NCBI RefSeq assembly: GCF_016887565.1 | Contig: NZ_CP069396.1 | Span: 1,329,001 to 1,393,000 of the forward strand | DNA length: 64,000 nt | Direction: 5' to 3' | DNA from: Archangium violaceum | Lineage (GTDB): Bacteria; Myxococcota; Myxococcia; Myxococcales; Myxococcaceae | Shown here: positions 1 through 64,000 of the stretch, one piece after another | How the letters are laid out: every line of letters begins with the position of its first letter | Numbering within the stretch: position 1 is the stretch's first letter | Program-made: the position numbers and the translations under genes | Notes under the pieces: model-generated | Seen by the model: the letters and a program-made list of their open reading frames with translations, nothing else | Told to the model about the DNA's origin: nothing | Databases searched by the model: none

Positions 1-27
1 GGTGCATCCGGGGAGGGGAGGCAGGGG

Positions 28-735
28 ATGAAGGGCTTCATCTTCGAGGAGTTGAACGGTGGGGCGAGCTGCCGCACCTACCTCATCGTCAGCCCGCGGA
101 CACGCGAGGCGCTCATCGTGGACCCGGTGCTGGAGCTGCTGCCGGGCTACATGCAGCGGTTGGCGAAGGACCAGCTCCGGCTGAAGGTGGTGGTGGACAC
201 CCATACGCACGCGGACCACCTGTCCGGGTGCCGGGAGCTGGCGCGGATGACGGGCGCGGTCATCGCGGGGGCTCCCGAGGGCTCGGTGCACCGGGTGCTG
301 AGCGACGGAGAGGTGCTGGAGGTGGGGGATGTGCGCCTCACCGTCTGGGCGTCCCCGGGGCACACGGCGGATGGCCTGGTGCTGGTGATGGAGGACCGGG
401 TGCTCAGCGGGGACACGCTGCTCATCGGCGCCACGGGCCGCACGGACCTGCCCACCGGTGACGCCGAGGCCGAGTACCGCAGCCTCCAGCGCCTGCTGTC
501 ACTTCCGGAGGACACGCTCGTGTACCCCGCCCATGACTACGGCGGGCGCACGTTCAGCACCATCGGCCACGAGCGCCTCACCAACCCGCGCCTGCGCCTG
601 AGCTACGAGGCGTTCATCCAGTTGATGACGTCTCCTCGCAACGAGAAGCCAGCGCGCCTGGCGGAGGCGCTCGCCTACAACACGCGCCCGCTCGACGCGT
701 ACGACGAGCCGGCCGAGCAGGCCTTCATGCTGTAG
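28..735 (+). CDS. MBL-fold metallo-hydrolase, persulfide dioxygenase (ETHE1)-like
   Basis: A 235-residue metallo-beta-lactamase-fold enzyme. The metal-binding motif HTHADH is at residues 59-64, followed by PGHTAD near 110, SGDTLL near 128 and PAHDY near 167. These are the ligand positions of the glyoxalase II/ETHE1 branch. The spacing and the motif TGRTDLPTGD fit ETHE1-type persulfide dioxygenases, which oxidise glutathione persulfide to sulfite, better than true glyoxalase II. The protein has no signal peptide and is probably cytoplasmic. A purine-rich ribosome binding site (ggaggggaggcagggg) lies directly before the ATG. It is transcribed towards the next two genes, which are on the other strand, so it stands alone here. 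A hydroxyacylglutathione hydrolase role cannot be excluded. Confidence 0.85.
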   Translation: MKGFIFEELNGGASCRTYLIVSPRTREALIVDPVLELLPGYMQRLAKDQLRLKVVVDTHTHADHLSGCRELARMTGAVIAGAPEGSVHRVLSDGEVLEVGDVRLTVWASPGHTADGLVLVMEDRVLSGDTLLIGATGRTDLPTGDAEAEYRSLQRLLSLPEDTLVYPAHDYGGRTFSTIGHERLTNPRLRLSYEAFIQLMTSPRNEKPARLAEALAYNTRPLDAYDEPAEQAFML

Positions 736-797
736 GCGGGGGGCGGTGGCTCGGTCGTCGCCGCCGCCGTCGCTGCCCTCGTCCACCGGGTCGAGCG

Positions 798-1217
798 TCA
801 GGCCACCTTGGTGGTGGCGCGCTTGAGACGCTGGCGGGAGAGGGCGGCACGCGCCTCGTTCTCGTCGTGGACGAACTCCAGATCGAACGAGGGTTTGCCC
901 GTGAAATACATCATCAGCGCGAGCCCCTTGGCGGCGGCCTTGGCCACGAAGTTGGCGCCGATGTACGCGACCCCCAGGTACCAGTCCTGGCGGATGTTCT
1001 TGGAGGCGTAGCCCCGGGCCTCGGAGGGGATGGTGCCAATCTCCGCCAGGTCGGTGATGAGATAGAACGGCTTCTTCTCGGCCAGCTCGCGGCAGATGTC
1101 GACGAGCTGTTTGACCTCCTCGAGCCCGATGTCACCCTTGATCTTGATGAACAGGGTGTCGGGTTGCTCGAAGCGGATGTAATGGGTGCCGATGGACCAT
1201 TCGCGGGGAGCCGTCAT
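798..1217 (-). CDS. STAS/SEC14-like domain protein, first of a tandem pair
   Basis: A 139-residue soluble protein with a compact alpha/beta fold resembling the STAS/SEC14-like small proteins common in myxobacteria. An upstream in-frame start at 1259 exists, but the ATG at 1217 (MTAPREWSIG) aligns with the start of the neighbouring paralogue (MAIRREWKLG), so the shorter form is preferred. Shared blocks with the paralogue include EQPD, PF(Y/F)(L/V)(I/V)TDL, SEARxY(A/V)S(K/R)N(I/V), YIGAxFVxKAAAK and TG(K/R)xxFDLxFV. No catalytic residues were recognised. Proteins of this type are often regulatory or signalling modules, but the function is unknown. It lies 117 bp downstream of its paralogue on the same strand. 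Confidence 0.75.
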   Translation of the reverse strand: MTAPREWSIGTHYIRFEQPDTLFIKIKGDIGLEEVKQLVDICRELAEKKPFYLITDLAEIGTIPSEARGYASKNIRQDWYLGVAYIGANFVAKAAAKGLALMMYFTGKPSFDLEFVHDENEARAALSRQRLKRATTKVA

Positions 1218-1334
1218 GGGGAGCCTCGTGACTGCCGGTGTATCGCAGTCCAGGGCCATCCGGTAGGTGGTTCCCGGAAGGCATGACGGGAGCGGTCGTG
1301 TCGGGGCCCGTCCGGACGTGCCCGGAGCGGACGG

Positions 1335-1751
1335 TCAGGCGACCCGAGCTCGGCCGTGAGCACGCTCGCGGGCCAGGAGCTCGCGTGCCTCCTCCTCCGA
1401 GCCGACGAAGTGCAGGTCGAAGGTGAGCCGGCCGGTGAGGTAGTGAACGAAGGCGAGGCTCTTGGCGGCGGCCTTCTGCACGAAGCCCGCCCCGATGTAG
1501 ACGGAGCCGAGGAACCAGGCGGGATTGACGTTGCGGGAGACGTAGTTGCGCGCCTCCGAGTCGACGGTGGTGGCCTCCCGGAGATCCGTCACCACGAAGA
1601 AGGGCCGGTGGTTGCCCAGCTCTCCGTAGATTTCAGACAGACAGACTGCATCCTGGAACGTGGTCTCCCCATCGATCCTCACCCAGAGGATGTCCGGTTG
1701 CTCGAAATGGGCAGAATGCGTCCCGAGCTTCCATTCGCGGCGGATGGCCAT
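1335..1751 (-). CDS. STAS/SEC14-like domain protein, second of a tandem pair
   Basis: A 138-residue protein, collinear over its whole length with the gene at 798-1217, so the two arose by tandem duplication. Common motifs are EQPD (residues 17-20), TDLRE/TDLAE near 55, SEARNYVSRN near 65 and YIGAGFVQKAAAK near 83. There is no signal peptide or membrane segment. The 93-bp gap upstream to the ABC-transporter operon contains an AT-rich stretch and probably holds its promoter, although no clear -35/-10 pair was found. The divergence between the copies suggests separate partners or signals. The function is not known. Confidence 0.75.
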   Translation of the reverse strand: MAIRREWKLGTHSAHFEQPDILWVRIDGETTFQDAVCLSEIYGELGNHRPFFVVTDLREATTVDSEARNYVSRNVNPAWFLGSVYIGAGFVQKAAAKSLAFVHYLTGRLTFDLHFVGSEEEARELLARERAHGRARVA

Positions 1752-1844
1752 GTGACCCCCCCATGACGTTTGCCGCGCATACTACGCGTGTGGTTGTAGA
1801 AGAGTAGCGGCGTTGCAAGAGTTTCGGCGCTTCTGTCCAGTCTT

Positions 1845-3026
1845 TCAACGCTCTCGCGCTGGAGTGTCTCCGTAACCCGTCAGCTCCACGTAGCCGCGCC
1901 CCTGGAGGGGCTGGCCCTCGTGCGTGCCCGAGAGGCGGACGGAGCCCTCCCAATAGCGAACACTCACCGGCAGCTCCTGGTCGGCCAGGGCGGGGGTGAT
2001 GTTCAATTCCAGACGTTGGGAGGGAATGGAGAGACGCCAGCGGGCCGGGTACACGGTGCCGCCGCGGGGGCTCTTCCAGGTGTCCGACACTTCCAGCCGC
2101 ACGTCGTCGCGGGAGATGCGCACGGGCTCGCCCCGGGCGGGGATGAGCATGCCCGCGCTGAAGGGGTCCACCGAGCCGTCCTTCTGACGGAGCTGGTAGT
2201 ACATGAGCTCGCCACCGTCCGAGAGCTGGAGCGCGAACCAGTCCCAGCCCACCTGGTTCTCGCCGAGCGGGCGGGTGCTCCACTCGCGGTCCATCCAGCT
2301 CTGGCCCGTCACCTCGTGGACGCGGCCGTCCACCGTCACCTGTCCGCGCGAGGGCATCCGGGTGAGCGAGTAGTAATAGGAGGCGTTGCCCGGCGCGGCG
2401 CCCTTCCGGGCGAGGCCCCGGTCACCCTGGAGCACCGGGGGCTTTCCCGCCTCCAGCACGAGGGACAGCGACACCCCGTCTCCCTGGGCGGTGAGCTTCA
2501 TGGGCAGGGCCCCGTCGGCCAGGGCCTCGGCGCTCCAGTCCTCCAACCACACGCGGAAGGGCTCGGTGCGCGCGCCCGCGAGTCCCAACGCGTCGCGGGT
2601 GAAGCGCTCGGTGGCGTGGAAGCGCCCGCTGCCGATGTCCGAGAGCGCCAGGTGTCCCATGTAGACGTGCCGCGTGCCCCACGCGGACTCGCGCGGCGCG
2701 TCCCCGGGGGCCAGCGCGCTGCGGAAGAGGGTGAGCTGATAGCCGAAGTCATGCCCGTCCGCCGTGGAGAGGTTGCCCGTCCAGTACCACCACTCGGTGC
2801 GGAAGCCGGGGTGCGGGCCGTGGTCCTCGGGGAAGTGGAACTCCCGGGGCTCGAGGGCCCGGGTGTAGCCCGTCTCGCCGCCCTCTCCACCGCCGAGCGC
2901 CTCCGCCACCTTCAGCGTCGGTCGGGCACTGGGGGCCGGGGCCACATCCCGCGTCACCCAGACCGCTCCCGCCGCGAGCCCCGCGAGTACCACCGCCACG
3001 CCGATGACGAGTCCGCGTCCGCGCAT
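1845..3026 (-). CDS. AttH/CrtC-like lipocalin-family exported protein
   Basis: A 393-residue protein starting at the ATG at 3026 (MRGRGLVIGVAVVLAG), with an N-terminal membrane anchor or signal peptide at residues 4-24. The motif HPGFRTEWWYWTGNL near residue 70 and later RHVYMGHLALSD and SWMDREWS are typical of the AttH / hydroxyneurosporene-synthase (CrtC) family, a double-lipocalin fold. It is the last gene of a three-gene operon and starts 5 bp after the stop of the FtsX permease. This is the usual arrangement of AttEFGH-like ABC systems. The protein probably binds or processes a lipidic substrate moved by the transporter outside the inner membrane. Enzymatic hydratase activity, as in CrtC, is only a family possibility. 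Confidence 0.82.
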   Translation of the reverse strand: MRGRGLVIGVAVVLAGLAAGAVWVTRDVAPAPSARPTLKVAEALGGGEGGETGYTRALEPREFHFPEDHGPHPGFRTEWWYWTGNLSTADGHDFGYQLTLFRSALAPGDAPRESAWGTRHVYMGHLALSDIGSGRFHATERFTRDALGLAGARTEPFRVWLEDWSAEALADGALPMKLTAQGDGVSLSLVLEAGKPPVLQGDRGLARKGAAPGNASYYYSLTRMPSRGQVTVDGRVHEVTGQSWMDREWSTRPLGENQVGWDWFALQLSDGGELMYYQLRQKDGSVDPFSAGMLIPARGEPVRISRDDVRLEVSDTWKSPRGGTVYPARWRLSIPSQRLELNITPALADQELPVSVRYWEGSVRLSGTHEGQPLQGRGYVELTGYGDTPARER

Positions 3027-3031
3027 CGCCC

Positions 3032-5584
3032 TCACTCCTCCCTCAGCGCGTTCGCGGGGTTGGCGCGCGACATCTTCCAGGACGGGTAGAGGCCCGCGAG
3101 CGCCGCGGCCAGCAGGGCCAGAACCAGCGCCTGCGCGAGCACGCCCGGCACCACCAGCAGTCGCAGCGTCCACCCGAAGGAGCGCTGGTTGATGACGTGG
3201 ACGAGCACGTACGCGAGCGCCACGCCGAGCGGCAGCGAGAAGAGCCCCGCGAGCAGGCCCAGCAGCCCCGTCTGGAGGGACACGAGCCCCCAGAGCTGGC
3301 GCGGCGTGAGGCCAGTGGCGCGCAGCACGGCCAGCTCGCGCGCGCGCTCGAGCTGCAACGCCATGAGCGCGCTGAGCACGCCGACGAAGGCCACGCCCAC
3401 GGCGAGCAGCCGCAGCACGTGGGTGATGGTGAAGGTGCGGTCGAACACCTCCAGGGAGGTTTCCCGCAGCGCGCGGTTGGAGCGGATGTCGAGCGCCTGC
3501 ACGTCGCCGGCGCGCTCGCGCACCCGGGTCACCAGCGCGTCCACGTCCTGTCCGGGCGCGGCGTAGAGGGCCACGCCGCTCACCCTCGGGTCATCGAAGT
3601 GGCGCAGGTACGTGGCGCGCGGCATCAACAGCGTGCCCGCGTCCGAGCCGTAGTCGAAGTACACGCCGACGATGCGGAAGCGGCGCGGGCCCTTGTCGGT
3701 GGACAGCTCCACCGAGTCGTTCACGCCCAGGCGGCGGTGGAAGGCGAAGGGCTCGGAGACGAGGAGGGTGTCCGGCGCCTCCAACTCCTTCCATACGCGC
3801 TCCGGGTCTCCCTGCTTGAAGCGGTAGGGCCGCACGGTGACGGTGCCGAAGTCCACGGAGCGCAGGTCCGTGGGCATGCCATTGACGCGCACCTGCACGG
3901 TGCGGATGGTGGTGCTGCCGGCCACGCCGGGGGTGGCGCGCAGGTGCTCGGCGAGGCCCGGGGCGAAGGTGGCTCCGCCACGCCGGGTGACGAGCGCGGG
4001 CGGGGAGATGAAGACATCGGCTTGCAGCGAGGACTCCAGCCACTCGGCCACCGTGCCGCGGAAGCTGGCCACCATGAGGCCCACGCCCACCGTGGTGGCC
4101 ACCGCCACCATGAGCGCGGCCAGGGCCACGGCGGTGCGGCTGAGGCTCGACGTCACCCCGCGCGCGGCCATGCGCCCCAGCAGCCCGAAGGGGCGCCCCA
4201 ACGGACCGGCCGCCGCGCCCGCGAGCAGCGTCGTCAACCAGGGCACCAGCAGCGCCGCGCCCAGCAGCACCGAGAAGAGGCCACCGTAGGCCGGCAGCAG
4301 CTCGGGGGTGGGCAGGGCCAGCAGCCCCACGCCCAGCGCGAGCACGAGCAGTCCCAGCAGGGCCAGACGCGGAGCCCTCCGCCGGGCCACGTCCTCCAGC
4401 GTGGAGCGGCGCAGCGTCACCGCGGGGGCCGAGCGCGCCGCCTCCCACGCGGGCAGCAGCGCGGCGGCCAGTGTCGCGCCCAGGCCGAGCAGCACGCCCT
4501 TGGCCAGCGTGGACGACTCCAGCGAGAGGCCCCGCACGCTCACCACGAGGTACAGGTCGTTGAGCGTCCGGGTGACGAGCTCCACCAGCCCCCGGCCCAG
4601 GATGATGCCCAGCAGCAGCCCGGCCACCGTGCCCACCAGGCCCAGCGCCGTGGCCTCGACGAGCACGAGGGCGAACAGCTCGCGCCGGGTGATGCCCACC
4701 GCGCGCAGCCGCCCGAGCTGCTCGCGCCGCTGCACCACCGAGAAGGTCATCGTGTTGTAGATGAGGAACGTGCCCACCACGAGCGCCAGCAGCGACAGCG
4801 CGGTGAGGTTGGTGCGGAACGCCCGTGTCATCTGCTCCACCGCGTTGCCGCGCGCGCGGGGCCGTAGCACCTCGGCGCCCTCGGGCAGCAGCGGGTGCAG
4901 GCGCGCCAGCTGCGCTTCTCCGGCCTCGCCCACCGGCAGCTGGAGGTCGATGCGCGAGAGGCGCCCCACCTGTCCGAGCACCTCCTGCGCGGTGGAGATG
5001 TCGGTGAGCACGAGGCTCTCCATGGCGCGCGCACTGCCCTCGTCCTCGGGGTCCAGGATGGCCGTCACGCGCAGCCGCCGCGTCACGCCCTCCATGCCCA
5101 CCTCCAGGGTGTCTCCGGCGCCGACGCCCAGCGCCTCGGCCGTGCGCCGCGTGAGGAGGGCGGTGCCGGGCTCGGTGAGGAAGGCACCCAGGTCCACGGA
5201 GCCGCCGCTCCTGGGCACGAAGGAGCGGAAGGGGGCCTCGGCGAACGGGTCCACGCCGAGGACGCTGAGGGGGCGCCTGTCGCCGCTCGTCGCGCGCACG
5301 TAGCCCTCCACCACGGGAGCGGACACGGGCGCGCCGGGCAGGAGGCGCACGTCCCGGTACACCGACTCCGGCAGCCCCGAGGGCCCGCCGACGAGCTGAT
5401 GCGTGGCACGGCCGGCCACGGTGTCGGTGGAGCGCTCGAAGGCGCGCATGGCGCTCGCGTTGGCCAGGTCGATGGACACCACCACCGCCACGCCGAGCGC
5501 GATGCCCAGCAGGGACAGGGCGGTGAGCCACGGGTGGCTGCCCAGGTGGCGCAGGCTGGCGCGGGCCAGGAGGCGCTGTCTCAC
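3032..5584 (-). CDS. ABC transporter permease, FtsX/MacB type, 850 residues
   Basis: A large permease with a transmembrane helix at residues 18-40, a MacB-like periplasmic domain to about 250, a three-helix FtsX block at about 260-390, a four-helix middle region at about 405-500, a second periplasmic domain, and a final FtsX block at about 725-835. The C-terminal motif SRANPANALREE is the family end signature. It starts with GTG, and this GTGA overlaps the stop of the ATPase gene by 4 bp, so translation is coupled. Together with the ATPase (5581-6315) and the lipocalin (1845-3026) it forms a lipid or lipoprotein export/extraction system of the AttEFGH/LolCDE class. The substrate is not evident. 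Confidence 0.9.
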   Translation of the reverse strand: MRQRLLARASLRHLGSHPWLTALSLLGIALGVAVVVSIDLANASAMRAFERSTDTVAGRATHQLVGGPSGLPESVYRDVRLLPGAPVSAPVVEGYVRATSGDRRPLSVLGVDPFAEAPFRSFVPRSGGSVDLGAFLTEPGTALLTRRTAEALGVGAGDTLEVGMEGVTRRLRVTAILDPEDEGSARAMESLVLTDISTAQEVLGQVGRLSRIDLQLPVGEAGEAQLARLHPLLPEGAEVLRPRARGNAVEQMTRAFRTNLTALSLLALVVGTFLIYNTMTFSVVQRREQLGRLRAVGITRRELFALVLVEATALGLVGTVAGLLLGIILGRGLVELVTRTLNDLYLVVSVRGLSLESSTLAKGVLLGLGATLAAALLPAWEAARSAPAVTLRRSTLEDVARRRAPRLALLGLLVLALGVGLLALPTPELLPAYGGLFSVLLGAALLVPWLTTLLAGAAAGPLGRPFGLLGRMAARGVTSSLSRTAVALAALMVAVATTVGVGLMVASFRGTVAEWLESSLQADVFISPPALVTRRGGATFAPGLAEHLRATPGVAGSTTIRTVQVRVNGMPTDLRSVDFGTVTVRPYRFKQGDPERVWKELEAPDTLLVSEPFAFHRRLGVNDSVELSTDKGPRRFRIVGVYFDYGSDAGTLLMPRATYLRHFDDPRVSGVALYAAPGQDVDALVTRVRERAGDVQALDIRSNRALRETSLEVFDRTFTITHVLRLLAVGVAFVGVLSALMALQLERARELAVLRATGLTPRQLWGLVSLQTGLLGLLAGLFSLPLGVALAYVLVHVINQRSFGWTLRLLVVPGVLAQALVLALLAAALAGLYPSWKMSRANPANALREE

Positions 5585-6315
5585 GCGCGGGCCTCCCGCT
5601 CGACGAGCTGGCCCGCCTCGAGTTGCAGCACGCGGTCCGCGCGCGAGACGAGGCCCGGGTCATGGGTGACGATGAGCGCGCAGGCGTGCTCCCGGCGCGT
5701 GAGGCCCTCCAGGAGGTCCAACACCTTGCGCCCCGTCTGCTCGTCGAGGTTGCCGGTGGGCTCGTCGGCCAGCAGGAGGGGCGGGGCGTGGGCGAGCGCG
5801 CGGGCCACGGCCACCCGCTGCTGCTCACCGCCGGAGAGCCGGTCGGGGAAGCTGCTGGCGCGGTTGCCCAGGCCCACCGTGTCGAGCAGCTCGCGCACGC
5901 GCACGCGCGACTCGGGGCCCTCGCGCCCGGTGAGCTCCAGGGGGAGGAGGATGTTCTCCTCCACCGTGAGGGTGGGCAGCAGGTTGAAGGCCTGGAAGAT
6001 GAAGCCGATGCGGTCGCGGCGCAGCAGGGTGCGCTGGTGCTCGCTCAAGGTGACGAGCTCGCGGCCGTCGATGCGCACCGTGCCTCGCGAGGGCAGATCG
6101 ATGCCGCTGATGAGGTTGAGCAGCGTGGATTTCCCCGAGCCGCTGCGGCCGAGCAGCACGACGAACTCGCCCGCGTGCAGGGTGAGGCGGACGCTGGAGA
6201 GCACCTCGCGGACGGCGTCGCCCTCGGCGTAGGACTTGGAGACGTCGTGGAGCTCGACAACGGGCTGGGCGGGGGGCATGCGTGGGGGGAGTGCTAATGG
6301 ATGCGCGAGACCCAT
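5581..6315 (-). CDS. ABC transporter ATP-binding protein (LolD/MacB class)
   Basis: A 244-residue ATPase with Walker A GRSGSGKST (about 56-64), Q-loop FQAFNLLPTLTVEENI, signature LSGGEQQRVAVARAL and Walker B LLLADEPTGNLDE. TGNLD after the Walker B is characteristic of the LolD/MacB/FtsE branch. Two ATGs are possible, at 6315 and 6279. The one at 6315 has an AAAGGAA ribosome binding site 5-10 bases upstream while the inner one has none, so 6315 was chosen. This is the first gene of the ATPase-permease-lipocalin operon and powers the FtsX-type permease downstream. Confidence 0.92.
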   Translation of the reverse strand: MGLAHPLALPPRMPPAQPVVELHDVSKSYAEGDAVREVLSSVRLTLHAGEFVVLLGRSGSGKSTLLNLISGIDLPSRGTVRIDGRELVTLSEHQRTLLRRDRIGFIFQAFNLLPTLTVEENILLPLELTGREGPESRVRVRELLDTVGLGNRASSFPDRLSGGEQQRVAVARALAHAPPLLLADEPTGNLDEQTGRKVLDLLEGLTRREHACALIVTHDPGLVSRADRVLQLEAGQLVEREARA

Positions 6316-6420
6316 GCACGTTCCTTTGAAGCTGGATTCTCGGCAGCCTGCCCGCCATGAGGGACGCCGTGCGGTCCGGGACGGGAGTTGGTACTGTTCC
6401 TGGCACCGGATGCGTGGCGC

Positions 6421-6672
6421 ATGAAGCTGACCGAGGACATCAAGCCGGTGACCTATATGAAGACCCGCGCCGCGGAGTTGCTGCGCGAGGAGGACCGCTC
6501 GCGCATCTTCGAGCGCTTCGAGCGGGCCATCAGCGCCAGCGAGGCCAGTGGACTGGGGTTGGGGCTCTACATCGCCAGGGAGATCGCCCAGGCGCATGGC
6601 GGAGACATCTCGGTGGAGAGCCGGCTGGGAGAGGGCTCCACCTTCACCGTGTCCCTGCCGCTGGCCGCGTAG
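6421..6672 (+). pseudogene. Chimeric remnant: Phd antitoxin N-terminus joined to histidine-kinase C-terminus
   Basis: An 83-residue frame. The first 22 residues (MKLTEDIKPVTYMKTRAAEL and on) match the conserved start of Phd/YefM antitoxins. From about residue 25 it turns abruptly into the end of a histidine-kinase ATPase domain, with the F-box DRSRIFERFERAIS, the G2 box ASGLGLGLYIAREIAQAHGG and the family ending ESRLGEGSTFTVSLPLAA. The Phd repression and toxin-binding region and the kinase H, N and G1 boxes are missing, so neither parent function is likely. The simplest origin is a deletion that fused two genes in frame. Its 3' end overlaps the convergent hydrolase gene by 29 bp. It could still be expressed as a small ATP-binding-fold fragment. 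Confidence 0.7.
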
Positions 6673-7447
6673 GGCTGACGGATAATCGCAACCGGTCGAA
6701 GAAGGTGCCCACCTCCGAGGCGAGCAGGGGTCCGCCCCTGTCGCGCGGGACGATGTGGAAGCCGTCCTTCAGCGAGATGTGGCGCACCTGGGGCGACGCG
6801 GTGAGGCCTCGCGCCAGGAACCGGCCGCACTCGGGGTCCACCACGTGGTCCTGCTCGGCCACCGCCACCAGCGCGGGACAACGCACCCGGGGCAGGGCCT
6901 CCCTCGCCACGTCCTGCAGCGTCCACAGGTCCCGCAGCCTCGCCGAGGGGAAGGCCGGGAGGATGGGCGCCTCGGCGAGCACCGCCAGGTCGGACAGGTC
7001 CATGCCGGTCTTCTGCACCCAGGGCTTCACCCGCTCCAGCAGGCCGGTGTGCCGCAGGCGCTTGAGCAGCCACATCTTCGGTCCCTTGAAGCGCAGCGCC
7101 GGGGCGATGAGCGCCAGCCCGTGCACGCGCTCCGGGTAGTCCGCCGCGAGCATCAGCGACAGCAGGGCCCCCATGGACAGCCCCGCCACGAAGACCCGCC
7201 GGTAGTCGCGCAGCGACAGCAGGGCCTCGGCCGCGGCGCGCTCCCAGTCCCGGTGTCCCACGTTCAGCAGGGCCTCGGGGGTGGTGCCATGGCCGGGCAG
7301 CTGGATGGCGCGCACGTACAGGCCTCGTGCCGCCAGCGCCTCGCCCAGCGGACGCACCTCCCAGGGGCTTCCGGTGAAGCCATGCAGCAGGAGGCAGGCA
7401 TCCTCTCCCCGCCCCAGCTCGAACGGCGCCGTCTTCTCCGGGTCCAT
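6644..7447 (-). CDS. Alpha/beta hydrolase, carboxylesterase/monoacylglycerol-lipase like
   Basis: A 267-residue alpha/beta-hydrolase. The oxyanion region is LLHGFTGSPWE (near 20), the nucleophile elbow is GLSMGA (near 92), the acid is in VAEQDHVVD and the catalytic His is in DGFHIVPRD near the end. This pattern matches bacterial thermostable carboxylesterases and monoacylglycerol lipases of the Est30 type. A GTG at 7462 could also serve as start. The ATG at 7447 is preferred because GGTGAG lies about ten bases before it. The extreme C-terminus overlaps the antiparallel chimeric remnant. There is no signal peptide, so it is likely a cytoplasmic ester hydrolase of unknown substrate. Confidence 0.85.
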   Translation of the reverse strand: MDPEKTAPFELGRGEDACLLLHGFTGSPWEVRPLGEALAARGLYVRAIQLPGHGTTPEALLNVGHRDWERAAAEALLSLRDYRRVFVAGLSMGALLSLMLAADYPERVHGLALIAPALRFKGPKMWLLKRLRHTGLLERVKPWVQKTGMDLSDLAVLAEAPILPAFPSARLRDLWTLQDVAREALPRVRCPALVAVAEQDHVVDPECGRFLARGLTASPQVRHISLKDGFHIVPRDRGGPLLASEVGTFFDRLRLSVSPTRPAAGTR

Positions 7448-7509
7448 CCGCTGTGCTCTCACCGTGACTCAGTCTAGTCACGGCCCGCATACGGCGGTAT
7501 GCCCCCCCC

Positions 7510-7797
7510 ATGTCGGATACACCCAAGCCTCCCGAGCCCTTGCCGATTCAGATAGATGACGATGTGGCCAATGGTCGGTACGTGAACATGGCCCTCGTCA
7601 ACCACACGGAGACGGAGTTCACCCTGGACTTCATCCACGTCCAGCCGCATCCGGTCCGCGCGAAGGTGCTCTCGCGCGTCATCCTCAATCCCAAGCACGT
7701 CAAGCGCCTGTTGAAGGTGCTGCAGGACGGCGTCGCCAACTACGAGTCGCGCTACGGCACCATCGTCATCACCGACGACGGCCGTCCCATGCACTGA
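7510..7797 (+). CDS. DUF3467 domain protein
   Basis: A 95-residue protein with the DUF3467 pattern: GRYVNMALVNHTETEFTLDF at residues 23-42, then PHPVRAKVLSRVILNPKHVKRLLKVL. The family is small, cytoplasmic and widely conserved, with no established biochemical role. Its helical C-terminus (a LxxLL-like heptad stretch) suggests oligomerisation. It is divergent from the hydrolase gene, and a bidirectional hairpin terminator follows 25 bp after its stop. Confidence 0.85.
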   Translation: MSDTPKPPEPLPIQIDDDVANGRYVNMALVNHTETEFTLDFIHVQPHPVRAKVLSRVILNPKHVKRLLKVLQDGVANYESRYGTIVITDDGRPMH

Positions 7798-7822
7798 GGG
7801 CGTTCGTGCCAGGCCCGTGGAA

Positions 7823-7847
7823 GGCCGCTGGCGCGAGGCCAGCGGCC
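7823..7847. terminator. Bidirectional hairpin between convergent genes
   Basis: A perfect 10-bp stem (GGCCGCTGGC / GCCAGCGGCC) with a 5-base loop lies between the convergent stops of the DUF3467 gene (7797) and the secreted EEP-family gene (7856). It lacks a strong T-tract, which is common for GC-rich genomes. Confidence 0.6.
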
Positions 7848-7855
7848 GGACCTGC

Positions 7856-8815
7856 TCACCAGGTGTAGCGGGAGAGCACGGGGAAGTGGTCGCTCGTGGT
7901 GTTGCTGTAGTTGGAGATGTACGAGTCCACCCGGTAGGCCTGCACCGAGCCCGAGACGTAGGTGGCCTTCAGCTCGTTGGTGACGAGCTGGTGGTCGATG
8001 GCATCCGGGTAGCTGGCGGTGGTGGCGATTTTCGCGTCGGACAGGGCCTTGGTGGGGAAGGTGTAGTCGGCCGAGTCGCTCACGAAGTTCTGGTACGGGG
8101 ACGCCTTGCCGGAGGTGATGGAGGTGTCCACGTCGTCGTTCCAGTCGCCGAACACGATCACCTTGGTGGTGGGGTAGGTGCTGTCCAGGTAGGACTTGAG
8201 GGCCTGCGAGGCGTTGTAGCGGCGCTGCCAGCTCGTCGTGTCGTCGTAGGCCTTGGCGTGCAGGACGATGACGACGATGTCCCCGGTGCGGCCGTTGAGG
8301 TTCACCCGCATCTTCACCTCGAGCGGGGGTCGGCCGGCGAAGTCGGTGTCATAGGAGGTGAGGATGACGCGGGCGCTCAGCACCGAGGCGACGCTCGTCT
8401 TGTAGAGGATGCCCACCTTCTGCTCGCTGGAGCTGTAGTAGGAGCTGCCGTTCGTCACGGTGGAGTCACTGGCGAGCAGGCCCGCGTAGCCAGTCAGCTG
8501 CGACTTGAGGTTGCTGAAGCTGGTGGTGCTCACCACCTCCTCCAGGCCCCAGATGTCCAGGTCGGCGCCCTGGATGACATCGCGCGCGTTGGTCAGCTGA
8601 AGCGACTCGTTGGTGGGGCCATTGGAGGTGGAGCCGAACCACTCGACGTTCCAGTTGCCGAAGTCGAGCGTGGTGGCGGTGCCCCGGGCGGGGATGGTGA
8701 CGGCGTCCTCGCGGGTGGCGAGCTCGGAGTCGGAGGTGTGCTCCTCGGGGGAGCCACCGCACGCGGCGGTGAGGGAGGCCAGCAGCAGCAGGGACAGACG
8801 CGAACGGGAAGACAT
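7856..8815 (-). CDS. Secreted lipoprotein, endonuclease/exonuclease/phosphatase (EEP) family
   Basis: A 319-residue protein starting at the ATG at 8815 with a lipoprotein signal (LLLLASLTAACGG, lipobox LTAAC). The EEP fold is marked by FGNWNVEWFG (first metal-site Asn), LEEVV (metal-binding Glu), IVFGDWNDD (Asp/Asn pair) and the closing SDHFPV (catalytic Asp-His). Proteins of this superfamily cleave nucleic acids or phosphodiesters. Export to the cell surface suggests extracellular DNA degradation or nutrient scavenging, as fits a predatory bacterium. Serine/threonine-rich segments are present in mid-protein. It ends just after a shared bidirectional terminator. Confidence 0.85.
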   Translation of the reverse strand: MSSRSRLSLLLLASLTAACGGSPEEHTSDSELATREDAVTIPARGTATTLDFGNWNVEWFGSTSNGPTNESLQLTNARDVIQGADLDIWGLEEVVSTTSFSNLKSQLTGYAGLLASDSTVTNGSSYYSSSEQKVGILYKTSVASVLSARVILTSYDTDFAGRPPLEVKMRVNLNGRTGDIVVIVLHAKAYDDTTSWQRRYNASQALKSYLDSTYPTTKVIVFGDWNDDVDTSITSGKASPYQNFVSDSADYTFPTKALSDAKIATTASYPDAIDHQLVTNELKATYVSGSVQAYRVDSYISNYSNTTSDHFPVLSRYTW

Positions 8816-9044
8816 GGGGGGGTCTCCGGGGGGAGGGTTGAGGCGCGCATGATGGGAGGGGCCCACCAGGCGGCCAAGCCAAGACTCGGTCACTCGCGGG
8901 TCGACCACGAGACTCCAGAGGTCCTCCCCGGTGCCCGATGGCGGACCGCGTCATGGCTCCCAGGTCCCGGGTTGGGGGAAAGCCACGGGGAGGCCATCGC
9001 GATACTGGCCTCCGGCGCCGGGTCGGCGCAGACTCGTTGGTCCC

Positions 9045-9800
9045 GTGCGACCCGTCGTCCCGCTCCTCGTCCTCCTGTTGCTGACCGCTCCGGCCGCACG
9101 CGCCGCCTGCCCCGATGGGGTGCGGGTGTTTCCCGCTCCCGGCGCGGTGGTCCCCACCAATACCCGCTTCCTGCTCGAGGGCCTCGGCGCCTTCAGCTCC
9201 CGGGTGGCCGAACTGCCCGGCCGCGTCCTGCGGCTCCAGGCGGATGGCCACGAGGTGGAGGTGCGCGTCCAGCGCGGGTGGAGCAGCCCGCTGGGGCGCT
9301 CCGCCGTCGTGCTCCGGCCCTCGGGCCCGCTCAAGCCGGGCCTCTCCTACGCGCTGCGCCTGGACGATGTGCTGCCCGACGTGAAGGTGCTCAACGGAGG
9401 GGGCTCCGCGTTCCCCGAGTGGCACAGTGGCCGGGGCCAGGACGTGTCACGCCCGCGCTGGCTCAAGCGGCCCGCCGTGAGCGAGGGCCTCTTCCGCCGC
9501 ACCCGCGATGGCACCGAGCGCTTCGTCAAGCTGCGCATGACCCTGGGCGAGGACAGTCCGGCCTACGCCGTGGTGACGCTCTCGCGCCGTGACGAGGACA
9601 TGGCGCCCCAGCACTACGTCACCCCGCTGCACGACGGCGTGGCCCTGGTGGGACACGAGGCTTGTAGTGGCGCCTTCGCCCTGGAGGATGGCAAGAGCTA
9701 CCGCGCGAAGCTGGAGGTCTTCGACGCGGCGGGCAACACGGCTCCCGCCGTGCCCCCCTTGCAGTTCGAGGCGCCCGTGGCGACCCAGGAGAGCCCATGA
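9045..9800 (+). CDS. Exported hypothetical protein preceding hemF
   Basis: A 251-residue protein starting at a GTG (MRPVVPLLVLLLLTAPAARA) with a clear signal peptide cleaved near residue 20 before ACPDG. The in-frame sequence upstream of the GTG has no signal-like or conserved character, so this start is favoured. The mature part begins with PAPGAVVPTNTRFLLEG, resembling Ig-like or copper-resistance-C type beta-sandwich N-termini, and ends with YRAKLEVFDAAGNTAP, also typical of a beta-sandwich repeat. No catalytic motif is seen. Its stop overlaps the hemF start (ATGA), so the two are translationally coupled. Confidence 0.7.
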   Translation: MRPVVPLLVLLLLTAPAARAACPDGVRVFPAPGAVVPTNTRFLLEGLGAFSSRVAELPGRVLRLQADGHEVEVRVQRGWSSPLGRSAVVLRPSGPLKPGLSYALRLDDVLPDVKVLNGGGSAFPEWHSGRGQDVSRPRWLKRPAVSEGLFRRTRDGTERFVKLRMTLGEDSPAYAVVTLSRRDEDMAPQHYVTPLHDGVALVGHEACSGAFALEDGKSYRAKLEVFDAAGNTAPAVPPLQFEAPVATQESP

Positions 9801-10699
9801 CGGTGGATGTGGAGAAGTTGAAGCAGGGGATGGTGGAGTTCATCCACGCGTTGCAGGACGACATCTGCGGCGCGCTGGAGCGGCTGGATGGGAAGGCCCG
9901 GTTCCGCGAGGACCCCTGGCAGCGGCCGGGTGGCGGGGGTGGGCGCAGCCGCGTGCTGGAGGATGGGGCCGTGCTGGAGAAGGGCGGCGTGAGCACCTCG
10001 GTGGTGTTCGGCGAGCTGGAGGAGGCCTTCGCCAAGAGGTTGCAGGGGGAGGGCCGCACCTTCTGGGCCGCGGGCATCTCGCTCGTGCTGCACCCGCGCA
10101 ACCCGTATGTGCCCACCGTGCACGCCAACTACCGCTTCCTCCACCAGGGCGGAAAGGCCTGGTTCGGCGGCGGCGCGGACCTGACGCCCTACTACCTCCA
10201 CGAGGAGGACGCGGTGCACTTCCACCGGGTCCACAAGGAGGCGTGTGACAGGCACGACCCGGCGTACTACCCGCGCTTCAAGGAGGCGTGCGACAAGTAC
10301 TTCTACCTGCGCCACCGCGAGGAGACGCGCGGGGTGGGCGGCATCTTCTTCGAGAACATGGGCGGAGACCTGGAGCGCGAGTTCGCCTTCGTGAAGGACG
10401 CGGGCCGGGCGTTCCTCCCCGCGTACCTGCCCATCGCCGAGCGGCGCAAGGACACGCCCTACACGGAGGCGCAGCGCTTCTGGCAGGAGGTGCGGCGCGG
10501 GCGCTACGTGGAGTTCAACCTCGTGTGGGACCGGGGCACCACCTTCGGCCTGGAGACGAACGGGCGCACCGAGTCCATCCTCATGTCGCTGCCCCCGCAG
10601 GTGCGTTGGCGCTACGACCACCACCCGGCTCCCGGCTCCGAGGAGGCGAAGCTGGTGGAGGTGCTGCGCAAACCCCGCGACTGGGCGGGCGCTCGCTGA
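9797..10699 (+). CDS. hemF: Oxygen-dependent coproporphyrinogen III oxidase
   Basis: A 300-residue HemF. It converts coproporphyrinogen III to protoporphyrinogen IX in the cytoplasm using O2. Family signatures are SLVLHPRNPYVPTVHANYR (near 95-115), WFGGGADLTPYY (near 128), IFFENMGGD (near 190) and FNLVWDRGTTFGL near 250. Length and order match the family. The start overlaps the preceding exported-protein gene by 4 bp. A membrane protein gene follows 18 bp later behind a strong gaggaggagg ribosome binding site, so the three genes are probably one transcript. Confidence 0.95.
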   Translation: MTVDVEKLKQGMVEFIHALQDDICGALERLDGKARFREDPWQRPGGGGGRSRVLEDGAVLEKGGVSTSVVFGELEEAFAKRLQGEGRTFWAAGISLVLHPRNPYVPTVHANYRFLHQGGKAWFGGGADLTPYYLHEEDAVHFHRVHKEACDRHDPAYYPRFKEACDKYFYLRHREETRGVGGIFFENMGGDLEREFAFVKDAGRAFLPAYLPIAERRKDTPYTEAQRFWQEVRRGRYVEFNLVWDRGTTFGLETNGRTESILMSLPPQVRWRYDHHPAPGSEEAKLVEVLRKPRDWAGAR

Positions 10700-10717
10700 C
10701 GAGGAGGAGGGTCCCCC

Positions 10718-11221
10718 GTGGAGAACTCCGTTCCCGACAAGCCGCGCATGGCCACCTGGAAGAAGGTGGCCCTGGGGGCGGCGGTGCTCGCCGTGCCCTG
10801 CCTCATGGCGGTGGCCGGCGGCGCCTTCTACCTCATCAGCCGCAGGTACCCCGCTCAGGACCAGGCCCTCAGTCAGGAGGCGCGCGTCAACGTGCTGCGC
10901 CTCTGTGGTGACGTGCAGTCCTACCGCGACGAGCACGGCGTCTTCCTCGCCGCGGGCCCGGTGCCGAAGGACGTGCCGCGGGGCGGCAAGGCGGTGCCCT
11001 TCGAGCCGGATGAGAACCTGAAGAGCATCGGCTTCGCCCCCGGCGAGCGCATCCGCTACCAGTACCAGGTGGTGGTGCAGGAGACGCCCCTGGGCGAGGC
11101 GGAGGTCACCTGCTTCGCGCGGGGGGACCTTGATGGGGACGGCCAGGTATCCGTCTTCCGGGTCACTTTGGACGCCAATGGGATGACCTCTCCGGTGACG
11201 GTGGAGCGGGAAGAGGAGTAG
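10718..11221 (+). CDS. Membrane-anchored hypothetical protein, pilin-like soluble domain
   Basis: A 167-residue protein with a GTG start preceded by gaggaggagg. One transmembrane helix is at about residues 17-40, followed by ARVNVLRLCGDVQSYRDEHG, which looks like the start of a pilin-type domain. The segment EAEVTCFARGDLDGDGQVSVFRVTLD near 125-150 resembles the C-terminal half of type IV pilin-like minor proteins and also holds a DxDGDG calcium-loop pattern. The classic prepilin cleavage site is not obvious. It sits directly downstream of hemF. The function is unknown. Confidence 0.65.
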   Translation: MENSVPDKPRMATWKKVALGAAVLAVPCLMAVAGGAFYLISRRYPAQDQALSQEARVNVLRLCGDVQSYRDEHGVFLAAGPVPKDVPRGGKAVPFEPDENLKSIGFAPGERIRYQYQVVVQETPLGEAEVTCFARGDLDGDGQVSVFRVTLDANGMTSPVTVEREEE

Positions 11222-11270
11222 CCGGGGGCCCCCTGGCAACTTGCTGGCCGGCCGGGCGACAATCCAGGAG

Positions 11271-12737
11271 ATGAGCCACGCCGGAAACATCAAGGGGCGA
11301 CGCGGGACTGTCATAGGCCCGGCGCCGACCCGTTCCGAGGGAGGGTCTCCGGGCCCCTCGGGCAAACCGGCTCGTGGCATCGGCAATGGCCCGCCTCGTG
11401 AGGAGAAGACGCAGATCGGCCGGATGCCCACGCAGGCCGGCCCCCCGCGCCCGGGTGGCTTCACCGAGGAGAAGACGCAGATAGGCCGGATGCCCCCGGG
11501 GGCCGAGCCCTCGCGCTCGGGCAACGTGCGTGAGGAGCAGCCGAAGACCGGTATCTGGAACTTCGCCCAGGACGGACTGGAGAGCGGTGGCGAGCCCCGT
11601 GCCGGCAAGGCCCGCGATGACCGGGCCGGCCGCTTCGAGGGGCCTCGCGAGGGCTCGCGTTCCACCGGTGAGCGGCCACGGCTCAGGGACCGTGCTCAGG
11701 AGGGGGCCGAGGCTGGTGCCCGCTCCGATTCCAGCAATCGAGCCCCGCCCAGGACGAGCGAGCGGCCCCAGCGTCAGGAAGCTCCGCGTCAGGATGCCCC
11801 GCGCCAGTGGGACGCTCTCGCCACCCAGGTGTCCATCCGCGCGCCGCGCGGAATGGAGGTGCGCGGGGGCGAGGCGAAACCACTGGAGGACCTGCTGCCG
11901 GAGCTCGGCGAGTCCACTGGGCTGGAGTCACTCGCCCATCATCTCTCCGAGGAGGCGCGCTACCTGGGGCTGGACATCCGTCCCTCACGGCTGGCGCCCT
12001 CCGAGCGCGCCGAGCGCCTCTGGAACTTCTTCCTCGCCTACGCCGAGGCGAACGCGAGGGACCCGGCGGGCCAGACGGAAGCGGGGTTCGAGCGCTTTCG
12101 CGAGGTGCTCATCCAGAATGGCTTCACCGGACTGCGCGACGCGAACACCGGCTGGGACGGCGTGGAGGTGGCGCTCCAGTTGTTGGAGGCCCGCTCTCCG
12201 GAGGAGCTCCAGGCGAAGCTGGCCGAGGTCCGCATCGAGCCCGGGCCGGAGATGCTCCCCTCGGAGGTCTCCACGCCCGTGGCGGAGGAGCACATCACGC
12301 TCCCGGAGATGCCGGCCGTCGAGGTCCCCGTCGCGGAGGATCAGTCCTCGCTGAAGGACGACCCGTTCCACTCCAAGCCCGAGCGGTCCGCCCAGAAGCA
12401 ACCCGTGGCCGAGGGCCCGGCGGAGTTCGACCAGGCGGAACCGCCTCCGCCCGCTCCCTTCCAGGTGGGGGCCCGGCCGCCGCCGGGAGTGGTGGTGCCT
12501 CCGGGGATGGTGCCTCCGGGAGTGGACGACCCGGACGACGTCCCCAATGCGGGCCATGACCGCCGTGGCACCAACAAGCGCCTGGGCTCTCACATGCTGT
12601 GGAACGTCCTCCACCGCTTCAGGGATCCGCCGGAGCTGAGCGCGTTGGAGCGGGAGAAGTGGAGCCAGGTGGCCTTCGGGGCCATCCTCGCCCTGGTGGG
12701 GGCGACCCTGTTGGTGATCATGTTCGCCAGCCTGTGA
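11271..12737 (+). CDS. Tail-anchored disordered hypothetical protein with EKTQIGRMP repeats
   Basis: A 488-residue protein starting at the ATG at 11271. The N-terminal 190 residues are Pro/Arg/Glu-rich and look disordered, with two copies of EKTQIGRMP about 22 residues apart (near 44 and 66) and a degenerate third (QPKTGIW). A folded helical region follows at about 195-320, then an acidic, proline-rich linker. The last 25 residues are hydrophobic (VAFGAILALVGATLLVIMFA), giving a single C-terminal membrane anchor with the bulk in the cytoplasm. No known domain was recognised. The Thr-containing repeats look like possible phospho-Thr/FHA docking sites. It ends one base before the convergent SMR gene. 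Confidence 0.6.
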   Translation: MSHAGNIKGRRGTVIGPAPTRSEGGSPGPSGKPARGIGNGPPREEKTQIGRMPTQAGPPRPGGFTEEKTQIGRMPPGAEPSRSGNVREEQPKTGIWNFAQDGLESGGEPRAGKARDDRAGRFEGPREGSRSTGERPRLRDRAQEGAEAGARSDSSNRAPPRTSERPQRQEAPRQDAPRQWDALATQVSIRAPRGMEVRGGEAKPLEDLLPELGESTGLESLAHHLSEEARYLGLDIRPSRLAPSERAERLWNFFLAYAEANARDPAGQTEAGFERFREVLIQNGFTGLRDANTGWDGVEVALQLLEARSPEELQAKLAEVRIEPGPEMLPSEVSTPVAEEHITLPEMPAVEVPVAEDQSSLKDDPFHSKPERSAQKQPVAEGPAEFDQAEPPPPAPFQVGARPPPGVVVPPGMVPPGVDDPDDVPNAGHDRRGTNKRLGSHMLWNVLHRFRDPPELSALEREKWSQVAFGAILALVGATLLVIMFASL

Positions 12738-12738
12738 C

Positions 12739-13071
12739 TCAGTGGGCGGCGCTCTTCGAGAACAGGTTGATGACGAGGCAGCCCCCGAGAATCATCGCCA
12801 TGCCGAGCAGCGCGGCCAGGTCGAGCTTCTGCTGGTAGAGCACGTAGCTGGCCGCCGCGACCAGGACGATGCCGAGGCCGGACCAGATGGCATAGGCGAT
12901 GCCGACCGGAATCGAGCGCAGCGACAGGTTCAGACAATAGAAGGCGATGCCATAGCCCACGACGACCAGGAGGCTGGGCAGCGGCCGGGTGAACTCCGCG
13001 GTGGACTTGAGGGCCGAGGTGGCGATGACCTCGGCGACGATGGCGATGCCGAGATAGACGTAGGCGGGCAT
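12739..13071 (-). CDS. Small multidrug resistance (SMR/EmrE-type) efflux protein
   Basis: A 110-residue, four-helix membrane protein. Glu14 in YLGIAIVAEVIATSALK is the essential proton/drug-binding carboxylate of the SMR family. Other signatures are YGIAFYCLNLSLRSIPVGIAYAIWSGLG and LLGMAMILGGCLVINL. It exchanges protons for cationic compounds across the inner membrane, probably as a dual-topology dimer. The sequence is closer to EmrE/QacE drug pumps than to the SugE/Gdx guanidinium exporters, because it has AYAIWSGLG rather than the Gdx pattern. The promoter presumably lies in the 179-bp gap shared with the divergent sigma-factor operon. Confidence 0.92.
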   Translation of the reverse strand: MPAYVYLGIAIVAEVIATSALKSTAEFTRPLPSLLVVVGYGIAFYCLNLSLRSIPVGIAYAIWSGLGIVLVAAASYVLYQQKLDLAALLGMAMILGGCLVINLFSKSAAH

Positions 13072-13250
13072 GTGCTGGTTCCTGCGTTGCTGGGTTCCCC
13101 GGAAGGGGGGGACGCCAGCCTGGGCCTGCCCGCTTCCCAGTCAACACTGTTGGTGATTTCGCTCGCCGGGTCGTGAAGCCGCCCGGCGGTGAACGGCCGG
13201 TCACACGGAATGCTTGGGCCCCGGGGCGCTCATGCTAGGGTGGCGCACCC

Positions 13251-13868
13251 TTGGCTACCGACGATCTCACTCTCGTCAAGCGTGTCCGCAGCGGAGACCA
13301 ACGCGCCTTCAAGCTCCTGGTCGAACGCTACCAGCGGAAGGTGTACGCCGTCGCGCTGGGCATGCTGAAGGACAAGGAAGAGGCGATGGACGTCTCCCAG
13401 GAGGCGTTCGTCAAGGTCTACAAGTACCTGGACCACTTCAAGGGCGACTCGTCCTTCTACACCTGGCTCTACCGCATCACCGTCAACATCTGTATCGACG
13501 TGATGCGTCGGAAGGGCGCGGCTGGTGGGGAGACCGAGGAGTTCGACGAGTCCGTCGCCAACGACCTGTCCGAGGCCCGCATCGGCGCGCTGGGCAGCCG
13601 CCTGGGCACCAACCCCCAGAAGAGCGCCCTGCGGCGCGAACTGGCGGAGAAGATCCAGGAGGCCCTCGCGGCCGTTCCCGAGAAGCATCGCGCCATCCTC
13701 CTGCTGCGCGAAATCGAGGGAATGTCCTACGAGGACCTCTCCCGCACGTTGGACATCCCCAAGGGCACGGTGATGAGCCGGCTCTTCCACGCGCGGGCGA
13801 AGGTCCAGAAAATCCTGAGTGAATACCTGGAGTTGGACGAGGCCAAGAGCGGGGTGGGCAGTGAGTGA
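13251..13868 (+). CDS. ECF-family RNA polymerase sigma factor (RpoE type)
   Basis: A 205-residue sigma factor with region 2 at about residues 10-85 (AFKLLVERYQRKVYAVALGMLKD..EAMDVSQEAFVKVYKYLD..FYTWLYRITVNICID) and region 4 at about 140-195 (ALAAVPEKHRAILLLREIEGMSYEDLSRTLDIPKGTVMSRLFHARAKV). It starts with TTG; MATDDLTLVKRVRSGDQRAF is a full-length N-terminus. It is followed by a zinc-finger anti-sigma factor and an exported protein, so it is probably held inactive at the membrane until a signal arrives. Group membership resembles the RpoE1-like sigma factors of Myxococcus, which have been linked to motility. That specific equivalence is inference. Confidence 0.93.
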   Translation: MATDDLTLVKRVRSGDQRAFKLLVERYQRKVYAVALGMLKDKEEAMDVSQEAFVKVYKYLDHFKGDSSFYTWLYRITVNICIDVMRRKGAAGGETEEFDESVANDLSEARIGALGSRLGTNPQKSALRRELAEKIQEALAAVPEKHRAILLLREIEGMSYEDLSRTLDIPKGTVMSRLFHARAKVQKILSEYLELDEAKSGVGSE

Positions 13869-13937
13869 AAGGACCTGGAATATCGGTCCCCAACTGCCGT
13901 CCAACCCCCAAGTCCCCCATTACACCGGGTGAGGAAC

Positions 13938-14564
13938 ATGGCCGGAAATCCCGCGTGCGAGCGTTTCATTCCACTGCTGTCCCCCTACATCGATGGGGAG
14001 GTATCCCCCGCTGAGCGAGTCAACGTGGAGCGCCACCTGGCGGCCTGCCGAGACTGCGCCACCCGCGCGGCGGATCTGCGTGCCGAGTCCGCGTTGCTTC
14101 GCGTGGGGCTCGAGATGGCCGTGGACGAGGTGGACTTCAAGGACTTCACCCAGCGCGTCATGGCCCGGGTGACGCCGGAGCGTCCGCCCCTGCTGGAGCG
14201 GCTGCGCATCTCCCTGTCCGAGCTGTTCCTCTACCACCGCACGGCCATGGTCTCCTCGCTGGCCACCGCGGCGGTGCTCGTGCTCGTGCTGGTGCCGCTG
14301 CTCATGTCCCAGAGCGAGGTGCCCATGGGCTATGGTGGGGACCGGATGCGGGTGCGCGCGGTGCGCGCCTCCGAGGGGGCCAAGGTGGCCCCGGTGGTGC
14401 TCGAGTCCGACGATGGCAACACCATCATCTGGGTGGTGGATCAGGACGCCACGCACGACGCCTCGGCCGTTCCGCCCAAGGGCGCCCGGGACGCGAGCGT
14501 GCCGGACGAGCTGGACCCGAAGGATGACCCCGCGAAGGATCGGCCCCAGGGAGGAGAGCTATGA
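13938..14564 (+). CDS. Transmembrane zinc-finger anti-sigma factor
   Basis: A 208-residue protein with an N-terminal zf-HC2 (ZAS) domain: Cys7 plus HLAACRDC at about 33-40 provide the Cys...His-x3-Cys-x2-Cys zinc site. A single transmembrane helix lies near 102-122 (MVSSLATAAVLVLVLVPLL), with a periplasmic tail of about 85 residues. A GTG at 13929 is also in frame, but it lies inside the ribosome-binding GGTGAGG for the ATG at 13938. The cytoplasmic domain should bind the sigma factor encoded 69 bp upstream. The tail ends acidic (DPKDDPAKDR). The stop overlaps the next start (ATGA). Confidence 0.9.
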   Translation: MAGNPACERFIPLLSPYIDGEVSPAERVNVERHLAACRDCATRAADLRAESALLRVGLEMAVDEVDFKDFTQRVMARVTPERPPLLERLRISLSELFLYHRTAMVSSLATAAVLVLVLVPLLMSQSEVPMGYGGDRMRVRAVRASEGAKVAPVVLESDDGNTIIWVVDQDATHDASAVPPKGARDASVPDELDPKDDPAKDRPQGGEL

Positions 14565-15025
14565 GGAAGACGAAGCACTCGACGATGGCCATGCTGGTGC
14601 TCGCACTGGTGGGCCTGCTCTTCACCCCGCTGGCGGCCCGGGCCCAGGAGCAGCAGAAGCTCAAGGTGCAGGTGGAGGTGGTGCTCGTCTCGCGCAAGGG
14701 CACCGAGGTGGAGCCCTCCTCCCTCCAGAAGATGAAGGAGACGTTCCAGCGTCAGAACTTCAACTTCACCTCCTTCAAGCAGCTGTCGCAGCAGTCGCTC
14801 GAGGTGGGCAGCAAGGAGTCCACCGAGGTGAAGCTCCCCAACGGGGTGAACGCCTCGCTGCGGCTGCTGCGCATGCAGGGCGACACCGCCACCCTCCGCG
14901 TGGAGGTGCCCCAGCTGTCGGCCGTGGACGTGGAGCTGGGCCGCGAGGGCTCCGTCTACCAGCGCGCCGGCAAGCACGTGGGGGGCGAGCTCATCCTCGT
15001 GCTCTCCTCTCCCGCCGCGAAGTAG
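14561..15025 (+). CDS. Exported hypothetical protein of the sigma/anti-sigma operon
   Basis: A 154-residue protein with a signal peptide (SMAMLVLALVGLLFTPLAARA, cleaved before QEQQ). The mature part is a small beta-rich domain with KLKVQVEVVLVSRKG and VGGELILVLSS at its ends. No known motif was recognised. Its start overlaps the anti-sigma factor stop by 4 bp. Gene order makes it a candidate periplasmic partner or sensor that modulates the anti-sigma factor tail, but it could equally be a passenger target gene. Confidence 0.7.
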   Translation: MRKTKHSTMAMLVLALVGLLFTPLAARAQEQQKLKVQVEVVLVSRKGTEVEPSSLQKMKETFQRQNFNFTSFKQLSQQSLEVGSKESTEVKLPNGVNASLRLLRMQGDTATLRVEVPQLSAVDVELGREGSVYQRAGKHVGGELILVLSSPAAK

Positions 15026-15035
15026 GCGCCGGGCC

Positions 15036-15578
15036 TCACCAGCGGATGTGGTAGGTGCAGGCCACGCTGCCCTTCTGGCGGCAGCCCGAGCCGTGGTCGA
15101 CGCGCACCCACGTCGCGTCCTTCGGCCGGAAGCGCTCGCAGATGGCCTCGATGACACCGTGGTCGAAGTTGCAGGAGTAGGGGGTGTCGCAGATCATCCG
15201 GCCGCCGCGCTCCCCCGACGCCTCGAAGTGGTAGCCGCCGATGTTCCCGTTCTGATGCCCGCGGTGGTTCATCTGGTAGGCCACGTTGAGCACCTGCAGG
15301 GCCTCGCGCAGCGTGCGCACCTCGGGCGGGAAGCGCGCGTGGTCCGGAACCTTGCGGCCCACCGCGCGCATGGTGACCGGGCCAATCTTCTGCTCGATGG
15401 CCTCGATGGCGGCGATGGCGCTGCGCATGGAGTACCACCCCTCCGGCTCGATGTTCGCGATGCCATGGTCCGCCAGGAGCTTCTGCGCCTGCGTCTTGAT
15501 GAGCTCCAGCGCGTTGACGATGGCCATCAATGACTGACCCACCACCTCGACGTTGGGCGGAACGACCTGCTTCTGCAT
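15036..15578 (-). CDS. V4R-like hypothetical protein with C-terminal Cys/His motif
   Basis: A 180-residue cytoplasmic protein. The C-terminal third (GGRMICDTPYSCNFDHGVIEAIC ... GSGCRQKGSVACTYHIRW) resembles the ligand-binding end of V4R/heme-NO-binding-like domains, where conserved Cys and aromatic residues precede a closing C-x-Y/F strand. The N-terminal half is helical. Five Cys and several His in the last 60 residues suggest metal or small-molecule binding. It is convergent with the sigma-operon exported protein, 10 bp apart. The function is not known. Confidence 0.6.
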   Translation of the reverse strand: MQKQVVPPNVEVVGQSLMAIVNALELIKTQAQKLLADHGIANIEPEGWYSMRSAIAAIEAIEQKIGPVTMRAVGRKVPDHARFPPEVRTLREALQVLNVAYQMNHRGHQNGNIGGYHFEASGERGGRMICDTPYSCNFDHGVIEAICERFRPKDATWVRVDHGSGCRQKGSVACTYHIRW

Positions 15579-15825
15579 TGCGACCTCTTGGTGGGGTGGG
15601 CCTCGCCGGAATGGCTGCCACCAATTGCCGAACAGTAGACGCCCGGGGGGCTTTCCGGGCAGGGGGGGACTCTCTCGTACCAGCTCTTCCCCTGTCCGTG
15701 GATGTCGTTCCGGTCATTCGTTCCGGTGGGGGCAACCCGTCCTTCGGTAGAAAAGACAGTCCCTGGCACGGACCTTCCGGGACGCTCACCTTGTGGGACA
15801 TGAGTGATTTCAGGGGGTTGTGCTT
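15579..15825. other. Intergenic upstream region, no gene seen
   Basis: Together with the sigma-54 promoter region that follows, about 340 bp separate the divergent genes starting at 15578 and 15922. No credible small coding frame or RNA gene was recognised. The sequence TGGCACG-GACC-TTCCG near 15763 is a weaker, imperfect -24/-12-like match. Confidence 0.5.
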
Positions 15826-15841
15826 GGGCACGCGGGTTGCT
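15826..15841 (+). promoter_or_regulatory. Sigma-54 (-24/-12) promoter candidate
   Basis: GGGCACG-CGGG-TTGCT matches the sigma-54 consensus TGGCACG-N4-TTGCW with one difference at the first base. The near-invariant GG and GC dinucleotides are present at the correct spacing. It lies 81 bp before the ATG of the small basic protein gene at 15922. Sigma-54 control with enhancer-binding proteins is widespread in myxobacterial development, so activation by an NtrC-type regulator is expected. Confidence 0.6.
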
Positions 15842-15921
15842 GAGAGAGTCTGGCGTGGGGCGGCGGCGTGGGGCGTGTCGGCAACAGGATAGGCAACTCA
15901 GACCAGAGGGAAGGGCGGACC

Positions 15922-16158
15922 ATGGCGAAGACCCAGCGGAGTGGCCAGGTGATGAAGCAGGTGGCGCGTCGGGTGAAGGGGACGGCGGGGCGGGCGGTGG
16001 CCAAGGCGAGCAAGCCCGCGCGCAAGGTGCAGGTGACGCTGGGTGATTTGATCGCCGCGGCCTTCGACGTGGCGGGTGAGACGCGGGCCGCCGCCAAGCT
16101 GGTGTCCTCGCGCGCCATGGCCTCGGTCACGGGCAAGCAGATCGTCTTCGTCGGCTGA
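15922..16158 (+). CDS. Small basic hypothetical protein behind a sigma-54 promoter
   Basis: A 78-residue protein starting at the ATG at 15922, with ribosome binding site GAGGGAAGGG 7 bases upstream. The N-terminal 40 residues are Lys/Arg/Ala-rich (VKGTAGRAVAKASKPARKVQ), like histone-H1-type or nucleic-acid-binding tails. The C-terminal part (LGDLIAAAFDVAGETRAAAKLV) is an amphipathic helix. A strong hairpin terminator 104 bp downstream makes it a single-gene unit. No family name was recognised. DNA or polyanion binding is inferred only from composition. Confidence 0.65.
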   Translation: MAKTQRSGQVMKQVARRVKGTAGRAVAKASKPARKVQVTLGDLIAAAFDVAGETRAAAKLVSSRAMASVTGKQIVFVG

Positions 16159-16261
16159 GACGGATTGGGGAGCTGGGGACAGCGACCCGCGTTCGTCCAC
16201 GGGTTGGGGGGGTCGGGGGGCGGGAGGTCGGACGCGGGTCGTTGTCCGGTTGTACGGGGAG

Positions 16262-16305
16262 ACGCCAGGCCGCTCGCTTTCCGAGGAAGCGAGTGCCCCT
16301 GGCGT
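16262..16305 (+). terminator. Nested hairpin terminator
   Basis: The outer 8-bp stem is ACGCCAGG/CCTGGCGT (16262-16269 with 16298-16305). The inner 9-bp stem is CTCGCTTTC/GAAGCGAG with one G-T pair and a 3-base loop. The structure is followed by TTT. It ends the transcript of the small basic gene and insulates the outer-membrane protein gene starting at 16358. Confidence 0.6.
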
Positions 16306-16357
16306 TTCCATTCGTGTGACCGGGCACCCGGCGGGAAGCGGGGTAGAGTGACGCGCC

Positions 16358-17695
16358 ATGATTGGTGCCCTCGTCCTCGTCTCCGTGCTCCAACAGGCCC
16401 CCAAGGCCTTCGTTGATTCCTCCGCGGCGGCAGCACCCGCGGAGGAGGGTGTCCACTTCCACGCGGCCCTCGAGGTGGGCGCACTGGCCCTGTCGGCGGG
16501 GACCGACGCCACGGGGGTGGATGGCTTCGGCTTCGCCTTCCCGCGCCTGGGCGTGAGGGGCGGCGAGGAGTTCGAGTTCGAGCTGGGGGCACCGCTGCGG
16601 TTGCGGCTGCTCGACCAGGAGCCGCTGCAGGCGCAGCCGGACTACGGCGGCCGGCTGCGGCGCGAGGACTGGGACGAGCGCAGTGACTTCGCCCAGGTGC
16701 TGCGCTCGCTGCGCATCGGCCGGGACGATGGGCGCTTCCAGTTGCGCGCGGGCGACTTCTCCTCCTACTCGCTGGGCGCGGGCTGGCTGGTGAACCGCTA
16801 CAACAACCGGATTTCGCCGGACTACCACCCCGCGGGAGCCAACTTCACCGCGTACCTCGGGCCCACGCGGGTGGAGCTCTTCGCCAGCGACGTGCTGGCC
16901 GCGCGCCTCTTCGCCGGCGAGGTGCGGTTGGACCTTGGCCGCGTGCTGAGCAACACGGAGACGGCCTTCGACCGCTTCCTCCTGTCGGTGGACGTGGCGC
17001 ACGACTTCGGCAGGGCGGGGGGCACGTCGCCCGCGCTGTCGGCGGCGAGCGTCGGCCTGCAGGCGGGCCTGGTGAGGAACGAGAAGCTCCAGCTGTGGGT
17101 GCAGGGAGCGGCGGGGGCACGGGCGGACACGCTGGCCGAGTCGGTGCCGGACTACGGTGCGACCGTGGGCCTGGTGGTGGCGGGCAAGCCCCGGGAGAAC
17201 GTGGAGATCAGCGGCCGGCTGGAGGGACGGCGCCAGGGAGGACTGTTCCGCTTCGGCGCCTTTGGCGCGGGGTACGAGCTGTCGCGCTTCTCCGGCGTGG
17301 GCCTGAGCGAGCTGCCGCTGTCCCAGGAGCAGCTGCCGGCGACGTTCTCCGGTTACGGCGAGCTGGTGGCGACGGTGAGCCAGGGGCGCGCGGAGGACCT
17401 GGAGCTGCTGGCCAGTGCGTCCGGCGAGTACTTCGTCACCACGGGCCGGGTGGACGCGGACGCGGTGCTGCAGCTGCAGCTGCCCGGGGGCAGGACGATG
17501 GCGGAGCTGCGCGCCATCCTCACGGACCTCACGGGCAAGCCGCGCTACTCCGTGGCGGCCGAGGTGCGTCACCGCTTCGTGCCCGCGCTCTACGGCATCT
17601 TCATGGGTGGCACGGAGCATTTCCCGCAGGCCAATGGGAGCCTGAGGCACGGCTTCATGGCGGGCCTGGGGGTGGGCGTGGACTTCGAGCGCTGA
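16358..17695 (+). CDS. Putative outer-membrane beta-barrel protein
   Basis: A 445-residue protein with a short hydrophobic N-terminus (MIGALVLVSVLQQ) that may act as a signal peptide. The rest alternates hydrophobic and polar residues with many Gly, aromatic and charged turns (FQLRAGDFSSYSLGAGWLVNRYNN, FRFGAFGAGYELSRF) and ends in GVGVDFER. This is the pattern of a barrel built from about 16-18 strands. No specific porin family was identified. It precedes a cation antiporter gene by 37 bp on the same strand. Transport or structural function is inferred from composition only. Confidence 0.6.
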   Translation: MIGALVLVSVLQQAPKAFVDSSAAAAPAEEGVHFHAALEVGALALSAGTDATGVDGFGFAFPRLGVRGGEEFEFELGAPLRLRLLDQEPLQAQPDYGGRLRREDWDERSDFAQVLRSLRIGRDDGRFQLRAGDFSSYSLGAGWLVNRYNNRISPDYHPAGANFTAYLGPTRVELFASDVLAARLFAGEVRLDLGRVLSNTETAFDRFLLSVDVAHDFGRAGGTSPALSAASVGLQAGLVRNEKLQLWVQGAAGARADTLAESVPDYGATVGLVVAGKPRENVEISGRLEGRRQGGLFRFGAFGAGYELSRFSGVGLSELPLSQEQLPATFSGYGELVATVSQGRAEDLELLASASGEYFVTTGRVDADAVLQLQLPGGRTMAELRAILTDLTGKPRYSVAAEVRHRFVPALYGIFMGGTEHFPQANGSLRHGFMAGLGVGVDFER

Positions 17696-17732
17696 GCCCG
17701 TTACGGGAGCCTGGAGACGCGGAGGCGCGTCC

Positions 17733-19853
17733 ATGCAGGCTCCCGAGCTTCTCCAGGAACTGGTGGTGGTTTTCGGGGTGGCGGTGGTGGTGGTCCTGGC
17801 GCTCAGCCGGTTGCGCCTGCCCACCCTCGCTGGCCTCATCGCCGCGGGTGCGCTCATCGGCCCGAGTGGCCTCGGCTGGGTGCATGACACCTGGCGTCTG
17901 GAGGCGCTGGCCGAGATTGGCGTGGGCCTGCTGCTCTTCGGCATCGGGTTGGAGTTCTCGCTCGAGCGGCTGAGGCGGCTGTGGAAGGTGCTCACCCTGG
18001 GTGGAGGGCTCCAGGTGGCGCTCACCCTGCTGGCGGTGGTGGCGCTCGCCATGGCGCTGGGCTTCCCGGCCCGCAAGGGCGTCTTCCTGGGCTTCCTGGT
18101 GGCGCTGTCCAGCACGGCCATCGTGCTGCGCGTGCTCGGCGAGCGGCTGGAGACGGACGCACCCCATGGGCGGCTCATCGTGGGGGCGCTCATCTTCCAG
18201 GACCTGTGCGTGGTGCCGATGATGATGGCCATCCCGCTGCTGGCCGGGCAGGAGCAGGGCGTGGGGGCCCTCGCCTGGGTGTTGGCCAAGGCGGCGCTGC
18301 TGGTGGTGGTCACGGTGGTGTTCGGCCGGGTGGTCGTGCCGCCGCTGCTCCAGGCGGTGGCCCTCACGCGCCGGCGCGAGCTCTTCCTGCTGGCGGTGCT
18401 GGGACTGTGCACGGGCATCGCGTGGCTCGCCGTGCTGGCGGGCCTGTCCCTGGCGCTGGGGGCCTTCATGGCCGGGGTGGCGCTGGCGGACAGCGACTAC
18501 GGCTACCAGGCGCTGGCGGACATGCTGCCGCTGCGCGAGACGTTCGCCAGCCTCTTCTTCATCTCCATCGGGATGCTCTTCGACGTGCGCGTCGTCCTGG
18601 AGCATCCGTTGCTGGTGATGGGGTTGTGGCTGGGGGTGCTGGTGGGCAAGTCGGTGCTGGGCGGGGTGGGGGCGCTGGTGATGCGCTTTCCGCCCAGGGT
18701 GGCGGTGATGGCGGGCGTGGGGCTGGCGCAGATTGGAGAGTTCTCCTTCGTGCTGGCCAACGCGGGGCTGCAGGTGGGGCTGTTGAGCGTGGAGGAGCGC
18801 AACCTCTTCGTGTGCATGAGCGTCCTCACCATGGCGGTGACACCGGTGGCGCTGAGCTTCGCGCCGAGGCTGGCGGCGGGCGTGGCGCACCTGCGGCCGC
18901 TGGAGGTGCTGTTCGGCGCGCATGGGCCGCACCGGCTGGCGCACGAGCACCGGGAGCTGGCCAACCACTTCATCGTGGCGGGGCTGGGGACGGCCGGACG
19001 CATGGTGGTGAGGGCCCTGCGCGCCAGCAACCTGCCGCACGTGGTCATCGAGTTGGATCCGCACGTGGTGGCCGAGGCGCGGCGGCGTGGCGAGGTCATG
19101 TACTACGGGGACATCTCCAGCCCGGAGATATTGGAGCGCGCGGGAATCCACCGGGCGCGAGCGCTGGTGCTGCTCATCTCCGATCCGGACGGGACGCAGC
19201 GGGCGGTGTCGGCGGCGCGGAGGCTGTCACCGGACATCCCCATCCTGGTGAAGGTGCCGAGGCTGCGGGACATCGGGGACCTGCACGAGCGGGGCGCGAG
19301 CGACATCGTGGCCGGCGAGTTCGAGACGGCGCTGGAGGCGGTGACGCGGGTGCTGCACGTGGGAGGCGTGGCGGAGGAGGTCCTCAACGAGCTGCTGGCC
19401 TCGCTGCGCCACGAGGGCGTGCCCGAGCACGGCCCCGTCTCCGGCCCGAGGCGCATGTTGGGGACGATGGGCGGGCTGCGGCGAGGCACGGCCACCACTT
19501 GCTCGCACCTGCAACTGTTGCGGGAGGGCGTGGAGCCGAGGACCTCGGGGTGCGAGTCCTGCATGGCGCTGCACCTGCGCTGGCACAACCTGCGGATGTG
19601 CCTGACGTGCGGTCATGTGGGCTGCTGTGATGCGTCCTTCGGCCGGCACGCGGCGAAGCACTACGAGACCACGGGGCACCCGCTGATGCGCTCCTTCGAG
19701 CCGGGCGAGCACTGGGGCTGGTGCTACATCGACGCCATCGAGATCGACCCGAGGCCTCCTCGGGGGGATGAGCACCTCGAATCTGGGCGATTGAATCCCC
19801 GTTCATCCAGTGAGAAGACGGGTCCATGGCGTCGAAGCTCGGAACCGATCTGA
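17733..19853 (+). CDS. Kef/CPA2 cation:proton antiporter with RCK domain fused to a UBP-type zinc finger
   Basis: A 706-residue protein. Residues 1-385 form a 12-13 helix CPA2 exchanger (GLLLFGIGLEFSL, ALSSTAIVLRVL, FQDLCVVP). Residues about 408-530 are a TrkA-N/RCK Rossmann domain (HFIVAGLGTAGRMVV, the acidic strand-end IELD, YYGDISSPEIL). Residues about 585-680 are a ZnF-UBP finger (CSHL...CESC...WHNLRMCLTCGHVGCCD...HAAKH...HPLMRSFEPGEHWGWCYID). The exchanger probably moves K+ or Na+ against H+, gated by nucleotide binding. The UBP finger, which binds ubiquitin C-termini in eukaryotes, is known as a stand-alone or fused domain in bacteria with unclear ligand. The 3' end overlaps the MATE gene by 28 bp. 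Confidence 0.9.
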   Translation: MQAPELLQELVVVFGVAVVVVLALSRLRLPTLAGLIAAGALIGPSGLGWVHDTWRLEALAEIGVGLLLFGIGLEFSLERLRRLWKVLTLGGGLQVALTLLAVVALAMALGFPARKGVFLGFLVALSSTAIVLRVLGERLETDAPHGRLIVGALIFQDLCVVPMMMAIPLLAGQEQGVGALAWVLAKAALLVVVTVVFGRVVVPPLLQAVALTRRRELFLLAVLGLCTGIAWLAVLAGLSLALGAFMAGVALADSDYGYQALADMLPLRETFASLFFISIGMLFDVRVVLEHPLLVMGLWLGVLVGKSVLGGVGALVMRFPPRVAVMAGVGLAQIGEFSFVLANAGLQVGLLSVEERNLFVCMSVLTMAVTPVALSFAPRLAAGVAHLRPLEVLFGAHGPHRLAHEHRELANHFIVAGLGTAGRMVVRALRASNLPHVVIELDPHVVAEARRRGEVMYYGDISSPEILERAGIHRARALVLLISDPDGTQRAVSAARRLSPDIPILVKVPRLRDIGDLHERGASDIVAGEFETALEAVTRVLHVGGVAEEVLNELLASLRHEGVPEHGPVSGPRRMLGTMGGLRRGTATTCSHLQLLREGVEPRTSGCESCMALHLRWHNLRMCLTCGHVGCCDASFGRHAAKHYETTGHPLMRSFEPGEHWGWCYIDAIEIDPRPPRGDEHLESGRLNPRSSSEKTGPWRRSSEPI

Positions 19854-21262
19854 CCGTAGGCAGCATCCCCCGACACATCGTGACCTTCTCGCTGCCGATG
19901 CTCATCGGCAGCTTCCTGCAGACGGCCTACAGCTTCATCAACGCCATCTGGGTCGGACAGTTCCTCGGCACAGGGGCGCTGGCCACCGTCACCGTGAGCT
20001 TCCCCGTCGTCTTCACCCTCTTCGGCATCGGGATGGGGATGACGCTGGCGACGAACATCCTCGTGTCGCAGAGCTACGGCGCCAAGCGCTTCGACGAGCT
20101 GCGCCGGGTCGTGGACAGCTCGACCGTGCTGATCCCCGGGCTGGGAGTCCTCCTCACCGTGCTGGGCGAGATCTTCACTCCCTACATCCTTCGCGCGATG
20201 GACACGCCCGCCGACATCTTCGATGCGTCGGTGGGCTACCTGCGCATCTTCCTGCTGTCGCTCCCCTTCAGCTTCGCCATGTTCGCGATCCGCAGCATGC
20301 TCCAGGGGATGGGGGACTCGAAGACGCCCCTGTACTTCCAACTCGTCTCCGTCGTGCTCACGACGGTGTTGGATCCGCTCCTCATCTTCGGCCATCTGGG
20401 ACTGCCGAGGCTGGGACTGAACGGTACGGCCTGGGCCACCATCTTCTCTCAAGCCGTGGTGCTGGTGGCGCTCATGGCCTGGCTCCACCACCAGAAGTCC
20501 CCGGTGGCTCCCGGATGGCCGCACATCCGCCACCTGGGCCAGGAGACCCGGCAGACCTTCCGGATCGGCATCCCCGCCTCCATTCAACAGTCGCTGGTCT
20601 CGCTCGGCATGGTCCTGGTGACCGGCATCGTGAACGGCTTCGGGGAGACCTCCACGGCGGCGTTCGGTGCCGCCTCGCGCATCGACCAGATCGCCTTCAT
20701 GCCGGCCATCAACTTCGGCATGGCCATCTCCACGCTCGCCGGACAGAACATGGGCGCGGGCCACCACGGCCGCGTGCGGGAGATCTTCACCTGGGGCTGT
20801 CTGTTCAGTGGAGCCATCACCCTGGTCATCTCGGTGGTGGCCGTGCTCTTCCCGGAGCCGCTCCTGCGGGTGTTCACCACGGATGCGGCCGTCATCGGGC
20901 TCGGCATCTCGTACCTGCACATCGTCGGCGCCTGCTACGTCCTGTTCGGCCTCGTGTTCGTGAGCAATGGCATCATCAATGGCGCTGGCGCGACGATGAT
21001 CACCACCGTCATCTCCCTGCTCAGCCTCTGGGTGGTCCGTGTCCCTGGGGCCTATTGGCTCTCACGCCAGCTGAACAGCGTGGACGGGGTCTGGTACGCC
21101 ATCGCCTTCAGCTTCTTCGTCTCGCTGACCTGCAGCATGGCCTACTACTTCTCGGGACGTTGGCAGCGGGTGCTGGTCGGGAAGAGGCACGCGAGCCCCG
21201 CCGCGGCCGAGCCCAAGCCGGATCCCGCCAAGGTCTTCGCCAACGAGACCGGAGAGGCGTGA
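19826..21262 (+). CDS. MATE family multidrug/cation efflux transporter
   Basis: A 478-residue protein with 12 predicted helices arranged as two MatE repeats (residues about 18-180 and 245-405). Recognisable segments are IPRHIVTFSLPMLIGSFLQTAYSFINAIWVGQFLG at the start, MGMTLATNILVSQSYGAK, and in the second half GIPASIQQSLVSLGMVLVTGIVN with LAGQNMGAG. It couples drug or metabolite export to H+ or Na+ entry at the inner membrane. The ATG at 19826 lies inside the antiporter gene's last codons in another frame, so the two are likely cotranscribed. The C-terminal tail of about 30 residues is cytoplasmic and charged. Confidence 0.92.
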   Translation: MASKLGTDLTVGSIPRHIVTFSLPMLIGSFLQTAYSFINAIWVGQFLGTGALATVTVSFPVVFTLFGIGMGMTLATNILVSQSYGAKRFDELRRVVDSSTVLIPGLGVLLTVLGEIFTPYILRAMDTPADIFDASVGYLRIFLLSLPFSFAMFAIRSMLQGMGDSKTPLYFQLVSVVLTTVLDPLLIFGHLGLPRLGLNGTAWATIFSQAVVLVALMAWLHHQKSPVAPGWPHIRHLGQETRQTFRIGIPASIQQSLVSLGMVLVTGIVNGFGETSTAAFGAASRIDQIAFMPAINFGMAISTLAGQNMGAGHHGRVREIFTWGCLFSGAITLVISVVAVLFPEPLLRVFTTDAAVIGLGISYLHIVGACYVLFGLVFVSNGIINGAGATMITTVISLLSLWVVRVPGAYWLSRQLNSVDGVWYAIAFSFFVSLTCSMAYYFSGRWQRVLVGKRHASPAAAEPKPDPAKVFANETGEA

Positions 21263-21286
21263 ACGCTCCTCCGCCCCGCCCTCGGA

Positions 21287-23689
<2,403 letters not shown>

Positions 23690-23868
23690 GGTGGTCGCTG
23701 GAAGGGGGCATGGCCCTCCTACAGGGATGACCTCCTGCCGTGGAATCCGCTCACCTGTCCGATGTGCTCACGATGGATGGGCACGTCCCTCCCCCGGGAA
23801 GCGTAGTCCACGGCTTCGTTGGGGAACAAGCCGTCCAGGCTCACGCGAATCAGGGCCGCTCCTCCTCC

Positions 23869-25002
23869 TCAGCGCCCGAACAGGCCCTTGCGTTTCTGGG
23901 GGGCACGGTCCTGCTGGGCCATCTTCGCCAGGCGCTGGCCGAGGATGCGGCTCATCTCCAGGGCCATGGCGGGGTTGGCCATCACCACGCCGCGGAAGTC
24001 GTCGCGGCCCACGCTGGCCAGCTCGCACGGCGTGGCGGCCTGGGCGCTGGTGGAGCGAGGCTCGCCCGTGAGGAGGGCAATCTCGCCGAAGAAGCCCCCG
24101 GGCTTCACCACCTCCAGCACGCGCCCACCCTCGGCCAGCAGGTTCACTTCTCCGGAGACGACGACGTAGAAGGTCTCCCCCGCTTCTCCCTTGTTGAAGA
24201 TGGGCTCGCCCGGCGCCTTGCGCAGGTACTCGGCGCCGCGCGCCACGGTGGACAGCTCCTCGTCGCTCAGGGGGGCGAGGAAGTCCACCTTGCGCAGTAT
24301 CTCGGCCAGGGGCGTGTCGTCGTGGCCCTGGAGCTCGGCGGTGAGGCACTCCACGGCCCGGGCCAGCTCGGCGCGGCGGGCCACGAGGATGATGGTGTAC
24401 CCGGCGCGCAGCACCGTGCTGCCGTCCGGCAGGGTGATGCGGCCCTCCGGGTCCAACAGGCCGATGAACACGCACTCGCGGGGGAAGTTGGGCAGGGCGC
24501 GCACCTGGGCCACCGTCCGGCCGGACACCAGCGCCTTGGGACTCACCTGCAGCTCGAAGAGGATGGCGTCCCCGGCCGCCAGCGGCAGCGAGCCCGCCAC
24601 CTGGGGGAAGTCGATGGCCGTGGTCATCTTCGCCACCACGACCTCGGCCTCCTCCACCAGCTCGCTCACCCCGGCGAGCCGGTAGGCCTCGCGGTAGCGG
24701 CTGTCCAGCATGCGCACCATGACGCGGGCGCCGCCCATGGAGCGCACCAGCGTGGCGAAGGCCAGGTTCTCCGCGTCGCGCGCCAGCACCCCGGCCGCGA
24801 TGTCCGCGCCGGAGATGCCCGCCGACTCCAGCACGTGCGGATCCGTCGCGTCCCCGCACACCGTCACCACGCCGATGTCCTCGAAGAGCCGGTTGCAGGC
24901 GGCCGCGTCCCGCTCCACCACCGTCACCTGGTGGCGCTCCGCCACCAGCCGTGCCGCCAGCGCTCCACCCACCCGTCCGCCACCCGCGATGACGATTCTC
25001 AT
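23869..25002 (-). CDS. RCK (TrkA-N/TrkA-C) protein with C-terminal cyclic-nucleotide-binding domain
   Basis: A 377-residue soluble regulator. Residues 1-120 are an NAD(P)-type Rossmann RCK domain (MRIVIAGGGRVGGALAARL, VVERD, VCGDATDPHVLESAG). Residues about 130-230 are a TrkA-C domain (SPKALVSGRTVAQV..LPNFP..VFIGLLD). Residues about 245-360 are a CAP_ED domain (LRKVDFLAPLSDEEL, GEAGETFYVVVSGEVNLL, GGFFGEIALLTGEPRSTSAQA). In the last the phosphate-binding cassette GEIALLTGEPRS is intact. Its ATG overlaps the stop of the CPA1 antiporter (ATGA), so it most likely gates that antiporter in response to nucleotides. Confidence 0.92.
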   Translation of the reverse strand: MRIVIAGGGRVGGALAARLVAERHQVTVVERDAAACNRLFEDIGVVTVCGDATDPHVLESAGISGADIAAGVLARDAENLAFATLVRSMGGARVMVRMLDSRYREAYRLAGVSELVEEAEVVVAKMTTAIDFPQVAGSLPLAAGDAILFELQVSPKALVSGRTVAQVRALPNFPRECVFIGLLDPEGRITLPDGSTVLRAGYTIILVARRAELARAVECLTAELQGHDDTPLAEILRKVDFLAPLSDEELSTVARGAEYLRKAPGEPIFNKGEAGETFYVVVSGEVNLLAEGGRVLEVVKPGGFFGEIALLTGEPRSTSAQAATPCELASVGRDDFRGVVMANPAMALEMSRILGQRLAKMAQQDRAPQKRKGLFGR

Positions 25003-26579
25003 GACGCCTTCCTCCCGTTGCCCGCCTCACCCTCGGGGGCGCCCGACAGCACGTGCTCCAGCTCCAGCGTGCGCTCGTCCAGTCTCGCCAGTTGTGCCTC
25101 GGCGGTGGCCTCGGGGATGAGGCCTGCGCGCCGGGCCGACAGCAGCGCGGTGCGCTCCGCGTCGATGAGGCGGCGGCGCGTCACCAGCACGATGCGCGCC
25201 CCCTGTGCCAGGTGCTGCTCGCTGAGCCGGCGCAGCTCCCGCTCGGCGCCGGCGATGCCCACCTGGTAGTCGCTGCGCAGGTGCTCGTAGGCCGCGCGGG
25301 GGATGAGCCCCTGGTCGTGCAGCACCTCCAGCTCCTGGCGCGCGGCGCGGCTGGCGATGAGCCGCGCCTGCTGCTCGGCCACCGCGTAGGCCACCGGGTC
25401 CTCGTGGAAGAGGCCCAGCCGCTTGAGGATGCCGGTGAGCGCGAGCCCCTGGATCACCAGGGACACGAAGGTGACGCCGAAGGCGATGGCCACCAGCAGC
25501 TCGCGCGAGGGCGTGGCCTCCGGGAGACCCAGGGCCAGACCGATGGAGAGCGCGCCCTTGATGTTGCCGAGGATGAAGACGTGCTGCCAGCGCAGGGGCA
25601 CGGCCTCGGAGGGGCGCACCAGGCGCAGCAGCAGGAAGGGCAGGTAGATGGCCACCGCGCGCCCGGCGAAGACACAGGCCACCGCGAGCACCGTCTGGGT
25701 CATGTGGGCCACCAGCGTCTGGGGCCGCGTGGTGAGTCCCACCGAGAGGAAGAGGAAGGTGTTCACCCCGAAGGCGGCGTACTCCCAGAAGGTGTGGATG
25801 GCCACCTGGCTCTGCGGGGCCACGTGGCGGCGCAGGTTGATGCCGGTGCTCAGGCCGGCCGTCACCGCGGCGATGGCACCCGACAGGTGGAGCTGCTCGC
25901 CGATGACGAAGGCGGCGAAGGCCAGCGCCGTGGTCACCATGATTTCGGCGAGCGGATCCTCGGTGTGGCGGATGACGAAGCCGGCCACGAGCCCCAGTGC
26001 GAGGCCGAGGACGAGGCCGCCCACGGTGGCGCCCAGCACCTTGGCGCCGAGCAGGGGCAGGGAGAAGGAGGAGTCGCCGCCCACCACGATGTTGGCGATG
26101 GCGGCGTAGGCCACGAGCGCGGTGCCGTCGTTGAAGAGACTCTCGCCCTGCATGATGCCGGAGAGGCGCCGGGGCACGGGGGCGCGGCGGAAGGCGTAGA
26201 GGATGGAGACGGTGTCGGTGACGGCGAGCATGGCGCCGAGCAGCAGCGCGGGCCCCCAGGCGAGCTCCAGGGCGAAGTGGAGGGCCGTGCCGGTGGCGGC
26301 GATGGCCAGCACCATGCCCAGGGTGGCCAGGGTGGCGATGGGCAGGAGGTTGGCGCGCACGTTGGCCACGTCCGCGGTGATGCCGCCCTCGAAGAGGAGC
26401 AGCGGCAGGCAGACGAGGAAGACGACCTCGGGGTTGAGCGGGGGGACGCCCGGGAGGATGCCTCCCACGGCGATGAGCAGGCCACCGACCACCAGCGCGA
26501 CGTTGTACGGAATGCGGACGCGCTTGGCGGCGATGGCGAGCGAGCTGGCGGCCACCATCAGGCCGATGATGAGGGGCAT
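24999..26579 (-). CDS. CPA1-family Na+/H+ (cation:proton) antiporter, NhaP-like
   Basis: A 526-residue protein with about 12 helices to residue 400. Family motifs are LLLFEGGITAD (near 80), TDTVSILYAFRRAPVPRRLSGIMQGESLFNDGTALV (near 120-155, with the transport-site Asp in NDG) and GNIKGALSIGLALGLPE near 330. A cytoplasmic C-terminal region of about 125 residues is rich in helices and Arg/Glu. Two starts are possible (ATG at 26579, GTG at 26591). Neither has a good ribosome binding site, so the ATG was kept. The next gene overlaps it by 4 bp and encodes an RCK-cNMP regulator, so the pair forms a ligand-gated antiporter system for pH or ion homeostasis. Confidence 0.9.
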   Translation of the reverse strand: MPLIIGLMVAASSLAIAAKRVRIPYNVALVVGGLLIAVGGILPGVPPLNPEVVFLVCLPLLLFEGGITADVANVRANLLPIATLATLGMVLAIAATGTALHFALELAWGPALLLGAMLAVTDTVSILYAFRRAPVPRRLSGIMQGESLFNDGTALVAYAAIANIVVGGDSSFSLPLLGAKVLGATVGGLVLGLALGLVAGFVIRHTEDPLAEIMVTTALAFAAFVIGEQLHLSGAIAAVTAGLSTGINLRRHVAPQSQVAIHTFWEYAAFGVNTFLFLSVGLTTRPQTLVAHMTQTVLAVACVFAGRAVAIYLPFLLLRLVRPSEAVPLRWQHVFILGNIKGALSIGLALGLPEATPSRELLVAIAFGVTFVSLVIQGLALTGILKRLGLFHEDPVAYAVAEQQARLIASRAARQELEVLHDQGLIPRAAYEHLRSDYQVGIAGAERELRRLSEQHLAQGARIVLVTRRRLIDAERTALLSARRAGLIPEATAEAQLARLDERTLELEHVLSGAPEGEAGNGRKAS

Positions 26580-26753
26580 CTCAAGGTGCACGCGGGGCCA
26601 AGACTCGCAGATACGGGGGCTTCGTGCACGGGTTGTCCGCACCGTGACCGCGGTTTGGCGGGGGGGGCCCTCGCGGGCGGGCCCCTGGCCGGATGCCTGG
26701 CGCGAGGAGGCATGGGCGGGATTGGCGTGGAGCCCACTCCGGTTCGGGGGGCC

Positions 26754-28541
26754 ATGAAACGCATCCTCCTATCGCTTGCCCTCCTGGCGGTCGCGGCTTG
26801 TGGTCCCGAGACGCCCGGAGACGCCTCCACGGATTCCTCTTCGACGCTGGGCACCCGGGAGGCGCCCCTGGCGATCTCTCCCGCGGGCTCCATCCCCACG
26901 GGTCTTCCCGCGCGCCTCATGGTGGGCCTGTTCGAGAACAACGGACAGACCTGGATGAAGAACAGCGGCGTGCCCTGGGATGCGCGCTACCGCTATTTCA
27001 CCAAGGGGTGGGTCAACAACTGGGGCTGGTATCCCAAGGATGGCTCCTACGGTAAGGAGTTCATGGTGGAGTCCGCCGCCCAGGGCTCCCTGCCGGTCAT
27101 CCAGTACTACCAGGTCAACTCCGAGGATGGTGGCGGTGAGGACCAGTTCCTCGCCAAGGTGCAGAAAGCCACCACGATGGCGAGCTACTTCTACGACTTC
27201 AAGGTGCTGATGCAGCGGGCGAAGGAGTTCAACAAGCCCGTGCTGGTGCTCATGGAGGCGGACGGCTTCGGCTTCCTGCAGAAGCAGACGCAGAGCAATC
27301 CCAACACCTACGCGGCGGTGGCGGCCTCGGGCGTGCCGGAACTGTCCGGGCTGCCCAACACGGTGGCCGGGTGGGGGCTCTCCTTCCTCCAACTGCGCAA
27401 GGCGGTGGGCGCGAACAACGTCATCCTGGGCATCCACATCTCGGGGTGGGCCAGTGACAAGGACATCGCGCACTTCTCCGTGACGGACCCGCTGCAGCCG
27501 GAGGTCGACAAGGTCTACAACTTCCTCAAGCCATTGGGGCTGGGGCCCAACGTCACGGGGGCGACCTATGACGTGCTGGTGGGCGATCCGCTCGACCGGG
27601 ACGCGGATTTCTTCAGGATCACGAAGGGTCAGGACCGCTGGTGGGACGTGAGTGACACGGCCCCCATCGAATCCAAGAGCTTCAACCGTTACGCCGAGTG
27701 GCTGCGGCTGTGGAACGTGACGTCGGGCAAGCGCTGGGTGTTGTGGCAGCTGCCCGAGGGCAACTCCAACAGCCCCAACGTGGACAACACGGCGAGCGCG
27801 GACGAGGGGAAGAACCTGGCGAACGCGGGCTACAGGGACAACCGCGCCGAGTACTTCTTCGGCACCAACGCCGCCGAGCACCGCGCGAAGTTCGCCAACA
27901 GCGGTGTCATCGCGCTGCTCTTCGGGCGGGGTGAGGGCGTGCAGGCCTCGCACACCAACGACTACTACTCGGACGGCCAGCTCTACCTGAAGAGCCGCGC
28001 GGGCGCCTTCCTGAAGGCCGGTGGACTGGCCATTCCCGCGGGTCCCAACACCAACCCCCCGCCGCCCCCGCCGCCTCCGCCCCCGCCCGGCAAGGACCCG
28101 GCGCCGTACAACTTCGAGGCGGGGACGCAGGGGTGGGCCCCCACGAAGTCCGGCGTCACGGGCGTGTCCTCGTCCACCACGCGGGCCTGGGCGGGGAGCC
28201 GCTCGCTCGAGGTGAAGCTGGTCGGTAGCGCGGGCGGAACGTCCCCGGTCGCCGTTGCCAATCCCACGGTGACCGCGGGCAAGACGGTGTCCTTCCGGGT
28301 GTGGGTCCCCCCGAACCACGGCATCTCGGGCGTGCAGCCCTTTGTGCAGCAGGGCGCGGCGGGCGGTTGGCAGTGGACGGGCAAGTGGACGGGCAACACG
28401 GCGCTGAAGGCCGGTGACTGGAACACCATCACCGTGCAGGTGCCCGCGAACGCGGTGACGCCGCTGAGCCAGCTCGGTGTCGAGTTCATCACCCAGACCG
28501 CCTGGTCCGGCACGGTGTACGTGGACTCGGTGAGCTGGTGA
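26754..28541 (+). CDS. Secreted lipoprotein, glycosidase-like barrel with polyproline linker and carbohydrate-binding-like domain
   Basis: A 595-residue protein whose ATG at 26754 is followed by a lipoprotein signal (KRILLSLALLAVAACGPE, lipobox VAAC). Residues about 45-430 look like a TIM-barrel glycosidase domain (YRYFTKGWVNNWGWYP, PVLVLMEADGFGF, VILGIHISGWASD, KRWVLWQLPEGNSN), with acidic residues at likely strand ends. A linker of eleven consecutive prolines (near 437) joins a beta-sandwich of about 145 residues (APYNFEAGTQGWAPTKSGVTG ... GTVYVDSVSW) typical of CBM-like modules. The exact glycosidase family was not recognised. It is probably a surface or extracellular polysaccharide-degrading enzyme. 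Confidence 0.7.
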   Translation: MKRILLSLALLAVAACGPETPGDASTDSSSTLGTREAPLAISPAGSIPTGLPARLMVGLFENNGQTWMKNSGVPWDARYRYFTKGWVNNWGWYPKDGSYGKEFMVESAAQGSLPVIQYYQVNSEDGGGEDQFLAKVQKATTMASYFYDFKVLMQRAKEFNKPVLVLMEADGFGFLQKQTQSNPNTYAAVAASGVPELSGLPNTVAGWGLSFLQLRKAVGANNVILGIHISGWASDKDIAHFSVTDPLQPEVDKVYNFLKPLGLGPNVTGATYDVLVGDPLDRDADFFRITKGQDRWWDVSDTAPIESKSFNRYAEWLRLWNVTSGKRWVLWQLPEGNSNSPNVDNTASADEGKNLANAGYRDNRAEYFFGTNAAEHRAKFANSGVIALLFGRGEGVQASHTNDYYSDGQLYLKSRAGAFLKAGGLAIPAGPNTNPPPPPPPPPPPGKDPAPYNFEAGTQGWAPTKSGVTGVSSSTTRAWAGSRSLEVKLVGSAGGTSPVAVANPTVTAGKTVSFRVWVPPNHGISGVQPFVQQGAAGGWQWTGKWTGNTALKAGDWNTITVQVPANAVTPLSQLGVEFITQTAWSGTVYVDSVSW

Positions 28542-28547
28542 GTCCGA

Positions 28548-28582
28548 GGGGCCGCGTGCCTGGGTTTCGGGCGCGCGGCCCC
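28548..28582. terminator. Bidirectional hairpin between convergent genes
   Basis: A perfect 9-bp stem GGGGCCGCG/CGCGGCCCC with a 17-base loop region lies between the stops of the glycosidase-like gene (28541) and the PQQ dehydrogenase gene (28591). Confidence 0.5.
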
Positions 28583-28590
28583 GTTCACGT

Positions 28591-29742
28591 TCACCGGCGG
28601 ATGCGCAGGATGACGTCCTTGCGCGGTCCGCAGTCGCCGCGGCCGTCGCAGTTGCTGGTGGTGACGTAGAGGTGGCCGTCCGGGCCCATGGTGGTCTCTC
28701 GCAGGCGGCCCCACTCGTTGCGCAGGTACACCTCGTGCCGGGTGACCTGCCGGGGGTTGTCGGGAGAGAAGACCACGCGGTGCAGGTGCCTGGCGCCGAG
28801 CACGCCGACGAGCAGCGAGCCCTTCCACTCGGGGATGGCCTCGCCGGTGTAGATGGCGGCACCGCCCGGAGGCACCGCGTCGTCCCAGGTGAGGGACGGG
28901 GTGACGAAGCCCTCACCGGACTGGCAGCTGTAGATGGTGGGCCAGCCGAGGTTGTCCCCCTTGCGCACCACGTTGACCTCGTCGTGCCCGCGGCGGAGCG
29001 TGTCGCCGCTGGGTCCGTGGTCGGTGAAGTAGAGGGTGTCCCGGTCCTTCCAGTCGAAGCCCTGGGTGTTGCGCACGCCGAGGAGGAAGGCGGCCTTGCC
29101 CGGGAAGGGGTTGTCGTCGGGCACCTCGCCCTCGGGAGTGAGGCGCAGCAGCTTGCCGGAGGGGGTGTCCATGGCCTGCGAGTTGTCCGGCTCGCGCGCG
29201 TCGCCCGTGCCGACGTAGAGCATGCCGTCCGGGCCGAAGCGGATGCGGCCGCCATCGTGGTACTTGCTGGCGGGGATGTCGCCGAGGATGACGCGCTCGA
29301 AGGTGGCGGTGGCGTGGTCCTCGGAGAGCGTCCAGCGCTCCACGCGGTTGCGCGGGCTGCCGTCCGCGTCATGGGTGACGTAGAGGTAGAAGCGCCGGTG
29401 GCTCGCGAAGTCGGGAGGCGCGGCGATGCCGAGCAGGCCGCCCTCGCTGCTTCTGGCGATCTTCACGGTGGCGACGGGGTTGGGTTGGAGCACGCCCTGG
29501 CGCAGCAGGCGGACGCGGCCGGGGCGCTCGGAGACGAGGGCGTCGCCACCCGGGAGCCAGGCGATGCCCCAGGGGACCTCGAGCCCCTCGGCGACGACAT
29601 CGACGGTGATGGGCACGGTGCCGTTGGGGCCGAAGTCGTCCTCGACGAGGATGCAGTCGGGCGCGTTCTTCGCCTGGCTCTTGCGGCAGCCGGAGCCAGC
29701 GGCGAGGACCAGGAGGGCGGAGAGCAGGAGGCGGGTGCGCAT
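28591..29742 (-). CDS. PQQ-dependent aldose sugar dehydrogenase-like lipoprotein
   Basis: A 383-residue protein starting at the ATG at 29742, with lipobox LVLAAGSGC. The six-bladed propeller of the soluble glucose/sorbosone dehydrogenase family is shown by VAEGLEVPWGIAWLPGGDALVSERPGRVRLL, GGLLGIAAPPDFASHRRFYLYVTH, HDGGRIRFGPDGMLYVGTGDA, RNTQGFDWKD and NNLGWPTIY-like segments (here DNLGWPTIY). These contain the His and Gly-rich contacts expected for PQQ. It would oxidise a sugar at the cell surface and pass electrons to the respiratory chain. No pqq biosynthesis genes are present in the window. Confidence 0.85.
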   Translation of the reverse strand: MRTRLLLSALLVLAAGSGCRKSQAKNAPDCILVEDDFGPNGTVPITVDVVAEGLEVPWGIAWLPGGDALVSERPGRVRLLRQGVLQPNPVATVKIARSSEGGLLGIAAPPDFASHRRFYLYVTHDADGSPRNRVERWTLSEDHATATFERVILGDIPASKYHDGGRIRFGPDGMLYVGTGDAREPDNSQAMDTPSGKLLRLTPEGEVPDDNPFPGKAAFLLGVRNTQGFDWKDRDTLYFTDHGPSGDTLRRGHDEVNVVRKGDNLGWPTIYSCQSGEGFVTPSLTWDDAVPPGGAAIYTGEAIPEWKGSLLVGVLGARHLHRVVFSPDNPRQVTRHEVYLRNEWGRLRETTMGPDGHLYVTTSNCDGRGDCGPRKDVILRIRR

Positions 29743-29831
29743 GCCGCATCTATGACGAGCGGAGGGCGCGTCCGCCACCGCCTCGTGGGACGCGCGTCTG
29801 GAGGTGGACGTGGTAGAGGGCTCGTGAGCCC

Positions 29832-30629
29832 GTGAAATCCTTCCGCCACGCCTACAAGGCTCCCAGGGACCCGAGTGCCTACGCTTCGATCGAGGTACGC
29901 ATGGAGCGTGCGCTCGCGTACGTGGAGGAGGTCCGCGCCCGCTCGGGCCAGCGCCTCACGGTGACGCACCTGGTGGCCAAGGCCGCCGCGGATGCGCTGC
30001 GCCGCTACCCGGAGGCCAACGTCATCCTGCGCTGGAACCGCCCGTGGCTGCGTAGGCGCGTGGGCGTCTGTGTCCTCGTGGTGCAGCCGCATCACCTCGG
30101 CCGCGTGGACCTCACCACCGCCACCGTGCATGACGCGGACAGGCTCTCGCTCCAGGACTTCGCCGCGGCCATGGAGGAGCGCGTCCAGAACGTGCGCCAC
30201 CGCCGGGATGCCGTCATCGAACGGGGCAAGCGGCGCTCCTACCGCATCCCCGGCCTCTTCATGAACGCCGCCCTGGACCTGCTCTCCTTCGTCTGGTTCA
30301 CCCTCAACGTGGACCTCGCCTGGGTGGGCATGCCGAGAGACCCCTTCGGCTCCGTCGCCGTCTCCAACGTGGGCTCGCTGGGGCTCGAGCGGGCCTGGCT
30401 GGCCATGGTGCCCTACACCCGCGTGGCCCTCTATCTCGCCCCGGGTGCCGTGCGTGACGTCCCCGTGGTCGATGGGGATTCACTCGTGCCCGGCAAGGGG
30501 ATGACCCTCTCCTGCACCTTCGACGCGCGCCTCCTCGACGACGAGCTCGCCGCGCGCGTCCTGCGTCACATCGGTGATGCGCTGGAGGACCCCGAGTCCG
30601 CCTGGGGACCGCCCGAGGTCCCGCGATAA
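29832..30629 (+). CDS. Stand-alone 2-oxoacid dehydrogenase acyltransferase-like domain, catalytic His absent
   Basis: A 265-residue protein with the chloramphenicol-acetyltransferase-like E2 catalytic fold and no lipoyl or peripheral-subunit-binding domain. Recognisable segments are RLTVTHLVAKAAADALRRYPEANV (near 40), FGSVAVSNVGSLGLERAW (near 175) and the closing MTLSCTFDARLLDDELAARVL. In true E2 enzymes the last segment holds DHRxxDG with the catalytic His. Here it reads DARLLDD, so the His is replaced by Ala. It starts with GTG. There are two hydrophobic stretches near 140-165. Without the His it may be a different acyltransferase or a structural protein. The gene lies just upstream of a secreted peptidase gene. 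Confidence 0.75.
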   Translation: MKSFRHAYKAPRDPSAYASIEVRMERALAYVEEVRARSGQRLTVTHLVAKAAADALRRYPEANVILRWNRPWLRRRVGVCVLVVQPHHLGRVDLTTATVHDADRLSLQDFAAAMEERVQNVRHRRDAVIERGKRRSYRIPGLFMNAALDLLSFVWFTLNVDLAWVGMPRDPFGSVAVSNVGSLGLERAWLAMVPYTRVALYLAPGAVRDVPVVDGDSLVPGKGMTLSCTFDARLLDDELAARVLRHIGDALEDPESAWGPPEVPR

Positions 30630-30639
30630 GGTGGCGGGC

Positions 30640-32430
30640 ATGAGATTGCCGCTCGTCCTCCTGCTCACGCTCACCACGACCGTCTCCGCCGCGCCCAGGC
30701 CCCAGGTTCCCGCCGGCTACTGGCCCGAGTCCCGCGTCGAGGAGCTCCTCGCCAAGACCGAGACGATCCGCCTCGCGCCCGACCTCTCGCGCCTCACCCC
30801 CGAGGAGCAGCGCGCGGTGAAGGACCTCCTGGAGGTGGGGGGCATCCTCCAGCGCATCTATGAGGAATCGCGGCACCCCGAGGCACTCGAGGCGTACGCA
30901 CGCCTCACCCGGATGGACCAGCAGACCGGGGGGGCGAAGCGGACGCGGGACCTGCTCACCCTCTATCGGCTCTCCCAGGGCCCCATCGCGACGACGCTCG
31001 ACAACAAGCGCGAGGCCTTCCTCCCCGTGGCCGCCGAGCTGCCCACGCGCAATGTCTACCCGTCCGACCTCACACGCGAGGAGGTCGAGGCCTTCCTGGC
31101 CCAACACCCGGAGACGCGTGACGAGCTCCTCGGCGAGCGCACCGTCGTCCGCCGTGCGACGAAGGCCAGCCTGGCGGGAGATCTCGCGGCGCTCGCGAAG
31201 TACCCGGCGCTCGCGCTGCTGCACCCCCGGCTCTCCCCGAACCTGAAATCGCTCGCGAAGAAGCCCGACCCGAAGACGCTCTACGCCGTGCCGTACCCGG
31301 TCGCGTACGCGAACGACTTCGTGCGCGCGTACGAGCTGCTCATGAGCGCCGCGGACTCGGTGGAGAAGGGGGATGGGGAGCTCGCGCGCTACCTCCGCAA
31401 CCGGGCGAGAGATCTGCTCTCCAACGACTACGAGAGCGGGGACGCGGCCTGGGTGACGGGCCGCTTCCAGCGCCTCAACGCGCAGATCGGCTCCTACGAG
31501 ACGTATGATGACGCGCTCTTCGGCGTGAAGGCGTTCCATGGGATGAGCCTGCTCCTGGCGAACGAGGAGGCGACCCGCGAGCTGCGCCGGGCCCTGAGTG
31601 GCTTGCAGGCCATCGAGGACGCACTGCCCTACGCGAGCCACAAGCGCATCCGCGAGGACATCCCGGTCGGCATCTACGAGGTCATCGCCGACTTCGGGCA
31701 GGCGCGCGGTACGAACACCGCGACCATCCTCCCCAATGACGCGCTCTTCGCGCACCGCTACGGCCGCACCATCCTGCTGCGCGAGAACATCATGAAGAAC
31801 CCCGACATCTTCGCCGCCGATGCGCGCGTCTGGCGCGCCGTCACCGCGGACGCGCACGCGAGCGACCTGGCCGCCGAGGGGAACTTCCAGCGGACGCTGT
31901 GGCACGAGATCGGTCACTACCTGGGCGTCGACCGGGACGCGCGGGGGCGGGCGCTCGACGTGGCGCTGGAGGACTACGCGGACGCGCTCGAGGAGATGAA
32001 GGCGGATCTCGCCTCGCTCTTCGCGCTGCACGCGATGAACAAGGGCGGCACGGTGAGCGACGCCACGCTGCGCGCGGTGCGGGCCTCCGGCATCCGGCGC
32101 ACGTTGCAGAACGCGAAGCCGCGCCGCGACCAGCCGTACCAGACGATGCAGCTCATCCAGTTCAACTGGTTCCTGGAGCATGGGCTGCTCCAGGCCGACC
32201 CGAAGACCGCGCGTCTCACCATCCACTACGAGCGCTACCTGGAGGTCGTCACCTCGCTCTTGAAGGAGGTGCTCGCCGTGCAGCACGCGGGGGACAAGGC
32301 CGCCGCCGCTCGCTTCTTCGAGCGCTGGGGCACGTGGACTCCCGAGCTGCACGACGTGCTCGCCGCCCGCGTCCGCGAGGCCCAGGGCGCCCGCTTCCGG
32401 ATCGTCCACTACTCGGCCCTGGGCGAGTAG
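30640..32430 (+). CDS. Exported M49-like (dipeptidyl-peptidase III-type) zinc metallopeptidase
   Basis: A 596-residue protein starting at the ATG at 30640 with a signal peptide (MRLPLVLLLTLTTTVSAAPR). The zinc site is HEIGH at about residues 422-426 with the downstream EEMKAD near 449, matching the HExx(G)H ... EExKAD/EECRAE pair of M49 dipeptidyl-peptidases III. The first motif is the pentapeptide form, without the extra residue of classical M49 members. Other typical segments are GTNTATILPNDALF and RGRALDVALEDYADALEEM. It probably cleaves peptides in the periplasm or outside the cell. It begins 10 bp after the acyltransferase-like gene and may be cotranscribed with it. Confidence 0.8.
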   Translation: MRLPLVLLLTLTTTVSAAPRPQVPAGYWPESRVEELLAKTETIRLAPDLSRLTPEEQRAVKDLLEVGGILQRIYEESRHPEALEAYARLTRMDQQTGGAKRTRDLLTLYRLSQGPIATTLDNKREAFLPVAAELPTRNVYPSDLTREEVEAFLAQHPETRDELLGERTVVRRATKASLAGDLAALAKYPALALLHPRLSPNLKSLAKKPDPKTLYAVPYPVAYANDFVRAYELLMSAADSVEKGDGELARYLRNRARDLLSNDYESGDAAWVTGRFQRLNAQIGSYETYDDALFGVKAFHGMSLLLANEEATRELRRALSGLQAIEDALPYASHKRIREDIPVGIYEVIADFGQARGTNTATILPNDALFAHRYGRTILLRENIMKNPDIFAADARVWRAVTADAHASDLAAEGNFQRTLWHEIGHYLGVDRDARGRALDVALEDYADALEEMKADLASLFALHAMNKGGTVSDATLRAVRASGIRRTLQNAKPRRDQPYQTMQLIQFNWFLEHGLLQADPKTARLTIHYERYLEVVTSLLKEVLAVQHAGDKAAAARFFERWGTWTPELHDVLAARVREAQGARFRIVHYSALGE

Positions 32431-32433
32431 GCT

Positions 32434-32772
32434 TCAGCGGAGGGCGTGGAACCATCCGGCGTACGGGGTGTTCTCGACGAGTCGGCGGTTGAGGTCGGGA
32501 GCGCCGTCGGTCCACCACGGCGGTCCTCTCTCTCCGAGGGCCACCTTCGCCCGGTGCACCCGCGCTCTCGCCTCGCGCTCCGCTCTCGTGTCCCCGGCTC
32601 GTAGCGCCCGGCCCACGTCCCGCCGCGCGTGCATCAGCGCCTCCACCAGCAGCGCGCGCTGCCTGGGCCCGAGCGCGGGATTGGAGCGCCGCCAGAGCCG
32701 TCCCTCCACCACGAGGTAGCGTCCATCGGGCGTCGTGGGGGGCGGCTTCGGCTTGTCCGCTCGGGGGGTCAT
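32434..32772 (-). CDS. Small conserved hypothetical protein (SNPAL/NTPYA type)
   Basis: A 112-residue soluble protein starting at the ATG at 32772. It has the pattern TPDGRYLVVEGRLWRRSNPAL near residue 15 and ALGERGPPWWTDGAPDLNRRLVENTPYAGW near the end, found in a small uncharacterised family of proteobacterial proteins. The middle is a charged helix rich in Arg and Ala. No catalytic motif is apparent. It is convergent with the peptidase gene, 3 bp apart, and divergent from the coiled-coil membrane protein gene. Confidence 0.7.
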   Translation of the reverse strand: MTPRADKPKPPPTTPDGRYLVVEGRLWRRSNPALGPRQRALLVEALMHARRDVGRALRAGDTRAEREARARVHRAKVALGERGPPWWTDGAPDLNRRLVENTPYAGWFHALR

Positions 32773-32791
32773 CGCGGTAACCTTGTCACCC

Positions 32792-33295
32792 ATGGCTGGT
32801 GAGGATCGAGAACTGCGAGACACCGTGGAGCGGCTCCAGGCGGAGCTGCGCGAGGCGAAGGACGAGCTGACCCGCAGCCGTGCCGAGATGACGCGCCTGG
32901 AGCAGCTCTCGACGCGAGAGAAGCAGGACCGCGTGAAGGCCGAGGCCGAGCGCGCCGCGGCTGAATCGAAGGCGCGCGACGCGGATGCGGCCTTCCAGCA
33001 TGCCCTCTCCCGACTCGAGCTCGCTCGCAAGGAGTCCAAGTCCGCGCCGGAGGCTCCCTCCAAGCTGGAGCGCCATCGTTCCGGACCCCTGGCCAATGAC
33101 GGCATCCGTCCCGACAGCACGGAGCAGAAGATCCGCTTCGCGGTGGGAGCCGCGGCGGGCGGCTTCTCCGGCTTCTTCTTCTCGGCCGAGTGGGGCTTCA
33201 TGTCCGGTGCGCTGACGCTCGGAGTCATCGCGGGCTCGGCCCTGATCGGCGGTGTGCTCGCGTGGTGGTACGGGGACCGTTACTGGACGAGCTGA
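32792..33295 (+). CDS. Coiled-coil protein with two C-terminal membrane helices
   Basis: A 167-residue protein. Residues 4-90 are a continuous coiled coil (heptads with Leu/Ala, Glu/Arg-rich; RELRDTVERLQAELREAKDEL). Two hydrophobic helices follow at about 115-135 (FAVGAAAGGFSGFFFSAEWGF) and 140-160 (LTLGVIAGSALIGGVLAWWYG). The cytoplasmic coiled coil is therefore tethered to the inner membrane. No family name was recognised. The upstream gap to the divergent gene is only 19 bp, so promoters overlap. Confidence 0.65.
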   Translation: MAGEDRELRDTVERLQAELREAKDELTRSRAEMTRLEQLSTREKQDRVKAEAERAAAESKARDADAAFQHALSRLELARKESKSAPEAPSKLERHRSGPLANDGIRPDSTEQKIRFAVGAAAGGFSGFFFSAEWGFMSGALTLGVIAGSALIGGVLAWWYGDRYWTS

Positions 33296-33299
33296 CGCT

Positions 33300-34493
33300 T
33301 CAGGGGCGGGTCTTGCCGCTCCCCGGGAGCTGGTCGGGATGGGTGGGCACCCGGACGTCGCCCGAGATGATTCGGGCCTTCAGCTCCTCCAGCGTGCGCA
33401 GGGCGTCCTGCTTGCCGGGGAAGTCGAGGCGCACCGGGGCGTAGGTGATGCCGCCCTCCTTGAGGCCCAGTGACTGGTTGCCGCCCTGGAAGCGGTCTCG
33501 CACCCTGTCACGCACCGCCTCGTAGACGACGAGGTCCACCCGCTTCACCACCGCGGACAGCACCGCCTTCGGCGCCAGGTGGGTCGGGTCCGAGTCCACG
33601 CCGATGACGTACACCGGCCTGCCCTCGTCGCGCGCCTCCTTCACCGCCTGGATGGCGCCCAGCCCGTCCACTCCGGCCGCCGCGAAGATGACGTCCGGCC
33701 CCTTCGACAGCATGTCCTGTCCCACCTGCTTGCCGAGCGCGAAGTGGGTGAAGCTCCCCGTGTAGTTGACGATGACCTGCGCCTTGGGATTCGTGGCGGC
33801 CACGCCGGCCCGGAAGCCCGCCTCGAACCGCTTCACCAGCGGGATTTCCATGCCGCCCACGAAGCCCACCTTGCCGCTCTTCGTCACCAGTCCGGCCAGT
33901 GCCCCCACCAGGTAGCAGCCCTCCTCCTCGCGGAACACCACCGTGCGCACGTTGGGCAGCGTGTACGGCTCGTTCCGTTCATTCAGCAGCGGGCTGTCCA
34001 CCAGGAGGAACCGCATGTCCGGGTTGCGCTTCGCCACCGTCTCCACGGCGTTCTCCAGCATGAAGCCCACCGCCACGGAGAGCGATACCCCCTGGTCCAC
34101 GAGCAGTTGCAGGTTGGGCTCGTAGTCCTCCGCCACCCGGCTCTGGAGGACGACGGGGGTGATGTCGAGCGGGGCGAGCTGGGATTTCCGCTCCGCCAGG
34201 TCCGGCCCGAACGAGGCCTCGCGCTCCTCGGACGCCAGCGGCTTGTAGCCGCCCTCCTCGTGCTTCACGCCCGCGGCCCACAGCTCCAACCCGCGCAGCG
34301 CCGAGTCGTTGAAGGCCTGGTCTCCCCGGCCTCCCAGTCCCAGCACGAGCCCCACCTTCGGCCGCGTGGCCGCTGGCGTTGGGGCCGCGGCCGCCGGAGC
34401 GGGTGATTTTTCCGCCGCGGCGGGTGCTTCCTTGTTGCTCTTGCAGGCCGACAGCACGGCGAGGACGAGGAGCAGGAGGTGGCGTGGGCTCAT
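33300..34493 (-). CDS. BMP/PnrA-type substrate-binding lipoprotein
   Basis: A 397-residue lipoprotein (lipobox VLSAC, Cys near 17) with an Ala/Pro-rich linker to residue 45. The bmp domain shows KVGLVLGLGGRGDQAFNDSALRGLE, a nucleoside-pocket-like GDQ/FND, VGFMLENAVETVAKRNPDMRFLLVDS, GKVGFVGGMEIPLVKRFEAGFRAGV and VIFAAAGVDGLGAIQAVKE. BMP/PnrA family members bind purine nucleosides for ABC uptake. No permease or ATPase genes lie next to it, so its transporter partners are elsewhere, or it acts as a receptor. Confidence 0.88.
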   Translation of the reverse strand: MSPRHLLLLVLAVLSACKSNKEAPAAAEKSPAPAAAAPTPAATRPKVGLVLGLGGRGDQAFNDSALRGLELWAAGVKHEEGGYKPLASEEREASFGPDLAERKSQLAPLDITPVVLQSRVAEDYEPNLQLLVDQGVSLSVAVGFMLENAVETVAKRNPDMRFLLVDSPLLNERNEPYTLPNVRTVVFREEEGCYLVGALAGLVTKSGKVGFVGGMEIPLVKRFEAGFRAGVAATNPKAQVIVNYTGSFTHFALGKQVGQDMLSKGPDVIFAAAGVDGLGAIQAVKEARDEGRPVYVIGVDSDPTHLAPKAVLSAVVKRVDLVVYEAVRDRVRDRFQGGNQSLGLKEGGITYAPVRLDFPGKQDALRTLEELKARIISGDVRVPTHPDQLPGSGKTRP

Positions 34494-34577
34494 GGGTCCT
34501 TGGATTTAACACGCTCCCTGAACGACCACGGGGCGCCCCCGGTCTCCCGGAAACGCCCCGTGTTGAACCCTGGGCTC

Positions 34578-34620
34578 TCGATACCCTCACCCCGTCCCTC
34601 TCCCGGAGGGAGAGGGGTAG
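34578..34620. repeat. REP-like hairpin repeat (reverse orientation)
   Basis: Perfect 9-bp stem CCCTCTCCC/GGGAGAGGG at 34596-34604 and 34608-34616, preceded by CTCTCGATACCCTCACCCCG. It is the reverse complement of the copy near 58811, with the similarity extending about 29 bases including the TATCGAGA side. It lies in the 152-bp gap after the glnA stop and could also serve as its terminator. Confidence 0.75.
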
Positions 34621-34645
34621 GGGTGATTGTGGTGGGGCCAGGTCC

Positions 34646-36067
34646 TCAGATGTCGAAGTAGAGCTGGTACTCCATCGGGTGCGGACGCAGGCGGATGGCG
34701 TCCACCTCCTTCTGCTTCTGCTCGATCCAGCTGTTGAGCGAGTCCTCGCTGAAGACGTCTCCCTTGAGCAGGAACTTGTGGTCCTTCTTCAGGCAGTCCA
34801 GCGCCTCGTCCAGCGAGCCCGGCATCTTCGGCACGTCCTTGAGCTCCTCCGGCGACAGCCCGTAGATGTCCTTGTCCAGCGGCTCGCCCGGGTCGATCTT
34901 GTTCTCGATGCCATCCAGCCCCGCCATCAGCTGCGCGGCGAACGCCAGGTACGGGTTGCAGCTCGGGTCCGGCGAGCGGAACTCCAGGCGCTTGGCCTTC
35001 GGGCTCGCGCTGAACATCGGGATGCGGATGGACGCGCTGCGGTTGCGGCTCGAGTACGCCAGGTTCACCGGCGCCTCGTAGCCCGGCACCAGCCGCTTGT
35101 ACGAGTTGTTCGTCGGGTTGCAGATCGCCGCCAGCGCCCGCGCGTGCTTGAGGATGCCGCCGATGTAGTGCAGCGCCATCTCGCTCATGCCCGCGTAGCC
35201 CTCGCCAGCGAACAGCGGCTTGCCGCCCTTCCACAGCGACTGGTGCGTGTGCATGCCGCTGCCGTTGTCCCCGTACAGGGGCTTGGGCATGAACGTCACC
35301 GCCTTGCCATGCCGCGCGGCCACGTTCTTCAGCACGTACTTGAACCACATCAGGTTGTCCGCCGTCTTCACCAGCGTGTCGAAGCGGAAGTCGATCTCCG
35401 ACTGGCCCGCCGTCGCCACCTCGTGGTGCTGGCGCTCCACGATAATCCCCACTTCACCGAGGATGCGCACCATCTCGTCGCGCAGGTCGTTGTGCGCGTC
35501 CGTGGGCATGACGGCGTTGTAGGCGTCCTTGTAGTTCGGCTTGTAGCCCAGGTTGCCGCCCGGCTCCTCGCGGCCCGTGTTCCACGCGCCCTCGATGGAG
35601 TCGATCTCGAAGAACATGTGGTGCGGGTCCGTGCTGTAGCGCACCCCGTCGAAGATGAAGAACTCGGCCTCGGGTCCGAAGTACGCCGTGTCCGCCAGGC
35701 CCGTGCTCTTGAGGTACTTCTCCGCGCGCGCGGCGATGTTGCGCGGATCCCTCATGTACTGCTCTTTGGTGATGGGATCGCTCACGTTGCACAGCAGCAC
35801 CAGCGTCGGCGTCTGCGTGAACGGATCCATCACCGCGGTGTTCGGGTCCGGCATCACCAGCATGTCGGAGTTGTGAATCTCCAGCCAACCCTTGATGGAC
35901 GAGCCGTCGAAGCCGAGGCCCTCCTCGAAGATACCCTCGCTCAGCTCGTGCAGCGGAACCGCGAAGTGGCGCCAGCGACCGATGAAGTCGATGAAGCGCA
36001 GGCTCACCATCTGCGCGCCGTGCTCCTTCGCGAACGAAAGCACGTCCTTCGCCGTCTTGGTGGTCAT
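34646..36067 (-). CDS. glnA: Type I glutamine synthetase
   Basis: A 473-residue GSI. It makes glutamine from glutamate, ammonia and ATP in dodecamers in the cytoplasm. Signatures are [23 protein letters not shown] (near 52-74), [48 protein letters not shown] and [34 protein letters not shown]. The segment [11 protein letters not shown] aligns with the adenylylation loop DKNLYDLPPEE of GSI-beta enzymes, and the modifiable Tyr is present. This suggests control by a GlnE-type adenylyltransferase. The ATG at 36067 is preceded by GGAAAGGA. No glnB or ntrBC is adjacent. Confidence 0.97.
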
Positions 36068-36152
36068 GGTGTTCGGAATCCTTTCCTGCCGGGTGGGTAC
36101 TCCCAGGGCGTCGCGGACACTAGGGACGACATCCTCCGGAGAAAAGAGGAAC

Positions 36153-38210
36153 TTGCGGGCGGGTATTGGCCTCTCGACAGGGGAGCGCGATGTTGAGCTG
36201 GCAACTTCCTGGAGGAGCACCCTGTCCACCGGTGATCGGCATCGCGAGCTGTGGAGGTTCCCCGGGCTGTCAGCCCTGGTGGCATTGCTCCTGCTGTGCG
36301 GCTGTGCCACGGGGGCGCCCCCAGCGGGGCTGTTGACCTCCCTGGGCGTGCGCTCCCGGGTTGTCCCTGGGGCACCGCGTGCGCTGGAGCCGCGTGACCT
36401 GCGGGCCATGGCGGAGGCCGAGGCGCGGCAGCGACGCACGCGGGAGGCCGAGGCTTTGGAAACAGCGGTGGCGGCGGTGCACGCTCGCGCCTGGGAGGGG
36501 GGAGGGTCCGAGGCACGAGTGGGTGGACGGCTCGTGTTGCGCCTGCGGATGGACGGGCGAAGCATGATTCTCCAGGACTGTGTCATGGAGCCGGGAGTGG
36601 GGCCCGAAGGCGTGCCGGTGCGAGAGGCCTCCTTCCGCCTCGTGTTGAAGCGGGCATTGCTTCAAGAAGCCTGGGGGTGGAGCGGTGATGTGGTGGTGGT
36701 GCTTCAGCGTGCTCGCGAGGGCTGGGAACTCGTGGATTCCTCGGCCCCCACGGCTTCGGCCATGCGAGGCATGAGGCCCATGGTTCGCCCGTCGGTCATG
36801 CCGGCCCATGGCTCTTCCACTGCTGCATCCACCCTTTCCTCGCGAGCCGATGGATCGGACACTGCTCTGCCCGAGCGGGATGAGCGGAAGAAGGTGGAGG
36901 CCGAGCGCTGGAAGGCGGTCGAAGCGAAGCTGGAGGAGTATCTGCAATGGGGCATGCGGTTGATGGAGACGCATGTCGCGCATCTGCGCCGCATCGCTCC
37001 CGGCCATCGCCTCACGGACCATCCGCTGCGTGAGAAGTCGTTGTCGGCCCTCGTAAGTGCCACGCTGGGATGGGCCTACGCTCATACCGAGGATCCGGAC
37101 TTCCTACGTCGCGGGCCCTCCGAGGTTGCTCTCTACCTGTTGGCGAGCCGATCGGCCCTGGCCACCGCGATCGAGTTGGGCAAGCGGGCCCCACCTCACC
37201 TCGACTACACCCCTCCTCCAGAGGACACGTACACCTCGGAGGAGTTGCTGCTGGAGCTCGCGGTGGGCTTCACTCCCGGCGTGGGCGAGGTGACGGAGCT
37301 GGAGGCCGCCTTGACCGGATTCAGCCTCACCGGCCACCGTCTCAGCGAGCCCGAGCGCGTCTTGTCCGCCGTGGGGGTGTTGCTGCCCTTCGTGAACGGC
37401 AAGTTGCTGAAGCAGGGAGGAGAGGGGGCCCTGCAACGAGTTGCCCTCCTCACCGGCAAGGGTCTGGACGAGGTGCGGGTGCTTTCGCGTGTCGCCTCCC
37501 ACCTCGCTCCCGAGGATGTGCGGGAGATCGAGCGCCTGTTGCGCAACGCCTCGGAGGGACGTGTTCTGACCCAGGGGGAGTTGGAGTTCCTCCAACGCGT
37601 GGCCCTCCGGCTGGAGACGCCCGTGCGCGAGGCCTCCGAGGCGCTCCGGCGTGGAGACAAGCTGCCCCTGCTGGGTGTTCGTACCCTCACGGATGGTTCA
37701 CGGCTGCTTCCTGGCACTCCCGAGCACCTGGCCCAGTGCTGGGTGGACTACCAGTTCCGCCACCCTGGCAAGTACCCGCGCTTCTCCTATGGGGTGGACC
37801 CGGAGTGGGAGCGCCTCTACCGCTCCATCCTCGCCAACAAGCCCGTGGGCAATGCCTTCGAGAACGCCACCCTCGCGAGGCAGGGCTACATGAAGAACAC
37901 CGCCATGATGGTGCCTCCACCTGGCGGGATGGCTTCGGGTTTCATCCCCGACTCGGTGCTCGGCAACCCCGGCGAGCTGGTGTGGGGCAAGCCCTACCAT
38001 TTCGTCGAGGCCAAGGCTCGCGACGAGCTGGCCCATACCGGCAACCTCAAGGTCATGCTCGATTACGTGCGCGAGTACGGAGGTCATGTCGAACTCTGGG
38101 TTCGTTCCGCTCGGCATCCGGATGGGGCAACGCGGCTCACCAAGCCTCTCCAGAATGTGCTGCGCGAACTCGAAGATATCGGCAGAGTGACGCTCCTCTC
38201 CCACCCCTGA
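36153..38210 (+). CDS. SitA-like lipoprotein polymorphic toxin with PT-TG region and nuclease-fold C-terminus
   Basis: A 685-residue protein. No ATG or GTG opens the frame plausibly. A TTG at 36153 with AGAGGA 3-8 bases upstream was chosen, giving a 34-residue leader before the lipobox [11 protein letters not shown] helical region with Glu/Arg runs from about 240 to 320. Residues about 365-420 ([37 protein letters not shown] and on) match the pre-toxin TG module of polymorphic toxins. The last 90 residues carry FIPDSV...HFVEAKA...[22 protein letters not shown], a PD-x(n)-E-A-K arrangement typical of restriction-endonuclease-fold toxins. It is probably a contact-transferred lipoprotein toxin of the TraA/SitA kind. 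The next gene overlaps by one base and is the candidate immunity gene. Confidence 0.78.
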
Positions 38211-38995
38211 TGGGTTCCATGCGTAAGCCTCTGACGACACGCATCTGCCTGCCCCCCGGCATCCCATCAGGCGCGGTGATAAGTAAGTTCCTCCACCTTG
38301 CTTTCGAGAAGTACCGATGGTTCTCGCCGGTGCGGTACGGGGTAGCCTCCCTGAACAGCAGGCTCAACCCGGACGACATCGATTACGACGCCCTGCTGCG
38401 CTTCTATGAGGAGCGCGACACCCTTTGCGTCACGGCCAGAACGGATCGGGATTTCTTCCTCATCTTTCCATCGAAGCCCGATGACCCTCTCTACACGGGT
38501 GGCGTCACCTGGGTGACGTCGGTGACGTGTGCCTCGAAAGCTTCCTGGCGTGCGGCGCACCTCGAGCAGGTGACCGAGCTCATGCGCCTCGTGCGCTCTC
38601 CCTTCGCGTTCTCCTCGATGGACGATGACATCGAGCACAAGACCCGGCGCTGGGTGCCTCATGAAAAGGGGGGACAGCGTCATGTCTCGACCGTACGGGA
38701 CTACAGCCAGGGCCTCGCCGGCCTCTTCTGGAGGAACTTCTACGGCCCGCCCTTCATCCGACTCTTCGGCGAGCGCCTCACGTCCCTATCGCCCGAGTAC
38801 CGCCAGCCGCTCGGGGATGACCTCGTCCTCGTGCAGCCCTACGTGCTTCCCACCGAAGCAGGCACCGAAGCGGGTGCGGCCCGGGAGCGCGAGCTCATCG
38901 CCCACCTCGGGCCCGAGTGCTTCTACGACCACACTCACCATGTGCCGCCCACCCGCTGCCCCGTGCTCGACCATCTCACCGAGCCCCTGCACTGA
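38210..38995 (+). CDS. Candidate immunity protein for the adjacent toxin
   Basis: A 261-residue soluble protein with no signal peptide, starting in a TGATG overlap with the toxin stop (an alternative ATG lies three codons later). It is Trp/Tyr/Phe-rich (WFSPVRYGVASLN, GLAGLFWRNFYGPPFIRLFGERL) with acidic patches, as is common for immunity proteins that cap nucleases. No Pfam-type family was named with confidence. It resembles the Imm-type proteins that follow PT-TG toxins in myxobacteria in size, cytoplasmic location and coupling. The assignment as immunity protein rests on gene order. Confidence 0.7.
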   Translation: MGSMRKPLTTRICLPPGIPSGAVISKFLHLAFEKYRWFSPVRYGVASLNSRLNPDDIDYDALLRFYEERDTLCVTARTDRDFFLIFPSKPDDPLYTGGVTWVTSVTCASKASWRAAHLEQVTELMRLVRSPFAFSSMDDDIEHKTRRWVPHEKGGQRHVSTVRDYSQGLAGLFWRNFYGPPFIRLFGERLTSLSPEYRQPLGDDLVLVQPYVLPTEAGTEAGAARERELIAHLGPECFYDHTHHVPPTRCPVLDHLTEPLH

Positions 38996-39007
38996 CAGCG
39001 ATGCGCC

Positions 39008-39928
39008 TCAGCGCTTCGCGCGCGTGATCAGGCCCACCGAGCCGAGGATGGCTCCCATGGCGAGGAAGCCCCAGGTGCTCAGCGACTCGCCCGCGAGGAA
39101 CGTGCCGAGCAGCACGGCCACCATCGGGTTGACGTAGGCGTAGCTGGTGGCGAGCGCCGGCCGGGCGTTGCGCAGCAGGTAGCCGTAGGCGCTGAAGGCC
39201 ACCAGCGAGCCGAAGACGATGAGGTAGCCCAGCGACAGGAGGGCGCGCGGTGTCGGCAGGGTGGTGAGGTGCTCGCCCGCTCCGAAGCTGATGAGCAGGA
39301 AGAGGACGCCGCCGGTGAGCATCTGCGTGGCGGTGGACATGAGCCCCTCCGCCATCGGCAGCCGCCGCGTCCAGATGGAGCCGAACGCCCAACTCAGCGG
39401 GCCCACCAGCAGCGCCAGCACGGCCCACAGGTGGCCGCTCATGTCGCTGCCGAGGTTGAGCAGCACCAGGCCGCAGAAGCCGATGCCCAGGCCCCAGCGC
39501 TCGGCCCGCCCGGGCCACTGGCCGAAGAGGCCGCTGAAGAGCGCGGTCCACAACGGCACGCTGCCCACCACGATGGCCACCACTCCCGAGGGCACCCACT
39601 GCTGGGCGAAGACCACGGCGCCGTTGCCCCCGACGAGCAGCAGGAAGCCGATGAGCGCGCCCGCTCCCCACTGGCGCGCCGAGGGGTTGGCGTACCCGCG
39701 CAGCCTCAGCACGGTGTAGAGGATGGAGCCCGCCACCATGTAGCGCAGCCCCGCCATGAGGAAGGGCGGGAACCCCCCCTCGAGCACCCAGTGGATGGCC
39801 AGGTACGTCGAGCCCCAGATGACATAGAGCGCGAAGAGGCAGAAGTAGAGCGTCCCGCGGTTCGTGTCCGCGGTCGTGGAGTCCGCCGGTACCGTGGCGG
39901 TGGGAATCGAGGAGGTGATGGTGGACAA
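39008..39928 (-). CDS. EamA/DMT-superfamily transporter (YedA-like)
   Basis: A 306-residue protein with ten helices in two EamA repeats (about 28-155 and 170-300). Segments such as YVIWGSTYLAIHWVLEGGFPPFLMAGLRY, GNGAVVFAQQWVPSGVVAIVVGSVPLWTAL and YLLRNARPALATSYAYVNPMVAVLLG are typical of the YedA/RhaT-like exporters of amino acids or metabolites. A polar N-terminal stretch of 25 residues (Ser/Thr-rich) precedes helix 1. It is convergent with the immunity gene. Confidence 0.9.
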   Translation of the reverse strand: MSTITSSIPTATVPADSTTADTNRGTLYFCLFALYVIWGSTYLAIHWVLEGGFPPFLMAGLRYMVAGSILYTVLRLRGYANPSARQWGAGALIGFLLLVGGNGAVVFAQQWVPSGVVAIVVGSVPLWTALFSGLFGQWPGRAERWGLGIGFCGLVLLNLGSDMSGHLWAVLALLVGPLSWAFGSIWTRRLPMAEGLMSTATQMLTGGVLFLLISFGAGEHLTTLPTPRALLSLGYLIVFGSLVAFSAYGYLLRNARPALATSYAYVNPMVAVLLGTFLAGESLSTWGFLAMGAILGSVGLITRAKR

Positions 39929-40249
39929 GGCGTCGCGCTTTTAACGCCGGGGCCCGCTCCTCGCGATGTACTCCGTCGGCCTACCCGCCAGGCCGAGTGC
40001 TCCGCCCGGTGGCTCACATCGGGCACCTGGGGCGTTGGTTCTACGACAGCGGACAGCCCAGGGGAGCGGGGAGGAGTCGCCCGCGGGGGCTCGTATGGCT
40101 GGGGCGTGCTCGCCGGACCCTGTCCCGGAGGACGAAGCGCGCCAGGGTCCCGGGTCTTACCAGTGACCTGGAAGGCGCCTGTCGCGCGGCGCGGCCCTGG
40201 GTCGCGCGGCAGCCGGAAAGGTGATGGAATGGGCCATCTCCGCTCGCAC
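39929..40249. other. Intergenic region without recognisable gene
   Basis: Part of the 445-bp gap between the divergent EamA and hrcA genes. Short open frames here are Pro/Arg/Gly-rich, lack ribosome binding sites and look like noise. No RNA gene, CIRCE element or repeat was recognised. It probably contains the EamA promoter and the distal hrcA control region. Confidence 0.5.
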
Positions 40250-40270
40250 CCTGGACGGGCTCCGTCCAGG
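40250..40270. promoter_or_regulatory. Perfect 9-bp inverted repeat upstream of hrcA
   Basis: CCTGGACGG-GCT-CCGTCCAGG, a perfect palindrome with a 3-base centre, ends 11 bp before the candidate -35 of hrcA. It differs from the CIRCE consensus (TTAGCACTC-N9-GAGTGCTAA). It could be an operator or a hairpin terminating upstream transcription. Confidence 0.4.
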
Positions 40271-40281
40271 CGGGCGGGGGA

Positions 40282-40310
40282 TTGAACCGTACCCTCCATC
40301 TTCTTAATCT
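40282..40310 (+). promoter_or_regulatory. Candidate housekeeping promoter of hrcA
   Basis: TTGAAC (40282-40287) and TAATCT (40305-40310) are separated by 17 bp in an AT-rich patch that stands out in this GC-rich sequence. They lie 63 bp before the hrcA ATG. The match to the sigma-70 consensus is partial (4/6 and 3/6). Confidence 0.4.
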
Positions 40311-40373
40311 TTCAGGGCATTCTCGCTGTTTTCGTCGGCCGCGCCGAAGCGCCGTTGGGGAGTGTGAGCAGAG

Positions 40374-41405
40374 ATGTCCGAAGAGTTGGGTGAGCGCGAG
40401 AAGGAAGTCCTCCGAGCCGTCGTGCAGGAATACATCGCCCGGGGTGGCCCGGTCGGGAGCCAGCACCTGGCGCGCAAGCCGGAGTTCGACGTGTCCTCCG
40501 CCACGCTGCGCAACGTGCTGGCGGACCTGGAGGAGCTGGGCTTCCTGGAGAAGCCCCACACCTCCGCTGGCCGGGTGCCCACGGACCGTGGCTATCGCTT
40601 CTACGTGGACACGCTGGTGCAGCTGAGGGACCCGGGGCCGCGCGACCGCGAGCTCATCCACGCGGGGCTCGCGCACGAGACGGGCATGGAGGAGATGCTC
40701 GGCGAGGCCTCGCGCCTGTTGCACTCGCTCACCCGGCACGCGGGAGTCGTCGTCACCCCGCGCCCGGACGTGGCCATCTTCCACCGCATCGAGTTCGTCC
40801 GGCTGCGGGAGGACCGCGTGCTGGCCATCCTCGTGGGGCAGAACGGCCAGGTCATCAACAAGCTGCTGTCGGTGGACTTCCCCGTCACCTCGGACGAGCT
40901 GCTCAAGGCGAGCAACTACCTGTCCGAGCTGCTGCACGAGGTGACGCTGGAGGAGGCGCGCGAGCGCATCCGGGGCGAGCTGGACCAGGAGCAGGCGCTC
41001 TACAACGTGCTGACGGCCAAGGCGCTCAAGCTGGGGGCGGCGGCCACGGACCTGCAGACGGGGGAGCGGGTGCTCATCGAGGGCACGGGCTCGTTCCTGG
41101 AGCAGCCCGAGTTCGCGGACGTGGAGCGCATGCGCGCGCTCTTCAAGGCGCTGGGGGAGAAGCACAAGCTGCTGGCGCTGCTGGATCGGGTGCAGCGGGC
41201 GCGCGAGATGCAGATCTTCATCGGCACCGAGAGCGAGTTCTCCTCGGCGGGGGACGTGACGGTCATCGCGAGCCCCTACGGCAGCCGGGAGCAGGTGCTG
41301 GGGACGGTGGGGGTCATCGGGCCCACGCGGATGAACTACCAGCGCATCATCCCGTTGGTGAACTTCACCGCGCAGGCCCTCTCGAGCGCGCTGGACAAGG
41401 CGTGA
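40374..41405 (+). CDS. hrcA: Heat-inducible transcription repressor HrcA
   Basis: A 343-residue HrcA. The N-terminal winged helix shows LGEREKEVLRAVVQEYIARGGPVGSQHLAR and SSATLRNVLADLEELGFLEKPHTSAGRVPTDRGYRFYVDTL (residues about 3-80). The C-terminal GAF-like domain contains RVLAILVGQNGQVINK and the closing IGPTRMNYQRIIPLVNFTAQALSSAL. HrcA binds CIRCE elements to repress dnaK/groESL-type operons and needs GroEL for activity. No grpE, dnaK or dnaJ follows. Instead a REP-like hairpin lies 10 bp after its stop, so hrcA stands alone here. Confidence 0.95.
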   Translation: MSEELGEREKEVLRAVVQEYIARGGPVGSQHLARKPEFDVSSATLRNVLADLEELGFLEKPHTSAGRVPTDRGYRFYVDTLVQLRDPGPRDRELIHAGLAHETGMEEMLGEASRLLHSLTRHAGVVVTPRPDVAIFHRIEFVRLREDRVLAILVGQNGQVINKLLSVDFPVTSDELLKASNYLSELLHEVTLEEARERIRGELDQEQALYNVLTAKALKLGAAATDLQTGERVLIEGTGSFLEQPEFADVERMRALFKALGEKHKLLALLDRVQRAREMQIFIGTESEFSSAGDVTVIASPYGSREQVLGTVGVIGPTRMNYQRIIPLVNFTAQALSSALDKA

Positions 41406-41414
41406 GCCTTCCCT

Positions 41415-41448
41415 CCCTCTCCCCCTGGGAGAGGGCTGGGGTGAGGGT
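41415..41448. repeat. REP-like hairpin repeat
   Basis: Perfect 9-bp stem CCCTCTCCC/GGGAGAGGG (41415-41423, 41427-41435) followed by CTGGGGTGAGGGT. It is the same family as copies near 34596, 52415, 52565, 58811 and 58877. It sits between the stop of hrcA and the stop of the convergent small membrane protein gene and probably terminates both. Confidence 0.75.
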
Positions 41449-41607
41449 CTACTTCCGGCGAAGCTCGAGCCGCGAGGGCTCCTGTGCGGACTGTGCCGCC
41501 GCGCCGCGAGCCGCCTCCAACTGGATGGGGCGGAGCCACATCAAGACGAGCGCCGCGATGCACAGGGCGGCGGCGATCAAGAGTGGGACGAGAGAACGGT
41601 GTCGCAC
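41449..41607 (-). CDS. Small single-pass membrane protein, 52 residues
   Basis: A short gene that simple length cut-offs would miss. It starts with GTG (MRHRSLVPLLIAAALCIAAL), with a strong GGAGG ribosome binding site 5 bases upstream. Residues 6-25 form one transmembrane helix after a positively charged start. The C-terminal 27 residues are charged (QSAQEPSRLELRRK), with the N-terminus probably inside. It begins 81 bp after the stop of the lipid kinase gene on the same strand and may be cotranscribed with it. It is followed directly by the REP hairpin. The function is unknown. Confidence 0.6.
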   Translation of the reverse strand: MRHRSLVPLLIAAALCIAALVLMWLRPIQLEAARGAAAQSAQEPSRLELRRK

Positions 41608-41688
41608 GGGCCCCTCCGTGGGGATGGCTGGTCGCCATCCAGGAGGGGAGAGCCTAGTGGGGAATGGGGCGGTTGCCGAGATTCCGGC

Positions 41689-42684
41689 TCAATGCGGGAC
41701 GGGAGCGGGCGCGTAGACGCGCAGGGCGGCGGGGGCGAGCTCGAAGCGTATCGGGGTGTGGCCGATGAGCTCCCCGTCCGCGTTGATGTCCTGGGGCGGC
41801 TGGGCATCCACGTACAGGTACGCGGTGCGCACGGCGGTGACGGCCGGATGGGACACATGCTCGCCGCGGCGCAGGGACAGCGCGACGCGCGCCAGGGTGG
41901 ACAGGTCCTGCATGTGGCCCAGCCCGGTGCCCTCGCGTCCGGACTCGGCCGAGGGCGCCGCGATGGTGTAGGCGTCCAGGCGGTGGTCGTCGAGCGTGGC
42001 ATCGGGAGTCACCACGTTGCCCGCGCCGTGGTAGCGCCCGTTGCCCACCACGAGCTGGAGCACCTCCAGCTCCAGGTCTCCCCGGTCGGTCGTCATCCGC
42101 ACGTGGAAGGGCTGGTGCTCCCAGAGCTCGGCGACGGCGGCCATGGGGTAGGCCAGCTTGCCCACGCGGCGCTTGAGCTGGGGCGTCAGCCGCTTGGCGA
42201 TGGCGGTGGCCAGGCCGAGGCTCGCGGCGTTGAGGAAGGGCCGCCCGTTGGCGAGCCCCACGTCCACCCGGGCGGTGTAGCCGGCGGCGATGATGTCGCA
42301 GGCGGCCTCCAGCGTGGGGGGAATGCCGAGCGAGCGGGCGAAGTCGTTGCCCGTGCCCAGCGGCAGCACGCCCAGCGTCACGTCACGTCCGAGCAGCAGG
42401 CGCACGGCATGGTTGAGCGTGCCATCCCCCCCGCCGATGAGGACCCGCCGCACACCGTCTTCCAGGGCCTCGCGCAACACCTGCTCCATGCGCTTGGGCC
42501 GGGAGAGCCGGTAGCTGGCGGCGACGGGAATCCCGCGTGACTCGAGCGCCGCGAGCGTGGCCGGGAAGGCCTCGCTCCCCATGCGGCACTTCTTGTTCAC
42601 GATCAGCAGCGCGGGCCCTTCATCGAGGGCGCCACGCTTGGGAGGGGCGATGAGTGCGGCATCTGGAAGGGCATCGACGGCCAT
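41689..42684 (-). CDS. Diacylglycerol kinase-family lipid kinase (YegS/DgkB-like)
   Basis: A 331-residue cytoplasmic kinase. The nucleotide site GGGDGTLNHAV is near 88, followed by LGVLPLGTGNDFARSLGIP. The C-terminal beta-sandwich contains VVGNGRYHGAGNVVTPDATLDDHRLD and INADGEL near the end (Asp/Glu catalytic region). The family phosphorylates diacylglycerol, ceramide or related lipids using ATP. A 30-residue N-terminal extension precedes the domain. It lies between a HAD phosphatase gene and a small membrane-protein gene on the same strand. Confidence 0.9.
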   Translation of the reverse strand: MAVDALPDAALIAPPKRGALDEGPALLIVNKKCRMGSEAFPATLAALESRGIPVAASYRLSRPKRMEQVLREALEDGVRRVLIGGGDGTLNHAVRLLLGRDVTLGVLPLGTGNDFARSLGIPPTLEAACDIIAAGYTARVDVGLANGRPFLNAASLGLATAIAKRLTPQLKRRVGKLAYPMAAVAELWEHQPFHVRMTTDRGDLELEVLQLVVGNGRYHGAGNVVTPDATLDDHRLDAYTIAAPSAESGREGTGLGHMQDLSTLARVALSLRRGEHVSHPAVTAVRTAYLYVDAQPPQDINADGELIGHTPIRFELAPAALRVYAPAPVPH

Positions 42685-42777
42685 CGTCGTCGAAGATGCG
42701 CACGGGCGGGCAGGGAGGCCAGGGACGGCCGGGCACGCCCGGTCCGCTTCCCCGGTTGCCCTCCCTGTGGGTCAGGG

Positions 42778-43497
42778 TCAGCGTGACTCCTCGTCCTTGG
42801 CGGCGGCCACCGCGTCCGCGGCCCACGGCCAGGTGTCCCGCGAGGACTCATAGTGGGCCAGCAGGTCCGCCGGGTCCTTGTAGATGGCGCGGCAGCCCGC
42901 CGTGCGCAGGTCCTCCTCGGGGAAGCCGCCGCACAGCACGCCCACCGTGGACACGCCCAGCTTGTTCGCGGCCAGCGCGTCGTAGGGGGTGTCCCCGATC
43001 ACCACCACGCTGTGTGGCTCCGGCCGGCCGAGCTTCTCCAGGGCCGCATCGAAGATGTCCGGGTGGGGCTTGGACTTCTCCGCGTCCGCCTTGGAGGTCT
43101 CCGTGTCCGTCAGCCCCTCGAGGCCGCACAGCCGGACGTAGTGCTCCAGCTCGTCTCCCTTGGCGCTGGAGGCGAGCGCGATGCGGATGCCATCCTGGCG
43201 CAGCCGCTGGATGAGCTCCCGCACCTTGGGGAAGGGGCGCAGCTTGGGCATGAACTCCCGCTTGAAGAGCGCGGAGCGGTAGTCGCTCAGCTCCTGGCCG
43301 AACTTCTCCAGCTCGTCCTCCGTGAAGAAGACGGGCATCAGCTGGTCGGCGCCCTTGCCAATCTGACTGCGCACGTGCGCGAAGGGCACGTCCCGCCCGA
43401 ACTCCAGGAAGGCGCGCCTCCAGGCCTCGGCATGCTCGTCCACCGAGTCCACCAGCGTGCCATCCACATCGAAGATGACGTTCCGCACCAGGGCCAT
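42778..43497 (-). CDS. HAD-superfamily phosphatase (beta-phosphoglucomutase/phosphoglycolate-type)
   Basis: A 239-residue HAD subfamily IA hydrolase starting at the ATG at 43497, with AAGGAG 9 bases upstream. Motif I is FDVDGTLVDS (nucleophile Asp10, Asp12), motif II is ALASSAKG, motif III is KSKPHPDIF, and motif IV is VVIGDTPYDALAA. A helical cap lies at about 18-85. Members dephosphorylate small phosphoesters; the substrate is not evident. It ends 93 bp before the lipid kinase gene, and the same-strand order may indicate cotranscription. Confidence 0.9.
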   Translation of the reverse strand: MALVRNVIFDVDGTLVDSVDEHAEAWRRAFLEFGRDVPFAHVRSQIGKGADQLMPVFFTEDELEKFGQELSDYRSALFKREFMPKLRPFPKVRELIQRLRQDGIRIALASSAKGDELEHYVRLCGLEGLTDTETSKADAEKSKPHPDIFDAALEKLGRPEPHSVVVIGDTPYDALAANKLGVSTVGVLCGGFPEEDLRTAGCRAIYKDPADLLAHYESSRDTWPWAADAVAAAKDEESR

Positions 43498-43565
43498 TCC
43501 GTCGCACTCCTTCCCGGTAGGGAAGGTGGGAACGCCCCTGGTGGGCTTCAACCCCAGCGGCGCTC

Positions 43566-44333
43566 CTACTGTGCGCCCGCCACCGCGAACGTCTTGGTCT
43601 GAACGGTGTAACCCTCGGGCGCGGTGAGCGCGAACGTCTCCGAGGGCAGGGTGGGGTTGAGCTCCACGCGCGACAGGGTGGTCTCCGCGACCTTCTGGGC
43701 ACCCGCCCACTGCGTCAGCCGCTTGGGCACGCACACGGCCAGGGCCTGGTCGCAGTGCTCCTCCTCCACCCGGATTTCCGAGGTGTCGCCGCCACTGCGG
43801 ATGCGCTTGCCCAGGAAGTCCATGGCGGGCCAGCGCAGCACGTACGTCACCTCCACGTCACTGCCCGCGGGCTTCACCGTCAGCTCCACGGCCTCGGGGC
43901 CGCGGGGGTGGGGAGCGCGGTGGGCGCTCACTCCCTGGCTCGGTAGCAGCGGGGCGCGGAAGCCCTCGGGGGCGAAGGGCGCGAAAATCTGCGTGAGCGC
44001 GCCCACGCGCTGCTCCGGGGGCAGGTCGTCCTTGTAGTGGAAGAACTGCTTCGCCGCGTCATTGCGCTCGAAGAAGTGCTCCCCGTCCCAGGCGTAGGTG
44101 CGCGAGGCGGGCGCGCCCAGCGTCCCCATCATCTTCTGCGGCGCGCGGTAGGCGAAGGAGAAGTCCATCGTCTGCGCACCTTCGTGGGCGGTGCCCGCCA
44201 GCACGTAGCTGGAGAGCTTGCCGTCGCGGGCGGCCAGCCGCTGTTTCGCGTCGGAGAGCAGGGCGGACGTGTCGTCCGGGCGACGGCAGCCGGCGAGGAC
44301 GAGCAGGACGAGGGGCAGGAGACGAGCGCGCAT
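43566..44333 (-). CDS. LolA/outer-membrane lipoprotein-like hypothetical lipoprotein
   Basis: A 255-residue lipoprotein starting at the ATG at 44333 (MRARLLPLVLLVLAGC, lipobox VLAGC). The mature region follows the half-barrel layout of LolA/LolB-like proteins: LSSYVLAGTAHEGAQTMDFSFAYRAPQKMMGTL near 40-70, WDGEHFFERND, and later VTYVLRWPAMDF with VAETTLSRVELNPTLPSETFAL. Such folds carry lipids or lipoproteins across the periplasm. The specific role is unknown. It is 68 bp upstream of the HAD phosphatase gene on the same strand. Confidence 0.7.
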   Translation of the reverse strand: MRARLLPLVLLVLAGCRRPDDTSALLSDAKQRLAARDGKLSSYVLAGTAHEGAQTMDFSFAYRAPQKMMGTLGAPASRTYAWDGEHFFERNDAAKQFFHYKDDLPPEQRVGALTQIFAPFAPEGFRAPLLPSQGVSAHRAPHPRGPEAVELTVKPAGSDVEVTYVLRWPAMDFLGKRIRSGGDTSEIRVEEEHCDQALAVCVPKRLTQWAGAQKVAETTLSRVELNPTLPSETFALTAPEGYTVQTKTFAVAGAQ

Positions 44334-44351
44334 GGAGTCCGGAAAATGAAG

Positions 44352-44379
44352 AAGGCCCCCCTGTCGCCAGGGAGGCCTT
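44352..44379 (-). terminator. Rho-independent terminator of the small lipoprotein gene
   Basis: Stem AAGGCC-x-CCCTG/CAGGG-x-GGCCTT with a single mismatch pair and a 4-base loop, followed on the minus strand by CATTTTCC. It lies 31 bp after the stop of the lipoprotein gene at 44410 and before the start of the next gene. Confidence 0.75.
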
Positions 44380-44409
44380 CGCACACTACGTGCAAACAGC
44401 GGATACTGA

Positions 44410-44760
44410 CTACTTCACCGCCACGCCGACGGCGCCCGAGACGGGGAAGCCGATGATGAGACCGGTCAGGGCGAAGATGCCGTGACGCGGGGTGGTGCCG
44501 GCGGTGAGCAGGTGCACCTTGTTGCCGCCCATGGCCTTGGCCTCGGCCACCAGGAGCTTGTTCACCACGGTGTCCAGGTCGCTCTGGACCAGGTCGATGA
44601 CGTGGAAGATGGCGGTGAGGCCGAGCGCGGTGCCCTGGATGACGGCGATGGGCTCGGCGCCCGGCACGGAGATCTCGTTGCCCGAGACCACGGCGGTCTC
44701 CACGCTGGTGCACGCTACGAGGCTGCTCGCCACAACCGCCGAAACAATGGCCTTCTTCAT
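44410..44760 (-). CDS. Small hypothetical lipoprotein
   Basis: A 116-residue protein starting at the ATG at 44760 with a lipoprotein signal (MKKAIVSAVVASSLVACTS, lipobox SLVAC). The mature part has GTALGLTAIFHVIDLVQSDLDTVVNKLL and a hydrophobic C-terminal hairpin (FALTGLIIGFPVSGAVGVAVK) that may enter the membrane. No known domain was recognised. It is a single-gene unit flanked by a terminator below and by a 211-bp promoter region shared with the divergent site-2 protease operon above. Confidence 0.7.
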   Translation of the reverse strand: MKKAIVSAVVASSLVACTSVETAVVSGNEISVPGAEPIAVIQGTALGLTAIFHVIDLVQSDLDTVVNKLLVAEAKAMGGNKVHLLTAGTTPRHGIFALTGLIIGFPVSGAVGVAVK

Positions 44761-44971
44761 CTGTGTATCCCCTCTCGAGTCAATGCCGTTGGTACCCTTG
44801 CCAGTCAGCCGTCCTGGCCCCTGGCGGGTCGATGGGTCCGCAAGCTGCCGTGGTGTCGTAGCAAAGGCGCCTTTCAAGTCAAGCAATGGATCCTGTCAAT
44901 ATCGGGAGATGCCCACGGGTCGCGGCCCCGCGTTGAAATGAAGGCCGGGCGTTGCTACCCCCACCAGACCC

Positions 44972-45952
44972 ATGGAGAGCGCCCAAGTACGCCCCGCGAA
45001 CCGTCTCTGGCTGCACCTGCTGCTCTTCGTGCTGACCGCCGGGACGACCTCGTTCACCTTCGACCATGCGTTCCTCGGCACGGCGCTCCCCTGGGACGAG
45101 CGCCTGACGGGGGCGTTGGCCTTCAGCGCCGCGCTGCTCGCCATCCTCGGCTCGCACGAGATGGGGCACTACGTGCTGGCGCGCGTGCACGGGGTGGACG
45201 CGTCGCTGCCGTACTTCATCCCGGTGCCCTACCTGGGGGTGGGCACGCTGGGGGCGGTCATCCGCATCCGCGGGCGCATCCCCGACAAGAACGCCCTGGT
45301 GGACATCGGGGCGGCGGGGCCCCTGGCGGGGCTGGCGGTGGCGCTGCCCATCATCGCCTGGGGACTGGCCCACTCCACGGTGGTGGATTCGCCGCCGGTG
45401 CCCTCGCCCTTCCCGGGGGACGAGTCCCTCTGGAGCCTGGGCAAGGACCTCCTGCTCTGGGTCCAGGTGAAGCTGGGCCACCTGCCCCCGCCCTCCGAGC
45501 CCCCCTTCACCGGGCACATGCAGTGGGTCTTCAGTGACGGCCTGCTGATGAAGGGCCTGCAGTGGCTGGTGCTGGGGCCGCTGCCCGAGGGCAAGGACGT
45601 GATGGTGCATCCGGTGGTCATCGCCGGCTGGTTCGGCCTGCTGGTGACCCTGCTCAACCTCATCCCCGTGGGCCAGTTCGACGGGGGGCATCTGGCCTTC
45701 GCCTTGTGGGGCAGGCATGCTCGGTGGGTGGGCAAGGCCATGGCGCTGGTACTGCTTTTCCTCACCCTCTTCTACACGGTCACCTGGGGTGTCTGGCTCC
45801 TGGTGGCCACGAAGCTGGTGGGCTTCGGCCATCCGGAGGTGACCCAGCCAGCCGAGCCTTTGGGACTCGGGCGGAAGCTGGTCTGCGCGGTATGCTTCCT
45901 CGCCCTGGCGGGCTGTGCCATGCCCGTGCCCATCCGAATGGTGATCTGGTGA
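44972..45952 (+). CDS. Site-2 protease-type M50 intramembrane metallopeptidase
   Basis: A 326-residue membrane protein with about seven helices. The zinc site is SHEMGH (His62, Glu63, His66) inside helix 2, and the third ligand is in NLIPVGQFDGGH near 230-241. The segment between (VGTLGAVIRIRGRIPDKNALVDIGAAGPLAGLAVALP) matches EGY1/M50 family proteins. It cleaves transmembrane substrates within the bilayer. No PDZ domain is evident. It is the first gene of a four-gene operon; its stop overlaps the next start (GTGA). The last 35 residues (LVCAVCFLALAGC) add a hydrophobic segment. Confidence 0.92.
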   Translation: MESAQVRPANRLWLHLLLFVLTAGTTSFTFDHAFLGTALPWDERLTGALAFSAALLAILGSHEMGHYVLARVHGVDASLPYFIPVPYLGVGTLGAVIRIRGRIPDKNALVDIGAAGPLAGLAVALPIIAWGLAHSTVVDSPPVPSPFPGDESLWSLGKDLLLWVQVKLGHLPPPSEPPFTGHMQWVFSDGLLMKGLQWLVLGPLPEGKDVMVHPVVIAGWFGLLVTLLNLIPVGQFDGGHLAFALWGRHARWVGKAMALVLLFLTLFYTVTWGVWLLVATKLVGFGHPEVTQPAEPLGLGRKLVCAVCFLALAGCAMPVPIRMVIW

Positions 45953-47076
45953 AGTACTTCTGTGAGGCTTGCGAGCGGCTCGTTCCCCCGGCGTCGTACC
46001 GGCTGGAGTTCGGTCTGCTCGTGGTCAAGTGCTCCCGCTGCAAGGTGGAGATGCGCTGCGGGCCGGACGTGGACGAGGCACCCGCGCCAGCGCCCGCCAC
46101 GCCCAAGACGGCCGACGCGCCGGTCATCATGCTCGGCGTGGGCGACGCGGAGCCCGACCCCATCGAGAACGAGCCCACCCGGCGAGTGGCGGTGCCCGCG
46201 TCCGTGCTCGCGGCCATCGAGGCGGAGGCCAAGGAGAACCGCCGCAAGAAGGAGTCCCCGGCGCCCGCGCCCGTGGCGGAGGTGAAGATCTCCGCGCTGG
46301 AGTTCGTGGCGGCGGCGAAGGCCGCGGCGCCCGAGCCCGCGGTGGCCAGGGCCCCGGCGCCGGAGCCCGTGGCGGCCAGGGAAGTGCTGTCGGAGCTCCC
46401 GCCCGCGAAGACCCCGGCGCCGAAGTTCCCGATGTCGGAGGCCGCGGCATCGAACCTGGTGGTGCTGCGGCTCGCGGATGTGCACGGGCGCTCGTCGGAG
46501 TCCAAGCCGGCCGCGGAGCCCAGGCCGGTGGAGTCCAAGCCGGCGGCGGAGGCGCCCGTGCTGCGCCCGTCCATCGCCGTGCGCGCGGTGTCGGAGTCCT
46601 CGGCGGATGACCCCTTCATGCCGCCCCCGGGCTACTGCCCCAAGTGCATCGGGCCTCGCAAGGACGGCACGGTGGTGTGCCCCTACTGCGGGCTCGAGTA
46701 CGCGCGCTTCCGGACCGACGAGTTCCGTCCCTCGCCGGCCGTCGCCTCCACGTGGCTGGGCGTGCAGGAGCTGTGGGAGAGCAAGGGCGCGCACGACAAG
46801 ATTCTCGCGCTGGCCTCGGAGAAGGGGGAGCTCGCCGGACTGGGCCGGCTCTACCGCATCCGGCTGGCCCGCAACCCGGACGATTCCATGGCGAAGCGCG
46901 GGCGTGAGGAAGTGCTCCGCCTGGCCACGGCCAGCTCGACGCTGATGCCCTCGGCGCCTCCGGACAAGCGCGCGAAGGTGAAGACGGCCGCGCTGGGACT
47001 GCTGTTCTTCGCCCTGGTGATGGCGGCCGTGCTCATCATCTACCAGACCCGCCGGATGCTGGCGGGCGGGCCGTAG
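45949..47076 (+). CDS. Zinc-ribbon protein with Ala/Pro-rich spacer and C-terminal membrane anchor
   Basis: A 375-residue protein with a GTG start. Residues 4-40 hold a zinc ribbon (CEAC ... CSRC, plus Cys in MRCGPD). Residues 45-220 are Ala/Pro/Glu-rich and low-complexity. Residues about 230-250 hold a second ribbon (CPKC ... CPYC). A helical region follows, and one transmembrane helix lies near 350-370 (TAALGLLFFALVMAAVLIIY). The bulk is cytoplasmic and tail-anchored. Being overlapped on both sides by the M50 protease (GTGA) and the RegB kinase (TAGTG), it may link the two, perhaps as a protease substrate or redox/zinc sensor. This is inference. Confidence 0.75.
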   Translation: MKYFCEACERLVPPASYRLEFGLLVVKCSRCKVEMRCGPDVDEAPAPAPATPKTADAPVIMLGVGDAEPDPIENEPTRRVAVPASVLAAIEAEAKENRRKKESPAPAPVAEVKISALEFVAAAKAAAPEPAVARAPAPEPVAAREVLSELPPAKTPAPKFPMSEAAASNLVVLRLADVHGRSSESKPAAEPRPVESKPAAEAPVLRPSIAVRAVSESSADDPFMPPPGYCPKCIGPRKDGTVVCPYCGLEYARFRTDEFRPSPAVASTWLGVQELWESKGAHDKILALASEKGELAGLGRLYRIRLARNPDDSMAKRGREEVLRLATASSTLMPSAPPDKRAKVKTAALGLLFFALVMAAVLIIYQTRRMLAGGP

Positions 47077-48401
47077 TGCGCGACGCGCTCGCCATCGACC
47101 TCTCATGGCTGCTGCGCCTGCGCTGGGGCGCCATCGTCGGGCAGGTGGCGCTCATCCTCGGGGTGCACTTCGGGCTGGGCATGCCGCAGCGGCTGGGGCC
47201 GCTGTTCGCCACCATCACCGTGGCGGTGGCGAGCAACGTGGCCCTGGGCCTGTGGGCCCGGCGCGAGCGTCCCATCCGCCAGTGGCTGCCGTGGGCGGTG
47301 ATGGCGCTGGACGTGGTGCTGCTCACGGTGCTGTTGGACCTGAGCGGGGGCCCCTTCAACCCCTTCAGCGCGCTGTACCTGGTGCACATCGCGCTGTCGG
47401 CGGTGGTGCTGCGCGCGGGGTGGACGTGGGCGCTGACGGGGCTGGCCATCTCCTGCTTCGGCGTGCTCTTCGTGAACAACCTCTGGTTTCCCCGGGAAGG
47501 GGGCGAGGCGGCGTCGACGCACCACCACATCCACGACGTGCGGATGCACCTGGAGGGCATGTGGGCGGCCTTCGCGCTGGCGGCGGGCTTCATCGTCTAT
47601 TTCGTCCAGCGGGTGACGCGGGCGCTGGCCGCGCGTGAGGCGGAGCTGGTGGCGGCCCGGGCGGACTCGGCGCGGCACGAGAAGCTGACGGCGCTGGCGA
47701 CGCTGGCCGCGGGCGCCGCGCACGAGCTGTCCACGCCGCTGTCCACCATCGCCGTGGTGGCCAAGGAGCTGGAGCGCCACCTGGAGCGCACCGGGGCGGC
47801 GGCCTCCTCGCTCGAGGACGTGCAGCTCATCCGCCAGCAGGTGGCGCGCTGCCGGGACATCCTCACGCAGATGGCCACGGACGCCGGGGCGAGCCGGGGC
47901 GAGTCCATGGTGGCGCTGTCGCCCGCGGCGCTGGTGGAGGAGGCGCTGGAGGGGCTGCCGGGCCGCGAGCGCGTGCGCGTCGAGGTGGACGCCCGGGCCC
48001 GCGAGGAGCGGGAGCTCGTCCCCGCGCACGCCTTCGCCCGGGCCATCCGGGGCGTGGTGAAGAACGCCCTCCAGGCCTCGGCGCCGGAAGCCGAGGTGCG
48101 GCTGTCGCTGTCGCGGGAGGCGGAGGGGTGGCGGCTCACGGTGGAGGACTCGGGCCAGGGCATGCCGGGGGAGGTGCTGGCGCGGGCGGGCGAGCCCTTC
48201 TTCACCACCAAGGCGCCGGGGGAGGGCATGGGACTGGGGCTCTTCCTCACGCGCGCGGTGCTGGACCAGCTGGGTGGACGGCTGGTGCTGGGCTCCACGC
48301 CCGGCGAGGGGACGACGGTGAGGCTGTCGTGGCCGGCGGGGGGGCTGCGACAATCCGCCGCGTTGTCTCCGGAGGCGTCCCAGGTGCAGTTAGCCCCATG
48401 A
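47076..48401 (+). CDS. regB: RegB/PrrB-type redox-sensing histidine kinase
   Basis: A 441-residue membrane kinase with six helices in residues 12-185 and GTG start. The GGPFNPF motif near 91 matches the quinone-binding segment of RegB/PrrB/ActS. The H-box ATLAAGAAHELSTPLSTIAVVA (His near 215) and the Cys in VARCRDIL near 259, the redox-active Cys in RegB, are also present. The ATPase domain has N-box GVVKNALQAS, DSGQGMP and GMGLGLFLTRAVL. It is a RegB-class sensor that senses the quinone pool and oxygen state. It is coupled to the adjacent RegA-like regulator by an ATGA overlap. Confidence 0.9.
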   Translation: MRDALAIDLSWLLRLRWGAIVGQVALILGVHFGLGMPQRLGPLFATITVAVASNVALGLWARRERPIRQWLPWAVMALDVVLLTVLLDLSGGPFNPFSALYLVHIALSAVVLRAGWTWALTGLAISCFGVLFVNNLWFPREGGEAASTHHHIHDVRMHLEGMWAAFALAAGFIVYFVQRVTRALAAREAELVAARADSARHEKLTALATLAAGAAHELSTPLSTIAVVAKELERHLERTGAAASSLEDVQLIRQQVARCRDILTQMATDAGASRGESMVALSPAALVEEALEGLPGRERVRVEVDARAREERELVPAHAFARAIRGVVKNALQASAPEAEVRLSLSREAEGWRLTVEDSGQGMPGEVLARAGEPFFTTKAPGEGMGLGLFLTRAVLDQLGGRLVLGSTPGEGTTVRLSWPAGGLRQSAALSPEASQVQLAP

Positions 48402-48952
48402 CGAGCCCCAGGCCCGACCATGCCCCCACATTGCTGCTGGTGGACGACGAGGCGGTGTTCCGCGAGCGGCTGGCCCGCGCCTTCCGCGAGCGCGGCTTCG
48501 AGGTGAGCACCGCCGGCTCCTATGACGAGGCGCTCGCGCTGGCCTCGCGCGAGTCCCCCGAGCTGGCGGTGGTGGACCTGCGGATGCCGGGGCGGAGCGG
48601 GCTGGAGCTGGTGCGGGGCCTGCACGCGCTGGATGCGTCCACCCGCATCATCGTCCTCACCGGCTACGGGAGCATCGCCACGGCGGTGGAGGCGGTGAAG
48701 CTGGGGGCATTCAACTACCTGCCCAAGCCGGCGGACGTGGACGACCTGCTGCTCGCCTTCTCGCGAGGCCCGGGGGAGACCACGCAGGTGACGGAGGACT
48801 TCCAGCCTCCGTCCCTGGCGCGCGCCGAGTGGGAGCACATCCAGCGCGTGCTCACCGACTGCGGGGGCAACATCTCCGAGGCGGCGCGGCGGTTGGGACT
48901 GCACCGCCGCTCGCTGCAACGCAAGCTGCAGAAGTACCCGCCCGCGCAGTAG
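48398..48952 (+). CDS. regA: RegA/PrrA/ActR-type response regulator
   Basis: A 184-residue regulator. The receiver has DDE near 16-18, the phosphoacceptor Asp60 in VVDLRMPGRSGLELV, Thr in LTGYGSIATAVEAVKLGA and Lys in LPKPAD. A short linker with several prolines leads to a Fis-type helix-turn-helix (NISEAARRLGLHRRSLQRKLQK, about 152-173). This layout and the near-perfect C-terminal helix sequence define the RegA/PrrA/ActR family of global redox regulators controlling respiration and carbon or energy genes. It is the last gene of the M50-zinc ribbon-RegB operon. The MFS gene downstream is on the other strand, 12 bp away. Confidence 0.93.
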   Translation: MTSPRPDHAPTLLLVDDEAVFRERLARAFRERGFEVSTAGSYDEALALASRESPELAVVDLRMPGRSGLELVRGLHALDASTRIIVLTGYGSIATAVEAVKLGAFNYLPKPADVDDLLLAFSRGPGETTQVTEDFQPPSLARAEWEHIQRVLTDCGGNISEAARRLGLHRRSLQRKLQKYPPAQ

Positions 48953-48964
48953 CGGAGGGCCGCC

Positions 48965-50248
48965 TCAGGAGGAGGCCGTGTCCGTGGCCAGCCGGGCCGG
49001 GGCGGGGGCGGGCTGCTCGCGAATGCCCACCAGCACCAGGAGCGCGGCGACCACGAGCGCGCCGAGCATCACGTGGAAGCCCGCCGCGGCGTCGTTGTCG
49101 TTGGCCTTGATGACGTAGCCGATGAGGATGTTGGTGAGGAAGCCGCCAATCTGCCCACCGGTGTTGATGAAGCCCGCGCCCGAGCCCATGAGCCTGGGGG
49201 GGACGAGAATCATCGGCAGGGTCCAGATGGCGCCCGCGGCCATGAAGAGCAGGAAGCCGGCGATGCACTGGGCGACCATGTACTGCATGGGGTCGTTGAT
49301 CTGCGTGAACAGGTAGAGGCAGATGCCGCCGATCGCCTGACAGCCGAACACCAGGTACTTGCGCCGGCCGCGGAACCAGCGATCCGACACGTAGCCGGCG
49401 AGCATGCAGCCGATGCCGCCACAGAGGAACGGGAGCGCGCCGACGAAGCCGGTCCTCTGCAGGGAGAGCTTCTTCACCTCGAGCAGGTAGGTGGGCAGCC
49501 AGTTCAGCCAGCCGTACATGGTGAGGTTGTAGATGAGGGCCACGAAGAAGAGCACCCAGATGGGGGGCGAGCCGAGCAGCTGGCCGAAGCTGGCCTTCTC
49601 CAGCGTCTGCTCCGCGTTGGCGGCCTGGGAGCGGCTGTCGCGCTCGAACTCCTCGAGCTCCTCGGGCGAGACACGCGGGTTCTCGCGGATGGAGTTGGTG
49701 ATGAAGAGGGCGGCGGCCAGCACGCAGATGGCTCCGCCCCCACCGAGGACGTAGAAGCTCGTGCGCCAGCCCAGCACGGGCAGGAACCAGGCGAGCAACA
49801 GCGAGGAGATGGCGGGCCCGAAGGCGATGGACGAGAGGATGAGCGCGTTGGCGGTGCCGCGGTTCTTCTTCGAGTACCAGTTGCCGATGACCTTCCAGAC
49901 GGCCGCGGGGAAGATGCCCTCGCCGATGCCGAAGAGGAAGCGCACCACCAGCATGCTGGCGAGACCTCCCGCCACACCGGTCATCGCGGTGAAGAACGAC
50001 CACCAGACGAGCGCGACGAGGATGACCTTCCGGGGGCCGATCCGGTCGGCCATCATCCCGCCGGGAATCTGGGACAGGGCATAGCCGAGGAAGAAGGCGC
50101 TGAGGATCCACCCGACCTTGTCCGAGCCAATCCCGAACTCCTTGGCCATGAAGGGGACGGTCATGTTGATGGCCATCCGGTCCAGCCAGGCGACGAGGTA
50201 GCAGAGGAGCAGGACGAGCCCGACCTTGTAACTGGTCTTGAAGGACAT
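48965..50248 (-). CDS. MFS transporter, anion:cation symporter (sugar-acid/tartrate-type)
   Basis: A 427-residue protein with 12 helices. Residues 1-70 (YKVGLVLLLCYLVAWLDRMAINMTVPFMAKEFG, SAFFLGYALSQIPGGMMADRIGPRK) and FLFGIGEGIFPAAVWKVIGNWYSKKNRGTANALI match the ACS family (GudP, ExuT, phthalate and tartrate carriers). The loop at about 190-225 is cytoplasmic and charged. It imports organic or sugar acids using the proton gradient; the substrate is not evident. The ATG at 50248 is supported by an AGGAC-like ribosome binding site and a full-length N-terminus. It is convergent with the redox operon and divergent from the helicase gene. Confidence 0.92.
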   Translation of the reverse strand: MSFKTSYKVGLVLLLCYLVAWLDRMAINMTVPFMAKEFGIGSDKVGWILSAFFLGYALSQIPGGMMADRIGPRKVILVALVWWSFFTAMTGVAGGLASMLVVRFLFGIGEGIFPAAVWKVIGNWYSKKNRGTANALILSSIAFGPAISSLLLAWFLPVLGWRTSFYVLGGGGAICVLAAALFITNSIRENPRVSPEELEEFERDSRSQAANAEQTLEKASFGQLLGSPPIWVLFFVALIYNLTMYGWLNWLPTYLLEVKKLSLQRTGFVGALPFLCGGIGCMLAGYVSDRWFRGRRKYLVFGCQAIGGICLYLFTQINDPMQYMVAQCIAGFLLFMAAGAIWTLPMILVPPRLMGSGAGFINTGGQIGGFLTNILIGYVIKANDNDAAAGFHVMLGALVVAALLVLVGIREQPAPAPARLATDTASS

Positions 50249-50362
50249 GGGGCCGGAACATACCCCCCAGGCAGGGAGACAGGCCAATCGGGCACAAAAC
50301 CCGACGAGCGGGCGGCGCACTGTTATCCTGCTGTGCCTCCCCCTCACGCGCACCCGTCCGGA

Positions 50363-52363
50363 ATGTCCCTCCCCGCTCCCTCGCTTCGCCCCTCCGTCGA
50401 CACGCTGCTCGGCCCCGGTGGCGCGCTCCAGGCCGCGCTGGACAACTACGAGTACCGCCCGGAGCAGCTGCAGATGGCGCGCTCGGTGGAGAAGGCCTTC
50501 AGCGAGCGCGGCTACCTGCTGGCCGAGGCGGGCACGGGCACGGGCAAGACGCTGGCCTACCTGGTGCCGGCGCTGCTGTCGGGCCGGCGCGTGGTGGTGT
50601 CCACGGCGACGAAGACGCTGCAGGAGCAGATCTTCTTCAAGGACCTTCCGCTGCTGCGCGAGCGCATGGGGCTGTCCTTCGACGCGGCGTACCTCAAGGG
50701 GCGCAGCAACTACCTGTGCCTGCACCGCTACGACAAGTTCAGCAAGGACCCGCAATTCACCACGCGTGAAGAGGGCCGTTACTGGAAGCACTTGCAGGCG
50801 TGGGCGAGCCGCACGGAGACGGGGGACCGGAGCGAGCTGGAGCTGCCCGAGTCCTTCAGTGCCTGGGCGCGGCTGTCGACCACGTCGGACACGTGCCTGG
50901 GGTCGAAGTGCCCGGTGTACGAGAGCTGCCACGTGACGCGGGTGCGGCGGGCGGCGGAGTCGGCGGACCTGCTGGTGGTGAACCACCACCTCTTCTTCGC
51001 GGACCTGGCGCTCAGGGGCCGGGGCCAGCGGGGCGAGGGTGTGCTGCCGCAATACGACGCGGTCATCTTCGACGAGGCGCACGCGCTGGAGGACGCGGCG
51101 GGCAGCCACTTCGGGCATTCGGTGTCCAGCTTCCGGCTGGAGGAGCTGGTGCGGGACGCGCTGGCCGTGCTGCCGACGAGTGACTCGCGCTTCGGGATGC
51201 TGTCCTCGCTGGTGGTGCGGCTGCGCACGCATTCGGAGGCGCTCTTCTCCCAGGCGCCGAGGGTGCTGGGGCTGAACGACAACGAGGGCGCGGTGGCGCT
51301 GAAGCCCGACCGGCTGGCGCAGCTGTCGGGCTCCATCGAGCAGGTGAAGGAGGCGCTCTCGGCGCTCTCGGCCTTCACCACGACGGAGCGCGAGCCGGAG
51401 CTGACGCTGCTCACGCGCCGGTGCGCGGAGCTGGTGGCGGACCTGTCCTTCCTGGAGAAGGTCGAGTCGAACGACCACGTGTACTGGGCGGAGGCGCGAG
51501 GGCGGGGCGTCTTCCTGCGCGCGAGCCCCATCGAGATCGCCCGCGAGCTGCAGGAGCGCCTCTACGGAGGGGTGGACACGGTGGTGTTCACCTCGGCGAC
51601 GCTGGCGGCGGAGGGCCGCTTCGACTTCTTCGCGCGGCGCATGGGGCTGTACGACGAGGAGGGCGTGCCGGTGGCGAGCGTGCGCACCGTCTCGGTGCCC
51701 AGCCCGTTCGACTTCGAGGAGCAGTCGGCGCTGTACCTGCCCACGCACCTGCCGGACCCGGCGGCCCCCGGCTTCATCGAGGCGGCGGCGGAGGAGATCA
51801 TCCGGCTGTGCGAGGTGACGGGAGGCCGGGCCTTCGTGCTCTTCACCAGCCTGCGCAACATGGAGCGGGCGCACGCGCTCGCGCGCAACCGGCTGCCCTA
51901 CCAGGTGCTGCTCCAGGGTGAGCGGCCCAAGCAGCAGTTGCTGGAGGCCTTCCGCGAGCAGCCCAGCGTGCTCTTCGCGGCGCACAGCTTCTGGGAGGGC
52001 GTGGACGTGCCCGGGGACGCGCTGAGCCTGGTCATCATCGACCGGCTGCCCTTCGCCTCGCCGGGAGACCCGGTGGTGGGGGCGCGCATCCGCCAGCTGG
52101 AGGCGCGAGGCGAGGAGCCCTTCAGCGGCTACCAGCTGCCACAGGCGGCGCTGGCGCTGCGGCAGGGCTTCGGCCGGCTCATCCGCACCCGGGCGGACCG
52201 GGGCATCGTGGCGATGCTGGACCGGCGCATCGTCACCAAGGCCTACGGGCGCGCCTTCCTCACGAGCCTCCCGCCGGCCCGGCGCATCGACAAGCTCGAT
52301 GCGCTGGAGGGCTGGTTCCACGGGACGCCCGTGCTCGAGCGCGAGGACGACATCGACTTCTGA
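50363..52363 (+). CDS. DinG-family ATP-dependent DNA helicase
   Basis: A 666-residue superfamily 2 helicase. Motif I is EAGTGTGKTLAYLVPAL (near 55-65), and motif II is FDEAHAL (DEAH, near 232). Four Cys in YLCLHRYD ... DTCLGSKCPVYESC (near 115-195) provide the Fe-S cluster site of XPD/DinG proteins. The C-terminal half has GGRAFVLFTSLRNM, FWEGVDVPGDALSLVIIDRLPF and LRQGFGRLIRTRADRG. It unwinds DNA, including R-loop and G4-type structures, in the cytoplasm during repair. The dnaQ-like exonuclease domain of Gram-positive DinG is absent, so it is YoaA/DinG-like. A mobile-type repeat follows the stop by 6 bp. Confidence 0.93.
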   Translation: MSLPAPSLRPSVDTLLGPGGALQAALDNYEYRPEQLQMARSVEKAFSERGYLLAEAGTGTGKTLAYLVPALLSGRRVVVSTATKTLQEQIFFKDLPLLRERMGLSFDAAYLKGRSNYLCLHRYDKFSKDPQFTTREEGRYWKHLQAWASRTETGDRSELELPESFSAWARLSTTSDTCLGSKCPVYESCHVTRVRRAAESADLLVVNHHLFFADLALRGRGQRGEGVLPQYDAVIFDEAHALEDAAGSHFGHSVSSFRLEELVRDALAVLPTSDSRFGMLSSLVVRLRTHSEALFSQAPRVLGLNDNEGAVALKPDRLAQLSGSIEQVKEALSALSAFTTTEREPELTLLTRRCAELVADLSFLEKVESNDHVYWAEARGRGVFLRASPIEIARELQERLYGGVDTVVFTSATLAAEGRFDFFARRMGLYDEEGVPVASVRTVSVPSPFDFEEQSALYLPTHLPDPAAPGFIEAAAEEIIRLCEVTGGRAFVLFTSLRNMERAHALARNRLPYQVLLQGERPKQQLLEAFREQPSVLFAAHSFWEGVDVPGDALSLVIIDRLPFASPGDPVVGARIRQLEARGEEPFSGYQLPQAALALRQGFGRLIRTRADRGIVAMLDRRIVTKAYGRAFLTSLPPARRIDKLDALEGWFHGTPVLEREDDIDF

Positions 52364-52369
52364 CGTTAG

Positions 52370-52634
52370 TGGAGTGTCCACGAAGTTCGTGGACAGAGTC
52401 GTGTTGCGCATGCTCCCTCTCCCTCTGGGAGAGGGCGGGGGGTGAGGGTCGTCACCCTCGTGTTCCTCGCCCCGGCTTGCATCACGGCATGCAACCGCCC
52501 CCCTCGCCGTCCTCTGTGAACTCCCATGGGGTCATGCGCTCCAGGGGGAAGACCCTCACCCTAGCCCTCTCCCAGAGGGAGAGGGGACATCCACGGGCCC
52601 TCGGACTCTGTCCAAAGACTTTGTGGACACTCCA
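52370..52634. mobile_element. MITE-like element with 31-bp terminal inverted repeats and two internal REP hairpins
   Basis: The ends are imperfect inverted repeats of 31 bp (52370-52400 and 52604-52634), matching at 27 of 31 positions. The outer 12 bases TGGAGTGTCCAC and inner GGACAGAGTC are identical. Inside are two REP stems CCCTCTCCC/GGGAGAGGG in opposite orientation (52415-52435 and 52565-52585). No transposase frame is present, and no clear target duplication was found. It fills the whole gap between the DinG-family helicase stop and the PilT stop. Its length of 265 bp, terminal repeats and lack of coding capacity fit a non-autonomous transposable element. Confidence 0.7.
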
Positions 52635-52635
52635 G

Positions 52636-53760
52636 CTAGTGGCCGCCGCCGGGGCTCGCGGTGTCGAACTCGGGCACCTCGAAGCCGGGCTTGAGCCGCT
52701 GGAGCACCTTGCCGAAGGATTCCTTGTCCTGGGCCTTCTCCAGGGCGGCCTCGGGGGTGATGGTGCCCGCGGTCACCAGCCTCTCCAGGTGCATGTCCAG
52801 CGTCTGCATGCCCAGCGACTGGCTCGCCTGCATCTTGCTGGCGATCTGAAACACCTTCCCCTCGCGAATCATGGAGGAGATGGCGCTCGAGCCGATGAGG
52901 ATCTCCAGCGCGGCCACGCGGCCCTTGCCGTCCGCGGTGCGGATGAGCTGCTGGGCGATGATGCCGGCGAGGCCCTCGGCGAGCATGCCGCGCACCTGGG
53001 GCTGCTCGTCGGCGGGGAAGGAATTGATGATGCGGTCGATGGTGGCCGGCGCGCTGTTGGTGTGCACCGTGGCGAAGACGAGCACCCCGAAGCTGGCCAG
53101 CTGCAGCGCCAGCTTCATCGTCTCGTTGGTGCGCAGCTCGCCGATGAGGATGACATTGGGGTCCTCGCGGCCCGCCGAGCGGATGGCGGCGGTGAAGCTG
53201 GAGGCGTGCAGGCCCACCTCGCGGTGTGTCACCTGGGACTTCACCGACTCGTGAACGAACTCCACCGGATCCTCGATGGTGAGGATGTGCGCCGGGCGCG
53301 TGTGGTTGATGTGGTGGATCATCCCCGCCAGCGTGGTGGACTTGCCGCTGCCGGTGGGGCCGGTGACGAGCACCAGTCCGCTGCGGCGCTCGGCCAGCTT
53401 GCGCACCACCTCGGGGGTGTTGAGCTCCGTCAGCGACAGCACCTTGCTGGGAATGGTGCGGAAGACGGCCGCCAGGCCCGTCGTCTTGTAGAAGTAGTTG
53501 GCGCGGAAGCGTGCCTTGGTCCCGTAGCCGTAGGCGAAGTCGAGGTCCAACTCCTCGGTGATGTGCCGCTTCTGCTCGGGGGAGGTGAGCTCGAAGAGCA
53601 TCTCCTCCAGCTCGGCCTGGGTGAGGAGCTGCTCGCGCAGGGGCGTGAGCTCGCCCCGGATGCGGCCCAGCGGCGGGTGGCCGATGCCCAGGTGGAGGTC
53701 GCTCCCCTTGTGCTCGAGGAGCTTGTCGAAGAGGGCGGAGATGCGGGGCGTGGTGCTCAC
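52636..53760 (-). CDS. PilT/PilU-type retraction ATPase paralogue
   Basis: A 374-residue hexameric ATPase of the type IV pilus retraction type. The N-terminal domain starts with LFDKLLEHKGSDLHLGIGHPPLGRIRGEL. Walker A is GPTGSGKST (near 132-140). The Asp box IEDPVEFVHE, AIRSAGREDPNVILIGELRTNET (Walker B) and VFATVHTNSAPATIDRI (His box) follow, and the AIRNLIR-like region is ISSMIREGKVFQI. It starts with GTG; the GTGA overlaps the stop of the upstream PilT-like gene. No pilus genes are adjacent, so it is probably an accessory motor, perhaps used with other pilus or secretion machines. The end is followed by the MITE. Confidence 0.92.
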   Translation of the reverse strand: MSTTPRISALFDKLLEHKGSDLHLGIGHPPLGRIRGELTPLREQLLTQAELEEMLFELTSPEQKRHITEELDLDFAYGYGTKARFRANYFYKTTGLAAVFRTIPSKVLSLTELNTPEVVRKLAERRSGLVLVTGPTGSGKSTTLAGMIHHINHTRPAHILTIEDPVEFVHESVKSQVTHREVGLHASSFTAAIRSAGREDPNVILIGELRTNETMKLALQLASFGVLVFATVHTNSAPATIDRIINSFPADEQPQVRGMLAEGLAGIIAQQLIRTADGKGRVAALEILIGSSAISSMIREGKVFQIASKMQASQSLGMQTLDMHLERLVTAGTITPEAALEKAQDKESFGKVLQRLKPGFEVPEFDTASPGGGH

Positions 53761-55538
53761 GGGGTGGCCCCCTTGCGGTTGAGGAGGTTGCCCATCTTGG
53801 ACAGCAGCCGGGCGCCGTCACCCGGGGGCGGGGGCTCGGGAGGCGCGCCGGGCCGCTTGCCCGTCACCATGGCCTCCACCTCGTCCGGGCTCTCGGCGTA
53901 GCTCCTCGCTATCTCCAGCGTCGTCTTCCCGGCGCGCACCAGGTCGGCCAGCGAGTCGTCGAAGCGCACGATGCCGAGCCCCTTGCCGCGCTGCTGCAGG
54001 GAGGGAATCTGGTACGTCTTGCCGTCGCGGATGAGGTTGCCCAGGGCCACGGAGCCGGGGAGCAGCTCGGCGGCGGCCACCAGGGACTGGCCGTCCGCGC
54101 TCGGCAGCAGCCGCTGGCTGACGATGAGGCGCAGGCTGCTGGCGAGCGTCATGCGCACCTGGGCCTGGTCCCCGGGAGGGAAGAGGTCGATGAGCCGGTC
54201 GATCGTCTTCGCCGCGCTGGGCGTGTTCATCGTGCTGATGAGCAGGTGGCCCGTCTCGCTGGCGGCCAGCGCCATGCGCACCGTCTCGGTGTCGCGCAGC
54301 TCGCCCACCAGGATGACGTCCGGATCCTCGCGCAGGCTGCCCTTGAGGGCGCTGGCGAAGGTCTTCGTATGGGTGCCCACCTCGCGCTGGCTCAGCAGCG
54401 CCTTCTTGCGCGGGTGGAGGTACTCCACCGGGTCCTCCACGGTGAGCACGTGGTGCGTCGTCTCGCGGTTGATGATGTCCACGATGGCCGCCAGCGTGCT
54501 CGTCTTGCCGTGGCCCGAGGGGCCGGTGACGACGATGAGGCCCTGGTGGTGGTGGGTGGCCTTGGCGATGTCCGCGGGCAGGCCGAGCGACTCGAGGGTG
54601 GGAACCTCGCGGGGGATGAGGCGGAAGGTGCCCTTGTAGCCGGTGCGCTGGCGGCAGACGTTGACGCGGAAGCGGCCGGCGTGGCGCAGGTCGAGCGAGA
54701 AATCACAGCTCCCGTCCCGGTCGAGCACGGGGCGCAGCCGCGCCGGCACGTGTGGCAGCAGCAGCGTCTCCACGGCCTCGGGGGGCATGGGCTCGCCGTG
54801 GGCCAGCAGCTCGCCGACGATGCGGAAGAGGGGAGGGCGGCCCGCCACGACGTGCAGATCGCTCGCGCCCACCGTTCGCGCGTCCTCCAGCAGCATCGAC
54901 AGGTCGCGCGCGGACCCTGGCCGCACGACGATGCGCGGCCCCGAGGGAGGCGCCTCGACCGCGGGCTCGGCGGGAGGCGGCGGTTGGGGCTCCGGCGGGG
55001 GCTCGGGTGTCTCGCCCTTCGGCGGGAGGATCTGCACCCCGGAGCTCCGGGGGGACCGGGTGGACAGGCCGCCCGTCGAGGGGGCCGGGCGAGAGGCGGC
55101 GGGTGTGGCCGGTGGAGCGGCCGCCGGACCGGGGCGCGGCGAGGCAGGTGCCGGAGCCGGGGGGCTGGAGGGCGCGGCCGGGGTGGACGCGGTGCTGCGA
55201 GGGGTGGGCGGGGGTGTGGGCGCCCCGGCCGCCTGCTGCTCGTTGCGCACGACGCGCACGTTGAGCACGTCGCCGCGACGCAGCGCGCCGACGACGACGG
55301 GACCCAGACCCTCGATGCGCAAGGCCCACTGGCTGGGCTTCTCGGAGATACTGGCCGCGCGGCTCTCTCCCACCAGCACCTGGAGCGCCGTGTTCAGCCC
55401 CTCCGTGGTGAGGATGCCGTCATCCACCACCTCGAAGCCGCCGCCCATCTTCACCAGGGGGGTGCGCCCACTGATGAGCGCGAGCTCCAGCACGCCCGGG
55501 CGGGCCAGGTGGCGCAGCAACTCCGCGATCGTCTTCAT
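53757..55538 (-). CDS. PilT-type ATPase with duplicated N-terminal domain and Pro-rich linker
   Basis: A 593-residue protein. Residues 1-100 (ISGRTPLVKMGGGFEVVDDGILTTEGLNTAL) look like a degenerate PilT N-domain. Residues about 105-220 are Pro/Ala/Ser-rich. A second, canonical N-domain starts near 230 (GASDLHVVAGRPPLFRIVGELL). The ATPase core has Walker A GPSGHGKTST (near 336), EDPVEYLHPRKKALLSQREVG, LREDPDVILVGELRDTETVRMALAASETGHLL and MNTPSAAKTIDRLIDLFPP. The usual third Gly-Ser of GPTGSGKST is changed to Gly-His, and the His box reads STMNTPSA instead of xTLHTxSA. It is coupled to the second PilT gene by a GTGA overlap. It may form mixed motors with that protein. Confidence 0.88.
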   Translation of the reverse strand: MKTIAELLRHLARPGVLELALISGRTPLVKMGGGFEVVDDGILTTEGLNTALQVLVGESRAASISEKPSQWALRIEGLGPVVVGALRRGDVLNVRVVRNEQQAAGAPTPPPTPRSTASTPAAPSSPPAPAPASPRPGPAAAPPATPAASRPAPSTGGLSTRSPRSSGVQILPPKGETPEPPPEPQPPPPAEPAVEAPPSGPRIVVRPGSARDLSMLLEDARTVGASDLHVVAGRPPLFRIVGELLAHGEPMPPEAVETLLLPHVPARLRPVLDRDGSCDFSLDLRHAGRFRVNVCRQRTGYKGTFRLIPREVPTLESLGLPADIAKATHHHQGLIVVTGPSGHGKTSTLAAIVDIINRETTHHVLTVEDPVEYLHPRKKALLSQREVGTHTKTFASALKGSLREDPDVILVGELRDTETVRMALAASETGHLLISTMNTPSAAKTIDRLIDLFPPGDQAQVRMTLASSLRLIVSQRLLPSADGQSLVAAAELLPGSVALGNLIRDGKTYQIPSLQQRGKGLGIVRFDDSLADLVRAGKTTLEIARSYAESPDEVEAMVTGKRPGAPPEPPPPGDGARLLSKMGNLLNRKGATP

Positions 55539-55696
55539 GCTCGGCCCCAGCCTTCCTGAGTCCCGGGGCGCGCCGCCTCCGGGAGCGGGGCTGCAGCATA
55601 GCTGGGATTTGCCATGAATCCTGGAAAGGTGCTGAAAGAGGCGCACCCTCAGGAGATGATGCATTGCGTCATGGAAGGAGGGGGGCCGGAAAGGAA

Positions 55697-55739
55697 GACG
55701 CCCGGCGAGGGCCCTCGGGGAGGGTCCTGACCGGGCGTC
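55697..55739. terminator. Hairpin terminator downstream of the GNAT gene
   Basis: Perfect 9-bp stem GACGCCCGG/CCGGGCGTC (55697-55705, 55731-55739) with an inner GC-rich fold. It lies 51 bp after the minus-strand stop of the GNAT gene and upstream of the PilT pair. Confidence 0.5.
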
Positions 55740-55790
55740 GGCGGGGGAGTGTCGGTCCAGGAGGACGAGACCGCACCCTCCGGCCTGGGC

Positions 55791-56327
55791 TCAGAGCTCG
55801 CGCGACATCAGGAGGCGGAGCTTGCCGGACTTCTTGGACACCACGGTGGCCACGGTGGTGAAGCCCGCGTTGCGGTAGAAGCTCACCGCGGGGGCGTTGG
55901 CCGGGTCCACGCGCAGGGCGATCGTCTTGCGGTACATGTCCCGCGCCGTCTGGAGGGCGTGGTTGAGCACCGCCATGCCGACGCCGCGGCGACGCAGCTC
56001 CGGCTTGACGACGATGTTGCGCATGTAGGCCGCGCCCGGAACGGGGCCATCCCGCTCGATGGTGACGTAGCCGACCACCTGATTCTGTACCTTGGCCACA
56101 TGCACGAAGGGGCGCAGGGCCGTCAGGGACTTGAGGCTGTCCTCCAGGGTTTCACCCCGGCTCTTCCAGGGATCCGAGTTGGCCCTCAGGGCGGCCACGG
56201 ACGCCATGTCCTCGTCGGTCGGCGAGGAGAACTTCACCGCCGGCGCCAGGTCGTTGGGCAGGTTGGCCATGTCCGGCACTGGCATCGCACCCACCTCCAC
56301 GCCCGGGTCCACCCGCTTCATCGTCAT
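55791..56327 (-). CDS. GNAT-family N-acetyltransferase
   Basis: A 178-residue GCN5-related acetyltransferase. The start at 56327 is set by GGAGGAG 7 bases upstream. Motif D/A is VVGYVTIERDGPVPGAAYMRNIVVKPELRRRGVGMAVLNHAL, with the acetyl-CoA loop RRRGVG. Motif B is ALRVDPANAPAVSFYRNAGFTTVA. An N-terminal 30-residue extension precedes the fold. It transfers acetyl groups to an unidentified amine or protein N-terminus. The following 290-bp gap carries the promoter of the divergent MglA-like operon. Confidence 0.88.
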   Translation of the reverse strand: MTMKRVDPGVEVGAMPVPDMANLPNDLAPAVKFSSPTDEDMASVAALRANSDPWKSRGETLEDSLKSLTALRPFVHVAKVQNQVVGYVTIERDGPVPGAAYMRNIVVKPELRRRGVGMAVLNHALQTARDMYRKTIALRVDPANAPAVSFYRNAGFTTVATVVSKKSGKLRLLMSREL

Positions 56328-56522
56328 GCCTTGCTCCTCCATTGCGCTACAGATCCTAACCGTTTCCCTAGTGCCCATGCACGCGCTGGGTTCGGCGTAC
56401 ATTTCCCCCCACGGTGTGGGAGGGAGCCGGACTCTGACAAACTGCTCACGCGGGTCCGGCATTCCAAGGCCGCCCGCTCCCGCCTCTTCCGGGCTCCCAC
56501 ACAGGTTAAAGCGGGGGGCGGC

Positions 56523-56551
56523 TTTCAATGATGAACACCTTTCACTATAAA
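56523..56551 (+). promoter_or_regulatory. Candidate sigma-70-type promoter of the MglA-like operon
   Basis: TTTCAA (56523-56528) and TATAAA (56546-56551) are separated by 17 bp, in an AT-rich island unusual for this genome, 66 bp before the GTG start of the GTPase gene. The -10 matches 5 of 6, the -35 about half. The flanking 290-bp gap contains no other obvious gene. Confidence 0.5.
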
Positions 56552-56617
56552 AAACCGTCCGCCTGGAGCGGGTTGGCCGAACCTTCCCCCTCCCTCTCGG
56601 CAGCCTGAGCTCCGCAC

Positions 56618-57322
56618 GTGCAACTCAACCACGCCCAGCGCGAACTCACATTGAAGATCGTCTACTACGGCCCTGGGCTGAGTGGGAAGACGACGAACCT
56701 GCGCGCCATCCACGCACGGGCCCGGCCGGAGGCACGCGGCCGGTTGCTGAGCGTGGAGACGCACGAGGATCGTACGCTCTTCTTCGATCTTCTTCCGGTC
56801 TTCTTCACCAGCAGCTCGGGCTTCAAGGTGAAGCTCAAGCTCTTCACCGTGCCCGGGCAGGTGGTGCATGACGCCACCCGGCGGGTGGTGCTGCAGAACG
56901 CGGATGCGGTGGCGTTCATCGCCGACAGCCGCCGCAGCGCCTCCGCGGAGAACAACGCCTACTGGCGGATGCTCCGGGCGAACATGAGGGAGAACGGCCT
57001 GGACGCCTCACAGGTGCCAGTGGTCATCCAGTTCAACAAGCGCGATCTGCCGGACGCCCAGACCGACGAGGAGCTGGAGGCGGCGCGCAAGCGCGGCTCC
57101 GAGCCGGTGGTGGGGGCGGTGGCCCTGCGCGGCGAGGGAGTGATGGAGACGTTGCACGCGCTGCTGCAGGTGGCCTGGCGCAATCTGGACGAGCGCACGC
57201 GGCTGGCGCGCAACATCGGCCTGACGGAGAAGGAGTTCCTCACGCACATCTTCCAGCAGATGGACCTGACGGGAACGGCGCTCGAGCCGGTCTATCCGCC
57301 GTCGGGAGGGAAGACGCGATGA
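56618..57322 (+). CDS. MglA-like small Ras-type GTPase
   Basis: A 234-residue cytoplasmic GTPase. The P-loop is GPGLSGKTT (near 17-25). A switch II-like stretch LKLFTVPGQVVHDATRRVVLQNADAVAFIADS follows, and the guanine-specificity motif is NKRDLPD near 140. It starts with GTG. MglA in myxobacteria controls cell polarity and gliding/pilus switching, usually with an MglB GAP. Here no mglB is adjacent and the partner is a sensor kinase, so this is one of the MglA-like paralogues rather than MglA itself. The stop overlaps the kinase start (ATGA), implying a joint signalling module. Confidence 0.88.
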   Translation: MQLNHAQRELTLKIVYYGPGLSGKTTNLRAIHARARPEARGRLLSVETHEDRTLFFDLLPVFFTSSSGFKVKLKLFTVPGQVVHDATRRVVLQNADAVAFIADSRRSASAENNAYWRMLRANMRENGLDASQVPVVIQFNKRDLPDAQTDEELEAARKRGSEPVVGAVALRGEGVMETLHALLQVAWRNLDERTRLARNIGLTEKEFLTHIFQQMDLTGTALEPVYPPSGGKTR

Positions 57323-58797
57323 GCACCGACAAACCGGGCGAGCACGTCGGATCGGTGCTCCAGCGCAAGCTGTCGCTGGTGGACATGTTGGATCCGGGCA
57401 CCTTCGGGGACGTGGTGGACAGCCTCGGGGAGCTGTACCGGGTGGGCATCCGGGTGCTGGATGCGCAGGGCCGCACGCTGGCGGACGCGAAGGGGAGCAA
57501 CGGGGATTTCTGCGGCTTCGTCACCGCGAGTGGCGAGGGCCGCTCACGGTGTAACGCCCAGGTGTCGCGCATGACGGAGGGGCCGCTGACGCCGGTGCAG
57601 GGGGCGCAGGTGCTGCCGGGGCCGGCCCTCCTGGGGGGAGAGGTGCTCTCCCAGCCGTGCTTCACGGGGCTGCGCTACGTGATGATGCCGGTGGTGTGGG
57701 AGGGGGACGTGCTGGGGCGCGTGCTCTTCGGACCCTTCGCACCCGAGGAGCTGAAGGAGCTGCCCGCCTCGCTGGCGGAGGTGGTGGGGGTGGACCTGGC
57801 GCGAGCGAGCGAGCTGGTGACGCACGTGCGGCGCATGTCCGAGCACAAGGTGTCGAGGATGGTGGTGAACTTCGCCCAGGTGATGGCGGCGCTGCTGGCG
57901 GCCGGGCAGAAGGCCTACCTGACGGGGCAGCTGCACCTGGAGGCGATGCTGGAGACGCAGCGGGAGCTGGAGACGCAGAACGCGCAGTTGCTGCGGCTCA
58001 ACCAGCGGCTGAAGGAGGCGGACCGCATCAAGTCGAGCTTCCTGGGGACGGTGAGCCACGAGCTGCGCACGCCGCTGGCGTCGATCATCGGCTACTCGGA
58101 GATGCTGTCCGAGGGTCTGGTGGGGGGGCTGAACGCGGAGCAGACGCAGTTCGTGCGGACCATCATCGACAAGGGGAACACGCTGCTGAAGCTCATCTCG
58201 TCCATCCTGGACATGAGCCAGATCGAAGCGGGCAAGGTGCGGCTGGCCTTCGAGTGGGTGGACGTGCAGGAGCTGGTGGAGAGCGCGCTGACGAGCGTGG
58301 CGCCGCAGGCGCAGCGCAAGGGGCTGGTGCTGAAGGCGGAGATGCCGCCGGTGGTGCAGGCGCGGGTGGTGGCGGACCGGGAGAAGCTGAGACAGGTGGT
58401 GGTGAACCTGCTGGCCAACGCGGTGAAGTTCACGCCGACGGGGGGGCGGGTGGACGTGAGGCTGTCGGAGCTGGGGCCGCAGGCGGAGCTGGGGGCGTCG
58501 GGCTACCACATCGAGGTGGAGGACACGGGGGTGGGAATCCCGGCGGACCAACGGGATCGAATCTTCCAGAGCTTCTACCAGGTGGATGACAGCCCGACGC
58601 GGGAGTACGGGGGAGCGGGGTTGGGGCTGGCGATCGTGAAGAGCTACGTGGAGGGGCACGGGGGGCAGGTGTCGGTGACGAGCGAGGTAGGCCGGGGCTC
58701 ATGCTTCCGGGTGGTGATGCCGCAGGAGCCGCCGTTGTCGGGACAGGGGCCGGCATACATCCCACCGCCGGTGGACACGGAACCCGAGCGTTTCTGA
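57319..58797 (+). CDS. Sensor histidine kinase with N-terminal PocR-like domain
   Basis: A 492-residue cytoplasmic kinase. Residues about 20-185 resemble PocR ligand-binding domains (LVDMLDPGTFGDVVDSLGELYRVGIRVLDAQGR, NGDFCGFV, GRSRCNAQVSRM, LSQPCFTGLRYVMMPV), with Cys residues in the usual places for metal or ligand. A coiled-coil linker (ETQRELETQNAQLLRLNQRLKEAD) leads to the H-box FLGTVSHELRTPLASIIGYSEML and a complete ATPase domain (NLLANAVKFTPTGG, EDTGVGIPADQ, GGAGLGLAIVKSYVEGHGG). It is translated directly after the GTPase gene. The Pro-rich tail ends PPPVDTEPERF. Two REP hairpins follow. Confidence 0.9.
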   Translation: MSTDKPGEHVGSVLQRKLSLVDMLDPGTFGDVVDSLGELYRVGIRVLDAQGRTLADAKGSNGDFCGFVTASGEGRSRCNAQVSRMTEGPLTPVQGAQVLPGPALLGGEVLSQPCFTGLRYVMMPVVWEGDVLGRVLFGPFAPEELKELPASLAEVVGVDLARASELVTHVRRMSEHKVSRMVVNFAQVMAALLAAGQKAYLTGQLHLEAMLETQRELETQNAQLLRLNQRLKEADRIKSSFLGTVSHELRTPLASIIGYSEMLSEGLVGGLNAEQTQFVRTIIDKGNTLLKLISSILDMSQIEAGKVRLAFEWVDVQELVESALTSVAPQAQRKGLVLKAEMPPVVQARVVADREKLRQVVVNLLANAVKFTPTGGRVDVRLSELGPQAELGASGYHIEVEDTGVGIPADQRDRIFQSFYQVDDSPTREYGGAGLGLAIVKSYVEGHGGQVSVTSEVGRGSCFRVVMPQEPPLSGQGPAYIPPPVDTEPERF

Positions 58798-58810
58798 CCC
58801 ACCCAAACAC

Positions 58811-58843
58811 CCCTCTCCCTTCGGGAGAGGGACGGGGTGAGGG
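58811..58843. repeat. REP-like hairpin repeat, first of a tandem pair
   Basis: Stem CCCTCTCCC/GGGAGAGGG (58811-58819, 58823-58831) with loop TTC, followed by ACGGGGTGAGGG and TATCGAGA. It is nearly the same over about 29 bases as the reverse copy near 34578. It follows the kinase gene by 13 bp. Confidence 0.8.
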
Positions 58844-58876
58844 TATCGAGAACCCCGAGTTGGATCCGCGTATGCC

Positions 58877-58912
58877 CCCTCTCCCTCTGGGAGAGGGCTG
58901 GGGTGAGGGTCT
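58877..58912. repeat. REP-like hairpin repeat, second of a tandem pair
   Basis: Stem CCCTCTCCC/GGGAGAGGG (58877-58885, 58889-58897) with loop TCT, followed by CTGGGGTGAGGGTCT. It is 66 bp after the first copy in the same orientation and ends 13 bp before the thiL start, so it sits in the thiL 5' leader. The tail CTGGGGTGAGGGTCTAC also matches the copy after hrcA. Confidence 0.8.
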
Positions 58913-58924
58913 ACCCTGGGGAGC

Positions 58925-59917
58925 GTGAGCGAGAAGCCGAAGTCGAAGGCAGCGGGCGAATTCACCCTCATCGATCTCTTCCTGTCGCGGTTCCCGAGGG
59001 CGCGAGTACCGGTGGGACCGGGAGACGACTGCGCGGTCCTGACACCTTCGAAGGGAGCGCAGTGCATCACCACGGACGCGGTGGTGGAGGACGTGCACTT
59101 CAAGAGGGACTGGTTCACGTCGGAGGACATCGGCCACAAGGCGTTGGCGGTGAACCTGTCGGACCTGGCGTCGATGGGAGCAATACCGCGCTGGTTCGTC
59201 TGCGCGCTGGCGCTGCCCCGAGACTTCCCGAGGCGCGAGCTCCTGGGCCTGGCGAGGGGAATGAGCGCGCTGGCGCGAGAGCACGGAATCGCGCTGATCG
59301 GAGGCAACTTCACCTCGGCGCGCGAGCTCTCCATCACGGTCACGGCGGCGGGAGAGCTCCCGCCAGGAACGGCGCCGATCACACGGGCCGGAGGGCGTCC
59401 GGGAGACGCGCTCTACGTCTCGGGCACGCTGGGTGAAGCGAGGCTGGGCCTGCAGCAACTCCTCTCGGGCCAGCGACGTTCCGCGGCGATCCTGCGCCAG
59501 AAGCGCCCAAAGCCGAGGGTGGAGCTGGGCCGGCTCGCGGCACGGTTCGCCACGGCGGGGCTGGATCTCTCCGATGGACTGGCGCAGGACCTCGGGCACC
59601 TGTGCATGGCCTCGGGCGTGGGAGCGCAGCTGGAGCTCGAACGCCTGCCCGTCTCCCGTGCGGTGCGTGCTTCCCTTGGGGTGGAGGGCGCGCTGGCGGG
59701 AGGCGAGGACTACGAGCTGCTACTCGCGGTGCCAGCGGAGCGCACCGCCGCCTTCGAGCGTGCGTGCCTGAGAGCGGAGGAGCCCGTCACGTGCATTGGC
59801 CGGCTCACCCCGGGTCAACCGGGACACATACATGACGCGATGGGCCGGACCTTGCGCTTGCCCGCTGGCTACGACCACTTCCGAGGAGGTGGGCGGATTG
59901 ACCGTTCCAGACGGTAG
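58925..59917 (+). CDS. thiL: Thiamine-monophosphate kinase
   Basis: A 330-residue ThiL of the AIR-synthase/PurM fold. It phosphorylates thiamine monophosphate to the active diphosphate using ATP and Mg2+. Signatures are VPVGPGDDCAVL (near 34), CITTDAVVEDVHFKRDW (near 55-70), GHKALAVNLSDLASMGAIPRWF, ALIGGNFTSA, LDLSDGLAQDL and AGGEDYELLLAVP. It starts with GTG, with GGGGAG just upstream and the second REP hairpin in its leader. The following MCP gene is 138 bp away and is probably a separate unit. Confidence 0.94.
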   Translation: MSEKPKSKAAGEFTLIDLFLSRFPRARVPVGPGDDCAVLTPSKGAQCITTDAVVEDVHFKRDWFTSEDIGHKALAVNLSDLASMGAIPRWFVCALALPRDFPRRELLGLARGMSALAREHGIALIGGNFTSARELSITVTAAGELPPGTAPITRAGGRPGDALYVSGTLGEARLGLQQLLSGQRRSAAILRQKRPKPRVELGRLAARFATAGLDLSDGLAQDLGHLCMASGVGAQLELERLPVSRAVRASLGVEGALAGGEDYELLLAVPAERTAAFERACLRAEEPVTCIGRLTPGQPGHIHDAMGRTLRLPAGYDHFRGGGRIDRSRR

Positions 59918-60055
59918 GGCTAAACCCACACCCTGCTTCGCCGTCTCCCGAAAAGCGAAACCGTGCGCCGCCCTCTCCGCGACGATTCCTCCCCCGGCCT
60001 CTCTCCCCGCCGCGTTCCGGTGCAGCGTCTGCTGCGTTCCGTGGAACAGAGCGAC

Positions 60056-61324
60056 ATGGGGGGCCACGAAGTCTCCCTGCAGCTGAAGATCCTCACCGGC
60101 TACGTGATGCTGGGGTGCGTGCTGACCGCGGCCCTGCTCATCTCGGAGACGTTGCTGGGCTTCTGGTGGCGCATCGGGATGGCGCTGAGCCTGACGCTGG
60201 GGCTCTCGCTGATGCTGCCGCGCTACCTGGCGCGAGTGACGCGCGTGCGGGTGCTGTCGCGCTCGGCGTTCGAGATTTCGCAGGGGGACCTGTCCAAGCC
60301 GCTGGTGGTCGAGCCTCCGCGCGCGCTGCGGCGTGACGAGATCGACGAGCTGGCGCTGGCGATCAGCAAGATGCAGGAGAACCTGCGCGAACTGGTGGGG
60401 AAGATCCAGGACACCGCCAAGAGCGTGGCGGACACGGCGAAGGATCTGCAGGGCTCGGCGGAGAACGTCAACGCGACCAACGAGGAGGTGGGCTTGTCGA
60501 TGGACAAGATCGCCCAGGGCGCGGAGACGCAGTCGCAGCTGGTGGGCCGGACGTCGAAGGTGATTACGGAGATGGCGGGCAGCATCCAGCGCACGGCGGC
60601 GAGCGCGGAGGACGCGGCGCGCACGGCGGCGGAGACGAGCAGCGCGGCGGAGAACGGCAGCAAGGCGGCGCTGCTGGCGGGCGAGAAGGTGAAGAAGGTC
60701 TTCAATCGCATCGAGGCGGCGAGCCAGCAGGTGTTCGCCTTCGGCGAGAAGACGCAGGAGATCTCGAAGATCGTCGATGCCATCACCCAGGTGGCGCAGC
60801 AGACGAACCTGCTGGCGCTCAACGCGACCATCGAGGCGGCGCGGGCGGGCGAGTACGGCCGGGGCTTCGCGGTGGTGGCGGACGAGGTGCGCAAGCTGGC
60901 CGAGAGCGCGGGCCGCTCGGCGGAACAGATTTCGCGGCTGGCGCGCGACATCTCCGGCCAGTCCACGGCGGTGGTGAGCGCGATGAAGGAGGGCATCGAG
61001 GAGCTGGCGGAGGGCCGCGAGGACCTGACCGGCATCGTGCGCTCCATGGGCGCCATCACGGACACCGTGCGCAAGGTGGCCGAGAAGGTGCACCTCATCT
61101 CCGACAGCGCCCGCGAGCAGCTCAAGGGCAGCGAGGAGATGGTGAAGGCCACGGAGGAGATTTCGCTGGTGGCCCGGAACAACTCGGCCTCCACGGAGGC
61201 CATCCAGGCCGTCATCCAGGAGCAGACGGACGCGATGGTGCGGATGACGTCGCTGGCCAGCGAGCTGACCAACCTCTCCATCGAGCTGCAGAGCGTGGTG
61301 CGCAGCTTCCGGCTGAACGCCTGA
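60056..61324 (+). CDS. difA: Methyl-accepting chemotaxis protein, DifA-like
   Basis: A 422-residue receptor from the ATG at 60056 ([20 protein letters not shown]). A GTG at 59963 would add 31 mostly basic residues and has no ribosome binding site. Two helices at about 8-30 and 36-57 leave almost no periplasmic domain, the hallmark of DifA. A HAMP segment (about 58-110) and a cytoplasmic signalling domain with the MCP hairpin ([39 protein letters not shown] near 260-300) follow. In Myxococcus, Dif regulates exopolysaccharide production and social motility via type IV pili. The match rests on layout and gene order (MCP, CheW, CheY, CheA). Confidence 0.8.
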
Positions 61325-61443
61325 GCACCCGGCCGGCTCCCGCCCTCCCCCTCCCTCCAGGGTGGGTCGGGACACGGGTTGTTCGGTTGTCTGCTCTCGC
61401 GGATTTCCCAGAACCCGAGCCCTGCTGATAGAAAGTCGTCTGC

Positions 61444-61872
61444 GTGCGGCACGTCATCATCCGGGTGGAGAAGGAGCGCTACGGCCTGCCGCTGGCGGCG
61501 GTGAAGGAGGTGGTGGTGCCTCCGGAACGCTTCACCCGGGTTCCTCGGGCGCCGGCGGCGGTGACGGGGGTGATGAACCTGCGGGGACGGGTGGTGACGG
61601 TGGTGGAGCTGCGCCAGTTGCTGGGGCTGCCGGATGGGCCCACCCCGCCGGGCCGGGTGGTGCTGCTGGACCGGGGCCGGAGGGATCTGGGCCTGCTGGT
61701 GACGGACGTGGATGGGATCGAGGCGGTGGAGCGGGTGAGCACGGCGCCGGGCAAGGCGGTACCCGCGGTACGAGGGGTGGCGAGGTTGAGGGGATTGGCT
61801 GTGACGGTGTTGGATCCAGAGGGGCTGGATTCCGCGGTGGTTGGACTCTTCACCGCGGCTCAACAGAAGTGA
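61444..61872 (+). CDS. difC: CheW-like coupling protein, DifC-like
   Basis: A 142-residue single CheW domain (residues about 1-135) with [50 protein letters not shown] and [17 protein letters not shown]. It starts with GTG. CheW bridges the receptor (60056) and the CheA kinase (62369). It starts 119 bp after the MCP gene and is 72 bp before the CheY gene. In the M. xanthus dif locus an extra gene, difB, lies between difA and difC; here the gap is too short for it. Confidence 0.82.
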
Positions 61873-61944
61873 GTAGCCGCCTGAAATGGGCGGATGGTAG
61901 TGTCCGCGGCCCTCTCGGGGCCTTGAGCGGAGGCGGAGCTTCAA

Positions 61945-62313
61945 ATGGCTAAGCGGGTGCTGGTCGTCGACGATGCCATCTTCATGCGCAACATGATCAA
62001 GGACATCTTCGCGTCCGGCGGCTTCGAGGTCGTCGGCGAGGCGGCCAACGGACTGGAGGCCGTGGAGAAGTACAAGGAGTTGAAGCCGGATCTGACGACG
62101 ATGGACATCGTCATGCCGTTCAAGAGCGGCATCGAGGCCACGCGGGAGATCATCAAGTACGACGCCAACGCGGTGGTCATCATGTGCTCGGCGCTGGGAC
62201 AGGAGAGCCTGGTGATGGAGGCCATCGAGGCGGGAGCCTCGGACTTCATCGTCAAGCCGTTCCGAGCGGAGGACGTGCTGGCGGTCGTCAAGAAGGTACT
62301 GGGCGAGGGCTGA
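61945..62313 (+). CDS. difD: CheY-like response regulator, DifD-like
   Basis: A 122-residue receiver-only protein. Acidic pocket [10 protein letters not shown] (Asp10/11), phosphoacceptor Asp in [13 protein letters not shown] (near 54), Ser in [13 protein letters not shown] and Lys in [11 protein letters not shown]. It is of the CheY type from Bacillus-like systems ([12 protein letters not shown]). It should receive phosphate from the CheA encoded downstream. In Dif it modulates EPS production negatively, probably as a phosphate sink. It is followed by the CheA gene after 55 bp. Confidence 0.88.
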
Positions 62314-62368
62314 GGCCCCGTCCCGTTGCTGGCGTGCGGATGACCGTCGTGCGCCTCCGAGGCCGGAC

Positions 62369-64000
62369 ATGACGATGGACATGTCCCGCTACCTCGGCCT
62401 GTTCCTCACCGAGGCTAGCGAGCACCTGGAAGGGTTGGGGCGGGACCTCGTGCAATTGGAGCGCGAGGGAGCACCCGCCGTGGTGGACTCCATGTTCCGC
62501 CACGCCCACTCGGTCAAGGGGATGGCGTCCTCGATGGGCTTCGAGGCCATCGCCGTGCTGGCCCACCGGGTGGAGGACCTGGTGGACGCCATCCGCCAGG
62601 ACCCGAGCAGGCTGGAGCGCACCCTGGTGGACCTGCTCCTGTCGGCCACCGACATCATGCTGGCCCAGGTGCGCTCCGTGGCGGACAACAAGCCGCCGGA
62701 TGACGCCTCGGCGCTGCTGGGCCAGCTGGCCGAGCGGGTGAGCACGCTCACGGGCCGAGCGCCCGGCGCTACGCGGGTGCTGGGCCGGACCTCCGTCACC
62801 AGTGCCGCGCCCGCTCCGGTCGCGACCCCCGTGGCCGCCGCGCCCGCTCCGGCCGCCGCGCCCGCCGCTCCGGTCGCGACCCCCGTGGCCGCCGCCGTGC
62901 CCGCTCCGGTCGCCGCGCGCGCCCCGAGCGCGCCCGGTGTCACCGCCGAGGCCGCTCCCGTCGCCACGCCCGCTCCCGAGGCTCCGGTGGCCGCGACGGC
63001 CCAGCTGGCCGCCTCGGTGTCCATGGCGGTGGTGACCCCCTTCACGATGGAGGGGGAGGCGAAGCCCGAGGCCCCTCCGAAGACGATGAAGCGCTGGGCG
63101 GTGCGGTTGCGCATCGCGCCCACCTGCCAGACGCCGGGGGTGCGGGCCTTCCTGGTGCACAAGCGGCTCACGGGCCTGGGCACGCTGCACGACCTGTTTC
63201 CCGCGCTGGAGGACCTCAAGGCCGGCCGCATCCCGGATGGGAACATCCAACTCGAGCTGGAGACGGCCGAGGGCGAGGAGGGCATCCGCAAGGCGCTGCG
63301 CAACGTGGCGGAGGTGGAGCTCGTCTCGCTGGCGCCCGCGGTCGCCGCGCCACCGCCCGTGCCCGTCTCGCAGGCGGCGCAGTCGCTGGCGGAGTCCGCC
63401 CGGGCGGTGGGAGGGGACTCGGCGACGCGCACGGTGCGCGTGCGCACGGAGCTGCTGGACTACTTCCTGGACACGGTGGGCGAGCTGCTGCTGGCCACCG
63501 CGCGCCTGCGCGAGCTGGGCAAGGTGCTGCCGGAGAACTCGCGCCCGCCCATTGAAGAGGGCGTCTACCGGCTGCAGACGCTGGTGAAGGACCTGCACGA
63601 CAAGGTGATGAGCGCGCGCATGACGCCGCTGTCGCTCATCACGGACCGGCTGCCCCGCGCGGCGCGCGACATCGCGCGGCGCAAGGAGCGCGAGGTCGAC
63701 CTGGTCATCACCGGCGCGGAGATCGAGCTGGACCGGGCCATCCTCGACGAGCTGGCGGACCCGCTGCTGCACCTGCTGCGCAACTGCATCGACCACGGCC
63801 TGGAGTCGTCGGAGGAGCGGGTGGCGGCGGGCAAGGGCGCGCGCGGGCGCGTGCTGGTGTCCGTGCGGCGCGCGCGCGACCGGGTGGTGGTGGAGATGGA
63901 GGACGACGGCCGCGGCATGAACGCGGCCAAGCTGAAGGCGGCGGCGGTGGCTCGCGGCGCCATCAGCGCGGAGGCGGCGGCGCGGATGACGGACCGCGAG
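62369..64000 (+). CDS. difE: CheA-type histidine kinase, DifE-like (truncated by window end)
   Basis: The frame opens with ATG at 62369 and runs through the window end without a stop (544 codons shown). Residues 1-120 are a phosphotransfer domain ([20 protein letters not shown], with the phosphorylated His in AHSVKG near 49). A Pro/Ala-rich linker (about 140-215) replaces the usual P2-like region. A domain of about 80 residues ([15 protein letters not shown]) follows, then the dimerisation segment ([23 protein letters not shown]) and the start of the ATPase domain ([25 protein letters not shown]). The G1 and CheW-binding regions lie beyond the window. It is the kinase of the Dif-like pathway. 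Confidence 0.88.

Follow-up and report, generated by a model that had tools for sequence, protein, structure and literature searches.

A family of short mobile elements with paired hairpin repeats in soil myxobacteria

Several described bacterial repeats resemble, each in some respect, the short element that we report here from Archangium violaceum; statements drawn from cited papers refer to the portions of those papers that were accessible. With insertion sequences of the IS630 / Tc1-mariner type, such as ISY100 and IS630 of Shigella sonnei, the element shares terminal inverted repeats and a TA target duplication; those sequences encode a DDE transposase with an N-terminal HTH, whereas the element has none. 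Cut-and-paste transposition by an IS630-family transposase is established for ISY100 (PMC2170065), and the same paper cites a reference whose title names a preference for the TA in CTAG. RUP of Streptococcus pneumoniae is likewise short and non-autonomous, with IS630-type ends inserted at TA, and was proposed to be a MITE of IS630-Spn1 mobilised in trans (PMC2229807); it differs in being 107 bp long and in targeting, as is said, regions that contain insertion sequences, and the accessible part of its description does not mention a REP pair. QMITE2 of Coxiella burnetii is, like our element, a REP-containing MITE found mainly in 3' untranslated or intergenic sequence, and its truncated copies resemble REPs (PMC5896051, PMC10969869). 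It differs in its duplications of 7-11 nt of variable sequence and in its GTAG-type REP with IS1111 insertions; the accessible parts of these two descriptions mention neither IS630 ends nor placing in TAG stops. Finally, BOX of S. pneumoniae encodes the extreme 3' stop codon in 36 of the 58 annotated genes that it overlaps (PMC3049150). BOX has other modules and ends, and it supplies a stop, whereas our element cuts a TAG stop and restores it.

As far as these sources go, each ingredient is thus known singly: a MITE of IS630 type in RUP, a MITE with a REP near 3' ends in QMITE2, and a repeat that supplies stops in BOX. A literature search at the level of titles and abstract openings returned no description of this element and none of REPs or MITEs in Archangium, and the combination of a REP pair, IS630 ends and insertion in TAG stops was absent from its results.

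The window, that is, the whole 64,000-nucleotide stretch of A. violaceum DNA that was analysed, contains one copy of the element, lying between two genes that converge on it. Its features are as follows (window coordinates; 'copies' are the full-length copies of the same genome, called the host genome below).

52369-52636, plus strand: complete MITE, 268 bp; limits set by 15 aligned full copies and by the empty site in sister species G005
52367-52368, unstranded: left TA of the target duplication; the empty site GACGCTAGTGGCC in G005 compares with GACGTTA, the element and then TAGTGGCC in the host
52637-52638, unstranded: right TA of the target duplication; the minus-strand gene has as its TAG stop this TA joined to the last base of the element
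52369-52400, plus strand: left terminal inverted repeat, 32 bp; ends of the same kind as those of the IS630-family element L066
52604-52636, plus strand: right terminal inverted repeat, with an outer end longer by one base
52401-52450, plus strand: REP unit 1, with head GTGTTGCGCATG, hairpin at 52415-52435 and tail; 7 of 712 positions differ from the consensus in 15 copies
52551-52596, minus strand: REP unit 2 in opposite orientation, with hairpin at 52565-52585 and a CTAG; 4 of 676 positions differ in 15 copies
52451-52550, plus strand: variable spacer between the REP units; 92 of 1162 positions differ, and other copies have internal deletions here
50309-52363, plus strand: left neighbour, a YoaA/DinG-type helicase (NF053712, 738.5 bits, cut-off 680); the start is the one picked for the profile search, and the TGA stop is at 52361-52363
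52636-53760, minus strand: right neighbour, a PilT/PilU family ATPase (TIGR01420, 421.4 bits, cut-off 319.1)

The first-pass annotation, made from the sequence alone, had described a MITE-like element of 265 bp at 52370-52634. The element is real, and its limits are those listed above. The inverted arms at 52370-52400 and 52604-52634 do match at 27 of 31 positions (87%), the two REP hairpins do lie inside in opposite orientation, and no transposase is encoded within, all as had been claimed. The annotation had also let the element fill the space between two convergent genes; it does lie between them, but it is not a mere gap filler, for its right boundary is straddled by the TAG stop of the PilT/PilU family gene (52638-52636). 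The left terminal repeat holds a 21-bp palindrome with a single unpaired base at its centre, and the right end reads CTCCAGC in place of CTCCAC, with one extra base. An Rfam search of 51900-53100 gave no family above the gathering score. In sister species G001-G004 the gap between the helicase and pilT-like genes is filled by other sequence (by eye, a sensor-kinase-like gene in G002 and G004 and other frames in G001 and G003), so the gap is prone to insertion.

Taken by itself, the match between the arms might be an accident of inverted repeats in a REP-rich gap, with no mobile element involved. Among 300 stretches of 268 bp drawn at random from the window, 1 reached an equal match, 27 of 31 at any placement, and that one may overlap the element itself; the match in this single copy is therefore unlikely to be due to chance, yet it is not decisive. 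The decisive evidence is the further copies of the element. The host genome (13,213,980 bp in one contig) has 126 matches to it, a count that includes pieces and hits in either orientation, and identity across the matched length is 93-97% for the ten best other copies. A 24-mer of the end occurs at 31 host sites with at most 3 mismatches, and its reversed control at none; a 16-bp piece of the end was nearly as frequent in its control (107 sites) as in the real search (142 sites, 3 mismatches) and was left out of the counts. Paired ends were sought at 29 loci (L001-L020 and nine others). Fifteen REP-type copies have both ends; their lengths range from 117 to 271 bp, with nine at 264-268 bp. Both ends are also present in L031, L071 and L143, which are elements of other types, and the remaining loci have one recognised end or none. 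With one end read, there are 10 host copies. The consensus of the 15 full copies is 266 bp, and its ends match at 30 of 32 positions. The spacer is shortened in L015, L017, L018 and L020 and missing in L033. Beyond the host, a 27-bp end pattern (at most 3 mismatches) is present in 9 of 39 genomes, the host included, and these cover all 6 of the genus. The first-pass annotation had named the lack of any second copy as what would refute it, and had proposed looking for a full transposon with the same ends and for empty sites in sister strains; copies are many, and both of the other searches succeeded. The chance reading is refuted by the many copies, the TA duplication, the empty sites and the complete transposon that shares these ends, and we give it practically no weight. 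What the window contains is a member of a family of short mobile elements in soil myxobacteria, each with paired hairpin repeats.

The target site can be read from sister genomes that lack the insertion. In G005 the window locus, L001, is empty and reads ACTTCTGACG-CTAG-TGGCCGCC (GACG-CTAG-TGGCC) with a single TA, and the L003 site is just as cleanly empty there. Empty sites with small gaps beside the TA are readable for L005 (in G005) and L008 (in G003), while L004, L007 and L020 are empty in G005 with additional local changes. Other sister sites are diverged (L007 in G003 and G001, L004 in G003) or have an unreadable junction (L003 in G004; L015 in G003, G001 and G004), and G005 is itself occupied at L006 and L015. 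These comparisons establish that the duplication is TA and that the usual target is CTAG. Fifteen full-length elements with kindred ends, from this genus and two others, likewise have cta before the element in 15 of 15 cases and tag after it in 14 of 15.

The full transposon is a complete 1207-bp insertion sequence in sister species G004 (L066, 1001-2207), with 27-bp ends of the same kind; its terminal 32 bp are matched at 97% by the end of host copy L007. The two frames of this insertion sequence give matches to HTH_29, DDE_3 and the IS630 transposase model (NF033545, 125.7 bits against a cut-off of 100; PF13358, 60.1 bits against 28.6). In L066 the transposase is split between the two frames, which meet at a TTTCCCCCCCT run; the run stands at the frame junction in all seven copies examined (L066, L093, L094, L102, L108, L095 and L098), which suggests a programmed frameshift. 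Matches to this transposase at E 1e-20 or better occur in 10 of 58 genomes of the family, and the host is not among them. The close matches, from this genus and two others, have kindred ends, and three distant ones (30-33% identity) are without them. Given the shared ends, the TA duplication, the multiple copies and a length too short for a transposase, all features of IS630-family MITEs, the element is very probably a MITE with the ends of an IS630-family (Tc1/mariner type) insertion sequence.

Which transposase moves the host copies has to be judged from relatives. Searches of the host genome with the G004 element, by protein (E 1e-20) and by DNA (E 1e-6), brought up none of its interior, and host DNA matches that element at its terminal 32 bp only. 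The one DDE_3 gene found in the host was considered as the source and rejected, its ends being unrelated by eye, and no transposase with these ends was found in the host genome. As these searches found neither a source transposase nor a relic of its interior in the host, mobilisation in trans is what the relatives point to: an IS630-family transposase acting in trans would cut the MITE out and paste it into the TA of CTAG.

The cargo between these ends belongs to a much larger set of repeats. The REP hairpin core is found at 659 host sites with at most 1 mismatch, and its control at none. The matches listed repeatedly include pairs spaced by 65-67 bp, along with hairpins of other spacing and loop type. 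Nineteen loci picked for REP-like similarity to the element were read by eye: the heads of the REP units are of the GGGTTGCGCATG or CCGTGGATG type, several loci have the head GGGTTGCGCATG and no trace of MITE ends, some keep remnants of those ends (for example L124, L127 and L137), and in a few (for example L125 and L134) GTAG, the tetranucleotide of RAYT-type REPs, adjoins the REP tail, which it does not in the window copy. It could be supposed from the end remnants, and from the existence of deletion forms, that the genome's REPs are decayed MITEs and derive from this family. We regard this as quite improbable, since hairpin sites number 659 and the MITE copies read about 25, several REPs that begin with GGGTTGCGCATG lack any trace of the ends, and loops and spacings of other types are present. 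The first-pass annotation was right that the element ties a REP family to a transposable structure; the element is not, though, the main spreader of REPs, by the same numbers. The MITE is a carrier of a REP pair and not the origin of the REP family.

Because its interior is a REP pair of this larger family, the MITE probably arose when the ends of an insertion sequence came to enclose such a pair. How REPs and a related group of insertion sequences can meet is shown by another host element. At L071 a 272-bp element of another subtype, with related ends, is inserted at a CTAG within a REP unit. Elements of this 272-bp type, with ends GTGGAGTGTCCGACAAG..., lie at L071:551-822 (G000:C1:3072050-3072321) and at L143:491-762, and their ends are equal or nearly equal to those of a broken insertion sequence in G003 (L098). 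Targeting of REPs is known for other families of insertion sequences (PMC1525189); L071 is a similar case, and the window element instead has REPs as its cargo. A REP pair that travels between the ends of an insertion sequence, as this one does, has one concrete route to new sites without a RAYT-type transposase. A link to RAYT was not found in the host: it has five weak Y1_Tnp frames (L144-L148), with no REP core within about 1.2 kb of them. Three of these frames read as proteins of 313-419 aa, of one family, with an ASNHFHLLVW motif.

Within the copies, the REPs stand out by how little they vary. Relative to the consensus of the 15 host copies, 11 of 1388 positions differ in the pooled REP units, compared with 92 of 1162 in the spacer and 65 of 960 in the ends (26/480 left, 39/480 right), so that within one set of copies the REPs are less variable than spacer and ends by a factor of seven to ten. 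Most of these copies were first found by similarity that included the REPs, a procedure that could favour copies with good REPs. Nine copies from relatives differ at 4 of 446 (REP1), 10 of 413 (REP2), 77 of 672 (spacer), and 29 of 280 and 38 of 287 positions (the two ends). Even L016, the most diverged host copy, retains 46 of 46 positions of REP2, against 65 of 99 in its spacer. The search with the end 24-mer was blind to REPs: by position its 31 sites belong to 22 elements, namely 20 REP-type copies that were known already and two elements of other types, L031 and L032. This search thus contains no REP-type copy that has lost its REPs.

Selection and gene conversion can both explain this pattern. 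Conversion by, or continued seeding from, other genomic REPs would keep the units alike with no selection on the MITE. With 659 similar hairpins in the genome as possible donors, and the same core present in REPs outside MITEs, this is an explanation to be taken seriously, though we hold it to be somewhat less than probable: the heads of the REPs are part of what is conserved, and within every copy the two units retain heads and tails that differ from each other, whereas conversion would tend to exchange these if its donors were mixed.

The other regularity of the family is where its members sit. A copy was scored as lying in a stop when the TA plus the element's terminal G formed the TAG of a frame of at least 240 nt with GC3 >0.8, and 13 of the 15 full host copies lie exactly in such a stop, the exceptions being L015 and L017. 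For control, CTAG sites were collected from 20 stretches of 20 kb plus the window (about 401 kb): of 56 sites, 15 are at stops (13 when GC3 is rounded), 13 in called coding sequence and 28 elsewhere. The excess among the copies is significant (13/15 against 15/56; Fisher P 3.9e-5), and it persists when called-coding sites are excluded (13/15 against 15/43, P 7e-4), although genes were called here by the length and GC3 of open frames instead of by annotation, a method that misses low-GC3 genes, so that this null for non-coding CTAG sites is uncertain. Under stricter gene rules, 12 of 15 copies and 9 of 55 CTAG sites are at stops (P 7.8e-6), and the stop is accompanied by a convergent gene ending within 60 nt in 8 of 15 copies and 2 of 55 sites (P 2.5e-5). 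That many 'other' CTAG sites lie in REPs was considered and rejected (0/56). Relatives have 9 distinct full copies, of which 6 lie at a stop, two of them being orthologous to host L006 and L015. By eye, the copies look unevenly oriented with respect to the stop gene, in numbers too small for a claim.

Because G is the first base of the element's ends, a TAG stop that takes the insertion in its TA is restored; elements that cut a TAG in this way can settle between genes with none of them broken. By eye, the sister genome has TAG at the same place for L001, L003, L005 and L008, and TGA for L007 and L020, so the stops predate the insertions. Insertion in a TAG stop would thus leave the protein unaltered, the element's own G completing the stop again.

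Such placing may reflect tolerance alone, insertion being random among CTAG sites and surviving only where proteins and promoters stay intact, with a REP cargo that has no role. CTAG is rare (56 sites in about 401 kb), 15 of those 56 already lie at putative stops, the true non-coding rate may be higher if coding sites escaped the gene calls, repeats are believed to be tolerated downstream of genes (PMC3049150, accessible part), and just 2 of the 10 one-ended copies are at a stop. Yet the full copies exceed even the rate for CTAG sites not called coding, and full-length insertion sequences with kindred ends are at stops in 1 of 15 cases, no different from the CTAG rate in G063 (10/53); 2 of these 15 are in the genus and 13 in two other genera, some with broken transposases, so this is a weak control. 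None of the four host elements of other types is at a stop. Tolerance also leaves unexplained why the REPs are conserved amid drifting ends and spacer, and we consider it possible, on the doubtful side.

A role for the cargo at gene ends is the remaining reading. RNA of either strand is predicted to fold as a single long hairpin, at -171 and -169 kcal/mol with z near -10. A scan of 52200-52800 found no promoter and no intrinsic terminator; without a T run, intrinsic termination is unlikely, so an effect, if there is one, would be exerted through RNA stability or factor-dependent termination. REPs have been cited as stabilising RNA and are said not to be specific terminators (PMC1525189, accessible part). 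The hairpin may be harmless or useful at the 3' ends of genes, where the element would then be retained. That copies at stops and between convergent genes are kept because the REP hairpins serve as a two-way 3' end, or at least do not disturb one, is a reading we favour only tentatively; the bolder version, a transposable 3'-end module that lands in TAG stops, above all between convergent genes, and installs a two-way RNA 3' end or insulator, with its REPs under selection, is possible, though less likely than not. Near-identical copies, empty sites in sister species, a likely source element and a bias to the stops of convergent genes together form a natural experiment, and with these copies the old question of what REPs do at the 3' ends of genes becomes directly testable.

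Some minor observations concern other repeats of the same genome. The window has more REP hairpins, at 34596, 41415, 58811 and 58877, two of which form a pair 66 bp apart. L031:3267-3444 is a 178-bp element with kindred ends and an interior palindrome, ACTGGTCCGATGGTCGGACCAGTT, in place of REPs; a one-ended relative near 3437 of L032 also has the palindrome and no REPs. The left flank of L002 (query positions 3-97) has a dispersed repeat, roughly 90 bp long, that extends over the same palindrome and recurs at 23 further host sites at E 1e-15.
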